Shown: positions 1 to 44,472 of the stretch, in pieces | How positions within the stretch are numbered: the first letter of the stretch is position 1 | How the letters are laid out: each line of letters opens with the position of its first letter | Assembly (NCBI GenBank): GCA_028720205.1 | Contig: JAQYLE010000018.1 | Span: 1-44,472 of the forward strand | DNA length: 44,472 bases | Direction: 5' to 3' | Source: Clostridia bacterium | GTDB taxonomy: Bacteria; Bacillota; Clostridia; Christensenellales; Borkfalkiaceae | The notes under the pieces: model-generated | Seen by the model: the letters and a program-made list of their open reading frames with translations, nothing else | Told to the model about the DNA's origin: nothing | Database searches by the model: none | Position numbers and translations under genes: made by a program

Positions 1-195
1 CGTTAATTTTCGGGCGTAGTGTCCGCTGCGGTAACCCTGACGGGTTTCGTTGCGTTCGTATTTCGCCGCACCCGTCAATTCGTCGGCTTCTTTGTCTAAT
101 AGTTCGTTTAACGTCTCTTCTACGCTTTTTCTTACCAATTCCTTCAATTCCGACTTGACAGCCGCCTCGTTTAGTTGTATAATTTTATCAGGCAT
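1..195 (-). CDS. IS256-family (mutator-type) transposase, N-terminal 65 residues, cut by window edge
   Basis: The reverse strand opens with an ATG at 193-195, preceded by AAGGAG nine bases upstream, and stays open to base 1. The peptide begins MPDKIIQLNEAAVKSELKEL and continues with the conserved VEETLN, EADELTGA, YERNETRQGYR and SGHYARKL blocks. These are the hallmark N-terminal region of IS256/mutator transposases. The catalytic DDE domain lies outside the window, so integrity cannot be judged. A TATAAT box on the same strand lies about 105 bases upstream of the start. No flanking inverted repeat or target duplication could be identified. It is the only clear mobile element in the window. 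Confidence 0.9.
   Translation of the reverse strand, partial: MPDKIIQLNEAAVKSELKELVRKSVEETLNELLDKEADELTGAAKYERNETRQGYRSGHYARKLT
1..195 (-). mobile_element. Partial IS256-family insertion sequence (left part of window)
   Basis: This is inferred from the transposase start alone. The outer end of the element should lie somewhere between 196 and about 470, but no terminal repeat could be recognised there and the other end is outside the window. Confidence 0.6.
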
Positions 196-537
196 GTTGC
201 AATACTCCTTTGAATGTTCTTTTTTTGCTTATTCCATTCTATCAGAGTTTTGCTTACATGTCTATTTTTTTGTATGCATTTCTTCAATTTGCGAAATTTA
301 TTATACCTTATCAAGGAGTTTCCTTGTTCGACGTTTTTGCCGTGCAAAACATTTCTATGTGCGTGCCCGAAGCAGGTATTCCGTACCAATTATGCTCCGG
401 CGTTTTGGGGTATCAGGATTGCGCGCAGACAACATCGGTAAAAGATGACGCTAAAATGGGCTTTTATTGGTAAACGCCTCCCGAAGTCTAACTTTCAAAG
501 ACCGACTTTCAGGGGGCGTATTTTTTTCTGTTCTATT
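196..537. other. Intergenic stretch between transposase and SDR gene
   Basis: No convincing gene is present. It holds a TATAAT box for the transposase on the minus strand (around 300), a small palindrome CAAGGA-GTT-TCCTTG near 314-328, and presumably the end of the insertion sequence. A hairpin at 474-519 followed by a T-run reads as a plus-strand terminator, although both flanking genes are on the minus strand. Confidence 0.5.
474..528 (+). terminator. Hairpin plus T-run, plus-strand orientation
   Basis: ACGCCTCCCGAA (474-485) can pair with TTCAGGGGGCGT (508-519), with one mismatch and one wobble. A run of seven T follows from 521. No plus-strand gene ends here except an unconvincing ORF whose stop codon is at 471-473. 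This could be the tail of a gene lost when the insertion sequence arrived. Confidence 0.4.
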
Positions 538-1341
538 TTACCAGGTACGGGAATTGAGTTGACGGAACTGCGCTACGGTAGGAACGTGAGAGTTAAGGCC
601 GCCGTCTACGTTGACGATCTGACCCGTAACGTACGCGCTCTCGTCGGAGGCAAGGTATACGCACATATATCCGATATCCTCGGGGCAACCATAGCGATTC
701 ACCATAATATTGCTTGTGAAAATATCTTTAAGCGCCTGCGGAACGTGAGCGTCGTTTTCAGGCGTGACGATCAGCCCGGGGCGCACGCAGTTGCAACGGA
801 TATTCTGTTTACCGTACTGCAACGCGGTATACTGCGTAAGTTTGTCCACGCCGGCTTTGGCGCAGGCGTAAGCGGTAGAACTCAGATCGCCGCTGCACGA
901 AGCCATCGAACCGATATTGATGATGGATCCGCCGTTTTCGTTCTTCTGCAGATAGGGCAACACGGTTTTCGTAGCATAGAACGTACCGCGCATATCGCTT
1001 TGGAAAATGCTGTCCCACATTTCAAGCGTAAGTTCGTCCACGCGCCCGTCCTTCAACGCGACGTTCGCCGCGTTGTTTACCAACACGTCGATTTTGCCGT
1101 ATTTCTCAGCGGTATCCGCACAAAGTTTCTCAATGCTTTCCGTCGCCGTGATATCCATAAAATGATACCACGCCTCGCCGCCGTCTTTCACAATACGGTC
1201 CACAACCGCCTGTCCTTTTTCCTGCCGTCTGCCGCAGATCACCACTTTAGCGCCTTCCGCCGCAAACAACCTTGCGATGCCTATGCCGATTCCGCTGGTG
1301 GAACCGGTAACGATAGCTACTTTACCTTTTAATCTGTCCAT
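538..1341 (-). CDS. Short-chain dehydrogenase/reductase (SDR), 267 aa
   Basis: This is a classical SDR with a Rossmann fold. The cofactor motif TGSTSGIG spans residues 12-19 and NNAA 89-92. The catalytic Ser145 and the Y158-A-C-A-K162 motif are present, and a C-terminal NVDGG segment fits the family. The length is typical. The Arg39 after the second strand (CGRRQ) suggests NADP(H) preference. The position that usually carries the tetrad Asn (vNxxG) reads SDMRG, so Asp116 replaces it. GGGAGG sits six bases before the ATG. The substrate is not determinable. Gut SDRs of this size include hydroxysteroid, sugar-acid and 3-oxoacyl reductases. It stands alone, transcribed toward the insertion sequence. 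Confidence 0.85.
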   Translation of the reverse strand: MDRLKGKVAIVTGSTSGIGIGIARLFAAEGAKVVICGRRQEKGQAVVDRIVKDGGEAWYHFMDITATESIEKLCADTAEKYGKIDVLVNNAANVALKDGRVDELTLEMWDSIFQSDMRGTFYATKTVLPYLQKNENGGSIINIGSMASCSGDLSSTAYACAKAGVDKLTQYTALQYGKQNIRCNCVRPGLIVTPENDAHVPQALKDIFTSNIMVNRYGCPEDIGYMCVYLASDESAYVTGQIVNVDGGLNSHVPTVAQFRQLNSRTW

Positions 1342-1599
1342 AGTTTACCTCCCGGAATTTCTCTTTTATTTTATCAGATTTTTTGAACAATTAAAAGCGA
1401 TTTATATTTATAATATTCCCCGGCACTGTACTGTCCGTTTATTAACTCTGACGAATATAGTATATATTATTTTTACGAAAAACGCAACTTATTTATTGCC
1501 TATTATCAATATAAATTTGGGGTTTGAATGTAAAAGGTATCGTTAAAACGACTTAAGCGGTAACGTTTCGGCTCCGGTATCGTTAATGGTTTTCCGCGA

Positions 1600-4548
1600 T
1601 TATTCCGCGTCCGTCGTTTTCGTAAACATACGGTAGAACAGCGAGAACAAAACGATATTAAACAGATACGCTACGGGAATTACAACGTAAGAGAGCAGTT
1701 CGGGTACGGAACGCAGATCGGCTTTTAAGTATACGGCAACCATCGAGGCGAGCACGGTTACAATCACGAACAGCACGCAGGCCGTTAAAATGCAGCCGCT
1801 TTTTTTGCTTCTCCGCACGCGCGGTTTATAGCCGCCCGCATACAGTATGGTGCAGATTAAAAACGTAAGGAATCCGCCCGAAAAAGCAACGAAGGGATAT
1901 AACCCGTTTACGTTCAGTCTGTCTTTAAAAAAGAAAATCGAAAGACTTTCCGCAAGAACGATACAAAAGATAACGAACGCCGTTTTAAAAAGCGTTTTTC
2001 CCTTGTTGAAAAAGCCGTTCGCGCCGCGCGTCGCGTTTGCGTTCTGCGCGCCGTACGCAGAGGAAGCATAAAACGCATTTTCAGGTTTGTCTTGTCGGTT
2101 TTCCGGCGCTTTGCCGTTTTGCAAAAATTGCGCGCCGCCGCTTGTGCGGAGCCTGATTCCGTCCGCCTGCGCGCGTTCGTTCAACAGCGAAAAATCGTAA
2201 GCGCTTTGTTTGTTTTCGGCTGTAAAGGACTGCCGTTGCGCAACGTTCGCCTGCGCGTCGGAAGGACGGTTAGCCGCATAGGCGGAATCGTACGCGGGGG
2301 GAGCGCCCGTAAGAGAGGCGTATTCCGCGGAGATACGCGCGGCGTTGAATTGTCTGCGCGCCTCGTTCAAAGCCGTTTCTCTGCCTTCCAGTTCGTATTC
2401 CTTATCTTTCATCGCGGCTTCGCGGCGGGTAAGGTTAGCCGCCTGTTCGCGTACGGCGGCAATCGTCTGCGCCGTTTCTTCTTCCTGCTTCGTTTTTTCC
2501 GCTTCGTAGGTTTCTTTTTCTTTTTGCCACAGCGCCTTTTCGGTGAGGTACGATTGTTTTTCCTCGTCGAACAAGCGGCGCTCTTCCGCCCAGGCGGCGC
2601 GTTCGGCGTTAAATTTCTGTAAATCGCTGTTGAACGATTTCAGATCGGCGTTGTATGCGCCTATTTTATCGGCATAGTCGAATTGTTGCGAGGAGAATTC
2701 GCCGCGCCGCGCCATAAACGCCGACTGTTCGTTTTTCAACGTTTCTTCACGCCGCGAAAGTTCGTTTTCGCGCTCGTCCAGAGCGGATTGCGTATCGTGT
2801 ACTTCCTCCTGTTTTCTGCAAAGAAGCGCCTCTCTTCCCGCCAGCGATTCGCGCGTTTGCGCAATTTCTTCTTCGCGCTGAGCGAGGGCGGCTTCCCGTG
2901 CGGAAAATCCGGCGTTTTTTTCTTCGAGTTCTTTTTCTTTTATCGAAAAATCGTATTCGCGTTCGGTAAATTCGTATTTTTCCTTTTCAAACGCCGAACG
3001 GGTTTCTTCCCATTGCCGTTTCGCCTCGTCGAACGCGGCTTTATCCGCTTCGAATTTTTCGCGTTCTTCGTTTAAATCGCTTTCGGCGCGTTGCAGGGCG
3101 GCTTCCCGTTCTTCCACGTTCTGCGCGGTTTCCGCCACTTTGTTTTCGGAAGATTTCATCAGCGCGGTAAGATTTTGCACCGTTGCCTCGCGTTCGGCAA
3201 GTTCCGCTTCCTTTATTTGCAGTTCATGCTTTTCTTCTTCTATTTTGTTTAACGCCTCGGCGAGTTCCTGCCGCTTGGTTTCGGTTTCTTCTTCCGCTTT
3301 CGTCTGCGCTAAAATCGCGGAAGCGAGTTCGCTTTGCTTTTCCTGCAATTCGTTTTCTTTTTCGGCAAGTTCGGCTTTCGTAGCGTCCAGATCTTCCTGT
3401 AAACGGTTAATCTTCGCTTCTTTAACGAGTAATTCCGCGCGCGCGGAAGTCAGATTAACGTCCAGCCCGTTAATCGCCGCCTGTTTGTCGTTAATCTCTT
3501 GCCGTAAAGAAGAAATGCGATCGACAAGTTCGGCGTGTTCCGCGCCGAGTTTTTCCGATTCCGAACGCGCGGCTACGCTGTCGGCGCGGTTTGATTCCAG
3601 AGCGGATTCCGCTTCCGCAAGCCGCGCTTGCTTGTCGTTCAGTTCCGCGCGCGTCTGTTCGAGTTCTTCCGAGTTTTTTAAAAGTTCCGCGCGTTTTTCT
3701 TCCAGCGCCTCCCTGGCTTCGTCGAGCGAAGCGGAAAGGGCGGAGATTTTTTCCTCGCCGCCGTCGGCGGCAATTTTCAGTTCGGCGACGCGGCTTTGCA
3801 AACGCTGCGTTTCGCGGCTCTGCGCTTCCGTATCTTCGCGCAGCCTTTCGAGTTGCGCGCGATTGGCAAGCAGTTCGCTCTGTTGATTCGCTATCTCGCT
3901 TTCCTTGTCGGCAAGGGCGCTTTCCAATTGCGCGATTTTGTCCTTTAAATCCGCGTAATCCGATTTTTGCGAAGAAAGCGCGGAGGACTGTACGGAGAGC
4001 AAAGAGCGCTGGCGTTCCAGTTCGCTCTGCAATTTTTTCAGCGAATTTTTTTCTTCGGAAAGCGCCGCTTCGCGCGCGGAAAGATTGCGCCTGATATCTT
4101 CCAGTTCCTTTTGCTTTTCGGTGAGGAACGAAAAATCGAAGTGCTTGTCGCCGTCGGCAATCAGACTGTCGATAATCGTACGCGAATACTCCCATTCGGA
4201 AAGGGATTTTCGCACGAATTCTCTGCCTTCTTCCGTAAGGCGGAAATACTTCCGTCTGCCGCCGTTCGAATATTCGCCGTAATACGAGGCGACGTAATGC
4301 AGCGATTCCAGGCGTTTCAGCGCGCTGTAAAGCGTGGGTTGCTTAATGGAATACAATCCGCCCGTTTTATTTTCTATTTCGCTTATAATATCGTAGCCGT
4401 ATTTGTCGCCGTCGTATAAACTGCGTAAAATAATGGTATTGATATGCCCCCGGATCAGATCGGAACTGATCGACATTCCTTCTTCGCCGCCCGTAATCGT
4501 TTCGAAATCTTCGTTTTCATTTTCCGAAACGTCTTTGTAGTCAGCCAT
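1600..4548 (-). CDS. Membrane-anchored PadR-type regulator with ~600-residue coiled coil, 982 aa
   Basis: Residues about 25-125 form a PadR-type winged helix (ISSDLIRGHINTIILRSLYD, then QPTLYSALKRLE and GGRRKYFRLTEEG). Residues about 143-735 are an almost uninterrupted heptad-rich coiled coil made of Ala, Glu, Arg, Lys, Leu and Gln, with recurring AREAAL, LAEREA and ELEEKR segments. A low-complexity linker follows, then four hydrophobic helices at about 855-874, 884-904, 918-941 and 951-974. The Arg/Lys-rich loop KPRVRRSKKS lies between helices 2 and 3, which puts both termini in the cytoplasm by the positive-inside rule. The design is a DNA-binding head held on a long rod to the membrane. 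PadR proteins are normally 100-200 residues, so the rod and anchor are unusual. Upstream lie TATGTCTG repeats that probably serve autoregulation. Neither ligand nor targets are known. Confidence 0.85.
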   Translation of the reverse strand: MADYKDVSENENEDFETITGGEEGMSISSDLIRGHINTIILRSLYDGDKYGYDIISEIENKTGGLYSIKQPTLYSALKRLESLHYVASYYGEYSNGGRRKYFRLTEEGREFVRKSLSEWEYSRTIIDSLIADGDKHFDFSFLTEKQKELEDIRRNLSAREAALSEEKNSLKKLQSELERQRSLLSVQSSALSSQKSDYADLKDKIAQLESALADKESEIANQQSELLANRAQLERLREDTEAQSRETQRLQSRVAELKIAADGGEEKISALSASLDEAREALEEKRAELLKNSEELEQTRAELNDKQARLAEAESALESNRADSVAARSESEKLGAEHAELVDRISSLRQEINDKQAAINGLDVNLTSARAELLVKEAKINRLQEDLDATKAELAEKENELQEKQSELASAILAQTKAEEETETKRQELAEALNKIEEEKHELQIKEAELAEREATVQNLTALMKSSENKVAETAQNVEEREAALQRAESDLNEEREKFEADKAAFDEAKRQWEETRSAFEKEKYEFTEREYDFSIKEKELEEKNAGFSAREAALAQREEEIAQTRESLAGREALLCRKQEEVHDTQSALDERENELSRREETLKNEQSAFMARRGEFSSQQFDYADKIGAYNADLKSFNSDLQKFNAERAAWAEERRLFDEEKQSYLTEKALWQKEKETYEAEKTKQEEETAQTIAAVREQAANLTRREAAMKDKEYELEGRETALNEARRQFNAARISAEYASLTGAPPAYDSAYAANRPSDAQANVAQRQSFTAENKQSAYDFSLLNERAQADGIRLRTSGGAQFLQNGKAPENRQDKPENAFYASSAYGAQNANATRGANGFFNKGKTLFKTAFVIFCIVLAESLSIFFFKDRLNVNGLYPFVAFSGGFLTFLICTILYAGGYKPRVRRSKKSGCILTACVLFVIVTVLASMVAVYLKADLRSVPELLSYVVIPVAYLFNIVLFSLFYRMFTKTTDAE

Positions 4549-4606
4549 CGTCGTATCTCCTTAATTTGTATAGGTTATATGCCCGTATAAGTGTCCGTAT
4601 CGGTAA

Positions 4607-4752
4607 TATGTCTGCCATAATACCTATGTCTGACGTAGTATGTCAGGCATAAAATAGCGTAAAAAGCGAGAAAATCGTTTAAAAGTACTATGTCTGTCAT
4701 AATTATTATGTCTGGCGAAGTACTTTTCGGTGAAAATACAATTATGACATAA
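4607..4752. promoter_or_regulatory. Array of TATGTCTG operator-like repeats upstream of the PadR-type gene
   Basis: TATGTCTGNC occurs four times in direct orientation, at 4607, 4625, 4689 and 4707, in two pairs each spaced exactly 18 bases. Two copies are small palindromes of form TATG-N5-CATA (4607-4619 and 4689-4701). TATGTCTGAC at 4625 also faces GTCAGGCATA at 4642-4651 as a near-perfect inverted repeat. The second pair is framed by AAAAGTACT (4681-4689) and AGTACTTTT (4719-4727). A further palindrome TTATG-A-CATAA lies at 4742-4752. ATGT/ACAT half sites are typical of PadR operators. The array overlaps the predicted promoter of the regulator gene, so negative autoregulation is the likely role. 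Confidence 0.75.
4617..4646 (-). promoter_or_regulatory. Predicted promoter of the PadR-type gene
   Basis: On the minus strand CTGACA (4641-4646) and TATTAT (4617-4622) are separated by 18 bases. Both boxes are built from the TATGTCTG repeats, so a bound PadR protein would block RNA polymerase. Confidence 0.5.
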
Positions 4753-4876
4753 ATAGTATATCATAACAAAAAGTAATTGTCAATAAAACGAACCGAAAAA
4801 TGGCTTAAAACAGGGCGAAAATTATAAAAAATCGCGCGAAAAAACGGTAAAAACGCCTTATTTATGCGCAACCGAC

Positions 4877-4905
4877 TTGACATTTTTCCATAAAGGCGGT
4901 ATAAT
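4877..4905 (+). promoter_or_regulatory. Consensus promoter of the thioesterase operon; transcript probably leaderless
   Basis: TTGACA (4877-4882), a 17-base spacer and TATAAT (4900-4905) form a perfect sigma-A promoter. The ATG of the thioesterase begins only nine bases after the -10 box. Initiation at the usual distance would leave a leader of zero to three bases, and no Shine-Dalgarno sequence exists. Confidence 0.85.
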
Positions 4906-4914
4906 AAAATCGTT

Positions 4915-5691
4915 ATGGAACGATACAGGCACGAAGAAACGTTTAAACTCGGTTTCCGCGACGTGGATTTTAAAGACGAACTGAAAGTTTCGTCGTTGCT
5001 TTCGTATTTCGAAACGGCCGCTTCGAACAGCGCGGAAGAACTCGGCTTCGGGTATACGTATTTAAAAGAGCACGGCTACGCCTTTTTTCTTTGCGATATT
5101 CGCTGTATCTTGTATAAAAGCGCTATGCTCGGCGATATCATGCGCGTCGTCACATGGCCCACGCCGCCTTCTTTTGCCGTATTCGGGCGCGAATTCGAAG
5201 GGTACGATAAAAGCGGCGAAAAAGCGCTTGCGGCAACTTCGCGCTGGTGCGCCGTAAATTTTTCTTCGGGCAAAATTTTAACGGCGAAAGCCTTTCCGGA
5301 GCAGGATTATACGAACGATACGATTTACGATCCGCAAAAATCGGGCGTACCTTTCGTAAAAACGTTGAAATTTTTACCGGAAGAGGGGGTTTTGCGTTAT
5401 TCGCTCACCGTTGCCAATTCCGAATACGATCATAACATGCACGTGAACAATACGCGCTACGCCGATTATTGCCTGAATTGTTTTACCGCGTCGGAACTTG
5501 CGCGGCGGCGACCGGAAAGTTTTTCCGTCTCGTACGTAAAGCAGTGCCGCGAGGGCGACGAACTGCGTTTTTACAGAAAGGACGAAGAGGGCGGCGTTAC
5601 GCGGATATGCGGTTTCAATCAGTCGGGCGAAAACGTGGTGCGCGCGGAATTTTCGTTTGCGTCGCGCGATGAAAGCGGTATTTCTCCATGA
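4915..5691 (+). CDS. Acyl-ACP thioesterase, 258 aa
   Basis: This enzyme hydrolyses acyl-ACP to release free fatty acid from type II fatty acid synthesis in the cytoplasm. The sequence is a double hotdog protein of the bacterial FatA/FatB-like family. The N-terminal half opens with YRHEETFKLGFRDVDFKDEL and an FETAASNSAEELGFG helix. The C-terminal half carries the catalytic signature YDHNMHVNNTRYADY with Asp172, Asn174 and His176. The length fits the family. It is the first gene of a seven-gene run. Its start codon abuts a consensus promoter and lacks a ribosome binding site. Its stop overlaps the next start in ATGA. Confidence 0.88.
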   Translation: MERYRHEETFKLGFRDVDFKDELKVSSLLSYFETAASNSAEELGFGYTYLKEHGYAFFLCDIRCILYKSAMLGDIMRVVTWPTPPSFAVFGREFEGYDKSGEKALAATSRWCAVNFSSGKILTAKAFPEQDYTNDTIYDPQKSGVPFVKTLKFLPEEGVLRYSLTVANSEYDHNMHVNNTRYADYCLNCFTASELARRRPESFSVSYVKQCREGDELRFYRKDEEGGVTRICGFNQSGENVVRAEFSFASRDESGISP

Positions 5692-6956
5692 GGAAGAACG
5701 GCGTCAACCGAACCTTCGAACCTGTTGCGGAAGGCGAAATATGCGTGGACGGGTTTGTGCCCTGTTCGAATTTTTTTCAAGGGGCGAGTCGAAGCGGAAA
5801 CGCGTTTTCCGCGGCGGAGCGGCGGGAAGAGGCCGCGCTGTCGCTTCTCGGTTTATCCGACGTTCTGTTTTGTCGCTCGCCTGCCGCGGCGGCGTTTATC
5901 ACGGGCGGCAACGCGTTTTTCCCCTGTTTGCACGAGGCGTCGAAAACGGCGGCGTTAAAAGACAGAGCGAAGGCCGCGATTTTTTTCGACGGAAGAGAAA
6001 GCCCGTTTTCTTCAAGGGAAAAAGCGGCGTGCGAAAAGTTGTTGAAGGACATATTTTTTTCGCTGAGAATCGGGCGCAACGAAATTATTTCCTTCACGTG
6101 CGACGGCGCCGCTTCGCAAAAAGTCGCGCGTTCGTATACCTTCCGTATCGGCGATTATTCCTGCAGGCTTTGCTGCGTGATGCGTTGTGCCGCAAAAGAG
6201 GGCTCGGCGGTAAAATACAGGCAGTTTTTATTGCTGACCGACGCGAAAATTTCCGCGCCCATGTTGCAGAGAATGCTGAAATCGCTATCGTCGGATCCGT
6301 TGCATTTCGCCGACGAAACGGCGGGAGGGCGCGCGTTCGACGCCGCGGCGTTTTTATCCAGCGCCCGCGCGGAAAATTATCTTATTTCCGCGCCCGACGG
6401 CGAATACGCAAAAACAATGCGGCTGATTCGTTCGATTTTTTACGATTTTCTGCTTTACGCGGCAAAACAGACGGGGGAACGGCTGGTAAAAATCCGCGTT
6501 TCCGGGGCGAAATCCGCGCAGGAGGCAAGCGGCGTCGCGCTGGCGTTCGTACGAAGGCGCGCCGTATACGAGGAGATAAAAAAACGACGGCTTTCTCCGC
6601 TTTTTGTACTGGAATGCGTCGGCGCGGCGGGGGAACGTAACCGCGCGGGCGTTACGGCGGAACTATCTTCGTCGGCGGGAAAAGTATGCCTCGTGTTCGA
6701 AGGAACTTTGCTGTCGCCCCCCGAAGAGACGACGGAGGCGATTTTGTCGGCGGACGACGCGGAATTGTCGGTGGAATTATTATCGGGCAATTATTCGTAT
6801 TCGGCGTGTATGTACGTTCCGTGCGAAAGCGCGGAAGAGGACGGCGCAAAACTCAGACGGGGCGATATCGCGCGGGAAGAATGCGAGGCGGTAAGCCGGG
6901 AGAAAGAAAAAACGCCGGATAACGCCGGAACGACGATTACGCAAAAACAGACGTAA
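5688..6956 (+). CDS. Degenerate ArgJ-like protein (ornithine acetyltransferase fold), catalytic nucleophile absent, 422 aa
   Basis: Three stretches align by eye with ArgJ, the glutamate N-acetyltransferase of arginine synthesis. Around residues 57-140, SDVLFCRSPAAAAFITGGNA through EIISFTCDG matches the ArgJ FTTN to STGVIG half. Residues 183-193 (LTDAKISAPML) match the TDAxIxxxxLQ block after the self-cleavage site. Residues 266-286 (LVKIRVSGAKSAQEASGVAL) match the EVxVxGAxxxxEA block. Overall length is close to ArgJ. The autocleavage segment that should contain the nucleophilic Thr (MATML in ArgJ) reads KYRQFLL at 176-182, and the VDGDTSTND motif is absent. It probably cannot process itself or transfer acetyl groups. 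The start overlaps the thioesterase stop. Homology rests on visual alignment only. Confidence 0.55.
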   Translation: MRKNGVNRTFEPVAEGEICVDGFVPCSNFFQGASRSGNAFSAAERREEAALSLLGLSDVLFCRSPAAAAFITGGNAFFPCLHEASKTAALKDRAKAAIFFDGRESPFSSREKAACEKLLKDIFFSLRIGRNEIISFTCDGAASQKVARSYTFRIGDYSCRLCCVMRCAAKEGSAVKYRQFLLLTDAKISAPMLQRMLKSLSSDPLHFADETAGGRAFDAAAFLSSARAENYLISAPDGEYAKTMRLIRSIFYDFLLYAAKQTGERLVKIRVSGAKSAQEASGVALAFVRRRAVYEEIKKRRLSPLFVLECVGAAGERNRAGVTAELSSSAGKVCLVFEGTLLSPPEETTEAILSADDAELSVELLSGNYSYSACMYVPCESAEEDGAKLRRGDIAREECEAVSREKEKTPDNAGTTITQKQT

Positions 6957-6968
6957 GGAGAAGAGATA

Positions 6969-7604
6969 ATGGACGTATTATACGAAGAAAGCGCGGTAAA
7001 CGCGCGTGCGACAAAAGCGCAGAAGCAATATAAAATTCTGAACGTTCTTTCAAAGATATTCGGCGTGATTGCGCTGGCGATTGCCGTAATTTTCGTTTTT
7101 AATCTGTTAACGTTTTTATTTGCTTTAAGCAGTTTTGACGCGGAGGGGCGCGGCAGCGCGATAGGAATGTTGATATTCCTGTTTATGATGCTGTTGATGT
7201 TCGGTTCGCCGTGGCTTGCTTTGTTTTTTTTGAAGCGCAGAATCAACGTGAGTTTCGATTACACCTTCGTTTCGGGAGAACTGCGCATATCCAAAGTATT
7301 TAACGTAAACCGGCGCAAGTTTTTATACAGGATTCAGCCGGAGAGCATATTAAAACTCGGCGACGTTGATTCTCCGAGTTTTTCGCGCGTATGTTCGGAT
7401 CCTTCTGCGAAGCAGATCGTATGCACGCCCAACGCCGAACCCGCCGAAGGGAAATTCTTTTTGTATATCCAGACGAGCGAACCTGCCGGCAAGCGCGTGT
7501 ACGTGTTGGAATGCCGTGAGGAGATGCTTGTGAATATTTTAAAATTCGTGAAACGCGGCATTCTGGAAAGCGATTACGTAATGCAGGAAAAGAAGAACAA
7601 ATGA
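6969..7604 (+). CDS. Small membrane protein, 211 aa, possibly DUF6106-like
   Basis: I do not recognise this with certainty. After a short cytoplasmic start (MDVLYEESAVNARATKAQKQ) there are two membrane helices, at about 28-53 and 65-88. A soluble C-terminal part of about 120 residues rich in beta strands follows (RRINVSFDYTFVSGELRISK onward), similar in pattern to bacterial PH-like domains. The start MDVLYEE and the layout recall small DUF6106-type proteins of Clostridia. GTAAGGAG just before the ATG overlaps the preceding stop. The last codons overlap the next gene as ATGA, so it is translationally linked to the cysteine desulfurase. Confidence 0.6.
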   Translation: MDVLYEESAVNARATKAQKQYKILNVLSKIFGVIALAIAVIFVFNLLTFLFALSSFDAEGRGSAIGMLIFLFMMLLMFGSPWLALFFLKRRINVSFDYTFVSGELRISKVFNVNRRKFLYRIQPESILKLGDVDSPSFSRVCSDPSAKQIVCTPNAEPAEGKFFLYIQTSEPAGKRVYVLECREEMLVNILKFVKRGILESDYVMQEKKNK

Positions 7605-8731
7605 TTTATCTGGATAACGCCGCCACAACGAAACCTGACTTGCAGGCGCTGGAACGGGCGGGAGAATTTTTAAACGACAATTATTTTAATCCGTCGGCTT
7701 TGTACAAGGAGGGGTTTGCTCTGCAATGCGCGTTGAAGCAGTCGCGCGAAAAACTCGTATCGTATATAGGCGACGCTTTCTCGTACGATCTTACGTTCAC
7801 CTCCTGCGGTACGGAAGCGGACAATACGGCGGTATTCGGGTACGCGCGTCGCGGAAACGCGGTGACGAGCGCGGGCGAACACGCCGCGGTGTTGTCGGCG
7901 TTTTCCGAACTGAAAAACCGCGGCGTTGCCGAGCCGAGATACGCGCCTCTGAAAAAAAGCGGCGGCGTGGACGAAGATAAACTGCTTGCGATGATCGACG
8001 ATAAAACGTCGTTCGTTTCCGTAATGCACGTGAACAACGAAACGGGCGCCGTGAACGATATCGCGGCGATAGCAAAGCGCGTAAAGGCGAAGAATCCGCG
8101 CGTTGTTTTTCATAGCGACGGCGTGCAGGCGTACGGTAAAATTCCGTTCCGCCTTACGGACGATATCGACTTATATTCGGTAAGCGCGCATAAAATCGGC
8201 GGAATCAAGGGCACGGGCGCGCTGATACGCAAAAAATCGCTTGCTTTCCGGCCGTATATCTTTGGCGGCGGACAGGAAAGCGGCAGGCGCAGCGGCACGG
8301 AAAACGTTTTCGGAATCAAGGCGTTCGAATACGCCGCCGAACGAAAATTTTCATTTTTGCAGGCGGACGCGGCGCGCGTGGCGGCATTGCGCGAACGGCT
8401 TTTTTCTCTGCTGGATAAGCGGATTTTTATTCGTCTTTCGCCACCGGACGCTTCGCCGTACATTCTTTCCGTTTCGGCGCAAGGTTGCCGCGGCGAAATT
8501 TTATTGCATATGGCGGACGACAGAGGGTTGCTTATCGGCACCGGTTCGGCGTGTTCTTCCAACGCAAAAGCAAGATACAGCCGCGTGATTCTGGCGTGCG
8601 GTTATAACGAAAGCGTTGCCGACGGCGTTTTGCGGCTGAGTTTTTCGCCGCTGACTACCGAAGCGGAAGCGGAGGAGAGCGCGTTGATTTTAAACGACTG
8701 CGCGCGGGAATTGCTCTGCCGCACGAAGTAA
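7601..8731 (+). CDS. Cysteine desulfurase, NifS/IscS family, likely partner of ThiI, 376 aa
   Basis: This PLP enzyme takes sulfur from cysteine as a persulfide and hands it to an acceptor. Visible hallmarks are YLDNAATTKP at the start, His94 (GEHAAV), NNETG at 145-149, Asp173 and Gln176, the PLP lysine Lys198 in SAHKIGG, GRRSGTENV at 228-236 and the sulfur-accepting Cys318 in GTGSACSS. The gene directly precedes thiI. In Bacillus subtilis a dedicated NifS paralogue (NifZ) beside thiI feeds tRNA 4-thiouridine formation, so the same role is inferred here. A second, different desulfurase lies at 28698-29837. Confidence 0.9.
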   Translation: MIYLDNAATTKPDLQALERAGEFLNDNYFNPSALYKEGFALQCALKQSREKLVSYIGDAFSYDLTFTSCGTEADNTAVFGYARRGNAVTSAGEHAAVLSAFSELKNRGVAEPRYAPLKKSGGVDEDKLLAMIDDKTSFVSVMHVNNETGAVNDIAAIAKRVKAKNPRVVFHSDGVQAYGKIPFRLTDDIDLYSVSAHKIGGIKGTGALIRKKSLAFRPYIFGGGQESGRRSGTENVFGIKAFEYAAERKFSFLQADAARVAALRERLFSLLDKRIFIRLSPPDASPYILSVSAQGCRGEILLHMADDRGLLIGTGSACSSNAKARYSRVILACGYNESVADGVLRLSFSPLTTEAEAEESALILNDCARELLCRTK

Positions 8732-8805
8732 TCGCGGCGCGGGAAAGGAATAGTTTAGAAAGAGAAAAAAACGGCGATAACGCGTAAAAAGGTTTGTGAA
8801 AGAAT

Positions 8806-9957
8806 ATGCAGAAAGTTATTATCATTCGTTATTCCGAACTGTTTTTAAAAGGAAAAAACAAAGGATATTTCGAGCGGGCGTTTTTTACTAATATCGAGCG
8901 CGCGCTGAAAGGGTATGCGCATACGTTGCGGCGTCCCGTCGGAAGATATATCGTGGCGGATTTCAAAGAGGAAGAAACGGAAAAGATCATGCGCGCGTTA
9001 AAAAAGGTGTTCGGCGCGCACACGTTGGCGGTCGGCTACGAAACGTCGTCGAAGGCGGACGATATCTTTGAAGCGGCGAAACGCGTTTGCGCCGCTTCGG
9101 GCACGTTTAAAGTGGAAGCGCACCGCGGCGATAAAAAATATCCGCTGACTTCTATCGAAATCGCGCGGGAAATCGGCGGCAGATTGCTAAGCGCCAATCC
9201 GGATCTCACCGTGGACGTGCATACGCCGGAATGCGTTGTACGCGTAGATATCCGCGAAAACGGCGAGGCGCTCGTATGCGGCGAAGAAGCGGAAGGCGCA
9301 GGCGGCATGCCCGTGGGCACGGGCGGAAAAGGTCTGCTGCTTTTATCGGGCGGTATCGACAGCCCCGTGGCGGGGCATATGATGGCAAAACGCGGTATGA
9401 AGGTGGATTGTCTGCATTTTCATTCTTATCCGTATACCAACGAGCAGGCGAAGGAAAAAGTGAAAGATCTGGCGAAGATTCTTTCGGCTTATACGCAGGG
9501 CACAAAACTCAGCGTAGTATCCGTGACGCATATTCAGGAGGCGATTCACGAAAAATGCGCGCCCGAACTGATGATTACGCTGCTTCGACGATTTATGTAC
9601 CGCATTGCCGAACGCCGCGCGAAAACTATCGGCGCGCAGTGCCTGATAACGGGGGAAAGTTTAGGTCAGGTGGCCAGTCAGACGATAGAGGGCATCACCT
9701 CTTCCAACGCCGTGGTAACGCTTCCCGTACTGCGCCCCTTAATCGGGTTCGATAAAAACGAGATTATCGATCGATCGGTAAAAATGGGCGCGTACGAAAC
9801 TTCCATTCTGCCGTTTGAAGATTGCTGCACCGTGTTTCTTCCCGATTTTCCCGCCATTCGCCCCAAACTTTCGTTTATTGAAGAGGAAGAAAAAAAACTG
9901 GACGTCGAAGGACTGGTTACCGAGGCGCTTTCCTCCACGGAAATTTTTTCGTTTTAA
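8806..9957 (+). CDS. thiI: tRNA 4-thiouridine synthase ThiI, 383 aa
   Basis: ThiI adenylates U8 of tRNA and transfers persulfide sulfur, giving 4-thiouridine. In some bacteria it also serves thiazole synthesis. The protein begins KVIIIRYSELFLKGKN, the N-terminal ferredoxin-like part, followed by a THUMP domain to about residue 165. The PP-loop ATPase motif SGGIDS is at 181-186 within KGLLLLSGGIDSPVAGHMMA. GESLGQVASQT and the PLIGFDKNEI stretch follow, as in ThiI. There is no C-terminal rhodanese domain, which matches the Bacillus type that takes sulfur from a neighbouring desulfurase, encoded just upstream. The 74-base gap contains no promoter that I can see. Confidence 0.93.
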   Translation: MQKVIIIRYSELFLKGKNKGYFERAFFTNIERALKGYAHTLRRPVGRYIVADFKEEETEKIMRALKKVFGAHTLAVGYETSSKADDIFEAAKRVCAASGTFKVEAHRGDKKYPLTSIEIAREIGGRLLSANPDLTVDVHTPECVVRVDIRENGEALVCGEEAEGAGGMPVGTGGKGLLLLSGGIDSPVAGHMMAKRGMKVDCLHFHSYPYTNEQAKEKVKDLAKILSAYTQGTKLSVVSVTHIQEAIHEKCAPELMITLLRRFMYRIAERRAKTIGAQCLITGESLGQVASQTIEGITSSNAVVTLPVLRPLIGFDKNEIIDRSVKMGAYETSILPFEDCCTVFLPDFPAIRPKLSFIEEEEKKLDVEGLVTEALSSTEIFSF

Positions 9958-9963
9958 AGCGTT

Positions 9964-10449
9964 ATGAACGGCGAGGACAAGAAAAAGAAGACGGCGGAAC
10001 GCGAATGCGGAAACGGAAAAACCGTGAACGGCGGGGAAGGCGGCGTAAAGTGCGCGATTTCGCTGTTGACGGAAGCGGGCGGCAAGAAGGCGCTGATCGT
10101 GCGGCGCGGCGCGTTGAAAATGGCTGACGGCGGCGTAATCGTTGCGTACGAGGGCGAAGACGGAAGCGGCGTATTCTTTACGGACGGGAAGCGCGCGGAG
10201 TGGACGGGCGAGGGAGAGATGCGGGCGCGACTTTGTTTCGATAAAGAAAAATTTACGCGCGGCGAGTTCGGTTTACCCGGATTAGACGGCGGAGCCGCGA
10301 TTGAAACGCACGAAATCGCGCTGAAAATCAAAACGGATCAGATAAGCGCGGAAATAAATTATACTCTGCATTTCGATTACGGATCGGAAAAAATGCGCGT
10401 TAAACTCATCGCGCGGCTGACGGAAAAAACGGACGTTTTCGCTAGTTGA
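9964..10449 (+). CDS. DUF1934-like beta-barrel protein, 161 aa
   Basis: The gene starts six bases after the thiI stop. A charged, probably unstructured N-terminus (NGEDKKKKTAERE) is followed by about 120 residues whose pattern fits DUF1934 (YwiB-like, lipocalin-type barrel). The order is an early strand, then VAYEGEDGSGVFF, a central ARLCFDKEKFTRGEFG, and closing strands IKTDQISAEINYTLHFDYG. Family function is unknown, and the assignment is by pattern only. It is part of the same operon as thiI and the Rho-like gene. Confidence 0.55.
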   Translation: MNGEDKKKKTAERECGNGKTVNGGEGGVKCAISLLTEAGGKKALIVRRGALKMADGGVIVAYEGEDGSGVFFTDGKRAEWTGEGEMRARLCFDKEKFTRGEFGLPGLDGGAAIETHEIALKIKTDQISAEINYTLHFDYGSEKMRVKLIARLTEKTDVFAS

Positions 10450-10508
10450 ACAAGGGCGAAAAGAGGGGTAAAAAACAAATTTCGGCATAAGATAAAGGAG
10501 AGAGAAAA

Positions 10509-11984
10509 GTGACGAGGGAAGAAGCCTTACAATCGTGGAAGGACGAATATGCGAAGTTTTTAAATTCGGTGGGCATCAGTTCGTTGCGTTCGTTGGGCAG
10601 ATACGTGGGTGTGGCGCAATCGACGGCGCAGAAAAAAAGCGATCTGGTCCGCAGAATATTAGATATAGCCGCAGGCGACAGCGCTCCGGCGGAAAAGAGT
10701 AAAAGAGGCGCGCCCGTAAAAGAAGATTTTGTGGATCCTGCGCTTCTGACAAGGTTGGAAGAACTCAATTTCAAGCGGGCGGCGATCGAAACGGAATACG
10801 CGGCGGACGAACCGGAAGAGTCGGGAAATATTCTGCCCGAACAGCCGCTCGCCCCGGGTATGGTGCAGGTACGCACTTCGGGAGAAGTAAGAGAGCCTTA
10901 TTTTTCGCGCTCGGTTTACGGCGGCGAACTCACCATGCGCGGCGGCGCGTATTGCATAAATATCGTAGAGCCGAAAGAACGGCTGGGCGATAAAGCGGCG
11001 GTATCCACGCAAAAGATCAACGAGTGCGGGGCAAGAACGGGCGATAAAATCACTTTTCATGCCGACGAACGACTGGGGTTTCTTGCCGTAACAAACGTTC
11101 TTTCCGTAAACGCGGTAACGCCCGGGGAAATTCTGGCGGGGTTCGACCGTGCGGAAGCGGAGTATCCGTGCGAAAAATTATTGCCGTTCGACGTGGCGGA
11201 CGGCGCGGTGTTAAAATATTTCTGCGCGCTGTATCCCGTCGGCAAAGGGCAACGCGTGCTGGTTTCCGGCGTGCCAAAATCGGGAAAAAGCACGTTGCTC
11301 CGCGCGGTAGCGGCTTCTCTGATACGCAACGAACCTGAAATGAAAACCGTAATCAATCTGTGCGAACGCGCGCCCGAATCCATCGGCGAATGGCAAAGGC
11401 GGCTGCCTACCGCGGAAATTTACGCTTCGGGCTATTGCGACGACGCGGAAGAACATCTTTCTCAGGCGGAAAAAGCGTTGGAACGCGCGAAAGAATACGT
11501 ATGCGAAGGTACGAGCGCGGTACTTCTGGTGGATAATCTCAATTCGTTGGCGCGCGCGTTTAACGAAACGGAACGCTCTCTGGGCGGGCGGACGCTCGAC
11601 GGCGGATTAGAGAGCAAAACGGTGCATTTTATGAAAAAATTTCTCGGCGCGGCGCGTAAGTTAAAGGTGGGGGCGTCGCTTACGGTGTTCGGCGTGCTTT
11701 CGGTGGACACGGGCTCGCCGTTCGACGCGGCGCTGGCGCGGGAACTGCTCTCCGTTTCTTCCGCTACCTGGAAACTTGCGGGAAATTTTCGCCACGGGAA
11801 AGAGACGTTTCCCGATTTTACCGAATCGCACGTGGACAACGAAGATAAATTTCTCAACGAAGAAGAATGCCGCCTGCTGGCGGGGTTGTTTGCGGCGGGC
11901 GCGGAGCGCGTGTTTGAGGACGGCAGAGCGGACGCGCTGAAAGAAAGCCGTACCGTGCGCGAATTTTTAAGCCGCGTTTTATAA
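10509..11984 (+). CDS. Divergent Rho-like transcription termination ATPase, arginine finger missing, 491 aa
   Basis: It starts at a GTG after AAAGGAGAGAG. The order matches Rho: a SAP-like N-domain (about 1-55), a cold-shock-type RNA site (about 125-205, with ARTGDKI and VNAVTPGE) and a RecA-type ATPase. YPVGKGQRVLVSGVPKSGKS (about 242-261) is the Rho GKGQR-Walker A block. Glu286-Arg287 match the catalytic DERPEE site. Asp342 in VLLVDNLNSLARAFN matches DSITRLARAYN, and LGGRTLDGGLESK matches the Q-loop. Key losses are visible. The SGTRKEE region that holds the arginine finger (Arg366 in E. coli) reads SHVDNEDKF. SITR is changed to NLNS, and the aromatic RNP motif GFGFLR reads GGELTMR. It may be a paralogue with changed activity. 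It is last in the operon. Confidence 0.75.
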   Translation: MTREEALQSWKDEYAKFLNSVGISSLRSLGRYVGVAQSTAQKKSDLVRRILDIAAGDSAPAEKSKRGAPVKEDFVDPALLTRLEELNFKRAAIETEYAADEPEESGNILPEQPLAPGMVQVRTSGEVREPYFSRSVYGGELTMRGGAYCINIVEPKERLGDKAAVSTQKINECGARTGDKITFHADERLGFLAVTNVLSVNAVTPGEILAGFDRAEAEYPCEKLLPFDVADGAVLKYFCALYPVGKGQRVLVSGVPKSGKSTLLRAVAASLIRNEPEMKTVINLCERAPESIGEWQRRLPTAEIYASGYCDDAEEHLSQAEKALERAKEYVCEGTSAVLLVDNLNSLARAFNETERSLGGRTLDGGLESKTVHFMKKFLGAARKLKVGASLTVFGVLSVDTGSPFDAALARELLSVSSATWKLAGNFRHGKETFPDFTESHVDNEDKFLNEEECRLLAGLFAAGAERVFEDGRADALKESRTVREFLSRVL

Positions 11985-12194
11985 AGCGCGCGTTTGATAA
12001 AACGTTTGTTATTTGCTTTTAAGTCGGGCGGTAAAAATCAGACGAAAAATCAATCCGTTCTTATCAGGCTTTACTATCCTTTCCTTATTATATAAAGTTA
12101 TATAAAGCAGAGGTTTTTTCATTGCGAATGCCGCGGTAAGGCTGTCGCGGAAGAACGGACAACTGCGCCGATCGGGAATATGAGTAAAACAATA

Positions 12195-12227
12195 AATGCT
12201 CCCCGCGTAAAATACGCGGGGAGCATT
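12195..12227 (-). terminator. 15-bp hairpin, second terminator after the 579-aa gene
   Basis: AATGCTCCCCGCGTA (12195-12209) pairs perfectly with TACGCGGGGAGCATT (12213-12227) around loop AAA. The minus strand continues TATTGTTTT, a moderate T-tract. It may also stop plus-strand transcripts from the Rho-like gene. Confidence 0.65.
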
Positions 12228-12257
12228 ATACAAAAAGGGAAACATAATACAAAAAAG

Positions 12258-12288
12258 GAATGAGTTCCGTATGGTACGGAACTCATTC
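12258..12288 (-). terminator. 14-bp hairpin with T-run, terminator of the 579-aa gene
   Basis: GAATGAGTTCCGTA (12258-12271) pairs with TACGGAACTCATTC (12275-12288). On the minus strand it is followed by CCTTTTTTG, a standard intrinsic terminator 41 bases after the stop codon. Confidence 0.85.
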
Positions 12289-12328
12289 GCAACATTTTGA
12301 TTTTATTATACGATCAACGAAAGAGAAT

Positions 12329-14068
12329 TCATCTTTTTATGCAGAATTTGTACATCTTCGCCAGTAAATTATCGGGAATTCTTTCTCTGTACTGACCGAG
12401 ATAAATAAATACTTTACGGAAGAATTCGTCGTTATCGCCGCCAACCACATAGTCGGGAAGGTTCTTCATAACGCCCTGATATTTCAGAATAAACAGGTCG
12501 GTGAATTGCTCTCTCTCTTTCTCGTTCAACGAAGCGATAAACGGATCGAAACTCCTGGTATTGTAATAATCGTACGAAGCGGTTGCCGACGGGGCGGGCG
12601 TTGCCGCGGCGTTAGCATAAGGCGTTGCGGTTGTTCTTGCCGTATCGTTTGTATTTGCGGCAGACGCAACTGGTATAATCGTAGGCGCGGGCGTTTCTTC
12701 CAATTCTTCGCCGTCGTCGCGGAACGAGGAGAAGTTAGGTATAACAAGTTGCTCTTCTTCTTCGATTTCCGCGGGAGCGGGGGCGGCTTCGTTTACCTGA
12801 GCCGAGGTTATCCATGCCGCCGCAGGCGTCTGAGCGGGAACGGCTTCTTCCGGCGCGACTTTTTCTTCCGCAACGGCTTCCGTCGTTGATTCGGCGGCTT
12901 TGCCGTCGTCTGCTTCCTCCGCCTGCGTTTCTTCCGCTTCTTCGGTTTCCTCGTCGTCCTCTTCGTCGAGATAAGCGGCCTCTTTTGCTTTAATCACCTT
13001 TTTGGCGATGATGCAGATCACCGTCTGAATCAACGCGACGCCCGCCGCGGCGACGGCAAACCATTTCAGATCGGCGAACGCCTCTTTTTCATTGAAAGAT
13101 TTGGTAAAAGGCATATCGAAGAAACAGGGATATAAGATTATCAAAGCCAGAACCAAGTGCAGGCAATAGCGGAAAATATCGAATCCGTAACCCTTTTTGG
13201 AAGAAAGACGAATTACCGAAATCAGAATTGCAAGCGCGTACAGAACCGTAACGCCGCGTACGACGTACATCAGCGCTTTGCCCCAGGTGAAAGCACCGGC
13301 GATAACGTCGTCAACGTTGTACCAGGCGAGAAGTTGCGCTCTTAAATCGTATTTGAAAATAGCGAAAACGTACGAGCCTACGAACGCGAGCGTAAGAATC
13401 AGCAACACAAGCGGCAGAGTAATTTTACCTTTGCGTTTGCCGACGGTATAAGCCGCGAAGAACAGCACGCCCGCCCCGGCGCAGGAAAGAACGACGACGT
13501 CGTATACGAGTTTACCGCCGCCAAATACCGAAGAAAGGAACAGCGTTAAAATCGCATAACCGCCGAACAACAGCATATCCGTAAAGGAGATGGCGCGTAC
13601 CATTGCGGGAGCGTGTTTGCCCGAACAAACGCCTACGATCATAAAAACGATATTCAGCAAAAATACCGCGGGAAACGCGTATATAAACCAACTGAACGCC
13701 TTTCCGTAATTGCCCGCGGCGTTCAGCAGGGGAATACCGTGAAACGCATACGAACCCACGTTTGCGGGCGCGGAAAGCCCTGCCGCGGCATACACTTCTG
13801 CTACGCCGTTCTGTTTAAAAACGTTCATAAACACTTTAAGAAGCGTTACTTCGTTGTTGAAAACGTACTTTCCGCTATAAAGAAACAGCGAAACGGGTAA
13901 AAAGCACATCAGCGCGATAGGCGCAAGAGCGAGAAGCACCGTAAGAATACGGCTGAACACACGCTTTTTGGGGGCGGGCGTTTCCGCTTCGTCGTTTGCG
14001 ATCGCTTCCAACTCTTCCTGCGTTAAAGCGTCTACGTCAACTTCTTTTTCGGGGTAATTTTTACTCAT
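12329..14068 (-). CDS. Unrecognised polytopic membrane protein with acidic linker and conserved-looking C-terminal domain, 579 aa
   Basis: I do not recognise the family. A cytoplasmic N-terminus (about 38 residues, acidic then PKKR) leads into about eight hydrophobic helices between residues 40 and 362. Then comes a long low-complexity segment (about 370-505), first Glu/Asp/Ala rich (DEEDDEETEEAEE), then Ala/Thr/Pro rich. The last 75 residues are compact and rich in aromatic and charged residues (FDPFIASLNEKEREQFTDLF, LPDYVVGGDNDEFFRKVF, YLGQYRERIPDNLL). This tail looks like a folded cytosolic domain, displayed on a flexible arm from a membrane base. AGGAG precedes the ATG by about eleven bases, and a consensus promoter lies at 14199-14227. 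Confidence 0.7.
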   Translation of the reverse strand: MSKNYPEKEVDVDALTQEELEAIANDEAETPAPKKRVFSRILTVLLALAPIALMCFLPVSLFLYSGKYVFNNEVTLLKVFMNVFKQNGVAEVYAAAGLSAPANVGSYAFHGIPLLNAAGNYGKAFSWFIYAFPAVFLLNIVFMIVGVCSGKHAPAMVRAISFTDMLLFGGYAILTLFLSSVFGGGKLVYDVVVLSCAGAGVLFFAAYTVGKRKGKITLPLVLLILTLAFVGSYVFAIFKYDLRAQLLAWYNVDDVIAGAFTWGKALMYVVRGVTVLYALAILISVIRLSSKKGYGFDIFRYCLHLVLALIILYPCFFDMPFTKSFNEKEAFADLKWFAVAAAGVALIQTVICIIAKKVIKAKEAAYLDEEDDEETEEAEETQAEEADDGKAAESTTEAVAEEKVAPEEAVPAQTPAAAWITSAQVNEAAPAPAEIEEEEQLVIPNFSSFRDDGEELEETPAPTIIPVASAANTNDTARTTATPYANAAATPAPSATASYDYYNTRSFDPFIASLNEKEREQFTDLFILKYQGVMKNLPDYVVGGDNDEFFRKVFIYLGQYRERIPDNLLAKMYKFCIKR

Positions 14069-14198
14069 AATAAAAAAATCTCCTAAAAAATTTCTTTAAT
14101 AACGTCGTTAAAAATCCGTAAGGGAGAAAAAATACCGATTATACTTTTTCCGAGCGGTAAAAACCGCTTTCCGCCCACCCTTATTCGTCTTCTTATAC

Positions 14199-14227
14199 AT
14201 TATAACACGTTCGTTGCGGTTTGTCAA
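14199..14227 (-). promoter_or_regulatory. Consensus promoter for the 579-aa membrane protein gene
   Basis: On the minus strand TTGACA (14222-14227), a 17-base spacer and TATAAT (14199-14204) lie about 130 bases before the start codon. Confidence 0.85.
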
Positions 14228-14351
14228 TGCAAACAGAGGAAAAAACGCGATTTTTTTGCCTTGTTTTTGCTTTTTTCGCAAAGAAAAATCAAAGATTTCA
14301 TACGAAAAAAAATAAATTACGCGCCGACGGCGAATTCGCCGTTGAAAATCC

Positions 14352-14380
14352 TTGAAATTTTTTTAAAAAAGCGGTATAAT
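14352..14380 (+). promoter_or_regulatory. Strong promoter upstream of an approximately 410-base leader
   Basis: TTGAAA (14352-14357), 17 bases, TATAAT (14375-14380). The next convincing start codon is at 14800, so a transcript would carry a leader of about 410 bases. Confidence 0.75.
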
Positions 14381-14386
14381 GTCAAA

Positions 14387-14799
14387 GATAAACGCTTATC
14401 CCGCGCATTGTTTTCCGCGCGACGGCAAGAGCGCGGGATACGCCGCTTTTCCCGCGCGCGGTTTTATAGCGGTTTTATATCGTGTGCGACTGTTCTTCGC
14501 GTTTGTCGCTTCGCCGATGAAAAACGCCGCGGCGCTTTGCTTTGATTTCCTCTTGGCTCTCCTTTGTATTATATACCCCCGACGGCTTGGAAAAAAACGG
14601 TTTTTAAATAAAAAAACGGACGAAAACCGAAGAAAAATGCGCGAAACGGGCGAAAGCGGAAGAGCGGACGGAAGAAAAACGGCGAAAAGAGACTGAAAGC
14701 GGAACGGAAGAGATACAAAGCGGGCGGGATTTTTATTTTGGCGTGAAGTTTCGGGAGCAGGAAAGTTTCAGAAGCGGGAAAGATTCAGGAGCAGAAAAG
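14387..14799 (+). other. Long transcribed leader or unrecognised structured RNA
   Basis: No ribosome-binding start lies between the promoter and 14800. Ten bases after the predicted start, TATCCCGCGC (14397-14406) pairs perfectly with GCGCGGGATA (14431-14440). More GC-rich complementary blocks follow (CCGCTTTT to GCGG around 14443-14476, CGCCGCGGCG around 14525-14535). No known riboswitch, T-box, SRP, 6S or tmRNA signature is seen. An ORF starting at 14379 overlaps the -10 box, so this promoter cannot express it. Confidence 0.35.
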
Positions 14800-15801
14800 A
14801 TGAAAGAACCGGATAAAATCGTTGCGGAAATATCAAAGACGCTCGGCGTGAGGCTGGGATTTCACGAAGAGACGGCGGCGGAAAAAAGCGAAGCGTACGC
14901 GGCCGGGTCGAAATCGGACGGAAAGTACACGTATTTCCGATTTCTTTTTGGAGAAAAGACGTATACGGGGGTGTTGGACGGCGCCTCGAAAACGGAAAAA
15001 AATTACGCGGCGATGCTTCCGGCGTATATTTCTACGTTCGGGGGAAAGAATTCCTTTCTCACGCGCGAAGAATATCTTAAAAAAATGCTTCTCGGCGATT
15101 GTTCCGCCGCGGACGCGTATAAATATTCCGTAAAATTCTGCGTGGAAGAAACGCCGTGTTTCGTGCTGGCGATTAAATTTGCGAAATCCTATCCCGACGC
15201 GCAGGCGATTTTAAGCCAATACGGCGACGAAAAAACCGACGTCGTGGCGGCGTTCGACGATAAGAATTTTGCCCTTGTAAAAGCGGCGGCTTCGGCTCAG
15301 GAGTATTCCTCGCCCGTGGATTACGCAAAATTTTTATCGCGTTTCGTCGCCGAAGAGTTGGGCGCCGCGCCGTGCGTGGGCGTGGGTTCGGTGACTTCGG
15401 GATTTAACGATTTGCCCGTTTCGTACACCCGCGCGGTTACGGCGCTGCGTTACGCCGAAGTGTTTTCCGGCGGCGAGGGCGTGCATTCGTATAAAGAATA
15501 CATGCTGGTAAAAATGCTGGAAGAAGTGCCTAAATCCCATCTGGCGGAATTTATGGACGACGTTACGGAAGAAGAAATACGCGAAGTGTTCGACGATGAG
15601 GAAATGTTGCAGACGGCGGAAAAATTTTTAAGCAGTTCGCTGAACGTAAGCGAAACTTCCAGAAATTTATATATGCATCGCAACACGCTTTTATACCGTC
15701 TGGACAAAATCGAAAAGGCGACGGGACTGAACATCCGCTTGTTCCCCGACGCCGTAACCTTCCGCATACTTACCGTTTTATATAAACTGCTGAAAAAATA
15801 A
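14800..15801 (+). CDS. CdaR/PucR-type transcriptional regulator, 333 aa
   Basis: The C-terminal end carries the PucR-type helix-turn-helix (about residues 276-320: LNVSETSRNLYMHRNTLLYR, then LDKIEKATGLNI). This architecture is shared with sugar-diacid (CdaR) and purine regulators. A middle segment, LGAAPCVGVGSVTSGFNDLP with YTRAVTALRYA, is the GGDEF-like region of the same family. The N-terminal part is a poorly conserved sensor. I chose ATG 14800 because CAGGAG lies eight bases upstream. An in-frame GTG at 14743 has no ribosome binding site. The ligand is unknown. It precedes the S41 peptidase gene by 61 bases. Confidence 0.8.
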   Translation: MKEPDKIVAEISKTLGVRLGFHEETAAEKSEAYAAGSKSDGKYTYFRFLFGEKTYTGVLDGASKTEKNYAAMLPAYISTFGGKNSFLTREEYLKKMLLGDCSAADAYKYSVKFCVEETPCFVLAIKFAKSYPDAQAILSQYGDEKTDVVAAFDDKNFALVKAAASAQEYSSPVDYAKFLSRFVAEELGAAPCVGVGSVTSGFNDLPVSYTRAVTALRYAEVFSGGEGVHSYKEYMLVKMLEEVPKSHLAEFMDDVTEEEIREVFDDEEMLQTAEKFLSSSLNVSETSRNLYMHRNTLLYRLDKIEKATGLNIRLFPDAVTFRILTVLYKLLKK

Positions 15802-15862
15802 TCATAGCGGAACAACAGCCGGAACAATAACCGGAACAACGGCCGGGAGAAGCGGTATCGCG

Positions 15863-17332
15863 ATGAAAACAGAAACGGAAGAAAGGGGGAAAATCGTGAA
15901 CGACGAAGAAGAAAACAACGAAAACGGCGCAGAAGAAAAAAACGAGAACGGCGAAATTAACGAAACGGACGAAGAAAGTGCGGACGCAACGAAAAAACAA
16001 TCAACGAAAAAGCAATCGTTTTTCAAGCGAAAAGGAGCGAAAAGAGCGGTGTGCGCGCTGGGCTGCGCGGCAGTGGTTACGGGCGCGTTTTTCGGCGGAT
16101 TTTTTACGTATAAAGCCACGTTGCCCAAACAGATAAATTCTCTGTTGTGGGCGAAAGAACGGATACAAAGCGATTATTACGAAGAAATTTCCGACGAGGA
16201 ATTTTATTCCGCCGTGTTTTTCGGCGTCAATTCTCTGCTGGACGATTATTCCTGGTACATGACGGAGGAAGATTATATCCGCGCCCAACATCAGTCGGCG
16301 GGCGAATACAGCGGCACGGGGCTTTATTTTTCCATACAAAGAGAAGGGGAAAACGAGCGACTTTTTATCGCGTGCGTGGCGGGCGGCTCGCCGGCGGAAG
16401 AGGCGGGAATACGCGAAGGCAGCCGCGTGACGGGCTTCGGCGCAAGCGAAACGGATATTACGGAAAGCGAAAATTTCGAAGCGTTTTATACCTTCGTTTC
16501 CTCGCGGAAAACGAACGAGGACTTTTATCTGCGCGAACTTTGTTACCCGTACGGCGAAAGCGACGCGCGTATCGTAAAACTGCACAAGGCGGATTTCATC
16601 GAAAACTACGTATTTTATCGCACCGACGCCTCGTCGTACGTATACCTCGGCGAGGACGCGGAAGAGACGGAAAAAGGCGCTCCGCTTACCTCTTTGCCGC
16701 ACGACGCGGCGTATATCCGTTTAACGCAGTTCAACGGCAACGCGGCGGCGGAATTCGACGGGGCGATGGCGCGCTTTAAAGCGGACGGTAAAAAACGGCT
16801 GGTGCTCGATCTGCGCGACAACGGGGGCGGAGATATGGATATTCTGCGCTCGATCGCCTCGTATTTCTGCAAGGGCGCAACCAAGGGGAAACCCGCCGTG
16901 GCGAAAGCGGTGGACAGGAACGGCAAAGAATACGTTTTCAACGCAAAGAGCAACCTTTACGACGATTATTTTTCCGCCGGAAGCAAAGTGTACGTGCTTG
17001 CCGATTCGGGCACGGCTTCCGCTTCGGAATGCCTGATGGGGTGTATGCTCGATTACGGCTGTATCGATTATGAAAATATCTGCCTTTCGTATCGGCAGGG
17101 CAAAGCGAAAACGTACGGCAAAGGAATCATGCAAACCACCCGCACCCGCTATTTGTGGACGAGCGAGGCGATAAAACTCACAACGGCAACCATTTGCTGG
17201 CCGCTTTCCGGCACGTGCATTCACGGCGTTGGAATCACGGACGAAAACGGCGCGAAAACCGTTGAGGAAAACTACTCCGCCGACGGCGAGATTTCCGCTG
17301 CGCTTTCCGCTTTGAAGGTAACGTTGCCGTAA
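15863..17332 (+). CDS. S41-family C-terminal processing peptidase, membrane-anchored, 489 aa
   Basis: A very acidic Glu/Asn-rich cytoplasmic tail (1-50) precedes a basic stretch and one membrane helix (about 62-82), so the catalytic part lies outside the membrane. A tail-specific-protease N-region follows, then a PDZ domain (about 150-235, with GGSPAEEAGIREGSRVTGFG) and the S41 catalytic core. VLDLRDNGGG is at 314-323, the serine motif GTASASE at 383-389 (Ser386 likely nucleophile) and TYGKG at 417-421 (Lys420 general base). These enzymes trim secreted or envelope proteins. The ATG has only a distant GGGAG. An in-frame GTG at 15896, six to seven bases after AAAGGGGG, is a strong alternative start. 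Confidence 0.88.
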   Translation: MKTETEERGKIVNDEEENNENGAEEKNENGEINETDEESADATKKQSTKKQSFFKRKGAKRAVCALGCAAVVTGAFFGGFFTYKATLPKQINSLLWAKERIQSDYYEEISDEEFYSAVFFGVNSLLDDYSWYMTEEDYIRAQHQSAGEYSGTGLYFSIQREGENERLFIACVAGGSPAEEAGIREGSRVTGFGASETDITESENFEAFYTFVSSRKTNEDFYLRELCYPYGESDARIVKLHKADFIENYVFYRTDASSYVYLGEDAEETEKGAPLTSLPHDAAYIRLTQFNGNAAAEFDGAMARFKADGKKRLVLDLRDNGGGDMDILRSIASYFCKGATKGKPAVAKAVDRNGKEYVFNAKSNLYDDYFSAGSKVYVLADSGTASASECLMGCMLDYGCIDYENICLSYRQGKAKTYGKGIMQTTRTRYLWTSEAIKLTTATICWPLSGTCIHGVGITDENGAKTVEENYSADGEISAALSALKVTLP

Positions 17333-17414
17333 ACTTTTGTTTAAGATTGCGGCGAAACAAACCGGGCAAGCGCATAAAACGGGTAAAAACGCTGTAAAAT
17401 CGCCGTAAAAACGG

Positions 17415-17443
17415 TTGAAAAAAGCGCGGAAATGCGTTATAAT
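17415..17443 (+). promoter_or_regulatory. Promoter of proS
   Basis: TTGAAA (17415-17420), 17 bases, TATAAT (17438-17443). The leader to the ATG is about 120 bases. No T-box features (specifier stem, conserved T-box sequence, terminator) are present. Confidence 0.8.
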
Positions 17444-17488
17444 AAAATCTGTGCGGAACGCACGCGCCGCAACAGGGCGCGACGGCGC

Positions 17489-17521
17489 AAAACAAACGAA
17501 AAACAAACGAAAAACAAACGA
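17489..17521 (+). repeat. Three 11-bp tandem repeats in the proS leader
   Basis: AAAACAAACGA is repeated three times without interruption (17489-17499, 17500-17510, 17511-17521). It lies 50 bases before the proS start codon. The A-rich sequence would be unstructured in RNA. Confidence 0.85.
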
Positions 17522-17570
17522 AAAAATCACGCAACAAGAAAAAAACAACGTAAAAAGAGGACGTTACATT

Positions 17571-19001
17571 ATGGCAAAAGACACGCAGTTCGTCGGGCAG
17601 ATCGCCGACATCGAAAAGGACTTTCCGCAATGGTACACCGACGTGGTGTTAAAGACGAAAATGGTGGATTACGGCCCCGTAAAGGGTACGATGGTGATCC
17701 GCCCGTACGCGTACGCGATATGGGAGAACATTCAGCGCGAAATGGATAAGCGCTTTAAGGCGGAGGGCGTGGAAAACGCTTATTTTCCGTTGCTTATTCC
17801 CATGAGTTTTTTCACCAAAGAAGCGGAACACGTAGAGGGGTTCGCGCCCGAAGTGGCGGTGGTAACGGTGGGCGGCGGCGAAACGCTTGCCGAGCCGCTG
17901 GTGATCCGCCCCACCTCGGAAACGATTATAGGCAGCATGTATTCCAAATGGGTGCAGTCGTACCGCGATCTTCCGCTGAAAATCAATCAGTGGTGCAACG
18001 TAATGCGCTGGGAAAAAACCACGCGCCCGTTCCTTCGCACCAGCGAATTTCTCTGGCAGGAAGGTCACACCGCTCACGCCACCGCGCAGGAGGCGGAGGA
18101 AATGACGATGCGCATGCTTGCCGTGTATAAGGAATTTGCGGAAAACTGCCTTGCCATTCCCGTGATTACGGGCAAAAAGACGGAAAAGGAAAAATTCGCG
18201 GGCGCGGTGGCTACGTACGGCATGGAAGCCATGATGCACGACGGGAAAAGTTTGCAGGCGGGCACTTCGCACTATCTCGGTCAGAATTTTGCAAACGCGT
18301 TCAACATTAAATTTCTGGACGCGGACGGCGTGCAGAAAGCCGCGTATACCACTTCGTGGGGCACTTCCACGCGTATGATCGGCGGCATCATCATGACGCA
18401 CGGCGACGAGCGCGGGCTGGTGTTGCCGCCCGTTGTGGCGCCCGTGCAATGCGTAATCGTGCCGATCGCCGCGCATAAAGCGGGCGTTTCGGAAAATTGC
18501 CGCGCGCTTGCCGAACGTCTGCAAAAAGCGGGCGTTCGCGTGAAAGTAGACGATTCGGATAATTCCCCCGGCTGGAAGTTCAACGAATGGGAGATGAAAG
18601 GCGTTCCCGTCCGTCTGGAACTCGGCCCGCGCGATATAGAATCGGGCAAAATGGTGTGCGTGCGCCGCGATACGCACGAAAAGGCGGAATACGCGCTGGA
18701 AAACGCGGAAACCGTGGTGACGGATCTGCTTTCCGCCGTGCAGAAAAACATGCTGGAATCCGCCCGCGCCCGCCGCGATAAACGCATCGTCTACGCAGAC
18801 GGTATGGCGGGAATTCTTTCCGCCGTGGAAGGCGGTAACTTCGTAAAAGCCGGTTGGTGCGGCAAGCGCGAATGCGAGGATAAAATCAAAGAACAGACCG
18901 CCGCCACCGCCCGCGTATACGCCGAAGGCGAGCGCGCCGAACGCTGCGCCGTGTGCGGCGGGAAGGCGGAGCATATGGTGGTGTTTGCCCGCGCCTATTA
19001 A
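17571..19001 (+). CDS. proS: Prolyl-tRNA synthetase, archaeal/eukaryotic-like (ProS type 3), 476 aa
   Basis: This class II synthetase charges tRNA-Pro. The sequence shows the compact type without the bacterial editing insertion. Motif 2 region RWEKTTRPFLRTSEFLWQEG, the RPTSETIIGSMYSKWVQSYR block, GTSHYLGQNF and motif 3 GDERGLVLPP are present, followed by the anticodon-binding domain (about 285-390). A C-terminal zinc-type domain ends in CAVCGGKAEHMVVFARAY. This form replaces the usual bacterial ProS in many Clostridia. The start is ATG 17571 with AAGAGG ten bases upstream. A longer in-frame ORF begins inside the promoter and is not used. Confidence 0.95.
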   Translation: MAKDTQFVGQIADIEKDFPQWYTDVVLKTKMVDYGPVKGTMVIRPYAYAIWENIQREMDKRFKAEGVENAYFPLLIPMSFFTKEAEHVEGFAPEVAVVTVGGGETLAEPLVIRPTSETIIGSMYSKWVQSYRDLPLKINQWCNVMRWEKTTRPFLRTSEFLWQEGHTAHATAQEAEEMTMRMLAVYKEFAENCLAIPVITGKKTEKEKFAGAVATYGMEAMMHDGKSLQAGTSHYLGQNFANAFNIKFLDADGVQKAAYTTSWGTSTRMIGGIIMTHGDERGLVLPPVVAPVQCVIVPIAAHKAGVSENCRALAERLQKAGVRVKVDDSDNSPGWKFNEWEMKGVPVRLELGPRDIESGKMVCVRRDTHEKAEYALENAETVVTDLLSAVQKNMLESARARRDKRIVYADGMAGILSAVEGGNFVKAGWCGKRECEDKIKEQTAATARVYAEGERAERCAVCGGKAEHMVVFARAY

Positions 19002-19049
19002 AAATTTTTCGTAAACCAAGCGAACGTTTAAAGCATAAAAACGTCGCTA

Positions 19050-19085
19050 AAAAAAGCGGAATTCAAAAAAGAATACCGCTTTTTT
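19050..19085 (+). terminator. Intrinsic terminator after proS
   Basis: AAAAAAGCGGAATTC and GAATACCGCTTTTTT pair (one A-A mismatch) around an A6 loop and end in a T-run. It lies 49 bases after the proS stop. Confidence 0.9.
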
Positions 19086-19109
19086 CAATACTATGGAGGA
19101 ATCGGAAAG

Positions 19110-20414
19110 GTGTTTCCGCTGATCGTCTGTTGCGCCACGGGGGCGTTGGTTTTTTTATCCGTGTTGATAAAGCCGTATTTTTTCGTTGGAAAAATTAAAT
19201 TCGGCACGTATTGGATTATCTCTTTAACGGGCGCGGCGGTATTGTTGATTTCGGGCAGCCTGCCTTTAAATTATCTGGCCGAAAAGCTTACCGCTCAGTC
19301 GTCCGTAAATCCTTTAAAAATTTTGGCGTTGTTTTTCGGAATGACCGCAATCTCGGTGTTTTTAGACGAAACGGGTTTTTTCCGCTATCTTGCGGGGGCG
19401 GTGCTTAAAAAAACGGGAAAAAGCCAATTCGTACTTTTTACCACGCTGTACGCCTTGGTATCCGTGCTTACCGTTTTTACTTCAAACGATATCGTGGTGC
19501 TTACGTTTACGCCGTTTATCTGCCTTTTTTCTAACCGTGCCGGCGTAAATCCCGTGCCCTATCTCGTAGCGGAATTCGTGGCGGCTAACACCTGGAGTAT
19601 GCTTCTTTTAATCGGCAACCCCACGAATATTTATCTTTCTTCTTGCGCGGGTATCGATTTCGCCTCGTATCTTTCGAAGATGGCGTTGCCTACTTGTTTT
19701 GCCGGAGTTACGTCGTTTTTCATATTGATTCTGCTGTTTAGAAAAAGCCTAAAAAAAACTACGGCGGCAACGTCGACTTCGGCGGAAAGAATAGAAGATA
19801 AACCCTCGCTGATTTTAGGAATAACGTGCCTAGCGGTATGCACGGTTTTGCTGGCGGTTAGTTCGTATCTTAATTTAGAAGAGTACCTTATTGCGGCGAT
19901 ATCGGCGGCAACGCTGTTCGTTGCGGCGTTTTTTATAAGAAAGAGCCGTAAAAAAACGCTCGAGCCGTTGAAATTTACCGTTAAAAGACTGCCGTACGAA
20001 CTGATTCCGTTTCTACTTTCTATGTTTACGCTGGTACTCTGCCTCGAGTACGTAGGAACTACGGAAACTATCGGCAAGGCGTTGCTTTCCGGGAACGCCG
20101 TTATATATAAGGTAGGGGCGTCGTCTTTCCTCGTTGCCAACGTAATAAACAATATTCCGATGAGCGTTTTATACGGCTCGGTAATCGGCGCGGGCGGCGG
20201 AACCGCGTATCTTCCGGGCGTTTACGCGGCGATTATCGGCTCTAACGTAGGCGCCGTGCTCACGCCCGTAGGAGCTTTGGCCGGAATCACCTTTACATCG
20301 ATATTAAAAGTCTTTCAAGTAGATTATTCTTTTAAAAAATACGCGGCGTACGGCGCGGCGGTGGGGATTCCCACGCTTATTTCCGCATTGCTTGGGCTGG
20401 CGCTTTCAATCTGA
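19110..20414 (+). CDS. ArsB/SLC13-type (ion transporter superfamily) membrane transporter, 434 aa
   Basis: About eleven hydrophobic helices are visible. The pattern fits the ArsB/NhaD/CitM branch of the ion transporter superfamily, including TSNDIVVLTFTPFICLF (about 130-146) and NTWSMLLLIGNPTNIYL (about 169-185). A second half mirrors this with VANVINNIPMSVLYGSVIGA and GSNVGAVLTPVGALAGI. The SND/GNPTN and NNIPMS/GSNVG pairs are the inverted-repeat re-entrant loops of this family. The substrate (arsenite, sodium, dicarboxylate) cannot be told, and no arsR or arsA lies nearby. It starts at GTG 19110, ten bases after GGAGG, and is a single gene after the proS terminator. Confidence 0.8.
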   Translation: MFPLIVCCATGALVFLSVLIKPYFFVGKIKFGTYWIISLTGAAVLLISGSLPLNYLAEKLTAQSSVNPLKILALFFGMTAISVFLDETGFFRYLAGAVLKKTGKSQFVLFTTLYALVSVLTVFTSNDIVVLTFTPFICLFSNRAGVNPVPYLVAEFVAANTWSMLLLIGNPTNIYLSSCAGIDFASYLSKMALPTCFAGVTSFFILILLFRKSLKKTTAATSTSAERIEDKPSLILGITCLAVCTVLLAVSSYLNLEEYLIAAISAATLFVAAFFIRKSRKKTLEPLKFTVKRLPYELIPFLLSMFTLVLCLEYVGTTETIGKALLSGNAVIYKVGASSFLVANVINNIPMSVLYGSVIGAGGGTAYLPGVYAAIIGSNVGAVLTPVGALAGITFTSILKVFQVDYSFKKYAAYGAAVGIPTLISALLGLALSI

Positions 20415-20507
20415 TTTTACAAAATCGTCGTTTTCTATTTTCGTACGCGGCTTTTAATATGTATAACTTTATATTTTAACTTGAAGTTTTTTAATCCTAA
20501 ATAAATT

Positions 20508-21332
20508 TCAGTCGTTTTTCACGTGCACGTCCAACTGCCCGAAAGGTATGGTAATGCCGTTTTCGTCGAAGGCTTTTTTCACCTGTTCGTTCATATAAAA
20601 CAAAACGTCCCAATAATCTTCTTTATTGCACCAGACGGGGCAGAATAAATCTATACTGCTTGCGGAATGGGCGGTAATATGCGCTTTGGGCGCCGGATCC
20701 TTTAAAATTTTGGGGTTGGCGGCGGCTACCTGTTTTACGATTTCCGCGGCTTTTTCAAAATCGTCGGAATACGCGATGGAATACGTAAGGTCGACGCGGC
20801 GCGTCTGATTTTCGGTAAAGTTTACGATTTCGCCCGTGGAAAGTTTTCCGTTGGGCAGATACACTACTTTATTATCGTTGGTGCGTATTTTGGTGTTGCA
20901 GATAAAAATATCTTCCACAAAGCCTTCGTAACCGTTGGCGGAAATATAATCGCCGTCTTTGAACGGACGCGTGAAAAGCAATAAAATTCCGCCCGCCAGA
21001 TTGGAAAGCGTGCCGTTTACGGCAAGCCCTACGCCGACGCCCAGCGAAGCAAGCAACGCGGTGATCGCGCCCGTATCTATGCCGAGGTACGCCACGGCGG
21101 AAAGCAGAACCAGTACTTTCAAGCCGACTTTTAAAACGTTGCTCAGCGTTCGGTATACGGTTTTGTCGACGTGTTTCGATTCTTCTAATTTTTTGCCTTT
21201 CTTTTCTATCTGTTTCGCGATTTTGTTGATTATGGCGAACGAAACGACGATAAGCAGCAAAGCGACAAGAATTTTTATTCCCGTCGAAGTCAGCCAGTTC
21301 TGTATCGTATTCCATATGTTTTGCCAATCCAT
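20508..21332 (-). CDS. MscS-family mechanosensitive channel, 274 aa
   Basis: The protein releases small solutes on hypoosmotic shock. It has the three-helix E. coli MscS layout: TM1 about 18-38, TM2 about 65-85, and a pore helix TM3 about 90-120 with the Gly/Ala-rich packing GAITALLASLGVGVGLAVNG. TLSNLAGGILLLFTRPFKDG leads into the beta domain (KVVYLPNGKLSTGEIVNFT) and the alpha/beta C-terminal vestibule. The length is close to E. coli MscS. The start is ATG 21332 with GGGAG nearby. A promoter at 21396-21423 serves it. It converges with the transporter gene. Confidence 0.93.
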   Translation of the reverse strand: MDWQNIWNTIQNWLTSTGIKILVALLLIVVSFAIINKIAKQIEKKGKKLEESKHVDKTVYRTLSNVLKVGLKVLVLLSAVAYLGIDTGAITALLASLGVGVGLAVNGTLSNLAGGILLLFTRPFKDGDYISANGYEGFVEDIFICNTKIRTNDNKVVYLPNGKLSTGEIVNFTENQTRRVDLTYSIAYSDDFEKAAEIVKQVAAANPKILKDPAPKAHITAHSASSIDLFCPVWCNKEDYWDVLFYMNEQVKKAFDENGITIPFGQLDVHVKND

Positions 21333-21395
21333 AATTTTTCTCCCGTACGTATAATGATTTCCGCAATATGCTTCGGCATATTCACGGTATTATTT

Positions 21396-21423
21396 ATTAT
21401 AGTCATTCCGATAAAAAAGTCAA
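21396..21423 (-). promoter_or_regulatory. Promoter of the MscS-family gene
   Basis: Minus-strand TTGACT (21418-21423), 16 bases, TATAAT (21396-21401). A small hairpin ATATGC-CGAA-GCATAT lies in the leader. Confidence 0.75.
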
Positions 21424-21538
21424 CGCTTTCGTAAAAAGAATTTCGGTTTTTTATTTCGGTTTTTTGCACGCCGGACGGCTGTAATGCCGGCGGCGGTACG
21501 CGGCGGCAGAGCGAGAGATAAACTCTATTGAAACAAGA

Positions 21539-21612
21539 AATACGCCGAAAAAACTCTACTTGGGGTAGAAAAGTGCAAAAAACGTTTATGTTTCGGCAAA
21601 AATACGCCGAAA
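21539..21612 (+). repeat. Direct repeat AATACGCCGAAA upstream of the XRE regulator gene
   Basis: The 12-mer occurs at 21539-21550 and 21601-21612, the second copy six bases before the -35 box. It could be an operator for the regulator itself. There is no other evidence. Confidence 0.4.
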
Positions 21613-21617
21613 GTCAC

Positions 21618-21646
21618 TTGACGAAAAGCGCAAAAAATGATATGAT
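21618..21646 (+). promoter_or_regulatory. Promoter giving a leaderless XRE transcript
   Basis: TTGACG (21618-21623), 17 bases, TATGAT (21641-21646). The ATG starts six bases after the -10 box, at the expected transcription start, so the message should have no 5' leader. Confidence 0.8.
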
Positions 21647-21652
21647 AGCAAT

Positions 21653-22366
21653 ATGGAAAACGAAGAGGCCGCAAATAAGAGAATCGGCAAAAATATCGCG
21701 ACGTTCCGTAAAGGAGCGAATCTTACGCAAGCCGAGTTGGCGCAAAAAATAAATTATTCCGATAAATCGGTATCCAAATGGGAATCGGGGAACGGCGCGC
21801 CCGACGTGTACGTACTGATGAGCCTTGCGGAACTGTTCGGCGTAACGGTAAACGATCTGGTGGGCGAAAGCGCAAAAACGCGCAGTTCCGCCACCGCCAC
21901 GCGCGTTATCGTTATGTTGCTTTCCAGCGCGCTGATCTGGCTGATTGCAACCGCCGCGTTTGTGGCGTTTCAGATTTTCGCCTCTTCCGGCGCGTGGTGG
22001 ATAGCCTTCGTTTACGCCGTGCCCGCCAACGCGATACTCATCATCGTATTATCCGCGGCGTTTAAACAGCGCACCGTTAATTTTATTGCCGTCACCGTTC
22101 TCATCTGGGGCGTTCTTGCCGGCGTGTTTTTAACGGGATTTATCATTTTCAGATCTCACGGCACGGGCGGCGGAGAATTATGGCCGTGTTTTCTTCTGGG
22201 CATTCCTTTGCAGGCGGCGAACACGCTTTGGTATTGCTTACGCAGAGTGCGGAGCAAACAGCAAAAACCCAAGAAAAAAAAGTCGGCGGAAGAGGGCGAA
22301 GAAAGCGCGAAAGCGCAAGCCGCCGCTTCGGGCGCGAAAGAAAAAGAGAATTCTATCGGGGAATAG
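21653..22366 (+). CDS. XRE-family regulator with four membrane helices, 237 aa
   Basis: Residues about 10-66 are a canonical XRE helix-turn-helix (RIGKNIATFRKGANLTQAEL, then SDKSVSKWESGNGAPD). Four hydrophobic helices follow, at about 84-109, 115-135, 143-166 and 176-195, and then a Lys/Glu/Ala-rich cytoplasmic tail. It is therefore a membrane-tethered DNA-binding protein. It sits where ctsR would be expected, directly ahead of mcsA-mcsB-clpC. Whether it controls those genes is inference from position only. There is no ribosome binding site, and the start codon coincides with the predicted transcription start. The tail of the gene reads into the mcsA region with a 129-base gap. Confidence 0.85.
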   Translation: MENEEAANKRIGKNIATFRKGANLTQAELAQKINYSDKSVSKWESGNGAPDVYVLMSLAELFGVTVNDLVGESAKTRSSATATRVIVMLLSSALIWLIATAAFVAFQIFASSGAWWIAFVYAVPANAILIIVLSAAFKQRTVNFIAVTVLIWGVLAGVFLTGFIIFRSHGTGGGELWPCFLLGIPLQAANTLWYCLRRVRSKQQKPKKKKSAEEGEESAKAQAAASGAKEKENSIGE

Positions 22367-22495
22367 AGCGCGCAAATAAGCCGGGCCCGCAGGAGCGCCG
22401 TAAAATTGAAAAAAGCAGAAAGCGATTATTCGGCCCCCGTCAAGCGGCGAAAACGTTTGTATGGTTCCCCGGCGAAAATCGCGGGGGAAACAACT

Positions 22496-22960
22496 ATGCT
22501 GTGCTGTGTTTGCAAAAAAAACCGGGCCGAGAAAGTCTTCGAAAAAACCGTAGGCGGAAAGACGGAGCGGGCGTATTACTGTTCCGATTGCTACCGCCGT
22601 CTTTTTAAAAACGCCGCGCGGCAGACGGAAACGGGCGCGGACGGGCGCGGGCAGACGCAGCCGGTAAGAGAGAACGTAAAAAATTTCCCGGGCGAAGAAG
22701 AAAGCGCCGCGATAAAAAAAGCGCGCTGCCCGTTTTGCGGTACTTCCGTGGCGGATTACGAAAGCACGCGGTTGTTCGGCTGTCCGGATTGCTACCGCTA
22801 TCTGTTCGATTTTGTGAAAGACGACGTTTTTCTGTTGCAGGGCGGCGAGCCGCATTCGGGGAAAAGACCGCAGAATTTTACCGCGCAAAACGCGAGAGGC
22901 GCGGCGGAGCGTTCGGGCAAGGCCGATACCGCGCGGACGAAAGAAAAAGGACGCGTGTGA
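22496..22960 (+). CDS. mcsA: McsA-like zinc protein, activator of the McsB arginine kinase, 154 aa
   Basis: McsA stimulates McsB and helps deliver substrates to ClpC. Two Cys-pair modules are visible. CCVCKKNRAEKVFEKTVGG with YCSDCYRRLF lies near the start, and CPFCGTSVADYESTRLFGCP with DCYRYLF lies in the middle. The C-terminus is charged and low in complexity instead of the usual McsB-binding helix, so the protein is somewhat atypical. I chose ATG 22496 because CGGGGGA lies about eight bases upstream and the family starts with this Cys module. A longer in-frame ORF from 22406 lacks such a site. One base separates its stop from the mcsB start. Confidence 0.85.
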   Translation: MLCCVCKKNRAEKVFEKTVGGKTERAYYCSDCYRRLFKNAARQTETGADGRGQTQPVRENVKNFPGEEESAAIKKARCPFCGTSVADYESTRLFGCPDCYRYLFDFVKDDVFLLQGGEPHSGKRPQNFTAQNARGAAERSGKADTARTKEKGRV

Positions 22961-22961
22961 C

Positions 22962-23996
22962 ATGGGAACTCCTGATTATCTGCAAAAAACGGTAACGTCC
23001 ACGCGCATACGGCTGGCGCGTAATCTTCGGGGATATTTCTTTCCGCATCTTTTAACGCGGGAGTCCGCGGCGGAAATCGTTTCTCTCGTGCGCGGCGCGC
23101 TGAAAAAACTGGATACCTTCCGCGAATACGACATCGGAAACATTTCGATCGACGAGGCGGAACTTCTGGTGGAAAAGCACCTGATTTCTCCGGCGCTGGC
23201 AGGCAAGAAAACGGGCGCGGCGTTTGTATATTCCGACGAAAACGCCGCGAAAGAGGACGAAATTTCCGTAATGGTAAACGAGGAAGACCACCTGCGCGAG
23301 CAATACATCGTAAAAGGGTACGATTTATACAAAGCGTACGACCGGCTCAGCGGAATCGACGACGCGTTATCCGCGGAGTTGCCGTTTGCGTTCAGCGAAA
23401 AACTCGGTTATCTTACGGCGTGCCCCAGCAATCTCGGTACGGGGTTGCGCGCTTCGGTGATGATGTTTCTGCCCGGTCTGTGCGTAGGCGGCGTGATGCG
23501 CGGTATTTTGCCGAATCTGAAAAAAAACGGGCTGACGGTGCGCGGCTTTTTCGGCGAGGGTTCCAGCGCGGAGGGGTATTCGTATCAGGTGAGCAACGAG
23601 CGCACGCTGGGCGTGTGCGAAGAGGACGTTCTTTCGCATATGGAGGAAGTGGCGCTTTCGCTTACGGAATTGGAGATACGTCACCGCGAACGCATGAAAA
23701 AGGAGGGCGGCGCGCGACTCAAAGACAGGTGTCTCCGCGCTTACGGCACGCTTTTGAATTGCGCCGTGTTGCCGTGGGAAGAATATCTGGAAAAAATCAA
23801 CGACGTACGCTTGGGGATTGCGCTCGACTATTTTCAGACGAAGGACTCCGTGGCGTTCGTGAATTTTTTGTATAACATGCGACCTCTTTCCTTTCGCAAA
23901 GGCAACCGCGTGACGGGCGGCGAAGAGGCGTGCAACGTAAAGCGTGCGGAAATCGTGGGTAAAATTCTGCCCGAACTTGTTATCCGGGCGAGATAA
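22962..23996 (+). CDS. mcsB: Protein arginine kinase McsB, 344 aa
   Basis: McsB phosphorylates arginines on damaged proteins, marking them for ClpCP. Its phosphagen-kinase fold is clear. TSTRIRLARNLRGYFFP spans 12-28, the catalytic NEEDHLR 106-112, CPSNLGTGLRASVMMFLPGL 154-173 with nucleotide-binding arginines, and the GEGSSAEGYSYQVSNE loop 198-213. The allosteric phosphoarginine motif RDxxRA known from Bacillus McsB appears at 324-329 as CNVKRA, so the first Arg and the Asp are replaced. Allosteric activation may therefore be altered. Coupled to mcsA by a one-base gap. Confidence 0.93.
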   Translation: MGTPDYLQKTVTSTRIRLARNLRGYFFPHLLTRESAAEIVSLVRGALKKLDTFREYDIGNISIDEAELLVEKHLISPALAGKKTGAAFVYSDENAAKEDEISVMVNEEDHLREQYIVKGYDLYKAYDRLSGIDDALSAELPFAFSEKLGYLTACPSNLGTGLRASVMMFLPGLCVGGVMRGILPNLKKNGLTVRGFFGEGSSAEGYSYQVSNERTLGVCEEDVLSHMEEVALSLTELEIRHRERMKKEGGARLKDRCLRAYGTLLNCAVLPWEEYLEKINDVRLGIALDYFQTKDSVAFVNFLYNMRPLSFRKGNRVTGGEEACNVKRAEIVGKILPELVIRAR

Positions 23997-24188
23997 AGCG
24001 GTTCCGTTGCGGCGTAAAACGGCGGTCGGGCGCGGCGTTTTTTAAAACCGGAACAGACAAAACGTAAGACGGGTTGAACGTTTTTTGAAACCGCGGCATA
24101 AGCATAAATAAGGAAGGACGGACGCACCCGAAAAGTAAGGCGGCGATCGGCCGACGCGCGCGGCGGAGGGAAGCGGAGTATAAAAAAT

Positions 24189-26873
24189 ATGGATTACAGA
24201 GCGAAGATAACGAAAAATCTTGAAAAAGCGATGGAAATCGCCAACAGCGCCTCGGCGGAAAACAACGTGACTTACGTGGGGAGCGAACACCTTATTTACG
24301 CTTTTTTGTCGCTGCCGGAATGTATGGCGTACCGCGTGCTTACCGAGGCGGTTACGTTTAACCGCTATGCCGAAGCGTTTATCCGTTATCTGGACAGAAA
24401 CAGTCGCGCGCAGGGGCTTACGCCGCGTACGAAAGAGATGTTTTTACGCGCCGTGGAACTTGCGGGGCGTTCGGGCGAAAAAGCGGGAACGGCGCATTTT
24501 CTGCTTGCCGTTTTAGAAAAGGAAAACTGTTTCGCCGTAAAAATTCTTCGCCTTTTAGGCGCGGACGTCGCCGAACTCAAACGCCGCGTTACGGAAGAAC
24601 TCCGTTCCAAACCTGCGGGCGACGACGCGGAAAAAGAGGAAAACAACCTGAAACAGCCGGCGCGCCGCGCCGTTTCTTTCCGTGCGGAGGAAGAGGAGAA
24701 AAACGCGGGGCGGTTGAAAAGCAGAGAGCCGTATAAAACGGCGAACCGCAAAGAGGGCGGAGCGGTCGGTACGGGCGGCGCGGAGATAAGCGGCGCTTTT
24801 TCGGGGGACGGAACGGCTTCGGCGGAGAAACGCGGCGAGAAAGAAAGTTTGTTCGCCGACGAAAAACTGATGCGTTTCGGCGTTGATCTGACGCAACGCG
24901 CGAAGAAAGGAAAACTCGACCCCGTGATCGGCAGAGAAAAAGAGATAGAAAAAATGGTACAGGTGCTCTGCCGCCGTTCCAAGAACAATCCCGTGCTGAT
25001 CGGCGAGCCCGGCGTGGGGAAAAGCGCGATTGCCGAAGGTCTGGCGCAACTGATCGCGGCGGGCGACGTGCCCGAACAGTTATACAACAAAAAGGTGTTT
25101 TCCGTGGACCTTGCGGGTATGCTGGCGGGGGCGAAGTACCGCGGAGAATTCGAAGAGCGGTTGAAAGATTTAATGCAGGCGGTGACGGAGGACGGCGATA
25201 TTCTGCTGTTTATCGACGAGATACACACGCTTGTGGGCGCGGGCGCGTCATCGGAAAATACAATGGACGCGGCGAATATTTTAAAGCCGCTTTTAGCGCG
25301 CGGCGAAATGCAGATCGTGGGCGCTACCACCGTGGAAGAATACAGAAAATACATCGAAAAAGACGGCGCGCTGGAACGGCGGTTTACTCCCATTATGGTG
25401 GAAGAGCCGAGCAAAGAGGCGACGATAGAAATTTTAAAAGGTCTGCGTTCCCGCTACGAAAAGCACCACGGCATACGCATTTCCGACGAAGCGATAGAAA
25501 GCGCGGTAACGCTTTCTATGCGGTACGTTACCGACAGATATCTTCCCGATAAAGCCATCGATTTAATCGACGAGGCGGCTTCCCGCGCGCGTATCGTGCG
25601 TTTCGGCGGGGAAGAGACGGCTGCGCTGAGAAAACAGGCGGAAGAAAAGGAACAGGAACGCAAACTGTACGAAGCGCGCGGCAATTTCGCGCGGGCGACC
25701 GAGGCGCTGAAAGAAAAGCGGGAAATAGAAGAAAAAATCGAAAACGAACGCCGCGCAAGCGAAATGAAGATAGGCGCGGACGGCAGATACGTGCTGGGCA
25801 GGGAACAGATTGCGGCGATTATCAGCGCAAAAACGGGCATTCCGCTCACCAAAATCACGCAGGCGGAAGGCGAGAAACTCATGCGGCTGGAAGAGGAACT
25901 GCATCGTCGCATCGTAGGGCAGAACGAGGCGGTTTCCGCGGTGGCGCGGGCGATTCGCCGCGCGCGGGCGGGGTTGAAAGATCCTTCCCGCCCCATCGGT
26001 TCGTTTATCTTTGTGGGGCCTACGGGCGTGGGGAAAACCGATTTGTGCAAAGCGCTTGCCGAAACGCTGTTCGGCTCCGAAGAGCAGATGATTCGCCTGG
26101 ATATGAGCGAATATATGGAAAAATCTTCCGTATCCAAACTCATCGGCGCGGCGCCGGGGTACGTGGGGTACGACGATTTACAAACGGGGCAACTCACCGA
26201 AAAAGTGCGTACCAAGCCCTATTGCGTAGTGCTGTTCGACGAGATAGAAAAGGCGCACCCGGACGTGTTCAATCTGCTTTTGCAACTTCTGGACGACGGC
26301 AGGCTGACGGACAACAAGGGGCGCACCGTGAGTTTTAAAAATTCCGTAATTATTTTAACCAGCAACGTGGGCGCGGCGGAACAGCCGAACGCGCCTCGCG
26401 CGGGCACGCTGGGGTTCGGCAGCGGACTCGATTATGCGGGCAGGCAGGCGGGTAGAGTCGGCGCGGAGGAAGAGATTGACGCGGAGGCCCGGAATTACCG
26501 CGCCATGAAAGAGCGCATCACCGTTGCGCTGAAAGAGCGTTTCCGTCCCGAATTTTTAAACAGACTGGACGACGTTATCGTATTCCACCGCCTTTCCGTA
26601 TCCGACGTGGAAAAAATCTGCGAAAAACTGCTGGATTCTCTGGCAAAGCGTCTGCTGGAACAGCGCGGCATAGTTTTAAACGTAACGGCGGAAGCGAAAC
26701 GGCAACTCGCCGAAGAAGGATACGAGCCGGAACTCGGCGCGCGAGAACTCAAACGCGTGGTACAGCGGAAAATAGAAGACCGCTTGTCCGAAGAGATTCT
26801 GCTCGGTCGCGTGGCGGAAGGCAGACAAGTCACCGTTGATTATAAAAACGGCAGATTTCTCTTTTTTTCCTGA
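24189..26873 (+). CDS. clpC: ClpC-type AAA+ unfoldase, 894 aa
   Basis: This is a double-ring Clp/Hsp100 unfoldase that feeds proteins into ClpP. It has an N-domain with two repeats (about 1-150), then a Lys/Glu-rich linker longer than usual (about 150-220). The D1 Walker A GEPGVGKS is at 272-279 with Walker B LLFIDEIHT. A coiled-coil middle domain follows (about 470-520, EEKEQERKLYEARGNFARAT). The D2 Walker A GPTGVGKT is at 610-617, with Walker B VVLFDEIEKAHPD and a C-terminal D2-small domain. LGF at 741-743 is the ClpP-docking loop. With mcsA and mcsB upstream it forms the phosphoarginine degradation pathway. No CtsR or CIRCE operator was found. GGAGGGAAGCGGAG precedes the start. Confidence 0.95.
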   Translation: MDYRAKITKNLEKAMEIANSASAENNVTYVGSEHLIYAFLSLPECMAYRVLTEAVTFNRYAEAFIRYLDRNSRAQGLTPRTKEMFLRAVELAGRSGEKAGTAHFLLAVLEKENCFAVKILRLLGADVAELKRRVTEELRSKPAGDDAEKEENNLKQPARRAVSFRAEEEEKNAGRLKSREPYKTANRKEGGAVGTGGAEISGAFSGDGTASAEKRGEKESLFADEKLMRFGVDLTQRAKKGKLDPVIGREKEIEKMVQVLCRRSKNNPVLIGEPGVGKSAIAEGLAQLIAAGDVPEQLYNKKVFSVDLAGMLAGAKYRGEFEERLKDLMQAVTEDGDILLFIDEIHTLVGAGASSENTMDAANILKPLLARGEMQIVGATTVEEYRKYIEKDGALERRFTPIMVEEPSKEATIEILKGLRSRYEKHHGIRISDEAIESAVTLSMRYVTDRYLPDKAIDLIDEAASRARIVRFGGEETAALRKQAEEKEQERKLYEARGNFARATEALKEKREIEEKIENERRASEMKIGADGRYVLGREQIAAIISAKTGIPLTKITQAEGEKLMRLEEELHRRIVGQNEAVSAVARAIRRARAGLKDPSRPIGSFIFVGPTGVGKTDLCKALAETLFGSEEQMIRLDMSEYMEKSSVSKLIGAAPGYVGYDDLQTGQLTEKVRTKPYCVVLFDEIEKAHPDVFNLLLQLLDDGRLTDNKGRTVSFKNSVIILTSNVGAAEQPNAPRAGTLGFGSGLDYAGRQAGRVGAEEEIDAEARNYRAMKERITVALKERFRPEFLNRLDDVIVFHRLSVSDVEKICEKLLDSLAKRLLEQRGIVLNVTAEAKRQLAEEGYEPELGARELKRVVQRKIEDRLSEEILLGRVAEGRQVTVDYKNGRFLFFS

Positions 26874-26921
26874 CGAATCGCGGCGTTCATAGAGAAAAAT
26901 CGAAGAAAAAAGAGGCGAAAC

Positions 26922-27704
26922 ATGCAGACGGATGAGGAAGAACAAACGCGGGAACAAGAACGTGAACAAGAACATGAACAAACGCGGGAAGCGGTGATAA
27001 AACCGCAAAAAACCGCCGTGGTGACGGGCGGCGTACGCGGCATAGGCAGGGCGATTTCCGAGGCGCTGAAACAAGAGGGGTACAGAGTGTACGCGCTCTA
27101 TTCCAAAGACGAAGAATCCGCCGCGCAGGCGCAAAAAGAAGGAATCGTGTGCGTGCGGGCGGACGTGCGCGAAGAGGCGGAAGTTACGGCGTTCTTTTCG
27201 ATATTAAAACGCGTGGACGTGCTGGTGAACAACGCGGGCGTTTCCTTCGCCGCGCAGATACAGGATACTTCGGCGGACATGTTCGACGAAATTTACGCCG
27301 TAAACGTGCGCGGCGCGTTTTTGTGCGCGCGCGAAGCGGCGAAAAAAATGATTGCGCAAAAAAGCGGACTTATCGTGAATATCTCTTCCGTCTGGGGCGA
27401 GGTGGGCGGCAGTTGCGAAAGCGCGTATTCCGCCACGAAAGGCGCGCTGCTCGCCTTTACCAAAGCGCTCGCCAAAGAACTCGGTTATTCCGGCATACGC
27501 GTAAATTCCGTTTCGCCCGGCGTAATCGATACCGCCATGAACGCGCGCTATTCCGCCGCGGATCTGGCGGCGCTTACGGAGGAAATTCCTCTGGGGCGGC
27601 TCGGGCTTACTTCCGACGTTGCCCAAGCCGTTCTGGCGCTGGTGCGCAACGAATATATTACGGGGGCGGATATACCTGTGAACGGCGGTTTTTCCATCGT
27701 TTAA
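26922..27704 (+). CDS. FabG-like SDR oxidoreductase with charged N-terminal extension, 260 aa
   Basis: From residue 30 on it is a classical SDR of the 3-oxoacyl-ACP reductase type. TGGVRGIG spans 35-42, NNAG 103-106, Asn128 in AVNVRG, Ser155/156 in NISSVWG and Y169-S-A-T-K173, with a C-terminal NGGF tail. All tetrad residues are present. The first 25 residues are a Glu/Gln/Arg repeat (EQTREQEREQEHEQTRE) not found in typical FabG. It may be a flexible tail or a late start. An in-frame alternative start was not obvious. AGAGG lies six bases before the ATG. It lies 48 bases after clpC with no visible terminator, so co-transcription is plausible. Confidence 0.85.
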   Translation: MQTDEEEQTREQEREQEHEQTREAVIKPQKTAVVTGGVRGIGRAISEALKQEGYRVYALYSKDEESAAQAQKEGIVCVRADVREEAEVTAFFSILKRVDVLVNNAGVSFAAQIQDTSADMFDEIYAVNVRGAFLCAREAAKKMIAQKSGLIVNISSVWGEVGGSCESAYSATKGALLAFTKALAKELGYSGIRVNSVSPGVIDTAMNARYSAADLAALTEEIPLGRLGLTSDVAQAVLALVRNEYITGADIPVNGGFSIV

Positions 27705-27773
27705 CGCGGTTTATAAACGTCGTATTTCTTTGTCACGCACCGTGCCTTCTTGGTTAGATACCGAACTCCCGGA

Positions 27774-28169
27774 TTATTTTTGCAGATATTTCGTTATGTA
27801 TTTATCTATCCATTCTCCGCCCACGGTGCGCAGAGGCGATTCTCCTTCGCGGCAAGGGGAATTTTTTTTGTTTGTTTTACAGGGTTCGGCTTGGTCGTTG
27901 CAGTTATTTTCGCAATGCGTTGCGGAGTTTGCCGAAGGCGGCGGATCCATAGGCGACGAGCCGCAAGCGGCAGTCGTGCCCGCCGCGCCCGCCGCGGACG
28001 GCGGCTTATCGGGTTTGCCGTTCACAGAGCAAGGAAAAGAAGAAAGAGAACCCAGAAATTTCAGCATATCTTCCGATTCTTTCAACTTTTCGGCAAGCGG
28101 AGCAAGGTTGCCTTTAAATTCGGGGTTTTGCGTAACCAGATACACGATAAGCAAAGTTAATGCGTCCAT
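27774..28169 (-). CDS. Small unknown protein with hydrophobic N-terminus, 131 aa
   Basis: The start MDALTLLIVYLVTQNPEFKG is a membrane-type helix. The amphipathic PLAEKLKESEDMLKFLGSLS follows, a layout I associate with small conserved proteins of Clostridia. A Cys- and Pro-rich flexible segment comes next (five Cys between about 66 and 112) and the closing GGEWIDKYITKYLQK. I chose this over the opposite-strand ORF at 27730-28215 because of this ordered pattern. No ribosome binding site is present. A TATACT box ends six bases before the ATG, so it may be leaderless, although no good -35 box is seen. Function unknown. Confidence 0.6.
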   Translation of the reverse strand: MDALTLLIVYLVTQNPEFKGNLAPLAEKLKESEDMLKFLGSLSSFPCSVNGKPDKPPSAAGAAGTTAACGSSPMDPPPSANSATHCENNCNDQAEPCKTNKKNSPCREGESPLRTVGGEWIDKYITKYLQK

Positions 28170-28310
28170 AATTACAGTATATGACAAAGAACGCTTCGGG
28201 CGTGTTACGGCATAAGATATAAACGGGCGCAGGGGCGATCGTCGCCGTTGTTTTATGTAAAACGCCGCGTATTTTATTGCGGCGCGCCTTCCGTAAGGAG
28301 GATTTATTTT

Positions 28311-28670
28311 ATGAAGAGTTTTCGCGATTACGCCGCGGCGCACGGCAACGAACGAACGCCCGCTTACGTATCGGGCGGGGAGGCGGTTCAAAAAGAACGG
28401 AAAGCAGAACTTAAAAGCAACGAACAAAACGAAGAAGAAAAGGTTAAAATTACCGCGGAAACGCTTACGAAGCAAATTGCCGCGGCGTATCGCGGCAAAA
28501 ATTCTCAGGCGGTGCTTGCCGATATCGTTTCTTCCGCCGAACGCGGAAAAAAAGAGGGCACGCTGACAAACGAAGAGATCGACGCGTTTTACCGCCGGTT
28601 CGCGCCCATGCTCAATTTCGTTCAGCGCAAAAAACTTGCGCAGATCGTGGAACAGATAAAGCGCGTTTAA
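28311..28670 (+). CDS. Small unknown soluble protein, 119 aa
   Basis: ATG 28311 is preceded by TAAGGAGG ten bases upstream, a strong ribosome binding site. The protein begins MKSFRDYAAAHGNERTPAY. It has a charged low-complexity segment (about 28-50), then a helical, positively charged C-terminal half (ITAETLTKQIAAAYRGKNSQ and IDAFYRRFAPMLNFVQRKKL). The compact helical end with EEIDAFYRRFAPML could be a DNA- or RNA-binding module, but no family is recognised. It diverges from the 131-residue gene and converges on the desulfurase gene. Confidence 0.75.
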   Translation: MKSFRDYAAAHGNERTPAYVSGGEAVQKERKAELKSNEQNEEEKVKITAETLTKQIAAAYRGKNSQAVLADIVSSAERGKKEGTLTNEEIDAFYRRFAPMLNFVQRKKLAQIVEQIKRV

Positions 28671-28697
28671 AGCCGTTTTTATAGTGCGTTCGCTTCT

Positions 28698-29837
28698 TTA
28701 CCGATGCGCCGTTTTGGCGATTTTTGCAATTTTGGCAAGCGCCGATAAAAAGCGATCGACTTCCCGGGGCTTGTTGAAGTGAGAAAAACTCGCGCGCACA
28801 AGCCCGTTTTCCGCCGTACCTAAAGCGCGGTGGGCCAGCGGAGCGCAGTGCAATCCGCCGCGTACGGCGATGGAATAACGCTCGGATAAAAGCGCGGCAA
28901 CCTCTTCCGATTGCACGCCTTTCAACGCAAACGAAAACACGCCGCAGGCGTTGGGCGAAGAATACGCCGCGTAATCGGGCAGGCGCGCTAATCCTTCGGC
29001 GAACCGCGTAGAAAGCGAAAGCGTGGCGGCGGAAATTTCCCGCTCGTGCGTGAGGTAATAGCGCGCGCCCTCGGCAAGCGAGATAATCGCAGGGTAAGAA
29101 ACCGTTCCCGCTTCCAGGGCGTCGGGATAAAAATCGGGCATATCCAAAGAAAAACTTTCGCTGCCCGTTCCGCCGTGCATAAACGGTTTTAACCGCACGC
29201 GCTCCGAAAAGAGAAGCGCGCCGCTGCCCTGCATGGCGAACAGTCCTTTATGTCCCGCGATACATAAGCCGTCCAGCCCCTGTTTCGTAAGCGACAGGGG
29301 GATATGCCCCGCGCCTTGCGCTCCGTCGCAGAGCAGCAACACGCGTTCGGGCAGAATTTTGCGGATACGGGTAATCGGCGGCTCGGCACCCGTTACGTTG
29401 GAGGCGGAGGTGACGATAACGAGTTTCGTATTCGGTTTCAGCAGCGATTTTATGCTTTGTTCGTCGACGTTTCCGTTTTTTAAAGCGCAGATATCGTAAG
29501 TAATCACGCCGCTTTTTTTCAACTTTTCCAAAGGGCGCAAAACGGAGTTGTGCTCCAAGGGAGTGGCGACGGCATGGTCGCCTTTTTCCAGCACGCCGAA
29601 GATAAAAGCGTTCAGCGCTTCCGTACAGTTCTTTGTAAAAATCACGCGCTCGATCGATGGCGAATCGAACATATGCGCAAGCAGTTCACGCGTTTGCAGA
29701 ACGTTTTTCGCGCAGGTTACGGAAAGGGCGTGCCCGCTTCTTCCGGGATTGGCGCACACGCGCAGCGCGGCGGCTACGGCGGAGATTACGGACGCGGGTT
29801 TTCTTCCGCCCGTGGCGGCGTTGTCGAAATATATCAT
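28698..29837 (-). CDS. Cysteine desulfurase family protein (EF2568/TIGR01977-type), 379 aa
   Basis: This is a class V aminotransferase-fold PLP enzyme. MIYFDNAATGGRKP opens it, followed by His96 (EHNSVL), Asp171 and Gln174 (CDGAQGAGH), the PLP lysine Lys197 in IAGHKGLF and the sulfur/selenium cysteine Cys331 in RGGLHCAPLAH. The short loop around Cys331 is of SufS/CsdB type, unlike the NifS-type enzyme at 7601. This subfamily occurs with DUF3343 and is linked to selenium or sulfur transfer. The DUF3343 gene is indeed divergent from it here, 65 bases away. AAGAGG precedes the ATG. Confidence 0.88.
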   Translation of the reverse strand: MIYFDNAATGGRKPASVISAVAAALRVCANPGRSGHALSVTCAKNVLQTRELLAHMFDSPSIERVIFTKNCTEALNAFIFGVLEKGDHAVATPLEHNSVLRPLEKLKKSGVITYDICALKNGNVDEQSIKSLLKPNTKLVIVTSASNVTGAEPPITRIRKILPERVLLLCDGAQGAGHIPLSLTKQGLDGLCIAGHKGLFAMQGSGALLFSERVRLKPFMHGGTGSESFSLDMPDFYPDALEAGTVSYPAIISLAEGARYYLTHEREISAATLSLSTRFAEGLARLPDYAAYSSPNACGVFSFALKGVQSEEVAALLSERYSIAVRGGLHCAPLAHRALGTAENGLVRASFSHFNKPREVDRFLSALAKIAKIAKTAHR

Positions 29838-29902
29838 AAAAGAACCTAACCTCTTAAAAAATCATATTATATAGTATTCCGTACGTAAGGAAGGTATGAC
29901 AA

Positions 29903-30160
29903 ATGACGATGCTTGCGATATACCGTTCGCGTTCGCACGCGCTGTTGTTTGCGCAGCGGCTTTCGTCGTTCGGCGTTAAGGCGAGCGTTTCGCCCGCGCC
30001 GAAAGAAGCGGGAATCGGGTGCGGACTTTGCGTAAAGTTCGATTCGCGCGATTACCCCAAAGCCCGCGCGGCGGCGATGCAGACGGGCGGATCTTTCAAG
30101 GGATTTTACGGATACGGATACCGCGAGGGAAAACTTGCGATTATGCCCGTATACAGGTGA
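29903..30160 (+). CDS. DUF3343 putative Se/S carrier protein, 85 aa
   Basis: This small alpha/beta protein starts TMLAIYRSRSHALLFAQRLS, with a Cys pair in GIGCGLCVKFD near residues 38-48 and the end YGYGYREGKLAIMPVYR. The layout matches DUF3343 proteins, proposed to carry selenium or sulfur delivered by the partner desulfurase. GGAAGG lies before the ATG. It shares the AT-rich 65-base gap (29838-29902) with the divergent desulfurase gene, so both are probably expressed from this gap (TATTATATAG around 29866). Confidence 0.82.
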   Translation: MTMLAIYRSRSHALLFAQRLSSFGVKASVSPAPKEAGIGCGLCVKFDSRDYPKARAAAMQTGGSFKGFYGYGYREGKLAIMPVYR

Positions 30161-30323
30161 GGAAAATCACCTTTTGCGGCGGCGCGTTTCTGCAGATTTT
30201 TTTCTGCCGGACGCGCCGTATTTTTATTGCGCCGATCATTGCGCAAACAAACGCGCCGTCAACCGTTTTGGAGTAACGCCGGAAATAATATTAAAAAAAA
30301 TAAAAAAAACGGGCGTAAAACAG

Positions 30324-30352
30324 TTGACAGACAAGAAATTTTGCGCTATAAT
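30324..30352 (+). promoter_or_regulatory. Consensus promoter of the lysine transporter operon
   Basis: TTGACA (30324-30329), 17 bases, TATAAT (30347-30352). The transcript starts about 12 bases before the riboswitch aptamer. Confidence 0.9.
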
Positions 30353-30371
30353 GCTACCAATTAAAAAGTCA

Positions 30372-30552
30372 GATAGAGGCGCGTCCGATATGATAAACGT
30401 CGGTGCGGGGTTGTAAAAAACGCCGACGCGGAAAAGGAGAGGACGCCGAAGAGAGAAGTTTTTACCCGAAGATTTCTTGTCTGGGTGCAAGGGAAACACC
30501 TTTGCAACTGTCGCGGAAAAGCCCTTGGGGCAGACGTCCGCGTTGCGCTATT
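30372..30552 (+). promoter_or_regulatory. Lysine riboswitch (L-box) aptamer
   Basis: The RNA carries the L-box landmarks in order. AGAGGCGCG lies in the 5' strand of P1 (30375-30383), followed by GGAGAGGACGCCGAAGAG, a CTGGGTGC turn, AACTGTCGCGG, and CAGACG before the closing strand GCGCTATT (30545-30552). GATAGAGGCGC pairs with GCGCTAT to close the multi-way junction. A hairpin with T-run follows immediately. Lysine binding should favour this terminator and lower expression of the downstream transporter. This makes lysine, or a relative, the likely substrate of that transporter. Confidence 0.85.
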
Positions 30553-30586
30553 GAATATGAAGGCAATCGCTGAAAGAGACGCGAAG

Positions 30587-30625
30587 AGTCACGATATTTG
30601 ATAGTATCGTGACTTTTTATTTTTC
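30587..30625 (+). terminator. Riboswitch-controlled intrinsic terminator
   Basis: AGTCACGATA (30587-30596) pairs with TATCGTGACT (30605-30614), followed by TTTTATTTTT. It lies between the aptamer and the first gene, as expected for transcriptional attenuation. Confidence 0.88.
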
Positions 30626-30659
30626 GCAGTGTAAAAAATTTTTTAGGAGGATCACTCAA

Positions 30660-31532
30660 ATGAAAAAGTTTCTCACTTCTCTTTTAGCGGCGGCTATGGC
30701 AACAAGCGCGGCGGCGTTTACCGCTTGCAGTCAGTCGGAAAAAATCGATATAAGCAAAGCAAAAACGTTAGCCGATCTGGAAGGCGCGAAAATTACGGCG
30801 CAGGCAGGAACGTTTCACGAAACGGCGAGAAGCCAGATCAAGAACGTTCAGGGGCAGTTATACGATTCGTTCGACGATATGTATATTGCGCTTACTTCCG
30901 GGGCGGTAGACGGATATATCGCGGAAGAACCCACCGCGCTTTCCGTGTGCTATAAAAACAAAGACCTCGATTATATTCATCTGGTAAACAACGATACCGG
31001 GTTTACCGCTTCCGACGAAGATACCGCGATAGCCATCGGCAGCAAAAAGGGCAGCGGCTGGACGGAAAGAATCAATCCCGTTCTTGCGCAGATATCCACG
31101 CAGAACAGAATGACTCTGATGGAGCAGATCGTGAGAGCCAACGCCGACGAAACGATAGAATCGTTTGCGGTTTCCAATGCTGCGCCCGATAACACCACGG
31201 GTACGTTGAAGGTGGCGATGGAATGCGCATACGCTCCGTTCAACTGGACGCAGCGCACCGACGCGAACGGCGCCGTTCCCATCAGCAGCGAGGGTGCAGA
31301 AAATCTGTATGCCAACGGCTACGACGTGCAGATTGCAAAATACGTCGCCAACGCGCTGGGCTTACAACTGGAAATTTATGCGGCGGAATGGGATAGTCTG
31401 ATTACCGGCGTGGAAGCGGGTACGTACGATCTGATTATTGCGGGTATGTCGCCTACGGCGGAACGGCGCGCAGTCATCGATTTTACGGATATTTATTATT
31501 CTTCTAATCTTGTGGTAATTTATAAGAAATAA
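30660..31532 (+). CDS. Lysine-type ABC transporter solute-binding lipoprotein, apparently circularly permuted, 290 aa
   Basis: MKKFLTSLLAAAMATSAAAF with Cys23 is a lipoprotein signal. The mature part has both lobes of a family 3 amino-acid binding protein in swapped order. Residues 36-170 correspond to the segment that normally follows the hinge (TLADLEGAKITAQAGT, YDSFDDMYIALTSGAVDGYI, AEEPTAL, then EDTAIAIGSKKGSG). Residues 183-290 correspond to the normal N-terminus (TLKVAMECAYAPFNW, NGYDVQIAKYVANALGLQLE, EWDSLITGVEAGTYDLIIAG, then SPTAERR and DFTDIYYSS). The protein ends at VVIYKK, the strand where the hinge usually enters lobe two. The ligand residues S264, T266 and R269 are kept. Start ATG 30660, after AGGAGG. 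First gene behind the lysine riboswitch. Confidence 0.85.
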   Translation: MKKFLTSLLAAAMATSAAAFTACSQSEKIDISKAKTLADLEGAKITAQAGTFHETARSQIKNVQGQLYDSFDDMYIALTSGAVDGYIAEEPTALSVCYKNKDLDYIHLVNNDTGFTASDEDTAIAIGSKKGSGWTERINPVLAQISTQNRMTLMEQIVRANADETIESFAVSNAAPDNTTGTLKVAMECAYAPFNWTQRTDANGAVPISSEGAENLYANGYDVQIAKYVANALGLQLEIYAAEWDSLITGVEAGTYDLIIAGMSPTAERRAVIDFTDIYYSSNLVVIYKK

Positions 31533-31547
31533 GGTGCGGGTTATTCA

Positions 31548-32312
31548 ATGAGTTTTTTTGAAGACGTCTGGAAAATCATTACGGAACACGGAGATTTATT
31601 GCTCAAAGGCGTGGGGAATACGTTGCTGTTAGCGTTGACAGGCACGATTATGGGGCTGTTTATAGGCTTGCTTATCGGCGTATTCCGCACGATTCCCCGC
31701 CCGAAAAACCGTGCGGTGCGCGCGATTAAAAAAGTTGCGGATTTTATTCTTTCGGCTTATATCGAAATCTTCCGCGGCACGCCGATGATGGTACAGGCGA
31801 TGGTGATTTACTGGGGATATGCTTTTGCCAGCGGCGGAAACACTTTGCCGTTGATTCCCTCGGGAATTATTATCGTTTCGATCAATACGGGGGCGTATAT
31901 GGCGGAAATCGTGCGGGGCGGCATTATTTCGGTAGATAAAGGGCAGTTCGAGGGAGCGAGCGCGATAGGAATGACGCATTTCCAGACGATGTTTCACGTG
32001 GTGCTGCCTCAGGTGCTCCGTAATATTCTCCCTTCGGTAAGCAACGAGTTCATCATCAATGTAAAGGATACCTCCGTATTGAACGTGATCGGCGTTGCGG
32101 AATTGTATTATTACGCCGGAATTATCAAAAAATTCAATCTTCAACTGTTCCAGACGTATTTTGTGGTGTGCGTGACGTACTTTATTTTAACGTTTACTAT
32201 TTCTAAATTATTGCGCCTCGCGGAAAAGAAACTGGAAGGCAAGAAGAATTATACCGTGTTCGGCTCGCAGTCCGATTTCGAAGCGGAAATTCACGTGAAA
32301 GAGGAGGAATAA
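31548..32312 (+). CDS. Amino-acid ABC transporter permease (HisM/GlnP type), 254 aa
   Basis: A typical polar amino-acid permease. LLLKGVGNTLLLALTGTIMG lies in the first helix, FRGTPMMVQAMVIYWGYAF follows, and GAYMAEIVRGGIISVDKGQF with EGASAIGMT forms the EAA loop that docks the ATPase. About five helices are visible. It probably acts as a homodimer, because only one permease gene is present. The start is ATG 31548, with AAGGTG upstream, 15 bases after the binding-protein stop. Lysine specificity is inferred from the riboswitch. Confidence 0.93.
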   Translation: MSFFEDVWKIITEHGDLLLKGVGNTLLLALTGTIMGLFIGLLIGVFRTIPRPKNRAVRAIKKVADFILSAYIEIFRGTPMMVQAMVIYWGYAFASGGNTLPLIPSGIIIVSINTGAYMAEIVRGGIISVDKGQFEGASAIGMTHFQTMFHVVLPQVLRNILPSVSNEFIINVKDTSVLNVIGVAELYYYAGIIKKFNLQLFQTYFVVCVTYFILTFTISKLLRLAEKKLEGKKNYTVFGSQSDFEAEIHVKEEE

Positions 32313-32315
32313 ACC

Positions 32316-33122
32316 GTGGAAAACGAAGAGACCAACGTGCAGAGCGTACCCGCGGAAAACGGCGGTGCGGACGTAACGCCCGCCGCGGCGGATTCCGCCG
32401 TGTTTCAGATAAAGAACATAGGCAAATCGTTCGGCGATCACGTGGTATTAAAAGATATTTCGTTTACCGTAAACCGCGGCGACGTAATTTCCGTCATCGG
32501 GCCTTCCGGTTCGGGCAAAAGCACGATGCTCCGCTGCATCAATATGCTGGAAGATCTTACGAGCGGCAGCATTTTATATCACGGCAAAGACGTTACGGAT
32601 AAATCGGTGAAACTTACGAATTACCGCGCCAAAGTGGGCATGGTGTTTCAATCGTTCAACCTGTTCAACAACATGACGGCGCTGCAAAACTGCGTAAAAC
32701 CGCAGACGGTGGTATTAAAGCGGAGCAAGGCGGAGGCGAAAAAAATAGCCGAGGAATACCTGAACAAGGTGGGTATGGGCGCGTTTATCAACGCCAAGCC
32801 TTCGCAACTTTCGGGCGGACAAAAACAGCGCGTGGCGATTGCGCGTACGCTTTCGATGAATCCGGAAGCGATATTATTCGACGAGCCTACTTCCGCGCTG
32901 GACCCGGAAATGGTGGGCGAAGTGCTGGAAGTAATGCGCGCGCTTGCCAAGTCGGGACTGACCATGATTGTGGTTACGCACGAAATGGGGTTTGCCCGCG
33001 ACGTATCCGACCGCGTGATTTTTATGGACGGCGGCGTAATCGTGGAAGAGGGAACGCCCGAAGAAATTTTCGGCGCGCCCAAAGTACAACGCACCAAAGA
33101 TTTCCTTGCACGCGTATTATAA
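32316..33122 (+). CDS. Amino-acid ABC transporter ATPase (GlnQ/HisP type), 268 aa
   Basis: After an unusual Ala/Glu/Pro-rich N-terminal extension of about 28 residues, the ATPase core begins ([20 protein letters not shown]). Walker A is GPSGSGKST, the Q-loop lies in [12 protein letters not shown], the signature is [15 protein letters not shown] and Walker B is [16 protein letters not shown], followed by the switch His in VVTHEMGFA. It starts at GTG 32316, three bases after the permease stop, with AGGAGG overlapping that stop. It powers the lysine-riboswitch transporter. Confidence 0.94.
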
Positions 33123-33170
33123 ACGTATGCGGGCTTAATCGTTTTTCTGAAAATTTTTCTGAATATATTA

Positions 33171-33202
33171 AACGCCGCTATTCGCAAACGAATAGCGGCG
33201 TT
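33171..33202 (-). terminator. Terminator of tRNA-Arg; 14-bp hairpin
   Basis: AACGCCGCTATTCG (33171-33184) pairs perfectly with CGAATAGCGGCGTT (33189-33202) around loop CAAA. The minus strand continues TTTAATATATT. It may also end the transporter operon, though the plus strand lacks a T-run. Confidence 0.8.
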
Positions 33203-33203
33203 C

Positions 33204-33280
33204 TGGTGTTCGTGAAGGGATTCGAACCCCCGACCTGCGGTTTAGGAAACCGACGCTCTATCCTGCTGAGCTACACGAAC
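33204..33280 (-). tRNA. tRNA-Arg (anticodon CCU), CCA encoded
   Basis: The minus strand folds into a cloverleaf. The acceptor GTTCGTG pairs with CACGAAC, the D-arm contains GCTC-AGCAGGATA-GAGC, and the anticodon loop TTCCTAA has anticodon CCT (reads AGG). The T-arm is GGGGG-TTCGAAT-CCCTT. The discriminator A and CCA are encoded (33204-33207). The top pair of the anticodon stem is a U-C mismatch. It stands alone, opposite to its neighbours. Confidence 0.95.
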
Positions 33281-33404
33281 GTATGTAAGGACGTAAAAAA
33301 ACGTTAAGCGGAATACGTATGCCGTATAAAAAAACAAATTTTACCTATCGTCCGTCATACGGAAACATTATACTCCGTTTTACGGGAAAAAGCAAATATT
33401 TTAA

Positions 33405-34826
<1,422 letters not shown>

Positions 34827-34905
34827 CAGGCGACGTATGCGTTTTTGCATCGCGCGTACGTTCGTACGAGCCTGCGGAAAAAAGCGAAAACGATAAAAAA
34901 TGCGG

Positions 34906-34945
34906 AAAAGCCGCGGAAGAAGTGAAAATTTCTTCCGCGGCTTTT
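34906..34945. terminator. Bidirectional terminator between gdhA and the CmpB-type gene
   Basis: AAAAGCCGCGGAAGAA (34906-34921) pairs perfectly with TTCTTCCGCGGCTTTT (34930-34945). A-runs and T-runs flank both sides, so it can end transcripts in both directions. Confidence 0.9.
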
Positions 34946-34985
34946 AAGGTCGTTACGGGTTATGTAAGAGCATACGTTTTTTGGG

Positions 34986-35738
34986 TTAATCTATATTATT
35001 CTGCGGCGGATTTTCGGTATCGACGCCGTTGCCCGGTCTGCGCGTTCCCCGGCCGGCGTATTCATCCAGTTCGCTTTTTAAGCCGCGGTTGCTTTTGAAA
35101 GGAAGGATAAAACTGTGCTTTTGTTTGAACGCGGCGGCGCGCGTTTTAATGTTTTCTTTCAGTTCTTCGTAGCGCACCACGACGTTCTTCTCCTTCGCCC
35201 ATTTTCTTATTTTGTCCACGATGCGGAAGGAGTAAAACACGTCGATGAGCATAACGCCGGAATACACGCCCAGAAAGTAGCCGAAAGCGGGGTGAGAGGC
35301 GATCCATGCCGCGGCGACGACAAGGCGTTTATGCAGCAGGAAATAATACGCCGTACCCGCCGCGCCCCAGGCAAGCGTGAACAGCGGGCAGATGATTCCC
35401 TGAACGTTTCCGAAGCGATCGGAATAGTCCCACAGTTTTACGTGCATGCCTTTGATGAAAATCAGCCCCGTAACGTATTCTATCGCGGTCATCGCGCACG
35501 TGATGACGGAAACGACGAATACGTTTCTTAAAACCGCCGAAGAAATAAACGAATAATCCACGCGGCAAAGCAGATACAATAAAACCGTTCCCGTGCCGTA
35601 TAAGGGAAGATTGGGGCCGACGAGAAACCCCGGATTGATCCATTTTTTATGAACGGCGCGGCGGACGAAAAATTCGCTTATCCAACCCGCCGTAGCGCCG
35701 ATTACGTAAATCAACGATAGTTGTAACAAAATCTGCAT
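34986..35738 (-). CDS. Putative ABC-transporter-permease-like membrane protein (CmpB family), 250 aa
   Basis: About six membrane helices. It shows the family pattern GWISEFFVRR, NPGFLVGPNLPLYGTG, then LWDYSDRFGNVQGIICPLF and a WG pair. The soluble tail (about 185-250) is basic and ends with a disordered Asn/Gly stretch. Despite the family name, no transport role is established. I place the start at ATG 35738, seven bases after AAGGAGG, because the in-frame GTG two codons upstream is too close to that site. Confidence 0.85.
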   Translation of the reverse strand: MQILLQLSLIYVIGATAGWISEFFVRRAVHKKWINPGFLVGPNLPLYGTGTVLLYLLCRVDYSFISSAVLRNVFVVSVITCAMTAIEYVTGLIFIKGMHVKLWDYSDRFGNVQGIICPLFTLAWGAAGTAYYFLLHKRLVVAAAWIASHPAFGYFLGVYSGVMLIDVFYSFRIVDKIRKWAKEKNVVVRYEELKENIKTRAAAFKQKHSFILPFKSNRGLKSELDEYAGRGTRRPGNGVDTENPPQNNID

Positions 35739-35790
35739 GAACACGCCTCCTTTTTTGTTGCAAATGCAGCAGATATATGTAAGGCACGAT

Positions 35791-36249
35791 TCAGGCTTTA
35801 TATAATTTTCTTACGTAATTTCTTTCCCGCAGGGAGATTTTTCCGTCTATCGAAACCACGCAAAGGCACAACCCGATTACGTCGTTTATAAAATTTTCGT
35901 CCGTTTGCGCCAGCAGAGACGCAAGCGCTTTCGAATAGTCCGTCGCCTGCTTTTTCAGCGCCTGATTTTTCGCTACGGCGGCTTTTACCGAAGGAAAATC
36001 GAAGTCGGAGCCGAACGCTTTAATCAGCGCGGGATACATTAAAATATATTCCTGTTCGTCGATTTTACCGTCGGATACGATAGAGGAAAGAATGAAACAA
36101 GCCAGCGTTTTCACCGGGTCAATCGCGACGTCGGCGGAGAGCCGCCGTAAACGGGATAAGATATCAAACGATTTTTCGGCGAGCAGGGCGCTTCTTGCCG
36201 CCACGGACAGTTTTTCGTATTCCTTACAAAGTTTTGTAAATTCAAACAT
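35791..36249 (-). CDS. TerB-like protein, 152 aa
   Basis: An all-helical protein with two EF-hand-like acidic repeats of the TerB (tellurite resistance/DjlA-like) fold: VSDGKIDEQEYILMYPALIK at about 58-77 and VSIDGKISLRERNYVRKLYK near the end. The fold binds metal or mediates membrane-associated complexes, and no tellurite function can be claimed. AAGGAGG lies seven bases before the ATG. A perfect 32-bp palindrome lies just upstream of that site. Confidence 0.7.
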   Translation of the reverse strand: MFEFTKLCKEYEKLSVAARSALLAEKSFDILSRLRRLSADVAIDPVKTLACFILSSIVSDGKIDEQEYILMYPALIKAFGSDFDFPSVKAAVAKNQALKKQATDYSKALASLLAQTDENFINDVIGLCLCVVSIDGKISLRERNYVRKLYKA

Positions 36250-36269
36250 ATCGATGCCTCCTTATTTAC

Positions 36270-36301
36270 CGCCGTTATACCGCCGCGGCGGTATAACGGC
36301 G
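36270..36301. repeat. Perfect 32-bp palindrome upstream of the TerB-like gene
   Basis: CGCCGTTATACCGCCG (36270-36285) is followed directly by its exact reverse complement (36286-36301) with no loop. It lies eleven bases before the AAGGAGG of the TerB-like gene and 53 bases after the permease stop. It lacks a T-run on either strand, so it is not a standard terminator. It could be a dimer-binding site or a processing hairpin. Confidence 0.8.
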
Positions 36302-36354
36302 TACCGTTCAACCGGAAAAGTTTTACGCCGCGTTTAGTTTTGCGCCGCGTTTAT

Positions 36355-37980
36355 TTACAAAGGCAGATCTTTTTTGTTGAAACGTATCGCGCCCGCGATA
36401 TATCCGCCCACGCCGAGTACCGCCAGCACCGCGAATTTCCACAGGAACGCGGACGTGCCGTCCATAATCGATATTACGTCGAACAGAGTGATAATGGTGG
36501 TGTAGTTGAATCCGTTTAACGATTCGAGGCGGATTACGGAAGGAATTACGTCGCTTCCGAACAGCCCCAGCATCGCCGCCACAAGCGCGTAAATGCTCAG
36601 TCCGCCGCCGAGCGCCATAGAGCGTTTGCTGCGATCGAAGAAGCACGAAGCGAAGAAGCAAAGTCCCGAGAGGGCAAACAATACGAGAAAAGCGCCGAGG
36701 TTTAACAGAAGAAGTTTGCCGTAAGTGAGCGAAACGTTTTCAACGAAGCACAGACACACGCAACCCGTTATCGAGGTGAGGATAAACATCGACAGCAGCG
36801 AGCCTGTTAAAAACACGCCTTGCGTAAACGCCACCGTTTTCCGCTTTGTGGAAGTGGAAAGCACGTACGCCATCGAACCGCTGTCCACCTGCCCCGCGAT
36901 CAGGTTGTTCGCCGCCATAATCGTAAAGATAATGGGCAGCAATAAGCCTGCGAGTTTATAGAAGATAGAGCCTACGATCAGGGTGTATAAGTCCATTTCG
37001 CCGATTTCTTTCAACGCGTCGGCGACTTCTTGCGGCAACGAAGCGAGCAGACTTTCGGTGATATCGCCCGTTACTTCCTGCATTTTCTGCAAAAACAGCG
37101 CTTCGTATTCGTCCGCGGCGATTTCTCCCGCCGTCAATCGTTTATCGAGTTGCTCTTTTTCGTAGGCGAGTTGTCCGCGGTAATCGATCGCCGTGGTATA
37201 ACCGAGGCGTTTTATCGTTGCGTACGTATAGTTGAACGAATCGTATTTTTCCTTCGTTACGCCGAAAGAGGAAAGCGCGTTTACGATTTTTTCAACGTTG
37301 TCTTCCTGCGTCATATTGAACGCGAGAAATACCGCCGCGCAGTATTCCGCCCGATCCGATCGGTAGGCGGCGCGTTCGTCGCCGGTAAGATACGCGGTAA
37401 GATCTCCCGCCGCGGCGTGCGTTAACAAAGGCGCGGCGTAATCTTCGGGTTTATCCGACTCCGCTTCGTTGGCATACATCGCGTTGAATATGCCGTTCGG
37501 ATTGATCGGGAACGTCATCGCCGCAACGATCTCCTTGGATTCGGCGCTTTCCGCCGTATACGCTTCGTTGATTTCAAGCGCTTTTTTCTGCGCGTGCGCT
37601 TGCACGCTTTGCGCGGCTGCCGCATATGCCGCCGTAAACGCAGATTCCGCCGTGGAAGGGTTGGCAAACGCCGCTTGATTTTCCGCGACGTTTTTCAGGA
37701 ATGTTTCGTCGAATTTCCGCATGCCCTCTTCGCCGTAGCGGTAGTAGTTGATGGAGCGCGTTTGCAACTGCGAATCGATTTCTTCGGTGATGATGGAATC
37801 CTGCATGGAATTTTTAATTTCGCCGATTGCGCCGCTGCCGGAAATAAGCATAACGCAGGCGAGCATAAAACAGACGGCTACGGTGACGATCGCCCACATC
37901 GTGCCGTTCGCCTTGCACGATTGTTTGAAAAGCGCTTTGCTGAATAAACCGTCGTTGTGTTTTTTAATTTCGTTTTTCAT
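36355..37980 (-). CDS. ABC-2-type exporter permease with large external loop, 541 aa
   Basis: A first helix (about 20-45: MWAIVTVAVCFMLACVMLIS) is followed by an external segment of about 260 residues, rich in Ala/Glu. A cluster of five to six helices then fills the C-terminal half. It contains GQVDSGSMAYVLSTSTKRKT, the typical ABC-2 coupling stretch after a helix, and ends GGYIAGAIRFNKKDLPL. I chose ATG 37980 with AAAGGAG ten bases upstream. It overlaps the ATPase gene end by 17 bases. Only one permease accompanies two ATPases, so the complex is probably a permease homodimer or part of a larger set. Confidence 0.85.
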   Translation of the reverse strand: MKNEIKKHNDGLFSKALFKQSCKANGTMWAIVTVAVCFMLACVMLISGSGAIGEIKNSMQDSIITEEIDSQLQTRSINYYRYGEEGMRKFDETFLKNVAENQAAFANPSTAESAFTAAYAAAAQSVQAHAQKKALEINEAYTAESAESKEIVAAMTFPINPNGIFNAMYANEAESDKPEDYAAPLLTHAAAGDLTAYLTGDERAAYRSDRAEYCAAVFLAFNMTQEDNVEKIVNALSSFGVTKEKYDSFNYTYATIKRLGYTTAIDYRGQLAYEKEQLDKRLTAGEIAADEYEALFLQKMQEVTGDITESLLASLPQEVADALKEIGEMDLYTLIVGSIFYKLAGLLLPIIFTIMAANNLIAGQVDSGSMAYVLSTSTKRKTVAFTQGVFLTGSLLSMFILTSITGCVCLCFVENVSLTYGKLLLLNLGAFLVLFALSGLCFFASCFFDRSKRSMALGGGLSIYALVAAMLGLFGSDVIPSVIRLESLNGFNYTTIITLFDVISIMDGTSAFLWKFAVLAVLGVGGYIAGAIRFNKKDLPL

Positions 37981-38884
37981 GGGTTTCTTTCTCCTTTTTT
38001 TCAATGAGCACTTTTTTGAAATGCCGTTCCAAAGTGTAAGGCAGTTCGGAAATGAATTTTACGTCGTACGCGCGTAAAGAGCGCAACAGCGCGGCGGCGT
38101 CGGCGGCGGGAATTTTTACGGTGACCTGATTGTACTGTTCCTGGTTCCGTATGATTTCGTAGGCGCCGCCGATAAACCGCAGATAATCCCGCCGCGAATG
38201 GAATTCTATTTTAAATTCCTTTTCCGGTCGGTTTTTTATCCGGGCAACGTCGCATACGTCGACGATATGCCCGTCGTTCACCATCGCTACGCGGTCGCAC
38301 GTGCTTTCCAGTTCTTCGAACGAGTGGCTGCTCATAAAAATCGTTTTGCCTTTTTTATGTTCTTCTTTAATAATGTCAAGAAACGTGGCGCGCATTAAGG
38401 GGTCGAGCCCCGTGGTGGGTTCGTCGAGAATGATGACGGGCGCGTCGTTCATCAGCGCGGCGACGAGCGCGGTTTTCTGTTTCATGCCTTTGCTCATCCG
38501 CTTTAAATTCGCCCGCGGATCGAGTTGCAGCCTGGCGATGAGTTCGTCGGCGTAGTTCATGTTTTTCAAACCGAGAAATTCCGCCTGACACTTTAAAAAT
38601 TCCACGCCCGTTTTTAAATCGGGAAAGGCGATTTCTCCGGGCACGTATCCGATTTCGGCGGCGATTTCGCTGGAATGTTCCCACGAGGACAAGCCGTTTA
38701 CGTACGCGGCGCCGCGCGTGGGTTTTAAAAAGCCTAAAATATTGCGGATGGTGGTGGTTTTTCCGCTGCCGTTCGTGCCTACGTAACCCATCATTTCGCC
38801 TTGTTCCACGGTAAGATCCAGATCGAAAATCCCGCGTCCGCCGCCGTAATCTTTCGTTAATTTATCTAACTTTATTACGCTCAT
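37964..38884 (-). CDS. ABC exporter ATPase, 306 aa (second of two)
   Basis: It has a DrrA/CcmA-like ATPase domain. Walker A is GYVGTNGSGKTTTIRNILGF, the Q-loop lies in GYVPGEIAFPDLKT, the signature is MSKGMKQKTALVAALMND with Walker B VIILDEPTTGLDPLMR, and the switch His lies in MSSHSFEELESTCDR. About 90 C-terminal residues form an extra domain also present in its neighbour. It is paralogous to the 311-residue ATPase just upstream, overlapping it by four bases, and the pair could form a heterodimer. Confidence 0.93.
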   Translation of the reverse strand: MSVIKLDKLTKDYGGGRGIFDLDLTVEQGEMMGYVGTNGSGKTTTIRNILGFLKPTRGAAYVNGLSSWEHSSEIAAEIGYVPGEIAFPDLKTGVEFLKCQAEFLGLKNMNYADELIARLQLDPRANLKRMSKGMKQKTALVAALMNDAPVIILDEPTTGLDPLMRATFLDIIKEEHKKGKTIFMSSHSFEELESTCDRVAMVNDGHIVDVCDVARIKNRPEKEFKIEFHSRRDYLRFIGGAYEIIRNQEQYNQVTVKIPAADAAALLRSLRAYDVKFISELPYTLERHFKKVLIEKKEKETHEKRN

Positions 38885-39816
38885 TTCAACGCTCCTTTAA
38901 AATCTTTATCCTCTTTGTAGAATGCCATAAAATAATCTTCGAGGGATTCTTTGCGGTTGCCGAACGATATGATGCTGATATCGGAAAGCAAGGCGATCAG
39001 TTCGTTTAAATCTTTATCTTCCGCGGAAATTTCGATCTCCGCGTCGCTTTCGCTCAGAACGGTCAACGAGGGCACTTTGTTTTTCGCGCGTTCGAAAAAC
39101 ACCGTTTTGCCAAGCGGCGAACGGAACGTTACCTTGTAAAATTTGCGCGAGGCGTGCTTTAAATCGTCCGCGATAAATTCGGAAACGACGCGCCCGTCTT
39201 TTATGATGGCGATTCTGTCGCACGTGGCGTCGATTTCCGAAAAAATGTGGCTGGAAAGCAGAATCGTTTTGCCGCGCTTTTTCTCCTCGCGGATAAAACC
39301 TATAAAGTTTTCCTGCATAACGGGGTCGAGTCCGCTGGTCGGCTCGTCTAAAATCAGCACGTCCGGGTCGGACATAAACGCCGTTACCACGGCAAGTTTG
39401 CGTTTTACGCCTAAACTCATGCGCTTGGTTTCGCCCGACAGCGTTTTTTCGTCGAGTTCGAACAAATCGAGCATGCCGCGCAGTTGTTTTTGGTTATGGC
39501 AATGTTGCAGATCCTGCATCATCGCAATAAACGCCTTTCCCGTCAGCCCTGCGGGCAGGGCGATTTCGCCGGGAATATACCCCACGTCCCCCAGAATTTC
39601 GTAATATTTGTTGAACGTTTCTTTTCCGAAAATTTTCGTTGAACCGCTATCCGGCTTCGAAAATCCCATCAGGTGGCGTATCGTAGTGGATTTTCCCGCG
39701 CCGTTGGGGCCCAGAAAACCGAATACCTCGCCTTTGTCTACGTGCAGATTCACGTTAAAAACGCCTCTGCCGCAGCCGTAATCTTTCGTGAGGTTCTGAA
39801 CTTCGATTACGTGCAT
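38881..39816 (-). CDS. ABC exporter ATPase, 311 aa (first of two)
   Basis: Walker A GFLGPNGAGKSTTIRHLMGF, signature MSLGVKRKLAVVTAFMSD, Walker B VLILDEPTSGLDPVMQ and His switch LLSSHIFSEIDATCDR. The signature is LSG-like but reads MSLG. The C-terminal extra domain (about 215-300) parallels that of the second ATPase. AGGAGG lies just before the ATG. First gene of the exporter operon, divergent from a TetR gene with shared operator-like sites, so substrate-induced export (antibiotic, peptide or lipid) is a fair inference. Confidence 0.93.
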   Translation of the reverse strand: MHVIEVQNLTKDYGCGRGVFNVNLHVDKGEVFGFLGPNGAGKSTTIRHLMGFSKPDSGSTKIFGKETFNKYYEILGDVGYIPGEIALPAGLTGKAFIAMMQDLQHCHNQKQLRGMLDLFELDEKTLSGETKRMSLGVKRKLAVVTAFMSDPDVLILDEPTSGLDPVMQENFIGFIREEKKRGKTILLSSHIFSEIDATCDRIAIIKDGRVVSEFIADDLKHASRKFYKVTFRSPLGKTVFFERAKNKVPSLTVLSESDAEIEISAEDKDLNELIALLSDISIISFGNRKESLEDYFMAFYKEDKDFKGALK

Positions 39817-39862
39817 AGTTCCCTCCTTTCTGCGTTTGTAAAAATTATCGTTGAATTTCTGT

Positions 39863-39960
39863 AAACACTGTTGACATTTTTTATACTATACATTATAATA
39901 AAAAAAAGAGAAAAAGGAAAGCACATTAAAAACGGCGCTGTTTAAATTTGAACAGTGTTT
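39863..39960. promoter_or_regulatory. TetR operator pair in the divergent promoter region
   Basis: AAACACTGTT (39863-39872) reappears inverted as AACAGTGTTT (39951-39960), one mismatch-free decamer on each strand. The second copy overlaps the near-palindrome CTGTTTAAATTTGAACAG (39938-39955). The first overlaps the -35 box of the TetR promoter. A TetR dimer on these sites would control both the exporter operon and itself. Confidence 0.7.
39871..39899 (+). promoter_or_regulatory. Consensus promoter of the TetR gene
   Basis: TTGACA (39871-39876), 17 bases, TATAAT (39894-39899). Confidence 0.85.
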
Positions 39961-39984
39961 TAAAAAGTGTTGAAAAAAAGGCGT

Positions 39985-40569
39985 ATGAAAGCGGGAAATT
40001 TAAATAATTCTTCCAGAAAAACGAGAAAACTGATTAAAAAGACGTTTGCGGAAATGCTTGCGGAAAAGCGGGAAGTGGCTAAAATTTCGGTAAGCGAACT
40101 GTGCGCGCGGGCGGAAATCAGCCGCGGAGCGTTTTATTCGCACTACGACGATATTTACGCGGTGGCGGAAGATTACGAAAACGAACTGATCGATCTGTTT
40201 TTCGATAACGCGCGGCTATTATCGCCCACAAACGTGGAGCAGTTTTTAGACACCTTGTTCGATTATGTGCGCGAAAATAACGAAAATTACAAATTATTGT
40301 GTAAATCCAACGATTTTTTGTTTGCGGCGAAAAAACTCACGGCAATCGCGGAAAACAAGTTTTTACAACTTTGCAACGAATCGCCGTATTTAAAAGACAA
40401 AGAGTTTCTGGAACCGGAAATCAACGTGTTTATAGAGGGCTTGCTCTGCGAATACGTGCGCTATTGCCGCGGAAATACGGCGACGGGATTGGATGAACTG
40501 CATGCCTATACCAAATCGTGGACGAAAAGATTTACCGCCCGTCGTTTCGGCGAAGGATACGCGAAATAA
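39985..40569 (+). CDS. TetR-family regulator, 194 aa
   Basis: The N-terminal helix-turn-helix is clear: TRKLIKKTFAEMLAEKREVA, ISVSELCARAEISRGAFYSH, then YDDIYAVAEDYENEL. The C-terminal helical part is of TetR_C-type without a recognisable ligand class. The start is uncertain. ATG 39985 has only a weak AAGGCG, and an in-frame GTG at 39967 would add six residues. It diverges from the two-ATPase exporter operon and probably represses it. Confidence 0.85.
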   Translation: MKAGNLNNSSRKTRKLIKKTFAEMLAEKREVAKISVSELCARAEISRGAFYSHYDDIYAVAEDYENELIDLFFDNARLLSPTNVEQFLDTLFDYVRENNENYKLLCKSNDFLFAAKKLTAIAENKFLQLCNESPYLKDKEFLEPEINVFIEGLLCEYVRYCRGNTATGLDELHAYTKSWTKRFTARRFGEGYAK

Positions 40570-40589
40570 GTAAAAACGCGCGATTATTC

Positions 40590-40618
40590 TTGACATTCCT
40601 TTTAAAGCGTGATATAAT
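40590..40618 (+). promoter_or_regulatory. Consensus promoter of the FAD-dependent dehydrogenase gene
   Basis: TTGACA (40590-40595), 17 bases, TATAAT (40613-40618). Confidence 0.88.
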
Positions 40619-40705
40619 GCGGATTGTTGATTTTCGACGACGTTTTTTGTTCGGGCGAATAAAAACACGTCGTTAAATAACGCGAAAATTCAGGGAGATA
40701 CGGCT

Positions 40706-42100
40706 ATGAAAAAAGACGTTGTAATTATCGGCGCTGGTCCCGCGGGGATATTCACCGCATTGGAAATGCTGCGTAAAGGCAGCAAAAAAAGCATTCTCAT
40801 CGTAGAAAAGGGCAGATCGGTGGAAAACCGCAGATGTCCCAAAAACGTAACGGGAAAATGCATGAACTGTAAACCGTTCTGCCATATTACCACGGGTTTT
40901 TCGGGCGCGGGCGCTTTTTCCGACGGAAAACTTTCGCTTTCGGCGGAAGTGGGCGGCGATCTTCCTTTGTTAATCGGCGAAGAAACGGCGCAGGAAACGA
41001 TAAATTATACGGATAAAATCTACCTGGAATTCGGCGCGGACGAGCACGTGGAAGGCGTGAACGTTTCGGAAGAGGTGAAAGAAATACGCAAGCGCACCAT
41101 TCAGGCGGGCCTGAAACTCGTGGATTGTCCCATACGGCACATGGGTACCGAAAAAGCGCAGAATATTTATCTTTCCATCGAACGGTATCTTCTGGAACAC
41201 GGCGTGGAAATTCTGTTCGAATATGAATGTAAAACGCTGATTATGGGCGAAGGCGTATGCAAAGGCGTGGAAATCGCCAAATGGGACGGCTCCGATTCGC
41301 AGGAGATTTTTGCCGACGATATCGTGGTGGCTACGGGCAGGCGCGGCGCGGAATGGCTGGAAAAAATCTGCGAAATTTACGGCGTGGAGCACGTGCCTTC
41401 CACCGTGGATATCGGCGTGCGCGTGGAAGTGAGAAACGAAGTGATGGAAACGGTGAATAAGGTGTTGTACGAATCCAAACTCATCGGTTACCCCAAACCT
41501 TTCAAAAACAAAGTGCGCACCTTCTGCCAGAACCCCGGCGGTTTCGTTTCGCAGGAAAATTACGATAACAACCTCGCCGTGGTAAACGGGCATTCGTATA
41601 AAGACTTAAAGACGGAAAACACCAACGTTTCCATTTTGTGTTCGCACAATTTCTCGTATCCGTTCAATCAGCCCATCGCGTACGCGCAGAAGATAGGCGA
41701 ACTCACCAATATGCTGGGCGCGGGGCATATCCTCGTGCAGCGTTTCGGCGACATTTTAGACGGCAAACGTACGTGGGATAAGGAACTTTCCCGTTCCAAC
41801 GTACGCCCCACGCTGAAAGACGCGGTGGCGGGAGACATCACCGCCGCGATGCCGTATCGCACCATGATAAATATCATCAATTTCATGCAGTCCGTCGATT
41901 ACGTTCTGCCCGGGTTCGCTTCGGCGGAAACGCTGCTCTATTCGCCCGAACTGAAATTTTATTCCAACCGCATTAAAATGGATACCGATTTCAACACCAA
42001 TATCCGCGGCTTGCATTGCCTCGGCGATTCCAGCGGCTGGACGCGCGGATTGATGATGGCTTCCGTGATGGGCGTTCTTATGGGGCGCAAACTGGTGTAA
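40706..42100 (+). CDS. FAD-dependent dehydrogenase of COG2509 type, 464 aa
   Basis: The N-terminal FAD-binding motif DVVIIGAGPAGIFTALEML is followed by the Cys-containing stretch CPKNVTGKCMNCKPFCHITT (about 45-65), which is distinctive of this family, and GFSGAGAFSDGKLSLS. The second dinucleotide motif lies at DDIVVATGRRGAEWL, and the C-terminal LHCLGDSSGWTRGLMMASVM closes the FAD site. The length fits. The substrate is unknown. The Cys cluster could bind metal or form disulfides. GGGAGA precedes the ATG. Ended by a strong hairpin. Confidence 0.9.
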   Translation: MKKDVVIIGAGPAGIFTALEMLRKGSKKSILIVEKGRSVENRRCPKNVTGKCMNCKPFCHITTGFSGAGAFSDGKLSLSAEVGGDLPLLIGEETAQETINYTDKIYLEFGADEHVEGVNVSEEVKEIRKRTIQAGLKLVDCPIRHMGTEKAQNIYLSIERYLLEHGVEILFEYECKTLIMGEGVCKGVEIAKWDGSDSQEIFADDIVVATGRRGAEWLEKICEIYGVEHVPSTVDIGVRVEVRNEVMETVNKVLYESKLIGYPKPFKNKVRTFCQNPGGFVSQENYDNNLAVVNGHSYKDLKTENTNVSILCSHNFSYPFNQPIAYAQKIGELTNMLGAGHILVQRFGDILDGKRTWDKELSRSNVRPTLKDAVAGDITAAMPYRTMINIINFMQSVDYVLPGFASAETLLYSPELKFYSNRIKMDTDFNTNIRGLHCLGDSSGWTRGLMMASVMGVLMGRKLV

Positions 42101-42124
42101 AATTACCGCTGCGGCAAAATAAAG

Positions 42125-42165
42125 AACCCCTCTCTTTTCCTCGGTACGGAAAAGAGAGGGGTTTT
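42125..42165. terminator. Bidirectional terminator between the dehydrogenase and GNAT genes
   Basis: AACCCCTCTCTTTTCC (42125-42140) pairs perfectly with GGAAAAGAGAGGGGTT (42148-42163), followed by TT. The minus strand has TTCTTTATTTT after the stem. Confidence 0.9.
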
Positions 42166-42205
42166 GAGTTGCGGGTCAACGCGCGCCCGCGTATTTTTAA
42201 GCGTT

Positions 42206-42850
42206 TTATTCCGTCGCGGTCCCGCTCGCGGACGTTTTTTCGCAATAGTCGTAAAATTTCGAATACAGGCGCGAAAAGCATTTACCGAAACAATAATCCA
42301 GCATGGCGCGGTATTCTTCGTACGAAACGTCGCCGCCGAAAGAAAGCATTTCGAATACCACTTTGTTTTCGATTACTTTATAGCCGCACGGAGTAAATCC
42401 GTTTTTTTCGTAAAAACGTTTGCGCCGCACGCGCATAGCGTAGTCGGCGACGGTTTCGTTCAGTTCTTCTATATTCAGACAGACGCGGCGACCGGGATAC
42501 AACTCCCTTGTTTTTTGCAGTATCTGCGAGCCGTAGTTTTTTCCGCGCGCATCTTTCCGCACGGCAAGAAAGAATAAATACGTAAAATCTTTTCCGTGGG
42601 AAAAATAGGCGATGCCCGCCGCGCGGCGCTTATCCCGTTTATCGGCAGCGGCACGTTTTTCGCCCGCGTTCGCCGATAATTTTTCCGCTTCGTCGTCGAA
42701 AAACGCAAAACAATCGGCGCGCGGCGTTTTCGCCGCACGTTTCAATAAAAAGAGGGGAACCCGTTCCGCTTTGGGAAACGCCTCGCGATAAATTTCTTTA
42801 AAACAGGGAAAGACGGTTTTGTCGTCTTTCAGATTAACGGCGTGCAACAT
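42206..42850 (-). CDS. GNAT-family N-acetyltransferase, 214 aa
   Basis: The acetyl-CoA site is visible around residues 93-120: TYLFFLAVRKDARGKNYGSQ, with the Q/RxxGxG/A-like ARGKNYGSQIL. CLNIEELNE follows, and the FYEKNGFTPCGYKVIENKVV block is the typical GNAT motif B. The acceptor is unknown. There is no Shine-Dalgarno sequence. TATAAT ends nine bases before the ATG, so the message is likely leaderless. It follows the epimerase gene in the same direction with 61 bases between. Confidence 0.85.
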   Translation of the reverse strand: MLHAVNLKDDKTVFPCFKEIYREAFPKAERVPLFLLKRAAKTPRADCFAFFDDEAEKLSANAGEKRAAADKRDKRRAAGIAYFSHGKDFTYLFFLAVRKDARGKNYGSQILQKTRELYPGRRVCLNIEELNETVADYAMRVRRKRFYEKNGFTPCGYKVIENKVVFEMLSFGGDVSYEEYRAMLDYCFGKCFSRLYSKFYDYCEKTSASGTATE

Positions 42851-42859
42851 AGTATTTCT

Positions 42860-42887
42860 ATTATACGCAAAAAGAGTAAAAAGTCAA
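42860..42887 (-). promoter_or_regulatory. Promoter giving a nearly leaderless GNAT transcript
   Basis: Minus-strand TTGACT (42882-42887), 16 bases, TATAAT (42860-42865). The ATG begins nine bases after the -10 box. Confidence 0.8.
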
Positions 42888-42911
42888 ACGGAAATATAAC
42901 AATCCGCGCGC

Positions 42912-43793
42912 TTATTCGTGCAATTCCAGCGTCCAGCGCGCTTCGAACGATTTTCCCGCGGGCAACACGGTAGCGTCCTCTTTGGTTTCTAAATCGTAGC
43001 GTTTCCCTTCCTCGGCAGGCAGAGACGTCCACGGTTCGAGGCAGATAAACGGCGCGGAAGAGGAGGGCGTCTGCCAGACGCCGAGATACCTGAAATCGGG
43101 ATAGTTCAAGGTGATATACCGCCGGGAACGCCTGCGTTTCAACGATACGCTGCGGCAGGTGTTTGCCAGAATCACCGCGTCGTTTTCAAACATATCGCGC
43201 GTTAAGGGAATGCGGTTGTTTGCGTGCAAAGTAACGGGCGTGCGCTTGCCGGAAACGAGTTTCGACGGGGCGAGCAGGCATTGTTCCACGGCAGTTTTTT
43301 CGGGAAATTCCAGAAAATAGTCTTCGAATTCGCCCGTAGGGTGGAAGGGCACGTTAAAGCCGGGATGACCGCCGAGGCAGAACGCGATTGTCTGCGTATC
43401 GGCGTTTTCCACGCGGTAGACGACGCGCAGAGTTTCGCCGACGAGTTCGTAAATTACGTAAAAAATAAATTTGCAGGGATATGCTTTTAACGTTTCCTCG
43501 TTGTACGAAAGGGAAAAAATCAGTTTGGTCGCGGTGCGGTCGAGCAGAATAAATTCGTTGTCGCGCGCCACGCCGTGCGGACGGATTTCGTACGTTTTTC
43601 CGTGAAAGTCGTATTTGTTTTTATAGGCTCTGCCCACGATGGGAAACAGGTTATACGCGCGACCTTTCCAGAATTCCTCGTCGCCCTGCCAGAGATATTC
43701 GGTATCCGTCCGTTTGGAATATACCGTTTTCAATTGCGCGCCCGCCGTTTCCGCGCCGACTTTCATCGCGGCGTTTTCTATTTCGTAATACAT
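42912..43793 (-). CDS. Aldose 1-epimerase family protein (LacX-like), 293 aa
   Basis: A galactose-mutarotase fold. GAETAGAQLKTVYSKRTDTE and YLWQGDEEFW are the family start. The catalytic-type residues lie in RPHGVARDNEF (His) and LGGHPGFNVPFHP (His). A C-terminal CLEPWTSLP carries the expected Glu. LacX-like members act on sugars or sugar phosphates of unknown identity. I chose ATG 43793, seven bases after CGGAG. A longer ORF begins at 43865 in the promoter. Confidence 0.88.
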   Translation of the reverse strand: MYYEIENAAMKVGAETAGAQLKTVYSKRTDTEYLWQGDEEFWKGRAYNLFPIVGRAYKNKYDFHGKTYEIRPHGVARDNEFILLDRTATKLIFSLSYNEETLKAYPCKFIFYVIYELVGETLRVVYRVENADTQTIAFCLGGHPGFNVPFHPTGEFEDYFLEFPEKTAVEQCLLAPSKLVSGKRTPVTLHANNRIPLTRDMFENDAVILANTCRSVSLKRRRSRRYITLNYPDFRYLGVWQTPSSSAPFICLEPWTSLPAEEGKRYDLETKEDATVLPAGKSFEARWTLELHE

Positions 43794-43853
43794 TGCTTTC
43801 TCCGTTTCGGTTTTGATTTTTACGGGCGGTGCCGCCCGATTTTCGTTTCCTCT

Positions 43854-43882
43854 ATTGTAGCACACTTTTTGCCCGTTGTAAA
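43854..43882 (-). promoter_or_regulatory. Promoter of the LacX-like gene
   Basis: Minus-strand TTTACA (43877-43882), 17 bases, TACAAT (43854-43859). Confidence 0.7.
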
Positions 43883-43908
43883 GAAAAGCGCGAAAGAATA
43901 ATAAAAAA

Positions 43909-43956
43909 TTATGCGGCGGTTTATGCGGCGGCTTATGCGGCGGTTTATGCGGCGGC
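43909..43956 (+). repeat. Four 12-bp tandem repeats (TTATGCGGCGGY)
   Basis: TTATGCGGCGGT and TTATGCGGCGGC alternate twice in exact succession (43909-43920, 43921-43932, 43933-43944, 43945-43956), so the unit is 24 bp present twice. It lies in the 300-base gap between the divergent epimerase and phosphate transporter genes. In one plus-strand frame it encodes YAAV-YAAA repeats, but no credible gene contains it. Confidence 0.9.
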
Positions 43957-44107
43957 GATCCGTCGCCGTAAAAAAGAAGCGATTTTACAAAAATTTTACA
44001 AAAAATTGACGGAAATTTTATCTGAATTCACAAAAAACGAAAAATAAGAAAATATAAAAAAAGAATTTTGCAAATTTTGTTATCCGCTCATGGATATACT
44101 TCGGCTG

Positions 44108-44116
44108 TGTTATAAT
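44108..44116 (+). promoter_or_regulatory. Extended -10 promoter of the Na/phosphate cotransporter gene
   Basis: TGTTATAAT (44108-44116) is an extended -10 element. No -35 box is present. At the expected position lies TTGTTATCCGCTCATGG (44078 onward), with a small inverted repeat TATCC-N6-GGATA (44081-44096). Confidence 0.55.
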
Positions 44117-44191
44117 AAAAAAGGACGCGAAAATGCGTTTTTATCCCGGTTTTTCGTTTTTTAAATTCCCTTACGAAGGAAATACGGTTAT

Positions 44192-44472
44192 ATGACGTAC
44201 GTTTATTCTATCATTACCATTCTGGCAGGTTGCGGCGTTTTTCTGCTGGGTTTCAAACTGCTTTCCGACAATATGGAAAAATTTGCGGGCAACGGATTGA
44301 AACGCCAGTTAAACAAAAAGTCCGATAAAAAATTGGCGGGCGTGGGGCTGGGCGCGGCGGCAACGGCGGTAGTGCAGAGTTCCGCCATCACCACCGTAAT
44401 GGTGATCGGGTTTGTGAATACGGGAATTATGACGTTAAAGCAAGCGGCTACGATTATCATGGGCGCGAACAT
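44192..44472 (+). CDS. Na/phosphate cotransporter (NptA/PNaS family), N-terminal 93 residues, cut by window edge
   Basis: MTYVYSIITILAGCGVFLLG is the first helix. GLKRQLNKKSDKKLAGVGLG follows, and the QSSAITTVMVIGFVNTGIMT signature is that of the repeated QSS motif of Na/Pi cotransporters. The gene continues beyond the window. GAAGGA lies 11 bases before the ATG. The family takes up phosphate, or exports it in some bacteria. Confidence 0.9.
   Translation, partial: MTYVYSIITILAGCGVFLLGFKLLSDNMEKFAGNGLKRQLNKKSDKKLAGVGLGAAATAVVQSSAITTVMVIGFVNTGIMTLKQAATIIMGAN

Follow-up and report, generated by a model that had tools for sequence, protein, structure and literature searches.

What would a PadR-type regulator do at the end of a rod several hundred residues long, and why should it carry a membrane anchor? 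The question is raised by a gene in the window, which is the whole of contig C18 (44,472 nucleotides) in the draft genome of a gut bacterium of the order Christensenellales, Clostridia (1.94 Mb in 82 contigs, 96% complete). PadR/LmrR regulators are soluble dimers of ~100–200 aa, whereas this protein, here called PadR-TM, adds ~870 residues that join the head to the membrane. Because the gene and its matching sites gather at the replication terminus and the protein spans from a DNA head to the membrane, it probably ties the terminus to the membrane. On balance, the best-supported reading is that PadR-TM is a dedicated DNA–membrane anchor for the terminus region.

Architecture of PadR-TM

The following features of the gene can be distinguished.

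1600–4548, minus strand: PadR-TM open reading frame (PadR head, coiled-coil rod and four-TM anchor), 982 aa, ATG start, uninterrupted
4210–4431, minus strand: PadR winged-helix domain, LmrR-like, residues 40–113 (Pfam PadR, E 2.8e-16)
2335–4134, minus strand: coiled-coil rod, free of proline, residues 139–738 (heptad power, shuffles, AlphaFold2 helices)
2005–2334, minus strand: low-confidence, probably flexible linker, residues 739–848 (pLDDT mostly <50)
2137–2184, minus strand: conserved juxtamembrane motif around ERAQ-DGIRL, within the linker, residues 789–804
1621–2004, minus strand: predicted four-TM anchor domain, residues 849–976 (pLDDT 88)
1927–1983, 1837–1893, 1738–1794 and 1639–1695, minus strand: predicted TM segments of the anchor, residues 856–874, 886–904, 919–937 and 952–970

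The first-pass annotation of this DNA had proposed a PadR-type head at the N-terminus, and both sequence and structure comparisons agree. The PadR domain (PF03551) scores over the Pfam cut-off, and a Foldseek search with the full-length model matched the head to PadR/LmrR structures at 48% identity (1xma and 9qbc; Cth-833 and Brachyspira PadR). All 35 PadR-TM heads tested with Pfam score as PadR. PadR-TM is the sole PadR-domain match in the window genome, and the same is true of G053, a genome from another family. Many genomes of the window's genus possess a second, ordinary short PadR gene (~105–130 aa), which is absent from the window genome. At 982 aa and with four predicted TM helices, the window protein departs from the usual PadR format, which is small and soluble and ends in a short dimerization helix.

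The near-continuous heptads that had been described between residues 143 and 735 were borne out as well. COILS-type scoring assigns coiled coil to residues 139–565, 578–611 and 631–738, and covers 94% of residues 143–735 as against 61% in composition-preserving shuffles; the absolute probabilities are rough. Across the 593 residues of the rod, hydrophobicity gives a sharp and phase-coherent power peak at period 3.5, and the protein contains no proline from residue 72 to 749. AlphaFold2 places helices at residues 140–324, 333–469 and 477–747, with modest confidence (mean pLDDT 62). At 0.1485 nm per residue, 593 residues give an estimated rod length of ~88 nm, in line with the 85–90 nm calculated earlier. 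Most of the rod is variable in sequence, apart from a strongly conserved island, Q-QFD[FY]ADK, at residues ~597–640 (window positions 2629–2760), which is possibly a partner-binding site.

Between rod and anchor lie ~110 residues (739–848) that were missing from the first description. This linker contains Pro, Asn and Ala and is modeled with low confidence. Within its motif, R792 and A793 are invariant, and G797, I798, L800 and G804 are nearly so.

Four hydrophobic helices with both ends of the protein in the cytoplasm had also been proposed, and TM prediction and the loop sequence support this topology: the TM2–TM3 loop is basic (RVRRSKK), and the N- and C-termini are therefore predicted to lie inside. 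Structure prediction folds the C-terminal four-TM domain at pLDDT 88, while searches of Pfam and the PDB returned no credible family match and no fold match, respectively. We rejected an identity as a HAAS/DUF1129 domain, as DUF1129 scores below its cut-off and generic TM families score similarly; by Pfam, the window protein lacks a HAAS domain (DUF1700/DUF1129).

Conservation of the fusion and its neighborhood

A fusion of this kind could be produced by an assembly error that joins two genes, as the first-pass annotation had cautioned. The reading frame is uninterrupted, and the same fusion is present in ~28 further assemblies of the window's genus (836–1198 aa where complete), which excludes an artefact of assembly. 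The anchor is likewise retained in relatives, with four TM helices at the end of nearly all long proteins examined and a few scoring three by a simple threshold. Across the order, a profile of the head matched 146 of 198 genomes at E ≤ 1e-15, some of these matches being short PadR proteins, and in many families the head is followed by a frame of 350–1,000 aa. One member of the window's own family (G081, 98% complete) gave no head match, and a class-wide sample outside the order gave no long-frame match at the strict threshold of 1e-42.

Conservation does not extend to the rod. Among the proteins examined, the long coiled coil is confined to the window's genus, within which its length varies widely; seven proteins from other families have little or no coiled coil and other linkers, and keep the head and the anchor. 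What is conserved, in the majority of the families sampled in the order, is therefore the idea of a head plus an anchor, and the rod is a genus-level solution for building a spacer. For the same reasons, a reach of 85–90 nm, correct as a computed length for this one protein, is not an essential feature of the system. Nor is rod length locked to the heptad, as distances between conserved landmarks follow no modulo-7 pattern.

In the window's genus, PadR-TM is accompanied by acyl-ACP thioesterase, argJ, carA and carB. Elsewhere, the genes are most often arranged as mutL-miaA-ynbB-lexA-xer-PadR-TM-(DedA)-rnhA-proC. The recombinase that stands next to PadR-TM in many families scores best as XerS, below the cut-off, and the ancestral neighbor of PadR-TM is an XerS-like recombinase. 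A conserved terminus neighborhood comprising the XerS-like tyrosine recombinase, LexA, MutL, MiaA and a YnbB-like protein together with PadR-TM is seen in other families at L036, L038, L193, L197–L205 and L209.

A palindrome at the PadR-TM promoter

Alignment of the spacer between PadR-TM and the divergent thioesterase gene revealed a palindrome, TATGTCWGACATA, whose copies lie downstream of the conserved promoter. It belongs to the ATGT..ACAT type of palindrome that PadR proteins use. The elements of this region in the window are as follows.

4557–4562, minus strand: ribosome-binding site AAGGAG, from sequence
4607–4619, no strand assigned: candidate palindrome copy TATGTCTGCCATA, one mismatch to TATGTCWGACATA
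4625–4637, no strand assigned: candidate palindrome copy TATGTCTGACGTA, one mismatch to TATGTCWGACATA
4639–4651, no strand assigned: candidate palindrome copy TATGTCAGGCATA, one mismatch to TATGTCWGACATA
4689–4701, no strand assigned: candidate palindrome copy TATGTCTGTCATA, one mismatch to TATGTCWGACATA
4755–4783, minus strand: predicted promoter TTGACA-N17-TATACT (genus form TTGACA ... TATAAT)
4915–5691, plus strand: divergent acyl-ACP thioesterase gene, a neighbor kept in the genus, L034 and L191; context only, outside the proposed machine

TATGTCWGACATA occurs in the promoter or leader of the gene in most members of the window's genus, in two sister genera and in another family. It sits directly upstream of the −35 box in G144 and G203 (both from a sister genus) and in G053 (other family), and in the 1.8 Mb of G053 the only exact copy is the one at the PadR-TM promoter. 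Related half-sites are found at the corresponding promoter position in families f27 and f28. With one site in its own promoter or leader, PadR-TM probably sets its own level too. The earlier suggestion that the protein acts as a regulator in addition to a tether is thus plausible for autoregulation only.

Searches with a stricter 17-base form found three matches in the window against 0.01 expected. When up to three mismatches were allowed, genomes contained 9–19 sites compared to 0–3 for reversed-pattern controls; at up to two mismatches, nine further genomes yielded 63 sites and the controls none. Of 41 genomes in the window's genus, 31 contain double sites spaced 18 bases apart, and the control gave no hit. 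Tandem TATGN5CATA palindromes with the same 18-base spacing occur in the glgD|glgA, coaE|glgB and miaA|ynbB intergenic regions of the genus (L115, L116, L127 and L136); their centers vary (TCWGA, TCACG), and the preferred spacer is ATACC.

The motif was recognized only in the window gene's family and in parts of families f18 and f31. For four other families that keep PadR-TM, de novo palindrome searches gave no convincing counterpart. A candidate in f24, GCATANTATGC, is enriched in G148, where 12 of its 20 copies lie on the PadR-TM contig (C5), and was set aside when this clustering was not replicated in four relatives. We also discounted exact matches within the TIGR00275 flavoprotein gene, because a conserved PMSDI peptide explains them, and regard the exact matches in G041, G054 and G055 as coding coincidences.

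Such palindromes could in principle belong to a dispersed intergenic repeat, or be the target of another factor, and gather near the terminus by chance, with a separate role for PadR-TM. The tandem arrays with several center variants in the window's genus are what one would expect of repeats. However, several genera and a second family all carry a site in the promoter or leader of this one gene; where only a single copy exists, as in G053, it is found there; and sites also fall inside coding sequence with no long repeat unit around them. We therefore consider this reading very unlikely.

The location of the sites bears on their function. Some lie between genes, often a few bases past a stop codon, while others are hundreds of bases deep in open reading frames. 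These internal sites are more in keeping with a mark on the chromosome than with an operator, and argue against a simple operon regulator. A more elaborate version, to which we assign a low probability, is that PadR-TM is a membrane-tethered transcription regulator that senses envelope state and controls nearby genes, among them those for the acyl-ACP thioesterase, glg and ynbB. It would do so either as a single protein equivalent to the HAAS-PadR dyad that has been proposed, or in the manner of CadC/ToxR. Sites upstream of glgA, glgB, a ynbB-like gene and PadR-TM itself in the window's genus are consistent with this, as are the conserved divergent thioesterase and the published proposal of HAAS-PadR membrane signaling (PMC11237479). 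That dyad also connects a wHTH of the PadR kind with the membrane, but does so with two proteins and a HAAS domain, whereas PadR-TM is one fused protein that has no HAAS domain and matches DUF1129 only below threshold in its TM part. Furthermore, many sites are within reading frames or just past stop codons between co-directional genes, and the putative targets change between genomes while the clustering at the terminus stays. For the sensing of membrane state, which the first-pass annotation had also raised, we found no evidence.

Sites and gene at the replication terminus

Sites matching the palindrome cluster with the gene. With the promoter site excluded, the contig that carries the gene holds 46 of 68 sites in five genomes (P 3e-21, with 12.8 expected) and 22 of 54 double sites in the window's genus (3.4 expected, P 1.5e-15); counted per genome, 13 of 21 genomes of the genus have double sites on the gene's contig against 2.7 expected. 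The trend is weaker in ten further genomes of the family and order (4 of 25 vs 1.0 expected, P 0.017). The P values for the five genomes and for the window's genus overstate the significance because sites and genomes were treated as independent and genome sizes were rounded. Clustering was measured per contig in fragmented assemblies, and the genomes are related and hence not independent.

Longer contigs allow the cluster to be placed on the chromosome. A switch of GC skew and coding strand from plus to minus is the signature of a replication terminus. On an 824-kb contig of G213, all 11 sites fall within 549–772 kb, the gene is at 548 kb, and the change of skew and coding strand from plus to minus comes at ~600–625 kb. 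G071 has its switch at 164–184 kb, its gene at 160.5 kb and the majority of its sites in the surrounding region. Coarse sampling in four more families located the switch at 210–260 kb in G211 (gene at 249), 250–310 kb in G102 (gene at 283), 110–160 kb in G148 (gene at 143) and 105–160 kb in G161 (gene at 67, i.e. ~40–90 kb from the switch interval). The only genome of the window's genus that was sampled, G034, was covered in part, with plus skew at 5–22 kb, minus skew from 108 kb and the gene at 134 kb. The PadR-TM gene is thus located at or near the terminus in six sampled families, and the sites are located there in two genomes.

A de novo palindrome search of the first 300 kb of G071, its terminus domain, ranked the PadR-TM palindrome first, in the form TTATG-N5-CATAA (15 copies vs 1.3 expected; score 23 vs 7.6 for the best null), and this palindrome was missing from the top palindromes of the distal part at 304–476 kb. 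Searches for dif with a Firmicutes consensus and with a difSL-like consensus gave nothing above chance in the sequence covered.

A terminus gene with terminus sites also brings to mind a replication fork trap. The RTP-ter system of Bacillus subtilis comprises a winged-helix protein whose gene is at the terminus, a site in its own promoter and further sites around the terminus (PMC10331603). As a counterpart of RTP-ter or Tus-Ter, PadR-TM would be an autoregulated winged-helix dimer on polar terminus sites that allow replication forks to enter but not to leave, with the anchor secondary. The gene at the terminus with a promoter site, as described for tus and rtp (PMC10331603), fits this well. 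In two sister genera, g26 and g28, the near-symmetric sites gain from their outer bases an orientation that agrees in 30 of 37 neighboring pairs, a polarity that a simple tether does not need; six of seven orientation flips there are from F to R, and the flip in G213 falls at the skew switch. The double sites of the window's genus, with a better and a poorer match 18 bases apart, are reminiscent of the B and A sites of RTP, and one of the 35 heads weakly matches Pfam RTP (PF02334, E 0.0058). On the other hand, all 35 heads are PadR rather than RTP, the core site is a symmetric palindrome, and a fork trap needs neither a four-TM anchor nor a linker of hundreds of residues. As polarity is absent in G071, is inconsistent in the window's genus, where both spacer orientations stand side by side, and could instead track gene orientation, we rank the fork trap second and consider it unlikely. 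The membrane-coupled regulator and the dispersed repeat rank below it.

For the membrane anchor that we favor, the following mechanism can be envisaged. The PadR head, presumably dimeric like LmrR, would bind a palindrome of 13–17 bases, (ACT)ATGTCWGACAT(AGT), of which a genome has ~2–20 copies, gathered mainly within a few hundred kb of the terminus. The rod, replaced by a different linker outside the genus, would bridge the head to the membrane, in which the four TM helices would fix the protein, and the terminus region would thereby be held at the envelope. Such holding may plausibly coordinate the last stage of segregation with division and Xer recombination. The chromosome–membrane tether of the first-pass annotation has thus gained independent support from the position of the gene at the terminus, the clustered palindromes, the promoter site and a head and anchor kept across the order; that the membrane-bound protein binds DNA is a step that we infer.

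Several known proteins resemble parts of this scheme. RacA of Bacillus subtilis possesses an HTH head and a coiled coil and tethers a chromosome region through ram sites that are dispersed and dense in one region (PMC6593407). By anatomy, PadR-TM shares with RacA an N-terminal HTH head, a coiled coil and attachment to the membrane; however, RacA reaches the membrane via DivIVA, and the density of ram sites is highest close to the origin, whereas PadR-TM has four predicted TM helices and sites at the terminus. RocS of Streptococcus pneumoniae combines a DNA-binding domain, a coiled coil and C-terminal membrane attachment in a single protein (PMC11500499). Its attachment is by an amphipathic helix rather than four TM helices, and the likeness is again one of anatomy. 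We know of no terminus-clustered sites for RocS.

In site distribution, the resemblance is to MatP-matS of Escherichia coli, in which ~13-base palindromes restricted to the terminus are bound and tied to division and the envelope (PMC6538776, PMC7394560); contact between MatP and lipid membranes has also been reported (PMC6538776). The likeness is functional only, as both sets of palindromic sites concentrate at the terminus; MatP is without a TM anchor, whereas PadR-TM has four TM helices, and Pfam gave no MatP match to the window protein. The matS site is GTGACRNYGTCAC, to which the palindrome of PadR-TM is unrelated. To our knowledge, there is no established MatP counterpart in Bacillota. 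If PadR-TM is a terminus-specific membrane anchor, it would make the placement of the last-replicated region during division accessible to genetics. It would, moreover, be a case in which a widespread family of small repressors has given rise to a chromosome-organizing machine, whose binding site and map can be read from sequence alone.

RTP-ter shares with PadR-TM a winged helix, a terminus gene, a promoter site and partly polar sites, and differs from it in the PadR head, the symmetric core site, the huge linker and the TM anchor. A broader reading, which we regard as doubtful, would combine these systems: an order-wide terminus system of Bacillota, with an integral membrane protein of PadR descent that keeps arm-oriented palindromes from around the terminus at the envelope and so unites the terminus domain of MatP, the tether of RacA and the polarity and autoregulation of RTP.

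Two further genes of the window deserve mention. A 579-aa open reading frame on the minus strand (12329–14068) has no Pfam match at E 1e-4. Beyond the thioesterase gene, positions 5688–6956 (plus strand) encode an ArgJ-like protein that scores under the Pfam cut-off (E 6.5e-05). Other genes follow it in the window genome and in the same-genus genome G001, in place of the argJ-carA-carB arrangement of relatives, and this ArgJ-like protein therefore looks diverged or degenerate.

Follow-up and report, generated by a model that had tools for sequence, protein, structure and literature searches.

As a rule, natural circular permutations come to light only in comparisons of distant proteins, so that their mode of origin has been a matter of argument rather than observation. 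The duplication model of permutation and the intermediates that it predicts are established (PMC3320104), and permuted binding proteins are already known outside family 3. Tp0684 (MglB-2) of Treponema pallidum is a naturally permuted ABC transporter binding lipoprotein of type I that binds glucose, and a crystal structure together with binding assays demonstrated that it binds ligand and changes shape (PMC4990184). The glycine betaine-binding proteins OpuAC and ProX were found with CPSARST to be related by circular permutation, a relationship that also holds with molybdate-binding proteins and CysB (PMC2395249). The literature that we searched, whose coverage leaves most subscription papers and all preprints outside, describes no permuted family 3 binding protein, in agreement with an earlier note on this DNA that knew of no lysine-binding protein with exchanged lobes.

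Here, we describe such a protein from the window (the whole stretch of DNA that was analysed, 44,472 nucleotides) of a gut bacterium. It resembles Tp0684 in being a natural permutation of an ABC binding lipoprotein, known in our case from sequence and a structural model. Unlike our protein, Tp0684 has a type I sugar-binding (cluster B) fold, is broken inside its N lobe with a fourth crossing added, and has a permuted part that is poorly conserved with normal-order relatives. OpuAC and ProX differ from our case by their sequence identity of less than 24% and a different ligand family. The tandem domains of GlnPQ (6h30) present the order of the permuted protein where lobe 2 of SBD1 leads through a linker into lobe 1 of SBD2, but each of them is a complete domain in normal order, and the pair is fused to a permease; the structure is a plausible model of a duplicated intermediate. 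Normal-order lysine-type family 3 proteins (L025 of Clostridium nigeriense and L079) share with the window protein homologous lobes, the binding signature, the lipoprotein anchor, permease and ATPase, and a lysine riboswitch, whereas in the window protein the lobe order is reversed, the former termini are bridged by a new linker, the anchor leads into lobe 2, and the chain would cross between the lobes once instead of twice. Because permuted binding proteins are known elsewhere, the novelty lies in the new family, the close comparison within one type of operon, the recurrence, and an event within a single genus.

Lobe order of the binding protein

The gene is an uninterrupted open reading frame of 290 amino acids on the forward strand, from an ATG at 30660 to the stop at 31532, and our analysis confirmed that it encodes a circularly permuted family 3 solute-binding lipoprotein broken at the hinge. 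The lipoprotein signal peptide (30660 to 30728), assigned by inspection, carries a Cys23 that is invariant in 20 permuted homologues. Lobe 2, normally C-terminal, comes first (amino acids 34 to 158; 30759 to 31133) and matches positions 1 to 125 of the lobe 2 profile at 172 bits, while lobe 1 (PF00497), normally N-terminal, comes last (amino acids 182 to 290; 31203 to 31529), matches positions 1 to 106 of the lobe 1 profile at 169 bits, and ends in the hinge strand VVIYKK. The gap that separates the two matches (amino acids 159 to 181; 31134 to 31202) is the new linker from the old C terminus to the old N terminus, which measures 32 to 36 residues in the lysine-type hinge-permuted members with shorter general profiles. 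Both lobe profiles were built from permuted and normal relatives; each matches the window protein once and at full length, and normal relatives reach similar scores in the order lobe 1 to lobe 2. The swapped order that the earlier note had read from the letters is thereby borne out, as is its placement of the break at the hinge.

Aligned separately, both halves are homologous to family 3, and the canonical path from lobe 1 to lobe 2 and back to lobe 1 is absent. The PF00497 match is confined to lobe 1 (amino acids 206 to 290, 74.9 bits against a cut-off of 26.4, E = 6.3e-21), and PDB relatives align as two pieces in exchanged order, with residues 219 to 289 of the protein corresponding to 63 to 133 of chain 4ymx and residues 37 to 129 to 141 to 231. 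A first half unrelated to lobe 2, which the earlier note had considered fatal to its reading, is ruled out by the lobe 2 profile and the PDB alignments. The protein is most similar to family 3 amino-acid-binding proteins, not to the type I sugar-binding proteins of cluster Bc (Tp0684-like), and the NCBIfam model TIGR01096 for Lys/Arg/Orn-binding proteins scores 94.9 bits, below its curated cut-off of 256.35. The rest of the genome holds only two further PF00497 proteins, both in normal order and on other contigs, and neither a frameshifted second copy nor the missing halves were found in it, so that the intact reading frame and the genome search rule out the hidden copy that the note had also asked about.

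The ligand-binding signatures, which the note had described as intact, are equally conserved whether the lobes are permuted or in normal order (Y, N, GYD, GxS, T, and R in lobe 1; Q, T, and P in lobe 2), and the window protein has the Arg of GMSPTxxR, the aromatic site, and the lobe 2 Q and T. Of the columns that are conserved in normal lysine-type proteins, many are so in the permuted ones, too. The AlphaFold model (pLDDT, 90.2; pTM, 0.82) suggests that the protein folds into the usual two-lobed clamshell. Its top Foldseek match is the tandem structure 6h30, and a permuted relative aligned in one stretch across the SBD1-SBD2 junction, which is what a chain running from lobe 2 to lobe 1 should give. 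Foldseek comparisons with full-length normal proteins gave query-normalised TM values of 0.3 to 0.46, which, as the method depends on chain order, are expected for a permuted chain rather than proof of one.

Origin of the exchanged lobes

How such an order could arise is best seen in two lysine-type genes of one genus, the permuted L075, known from one contig, and the normal-order L079, which are 89% and 81% identical by lobe. In their DNA, the segment with riboswitch, leader, and signal peptide runs collinear in the two genes (L075 1109 to 1475 with L079 1158 to 1526), as does the permease (2382 to 3138 with 2374 to 3130), while two internal blocks are exchanged (L075 1498 to 1820 matches L079 1999 to 2321, and L075 1876 to 2302 matches L079 1555 to 1981). 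Ahead of lobe 1, L075 has the linker ESGKAKLYVG, which is similar to the lipoprotein spacer SGEKEKLYVG of the normal gene, and the AlphaFold model of L075 (pLDDT, 78.9; pTM, 0.71) has a lobe 2 strand and helix at its C terminus. These collinear flanks and exchanged blocks are the residue expected of a duplication, a deletion behind the signal peptide, and early termination.

The sequence comparison thus supports an origin in which a normal gene would have been duplicated in tandem and in frame, the first copy would have lost lobe 1 while keeping its signal peptide, and the last copy would have lost lobe 2 by early termination; similar events would have recurred in related binding proteins at several positions of lobe 2. 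Tandem duplication with loss of the outer parts had been proposed in the earlier note, and the block pattern of L075 and L079 speaks for it, whereas a lysine-type tandem-domain intermediate was not found in scans of the family, order, class, phylum, and two genera. The relatives that the note had proposed to look for beside the same permease were likewise found in part: unpermuted genes stand in the same riboswitch-permease-ATPase operon, but the duplicated lysine-type fusion was not among them. Tandem fusions do occur in other amino-acid systems (L154 and L168).

Several further loci bear on duplication. L089 and L091 carry adjacent same-strand lysine-type genes in normal order, a duplication of the kind that the model needs. 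The 779-amino-acid frame of L154/L218 holds two permuted binding domains in tandem and a permease, and L159/L217 reads lobe 1, lobe 2, lobe 1, and permease before it is cut by the contig end, making it a candidate three-lobe intermediate.

Joining of two half-proteins of different origin is an accepted route to permutation (PMC3320104), and isolated lobes of ribose-binding protein can reassemble (PMC10601554). However, the identities of the two halves to normal-order relatives covary (Spearman 0.85), which argues that they have one source and rules out a chimera of two families; no split-lobe genes were met among the relatives, and L075 has the same operon position, leader, and signal peptide as L079, only the blocks being exchanged. 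We consider such fission and fusion improbable compared with duplication and truncation.

Operon and lysine link

The lysine role implied in the earlier note is backed by the surroundings of the gene. The operon leader is a lysine riboswitch aptamer (RF00168; 30366 to 30558, forward strand; cmscan 77.6 bits against a gathering score of 30, E = 1e-18), and the gene is followed on the same strand by an amino-acid ABC permease of the polar amino acid type (PF00528; 31548 to 32312), assigned from domain matches and the permease tree, and by a GlnQ-like amino-acid ABC transporter ATPase (32316 to 33122), assigned from domain matches, as is characteristic of a lysine-regulated amino-acid ABC importer. 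In other genomes, the riboswitch also lies upstream of normal-order lysine-type genes (L024, L025, L066, L087, and L105), and the tree of the permease, an independent gene, places permuted and normal-order lysine systems in one clade. With the riboswitch before both and closely related permeases behind them, the permuted protein occupies the place of the normal version.

Since lysine binding by the permuted protein is an inference and its lobe 2 has diverged from normal relatives more than lobe 1, it might have another role, such as that of a sensor or a receptor for another ligand. That it is the sole binding protein of a riboswitch-permease-ATPase operon, in the position of the normal version, makes this quite unlikely. 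We think it very likely that the window protein is the binding lipoprotein of a lysine-riboswitch-controlled amino-acid ABC importer, permuted at the hinge by tandem duplication and truncation. Lysine would bind between the lobes and the clamshell would close, the adjacent permease and ATPase would import the lysine handed over to them, and the riboswitch would shut the operon when lysine is plentiful.

Recurrence of permutation in Clostridia

The order lobe 2 to lobe 1 was found in 28 other loci (L056 to L064 and the 19 loci L004 to L022, the latter 52 to 72% identical to the window protein over the whole length). Together with the window, these 29 lysine-type genes share the hinge breakpoint. 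Scans at the family, order, class, and phylum level brought further termini to light. Across lysine and non-lysine systems, the termini fall at about four positions, one at the hinge and the others some 20, 45, and 85 residues beyond it. The hinge type (A) comprises the 29 lysine-type genes and a distant non-lysine set (L132 to L145, L149 to L151, and L153), of which L140, L149, L150, and L151 are fused to a permease; type A', with termini some 20 residues into lobe 2, comprises L146 to L148. Type B, with its termini some 45 residues beyond the end of lobe 1, is represented by the lysine-type L075 and the non-lysine L155, L158, and L165, and type C, about 85 residues on, by the permease-fused lysine-type L065 and the non-lysine L156. 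The single-domain permuted proteins contain the domain about once each.

Other loci were noted beside these. In the genus of the window, L227 (2026 to 2895, reverse strand) appears to be of type B, starting inside lobe 2 and ending with the start of lobe 2. Non-lysine type C proteins occur in several genera of the window's GTDB family (L211, L212, L214, L222 to L226, L228, and L229, where L228 and L229 cover the places of L212 and L214 in larger stretches and are not extra loci), with permease fusions in L211 and L212/L228. In L151 (2239 to 4500, reverse strand), a single frame joins a permuted binding domain, a permease, and the start of an ATPase, which is nearly a whole importer. When plasmids were searched for named carriers, a single candidate emerged, an 84% match at 30.8% identity in an Enterococcus faecalis record.

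Trees were built after sequences had been rotated back to a common order. The 29 permuted lysine genes fall into a single clade that is nested within the larger lysine clade with its 98 normal-order genes (SH-aLRT, 99), and a second tree with 14 of the 29 recovers it (99/99). Changes of arrangement number 7 on a tree of 88 representatives and 11 on one of 179 rows, counts that depend on tree and sampling and that leave out type C loci of the window's family. With groups named after the data had been seen and A' rows counted with A, AU tests reject a single origin of all A (P = 5e-5), all B (P = 2e-59), and all C (P = 7e-54), and reject one clade of lysine A, B, and C (P = 0.0013) and of non-lysine A and C (P = 0.005), while a common clade of lysine A and C passes the test (P = 0.31). 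In its main placements, the permease tree concurs, with lysine A among lysine systems, L075 beside L079, and non-lysine B beside L181. Permutation probably had four or more independent origins, a conservative four being lysine A (perhaps with C), lysine B, non-lysine A, and non-lysine B.

Parsimony cannot tell gains from reversals, and two normal-order proteins nested in the permuted non-lysine group (L163 and L166) could be reversals or reflect extra independent permutations. The permuted order might by the same token be ancestral in the lysine clade and the normal order derived, but the nesting of the permuted genes in a single clade and the normal order in which the chains of solved family 3 relatives align render this very doubtful. 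Nor is an assembly error or frameshift that conceals a normal gene a serious contender even though the window and most relatives come from draft or metagenome assemblies, as the permuted genes recur in frame at 28 other loci, each with its own signal peptide and stop, normal-order relatives stand in the same operon, the missing halves are found nowhere else in the genome, and close permuted pairs from loci other than the window are under purifying selection (dN/dS, 0.04 to 0.20).

Our findings make it likely that the amino-acid-binding proteins of these Clostridia are a hot spot of permutation. Their termini would have shifted several times, each time independently, to a small number of favoured sites in the first part of lobe 2, in several transport systems and, in one case, between species of a single genus, perhaps because a displaced lipid anchor and a freed hinge strand are neutral or useful. 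In type A, the chain would make a single crossing between the lobes rather than two, and the anchor would lead into lobe 2.

The within-genus case opens a rare protein rearrangement to study almost in the act. As permuted and normal proteins stand in the same type of operon and L075 and L079 are about 80 to 89% identical, duplication and truncation can be put to a direct test, as can the consequences for binding, closure, and transport. Annotation is affected as well, since permuted proteins are missed or matched only by half with curated models (TIGR01096, 94.9 versus 256 bits; PF00497, one lobe). Biosensors, moreover, are often built on binding proteins as scaffolds, and the family 3 proteins described here are naturally permuted ones.
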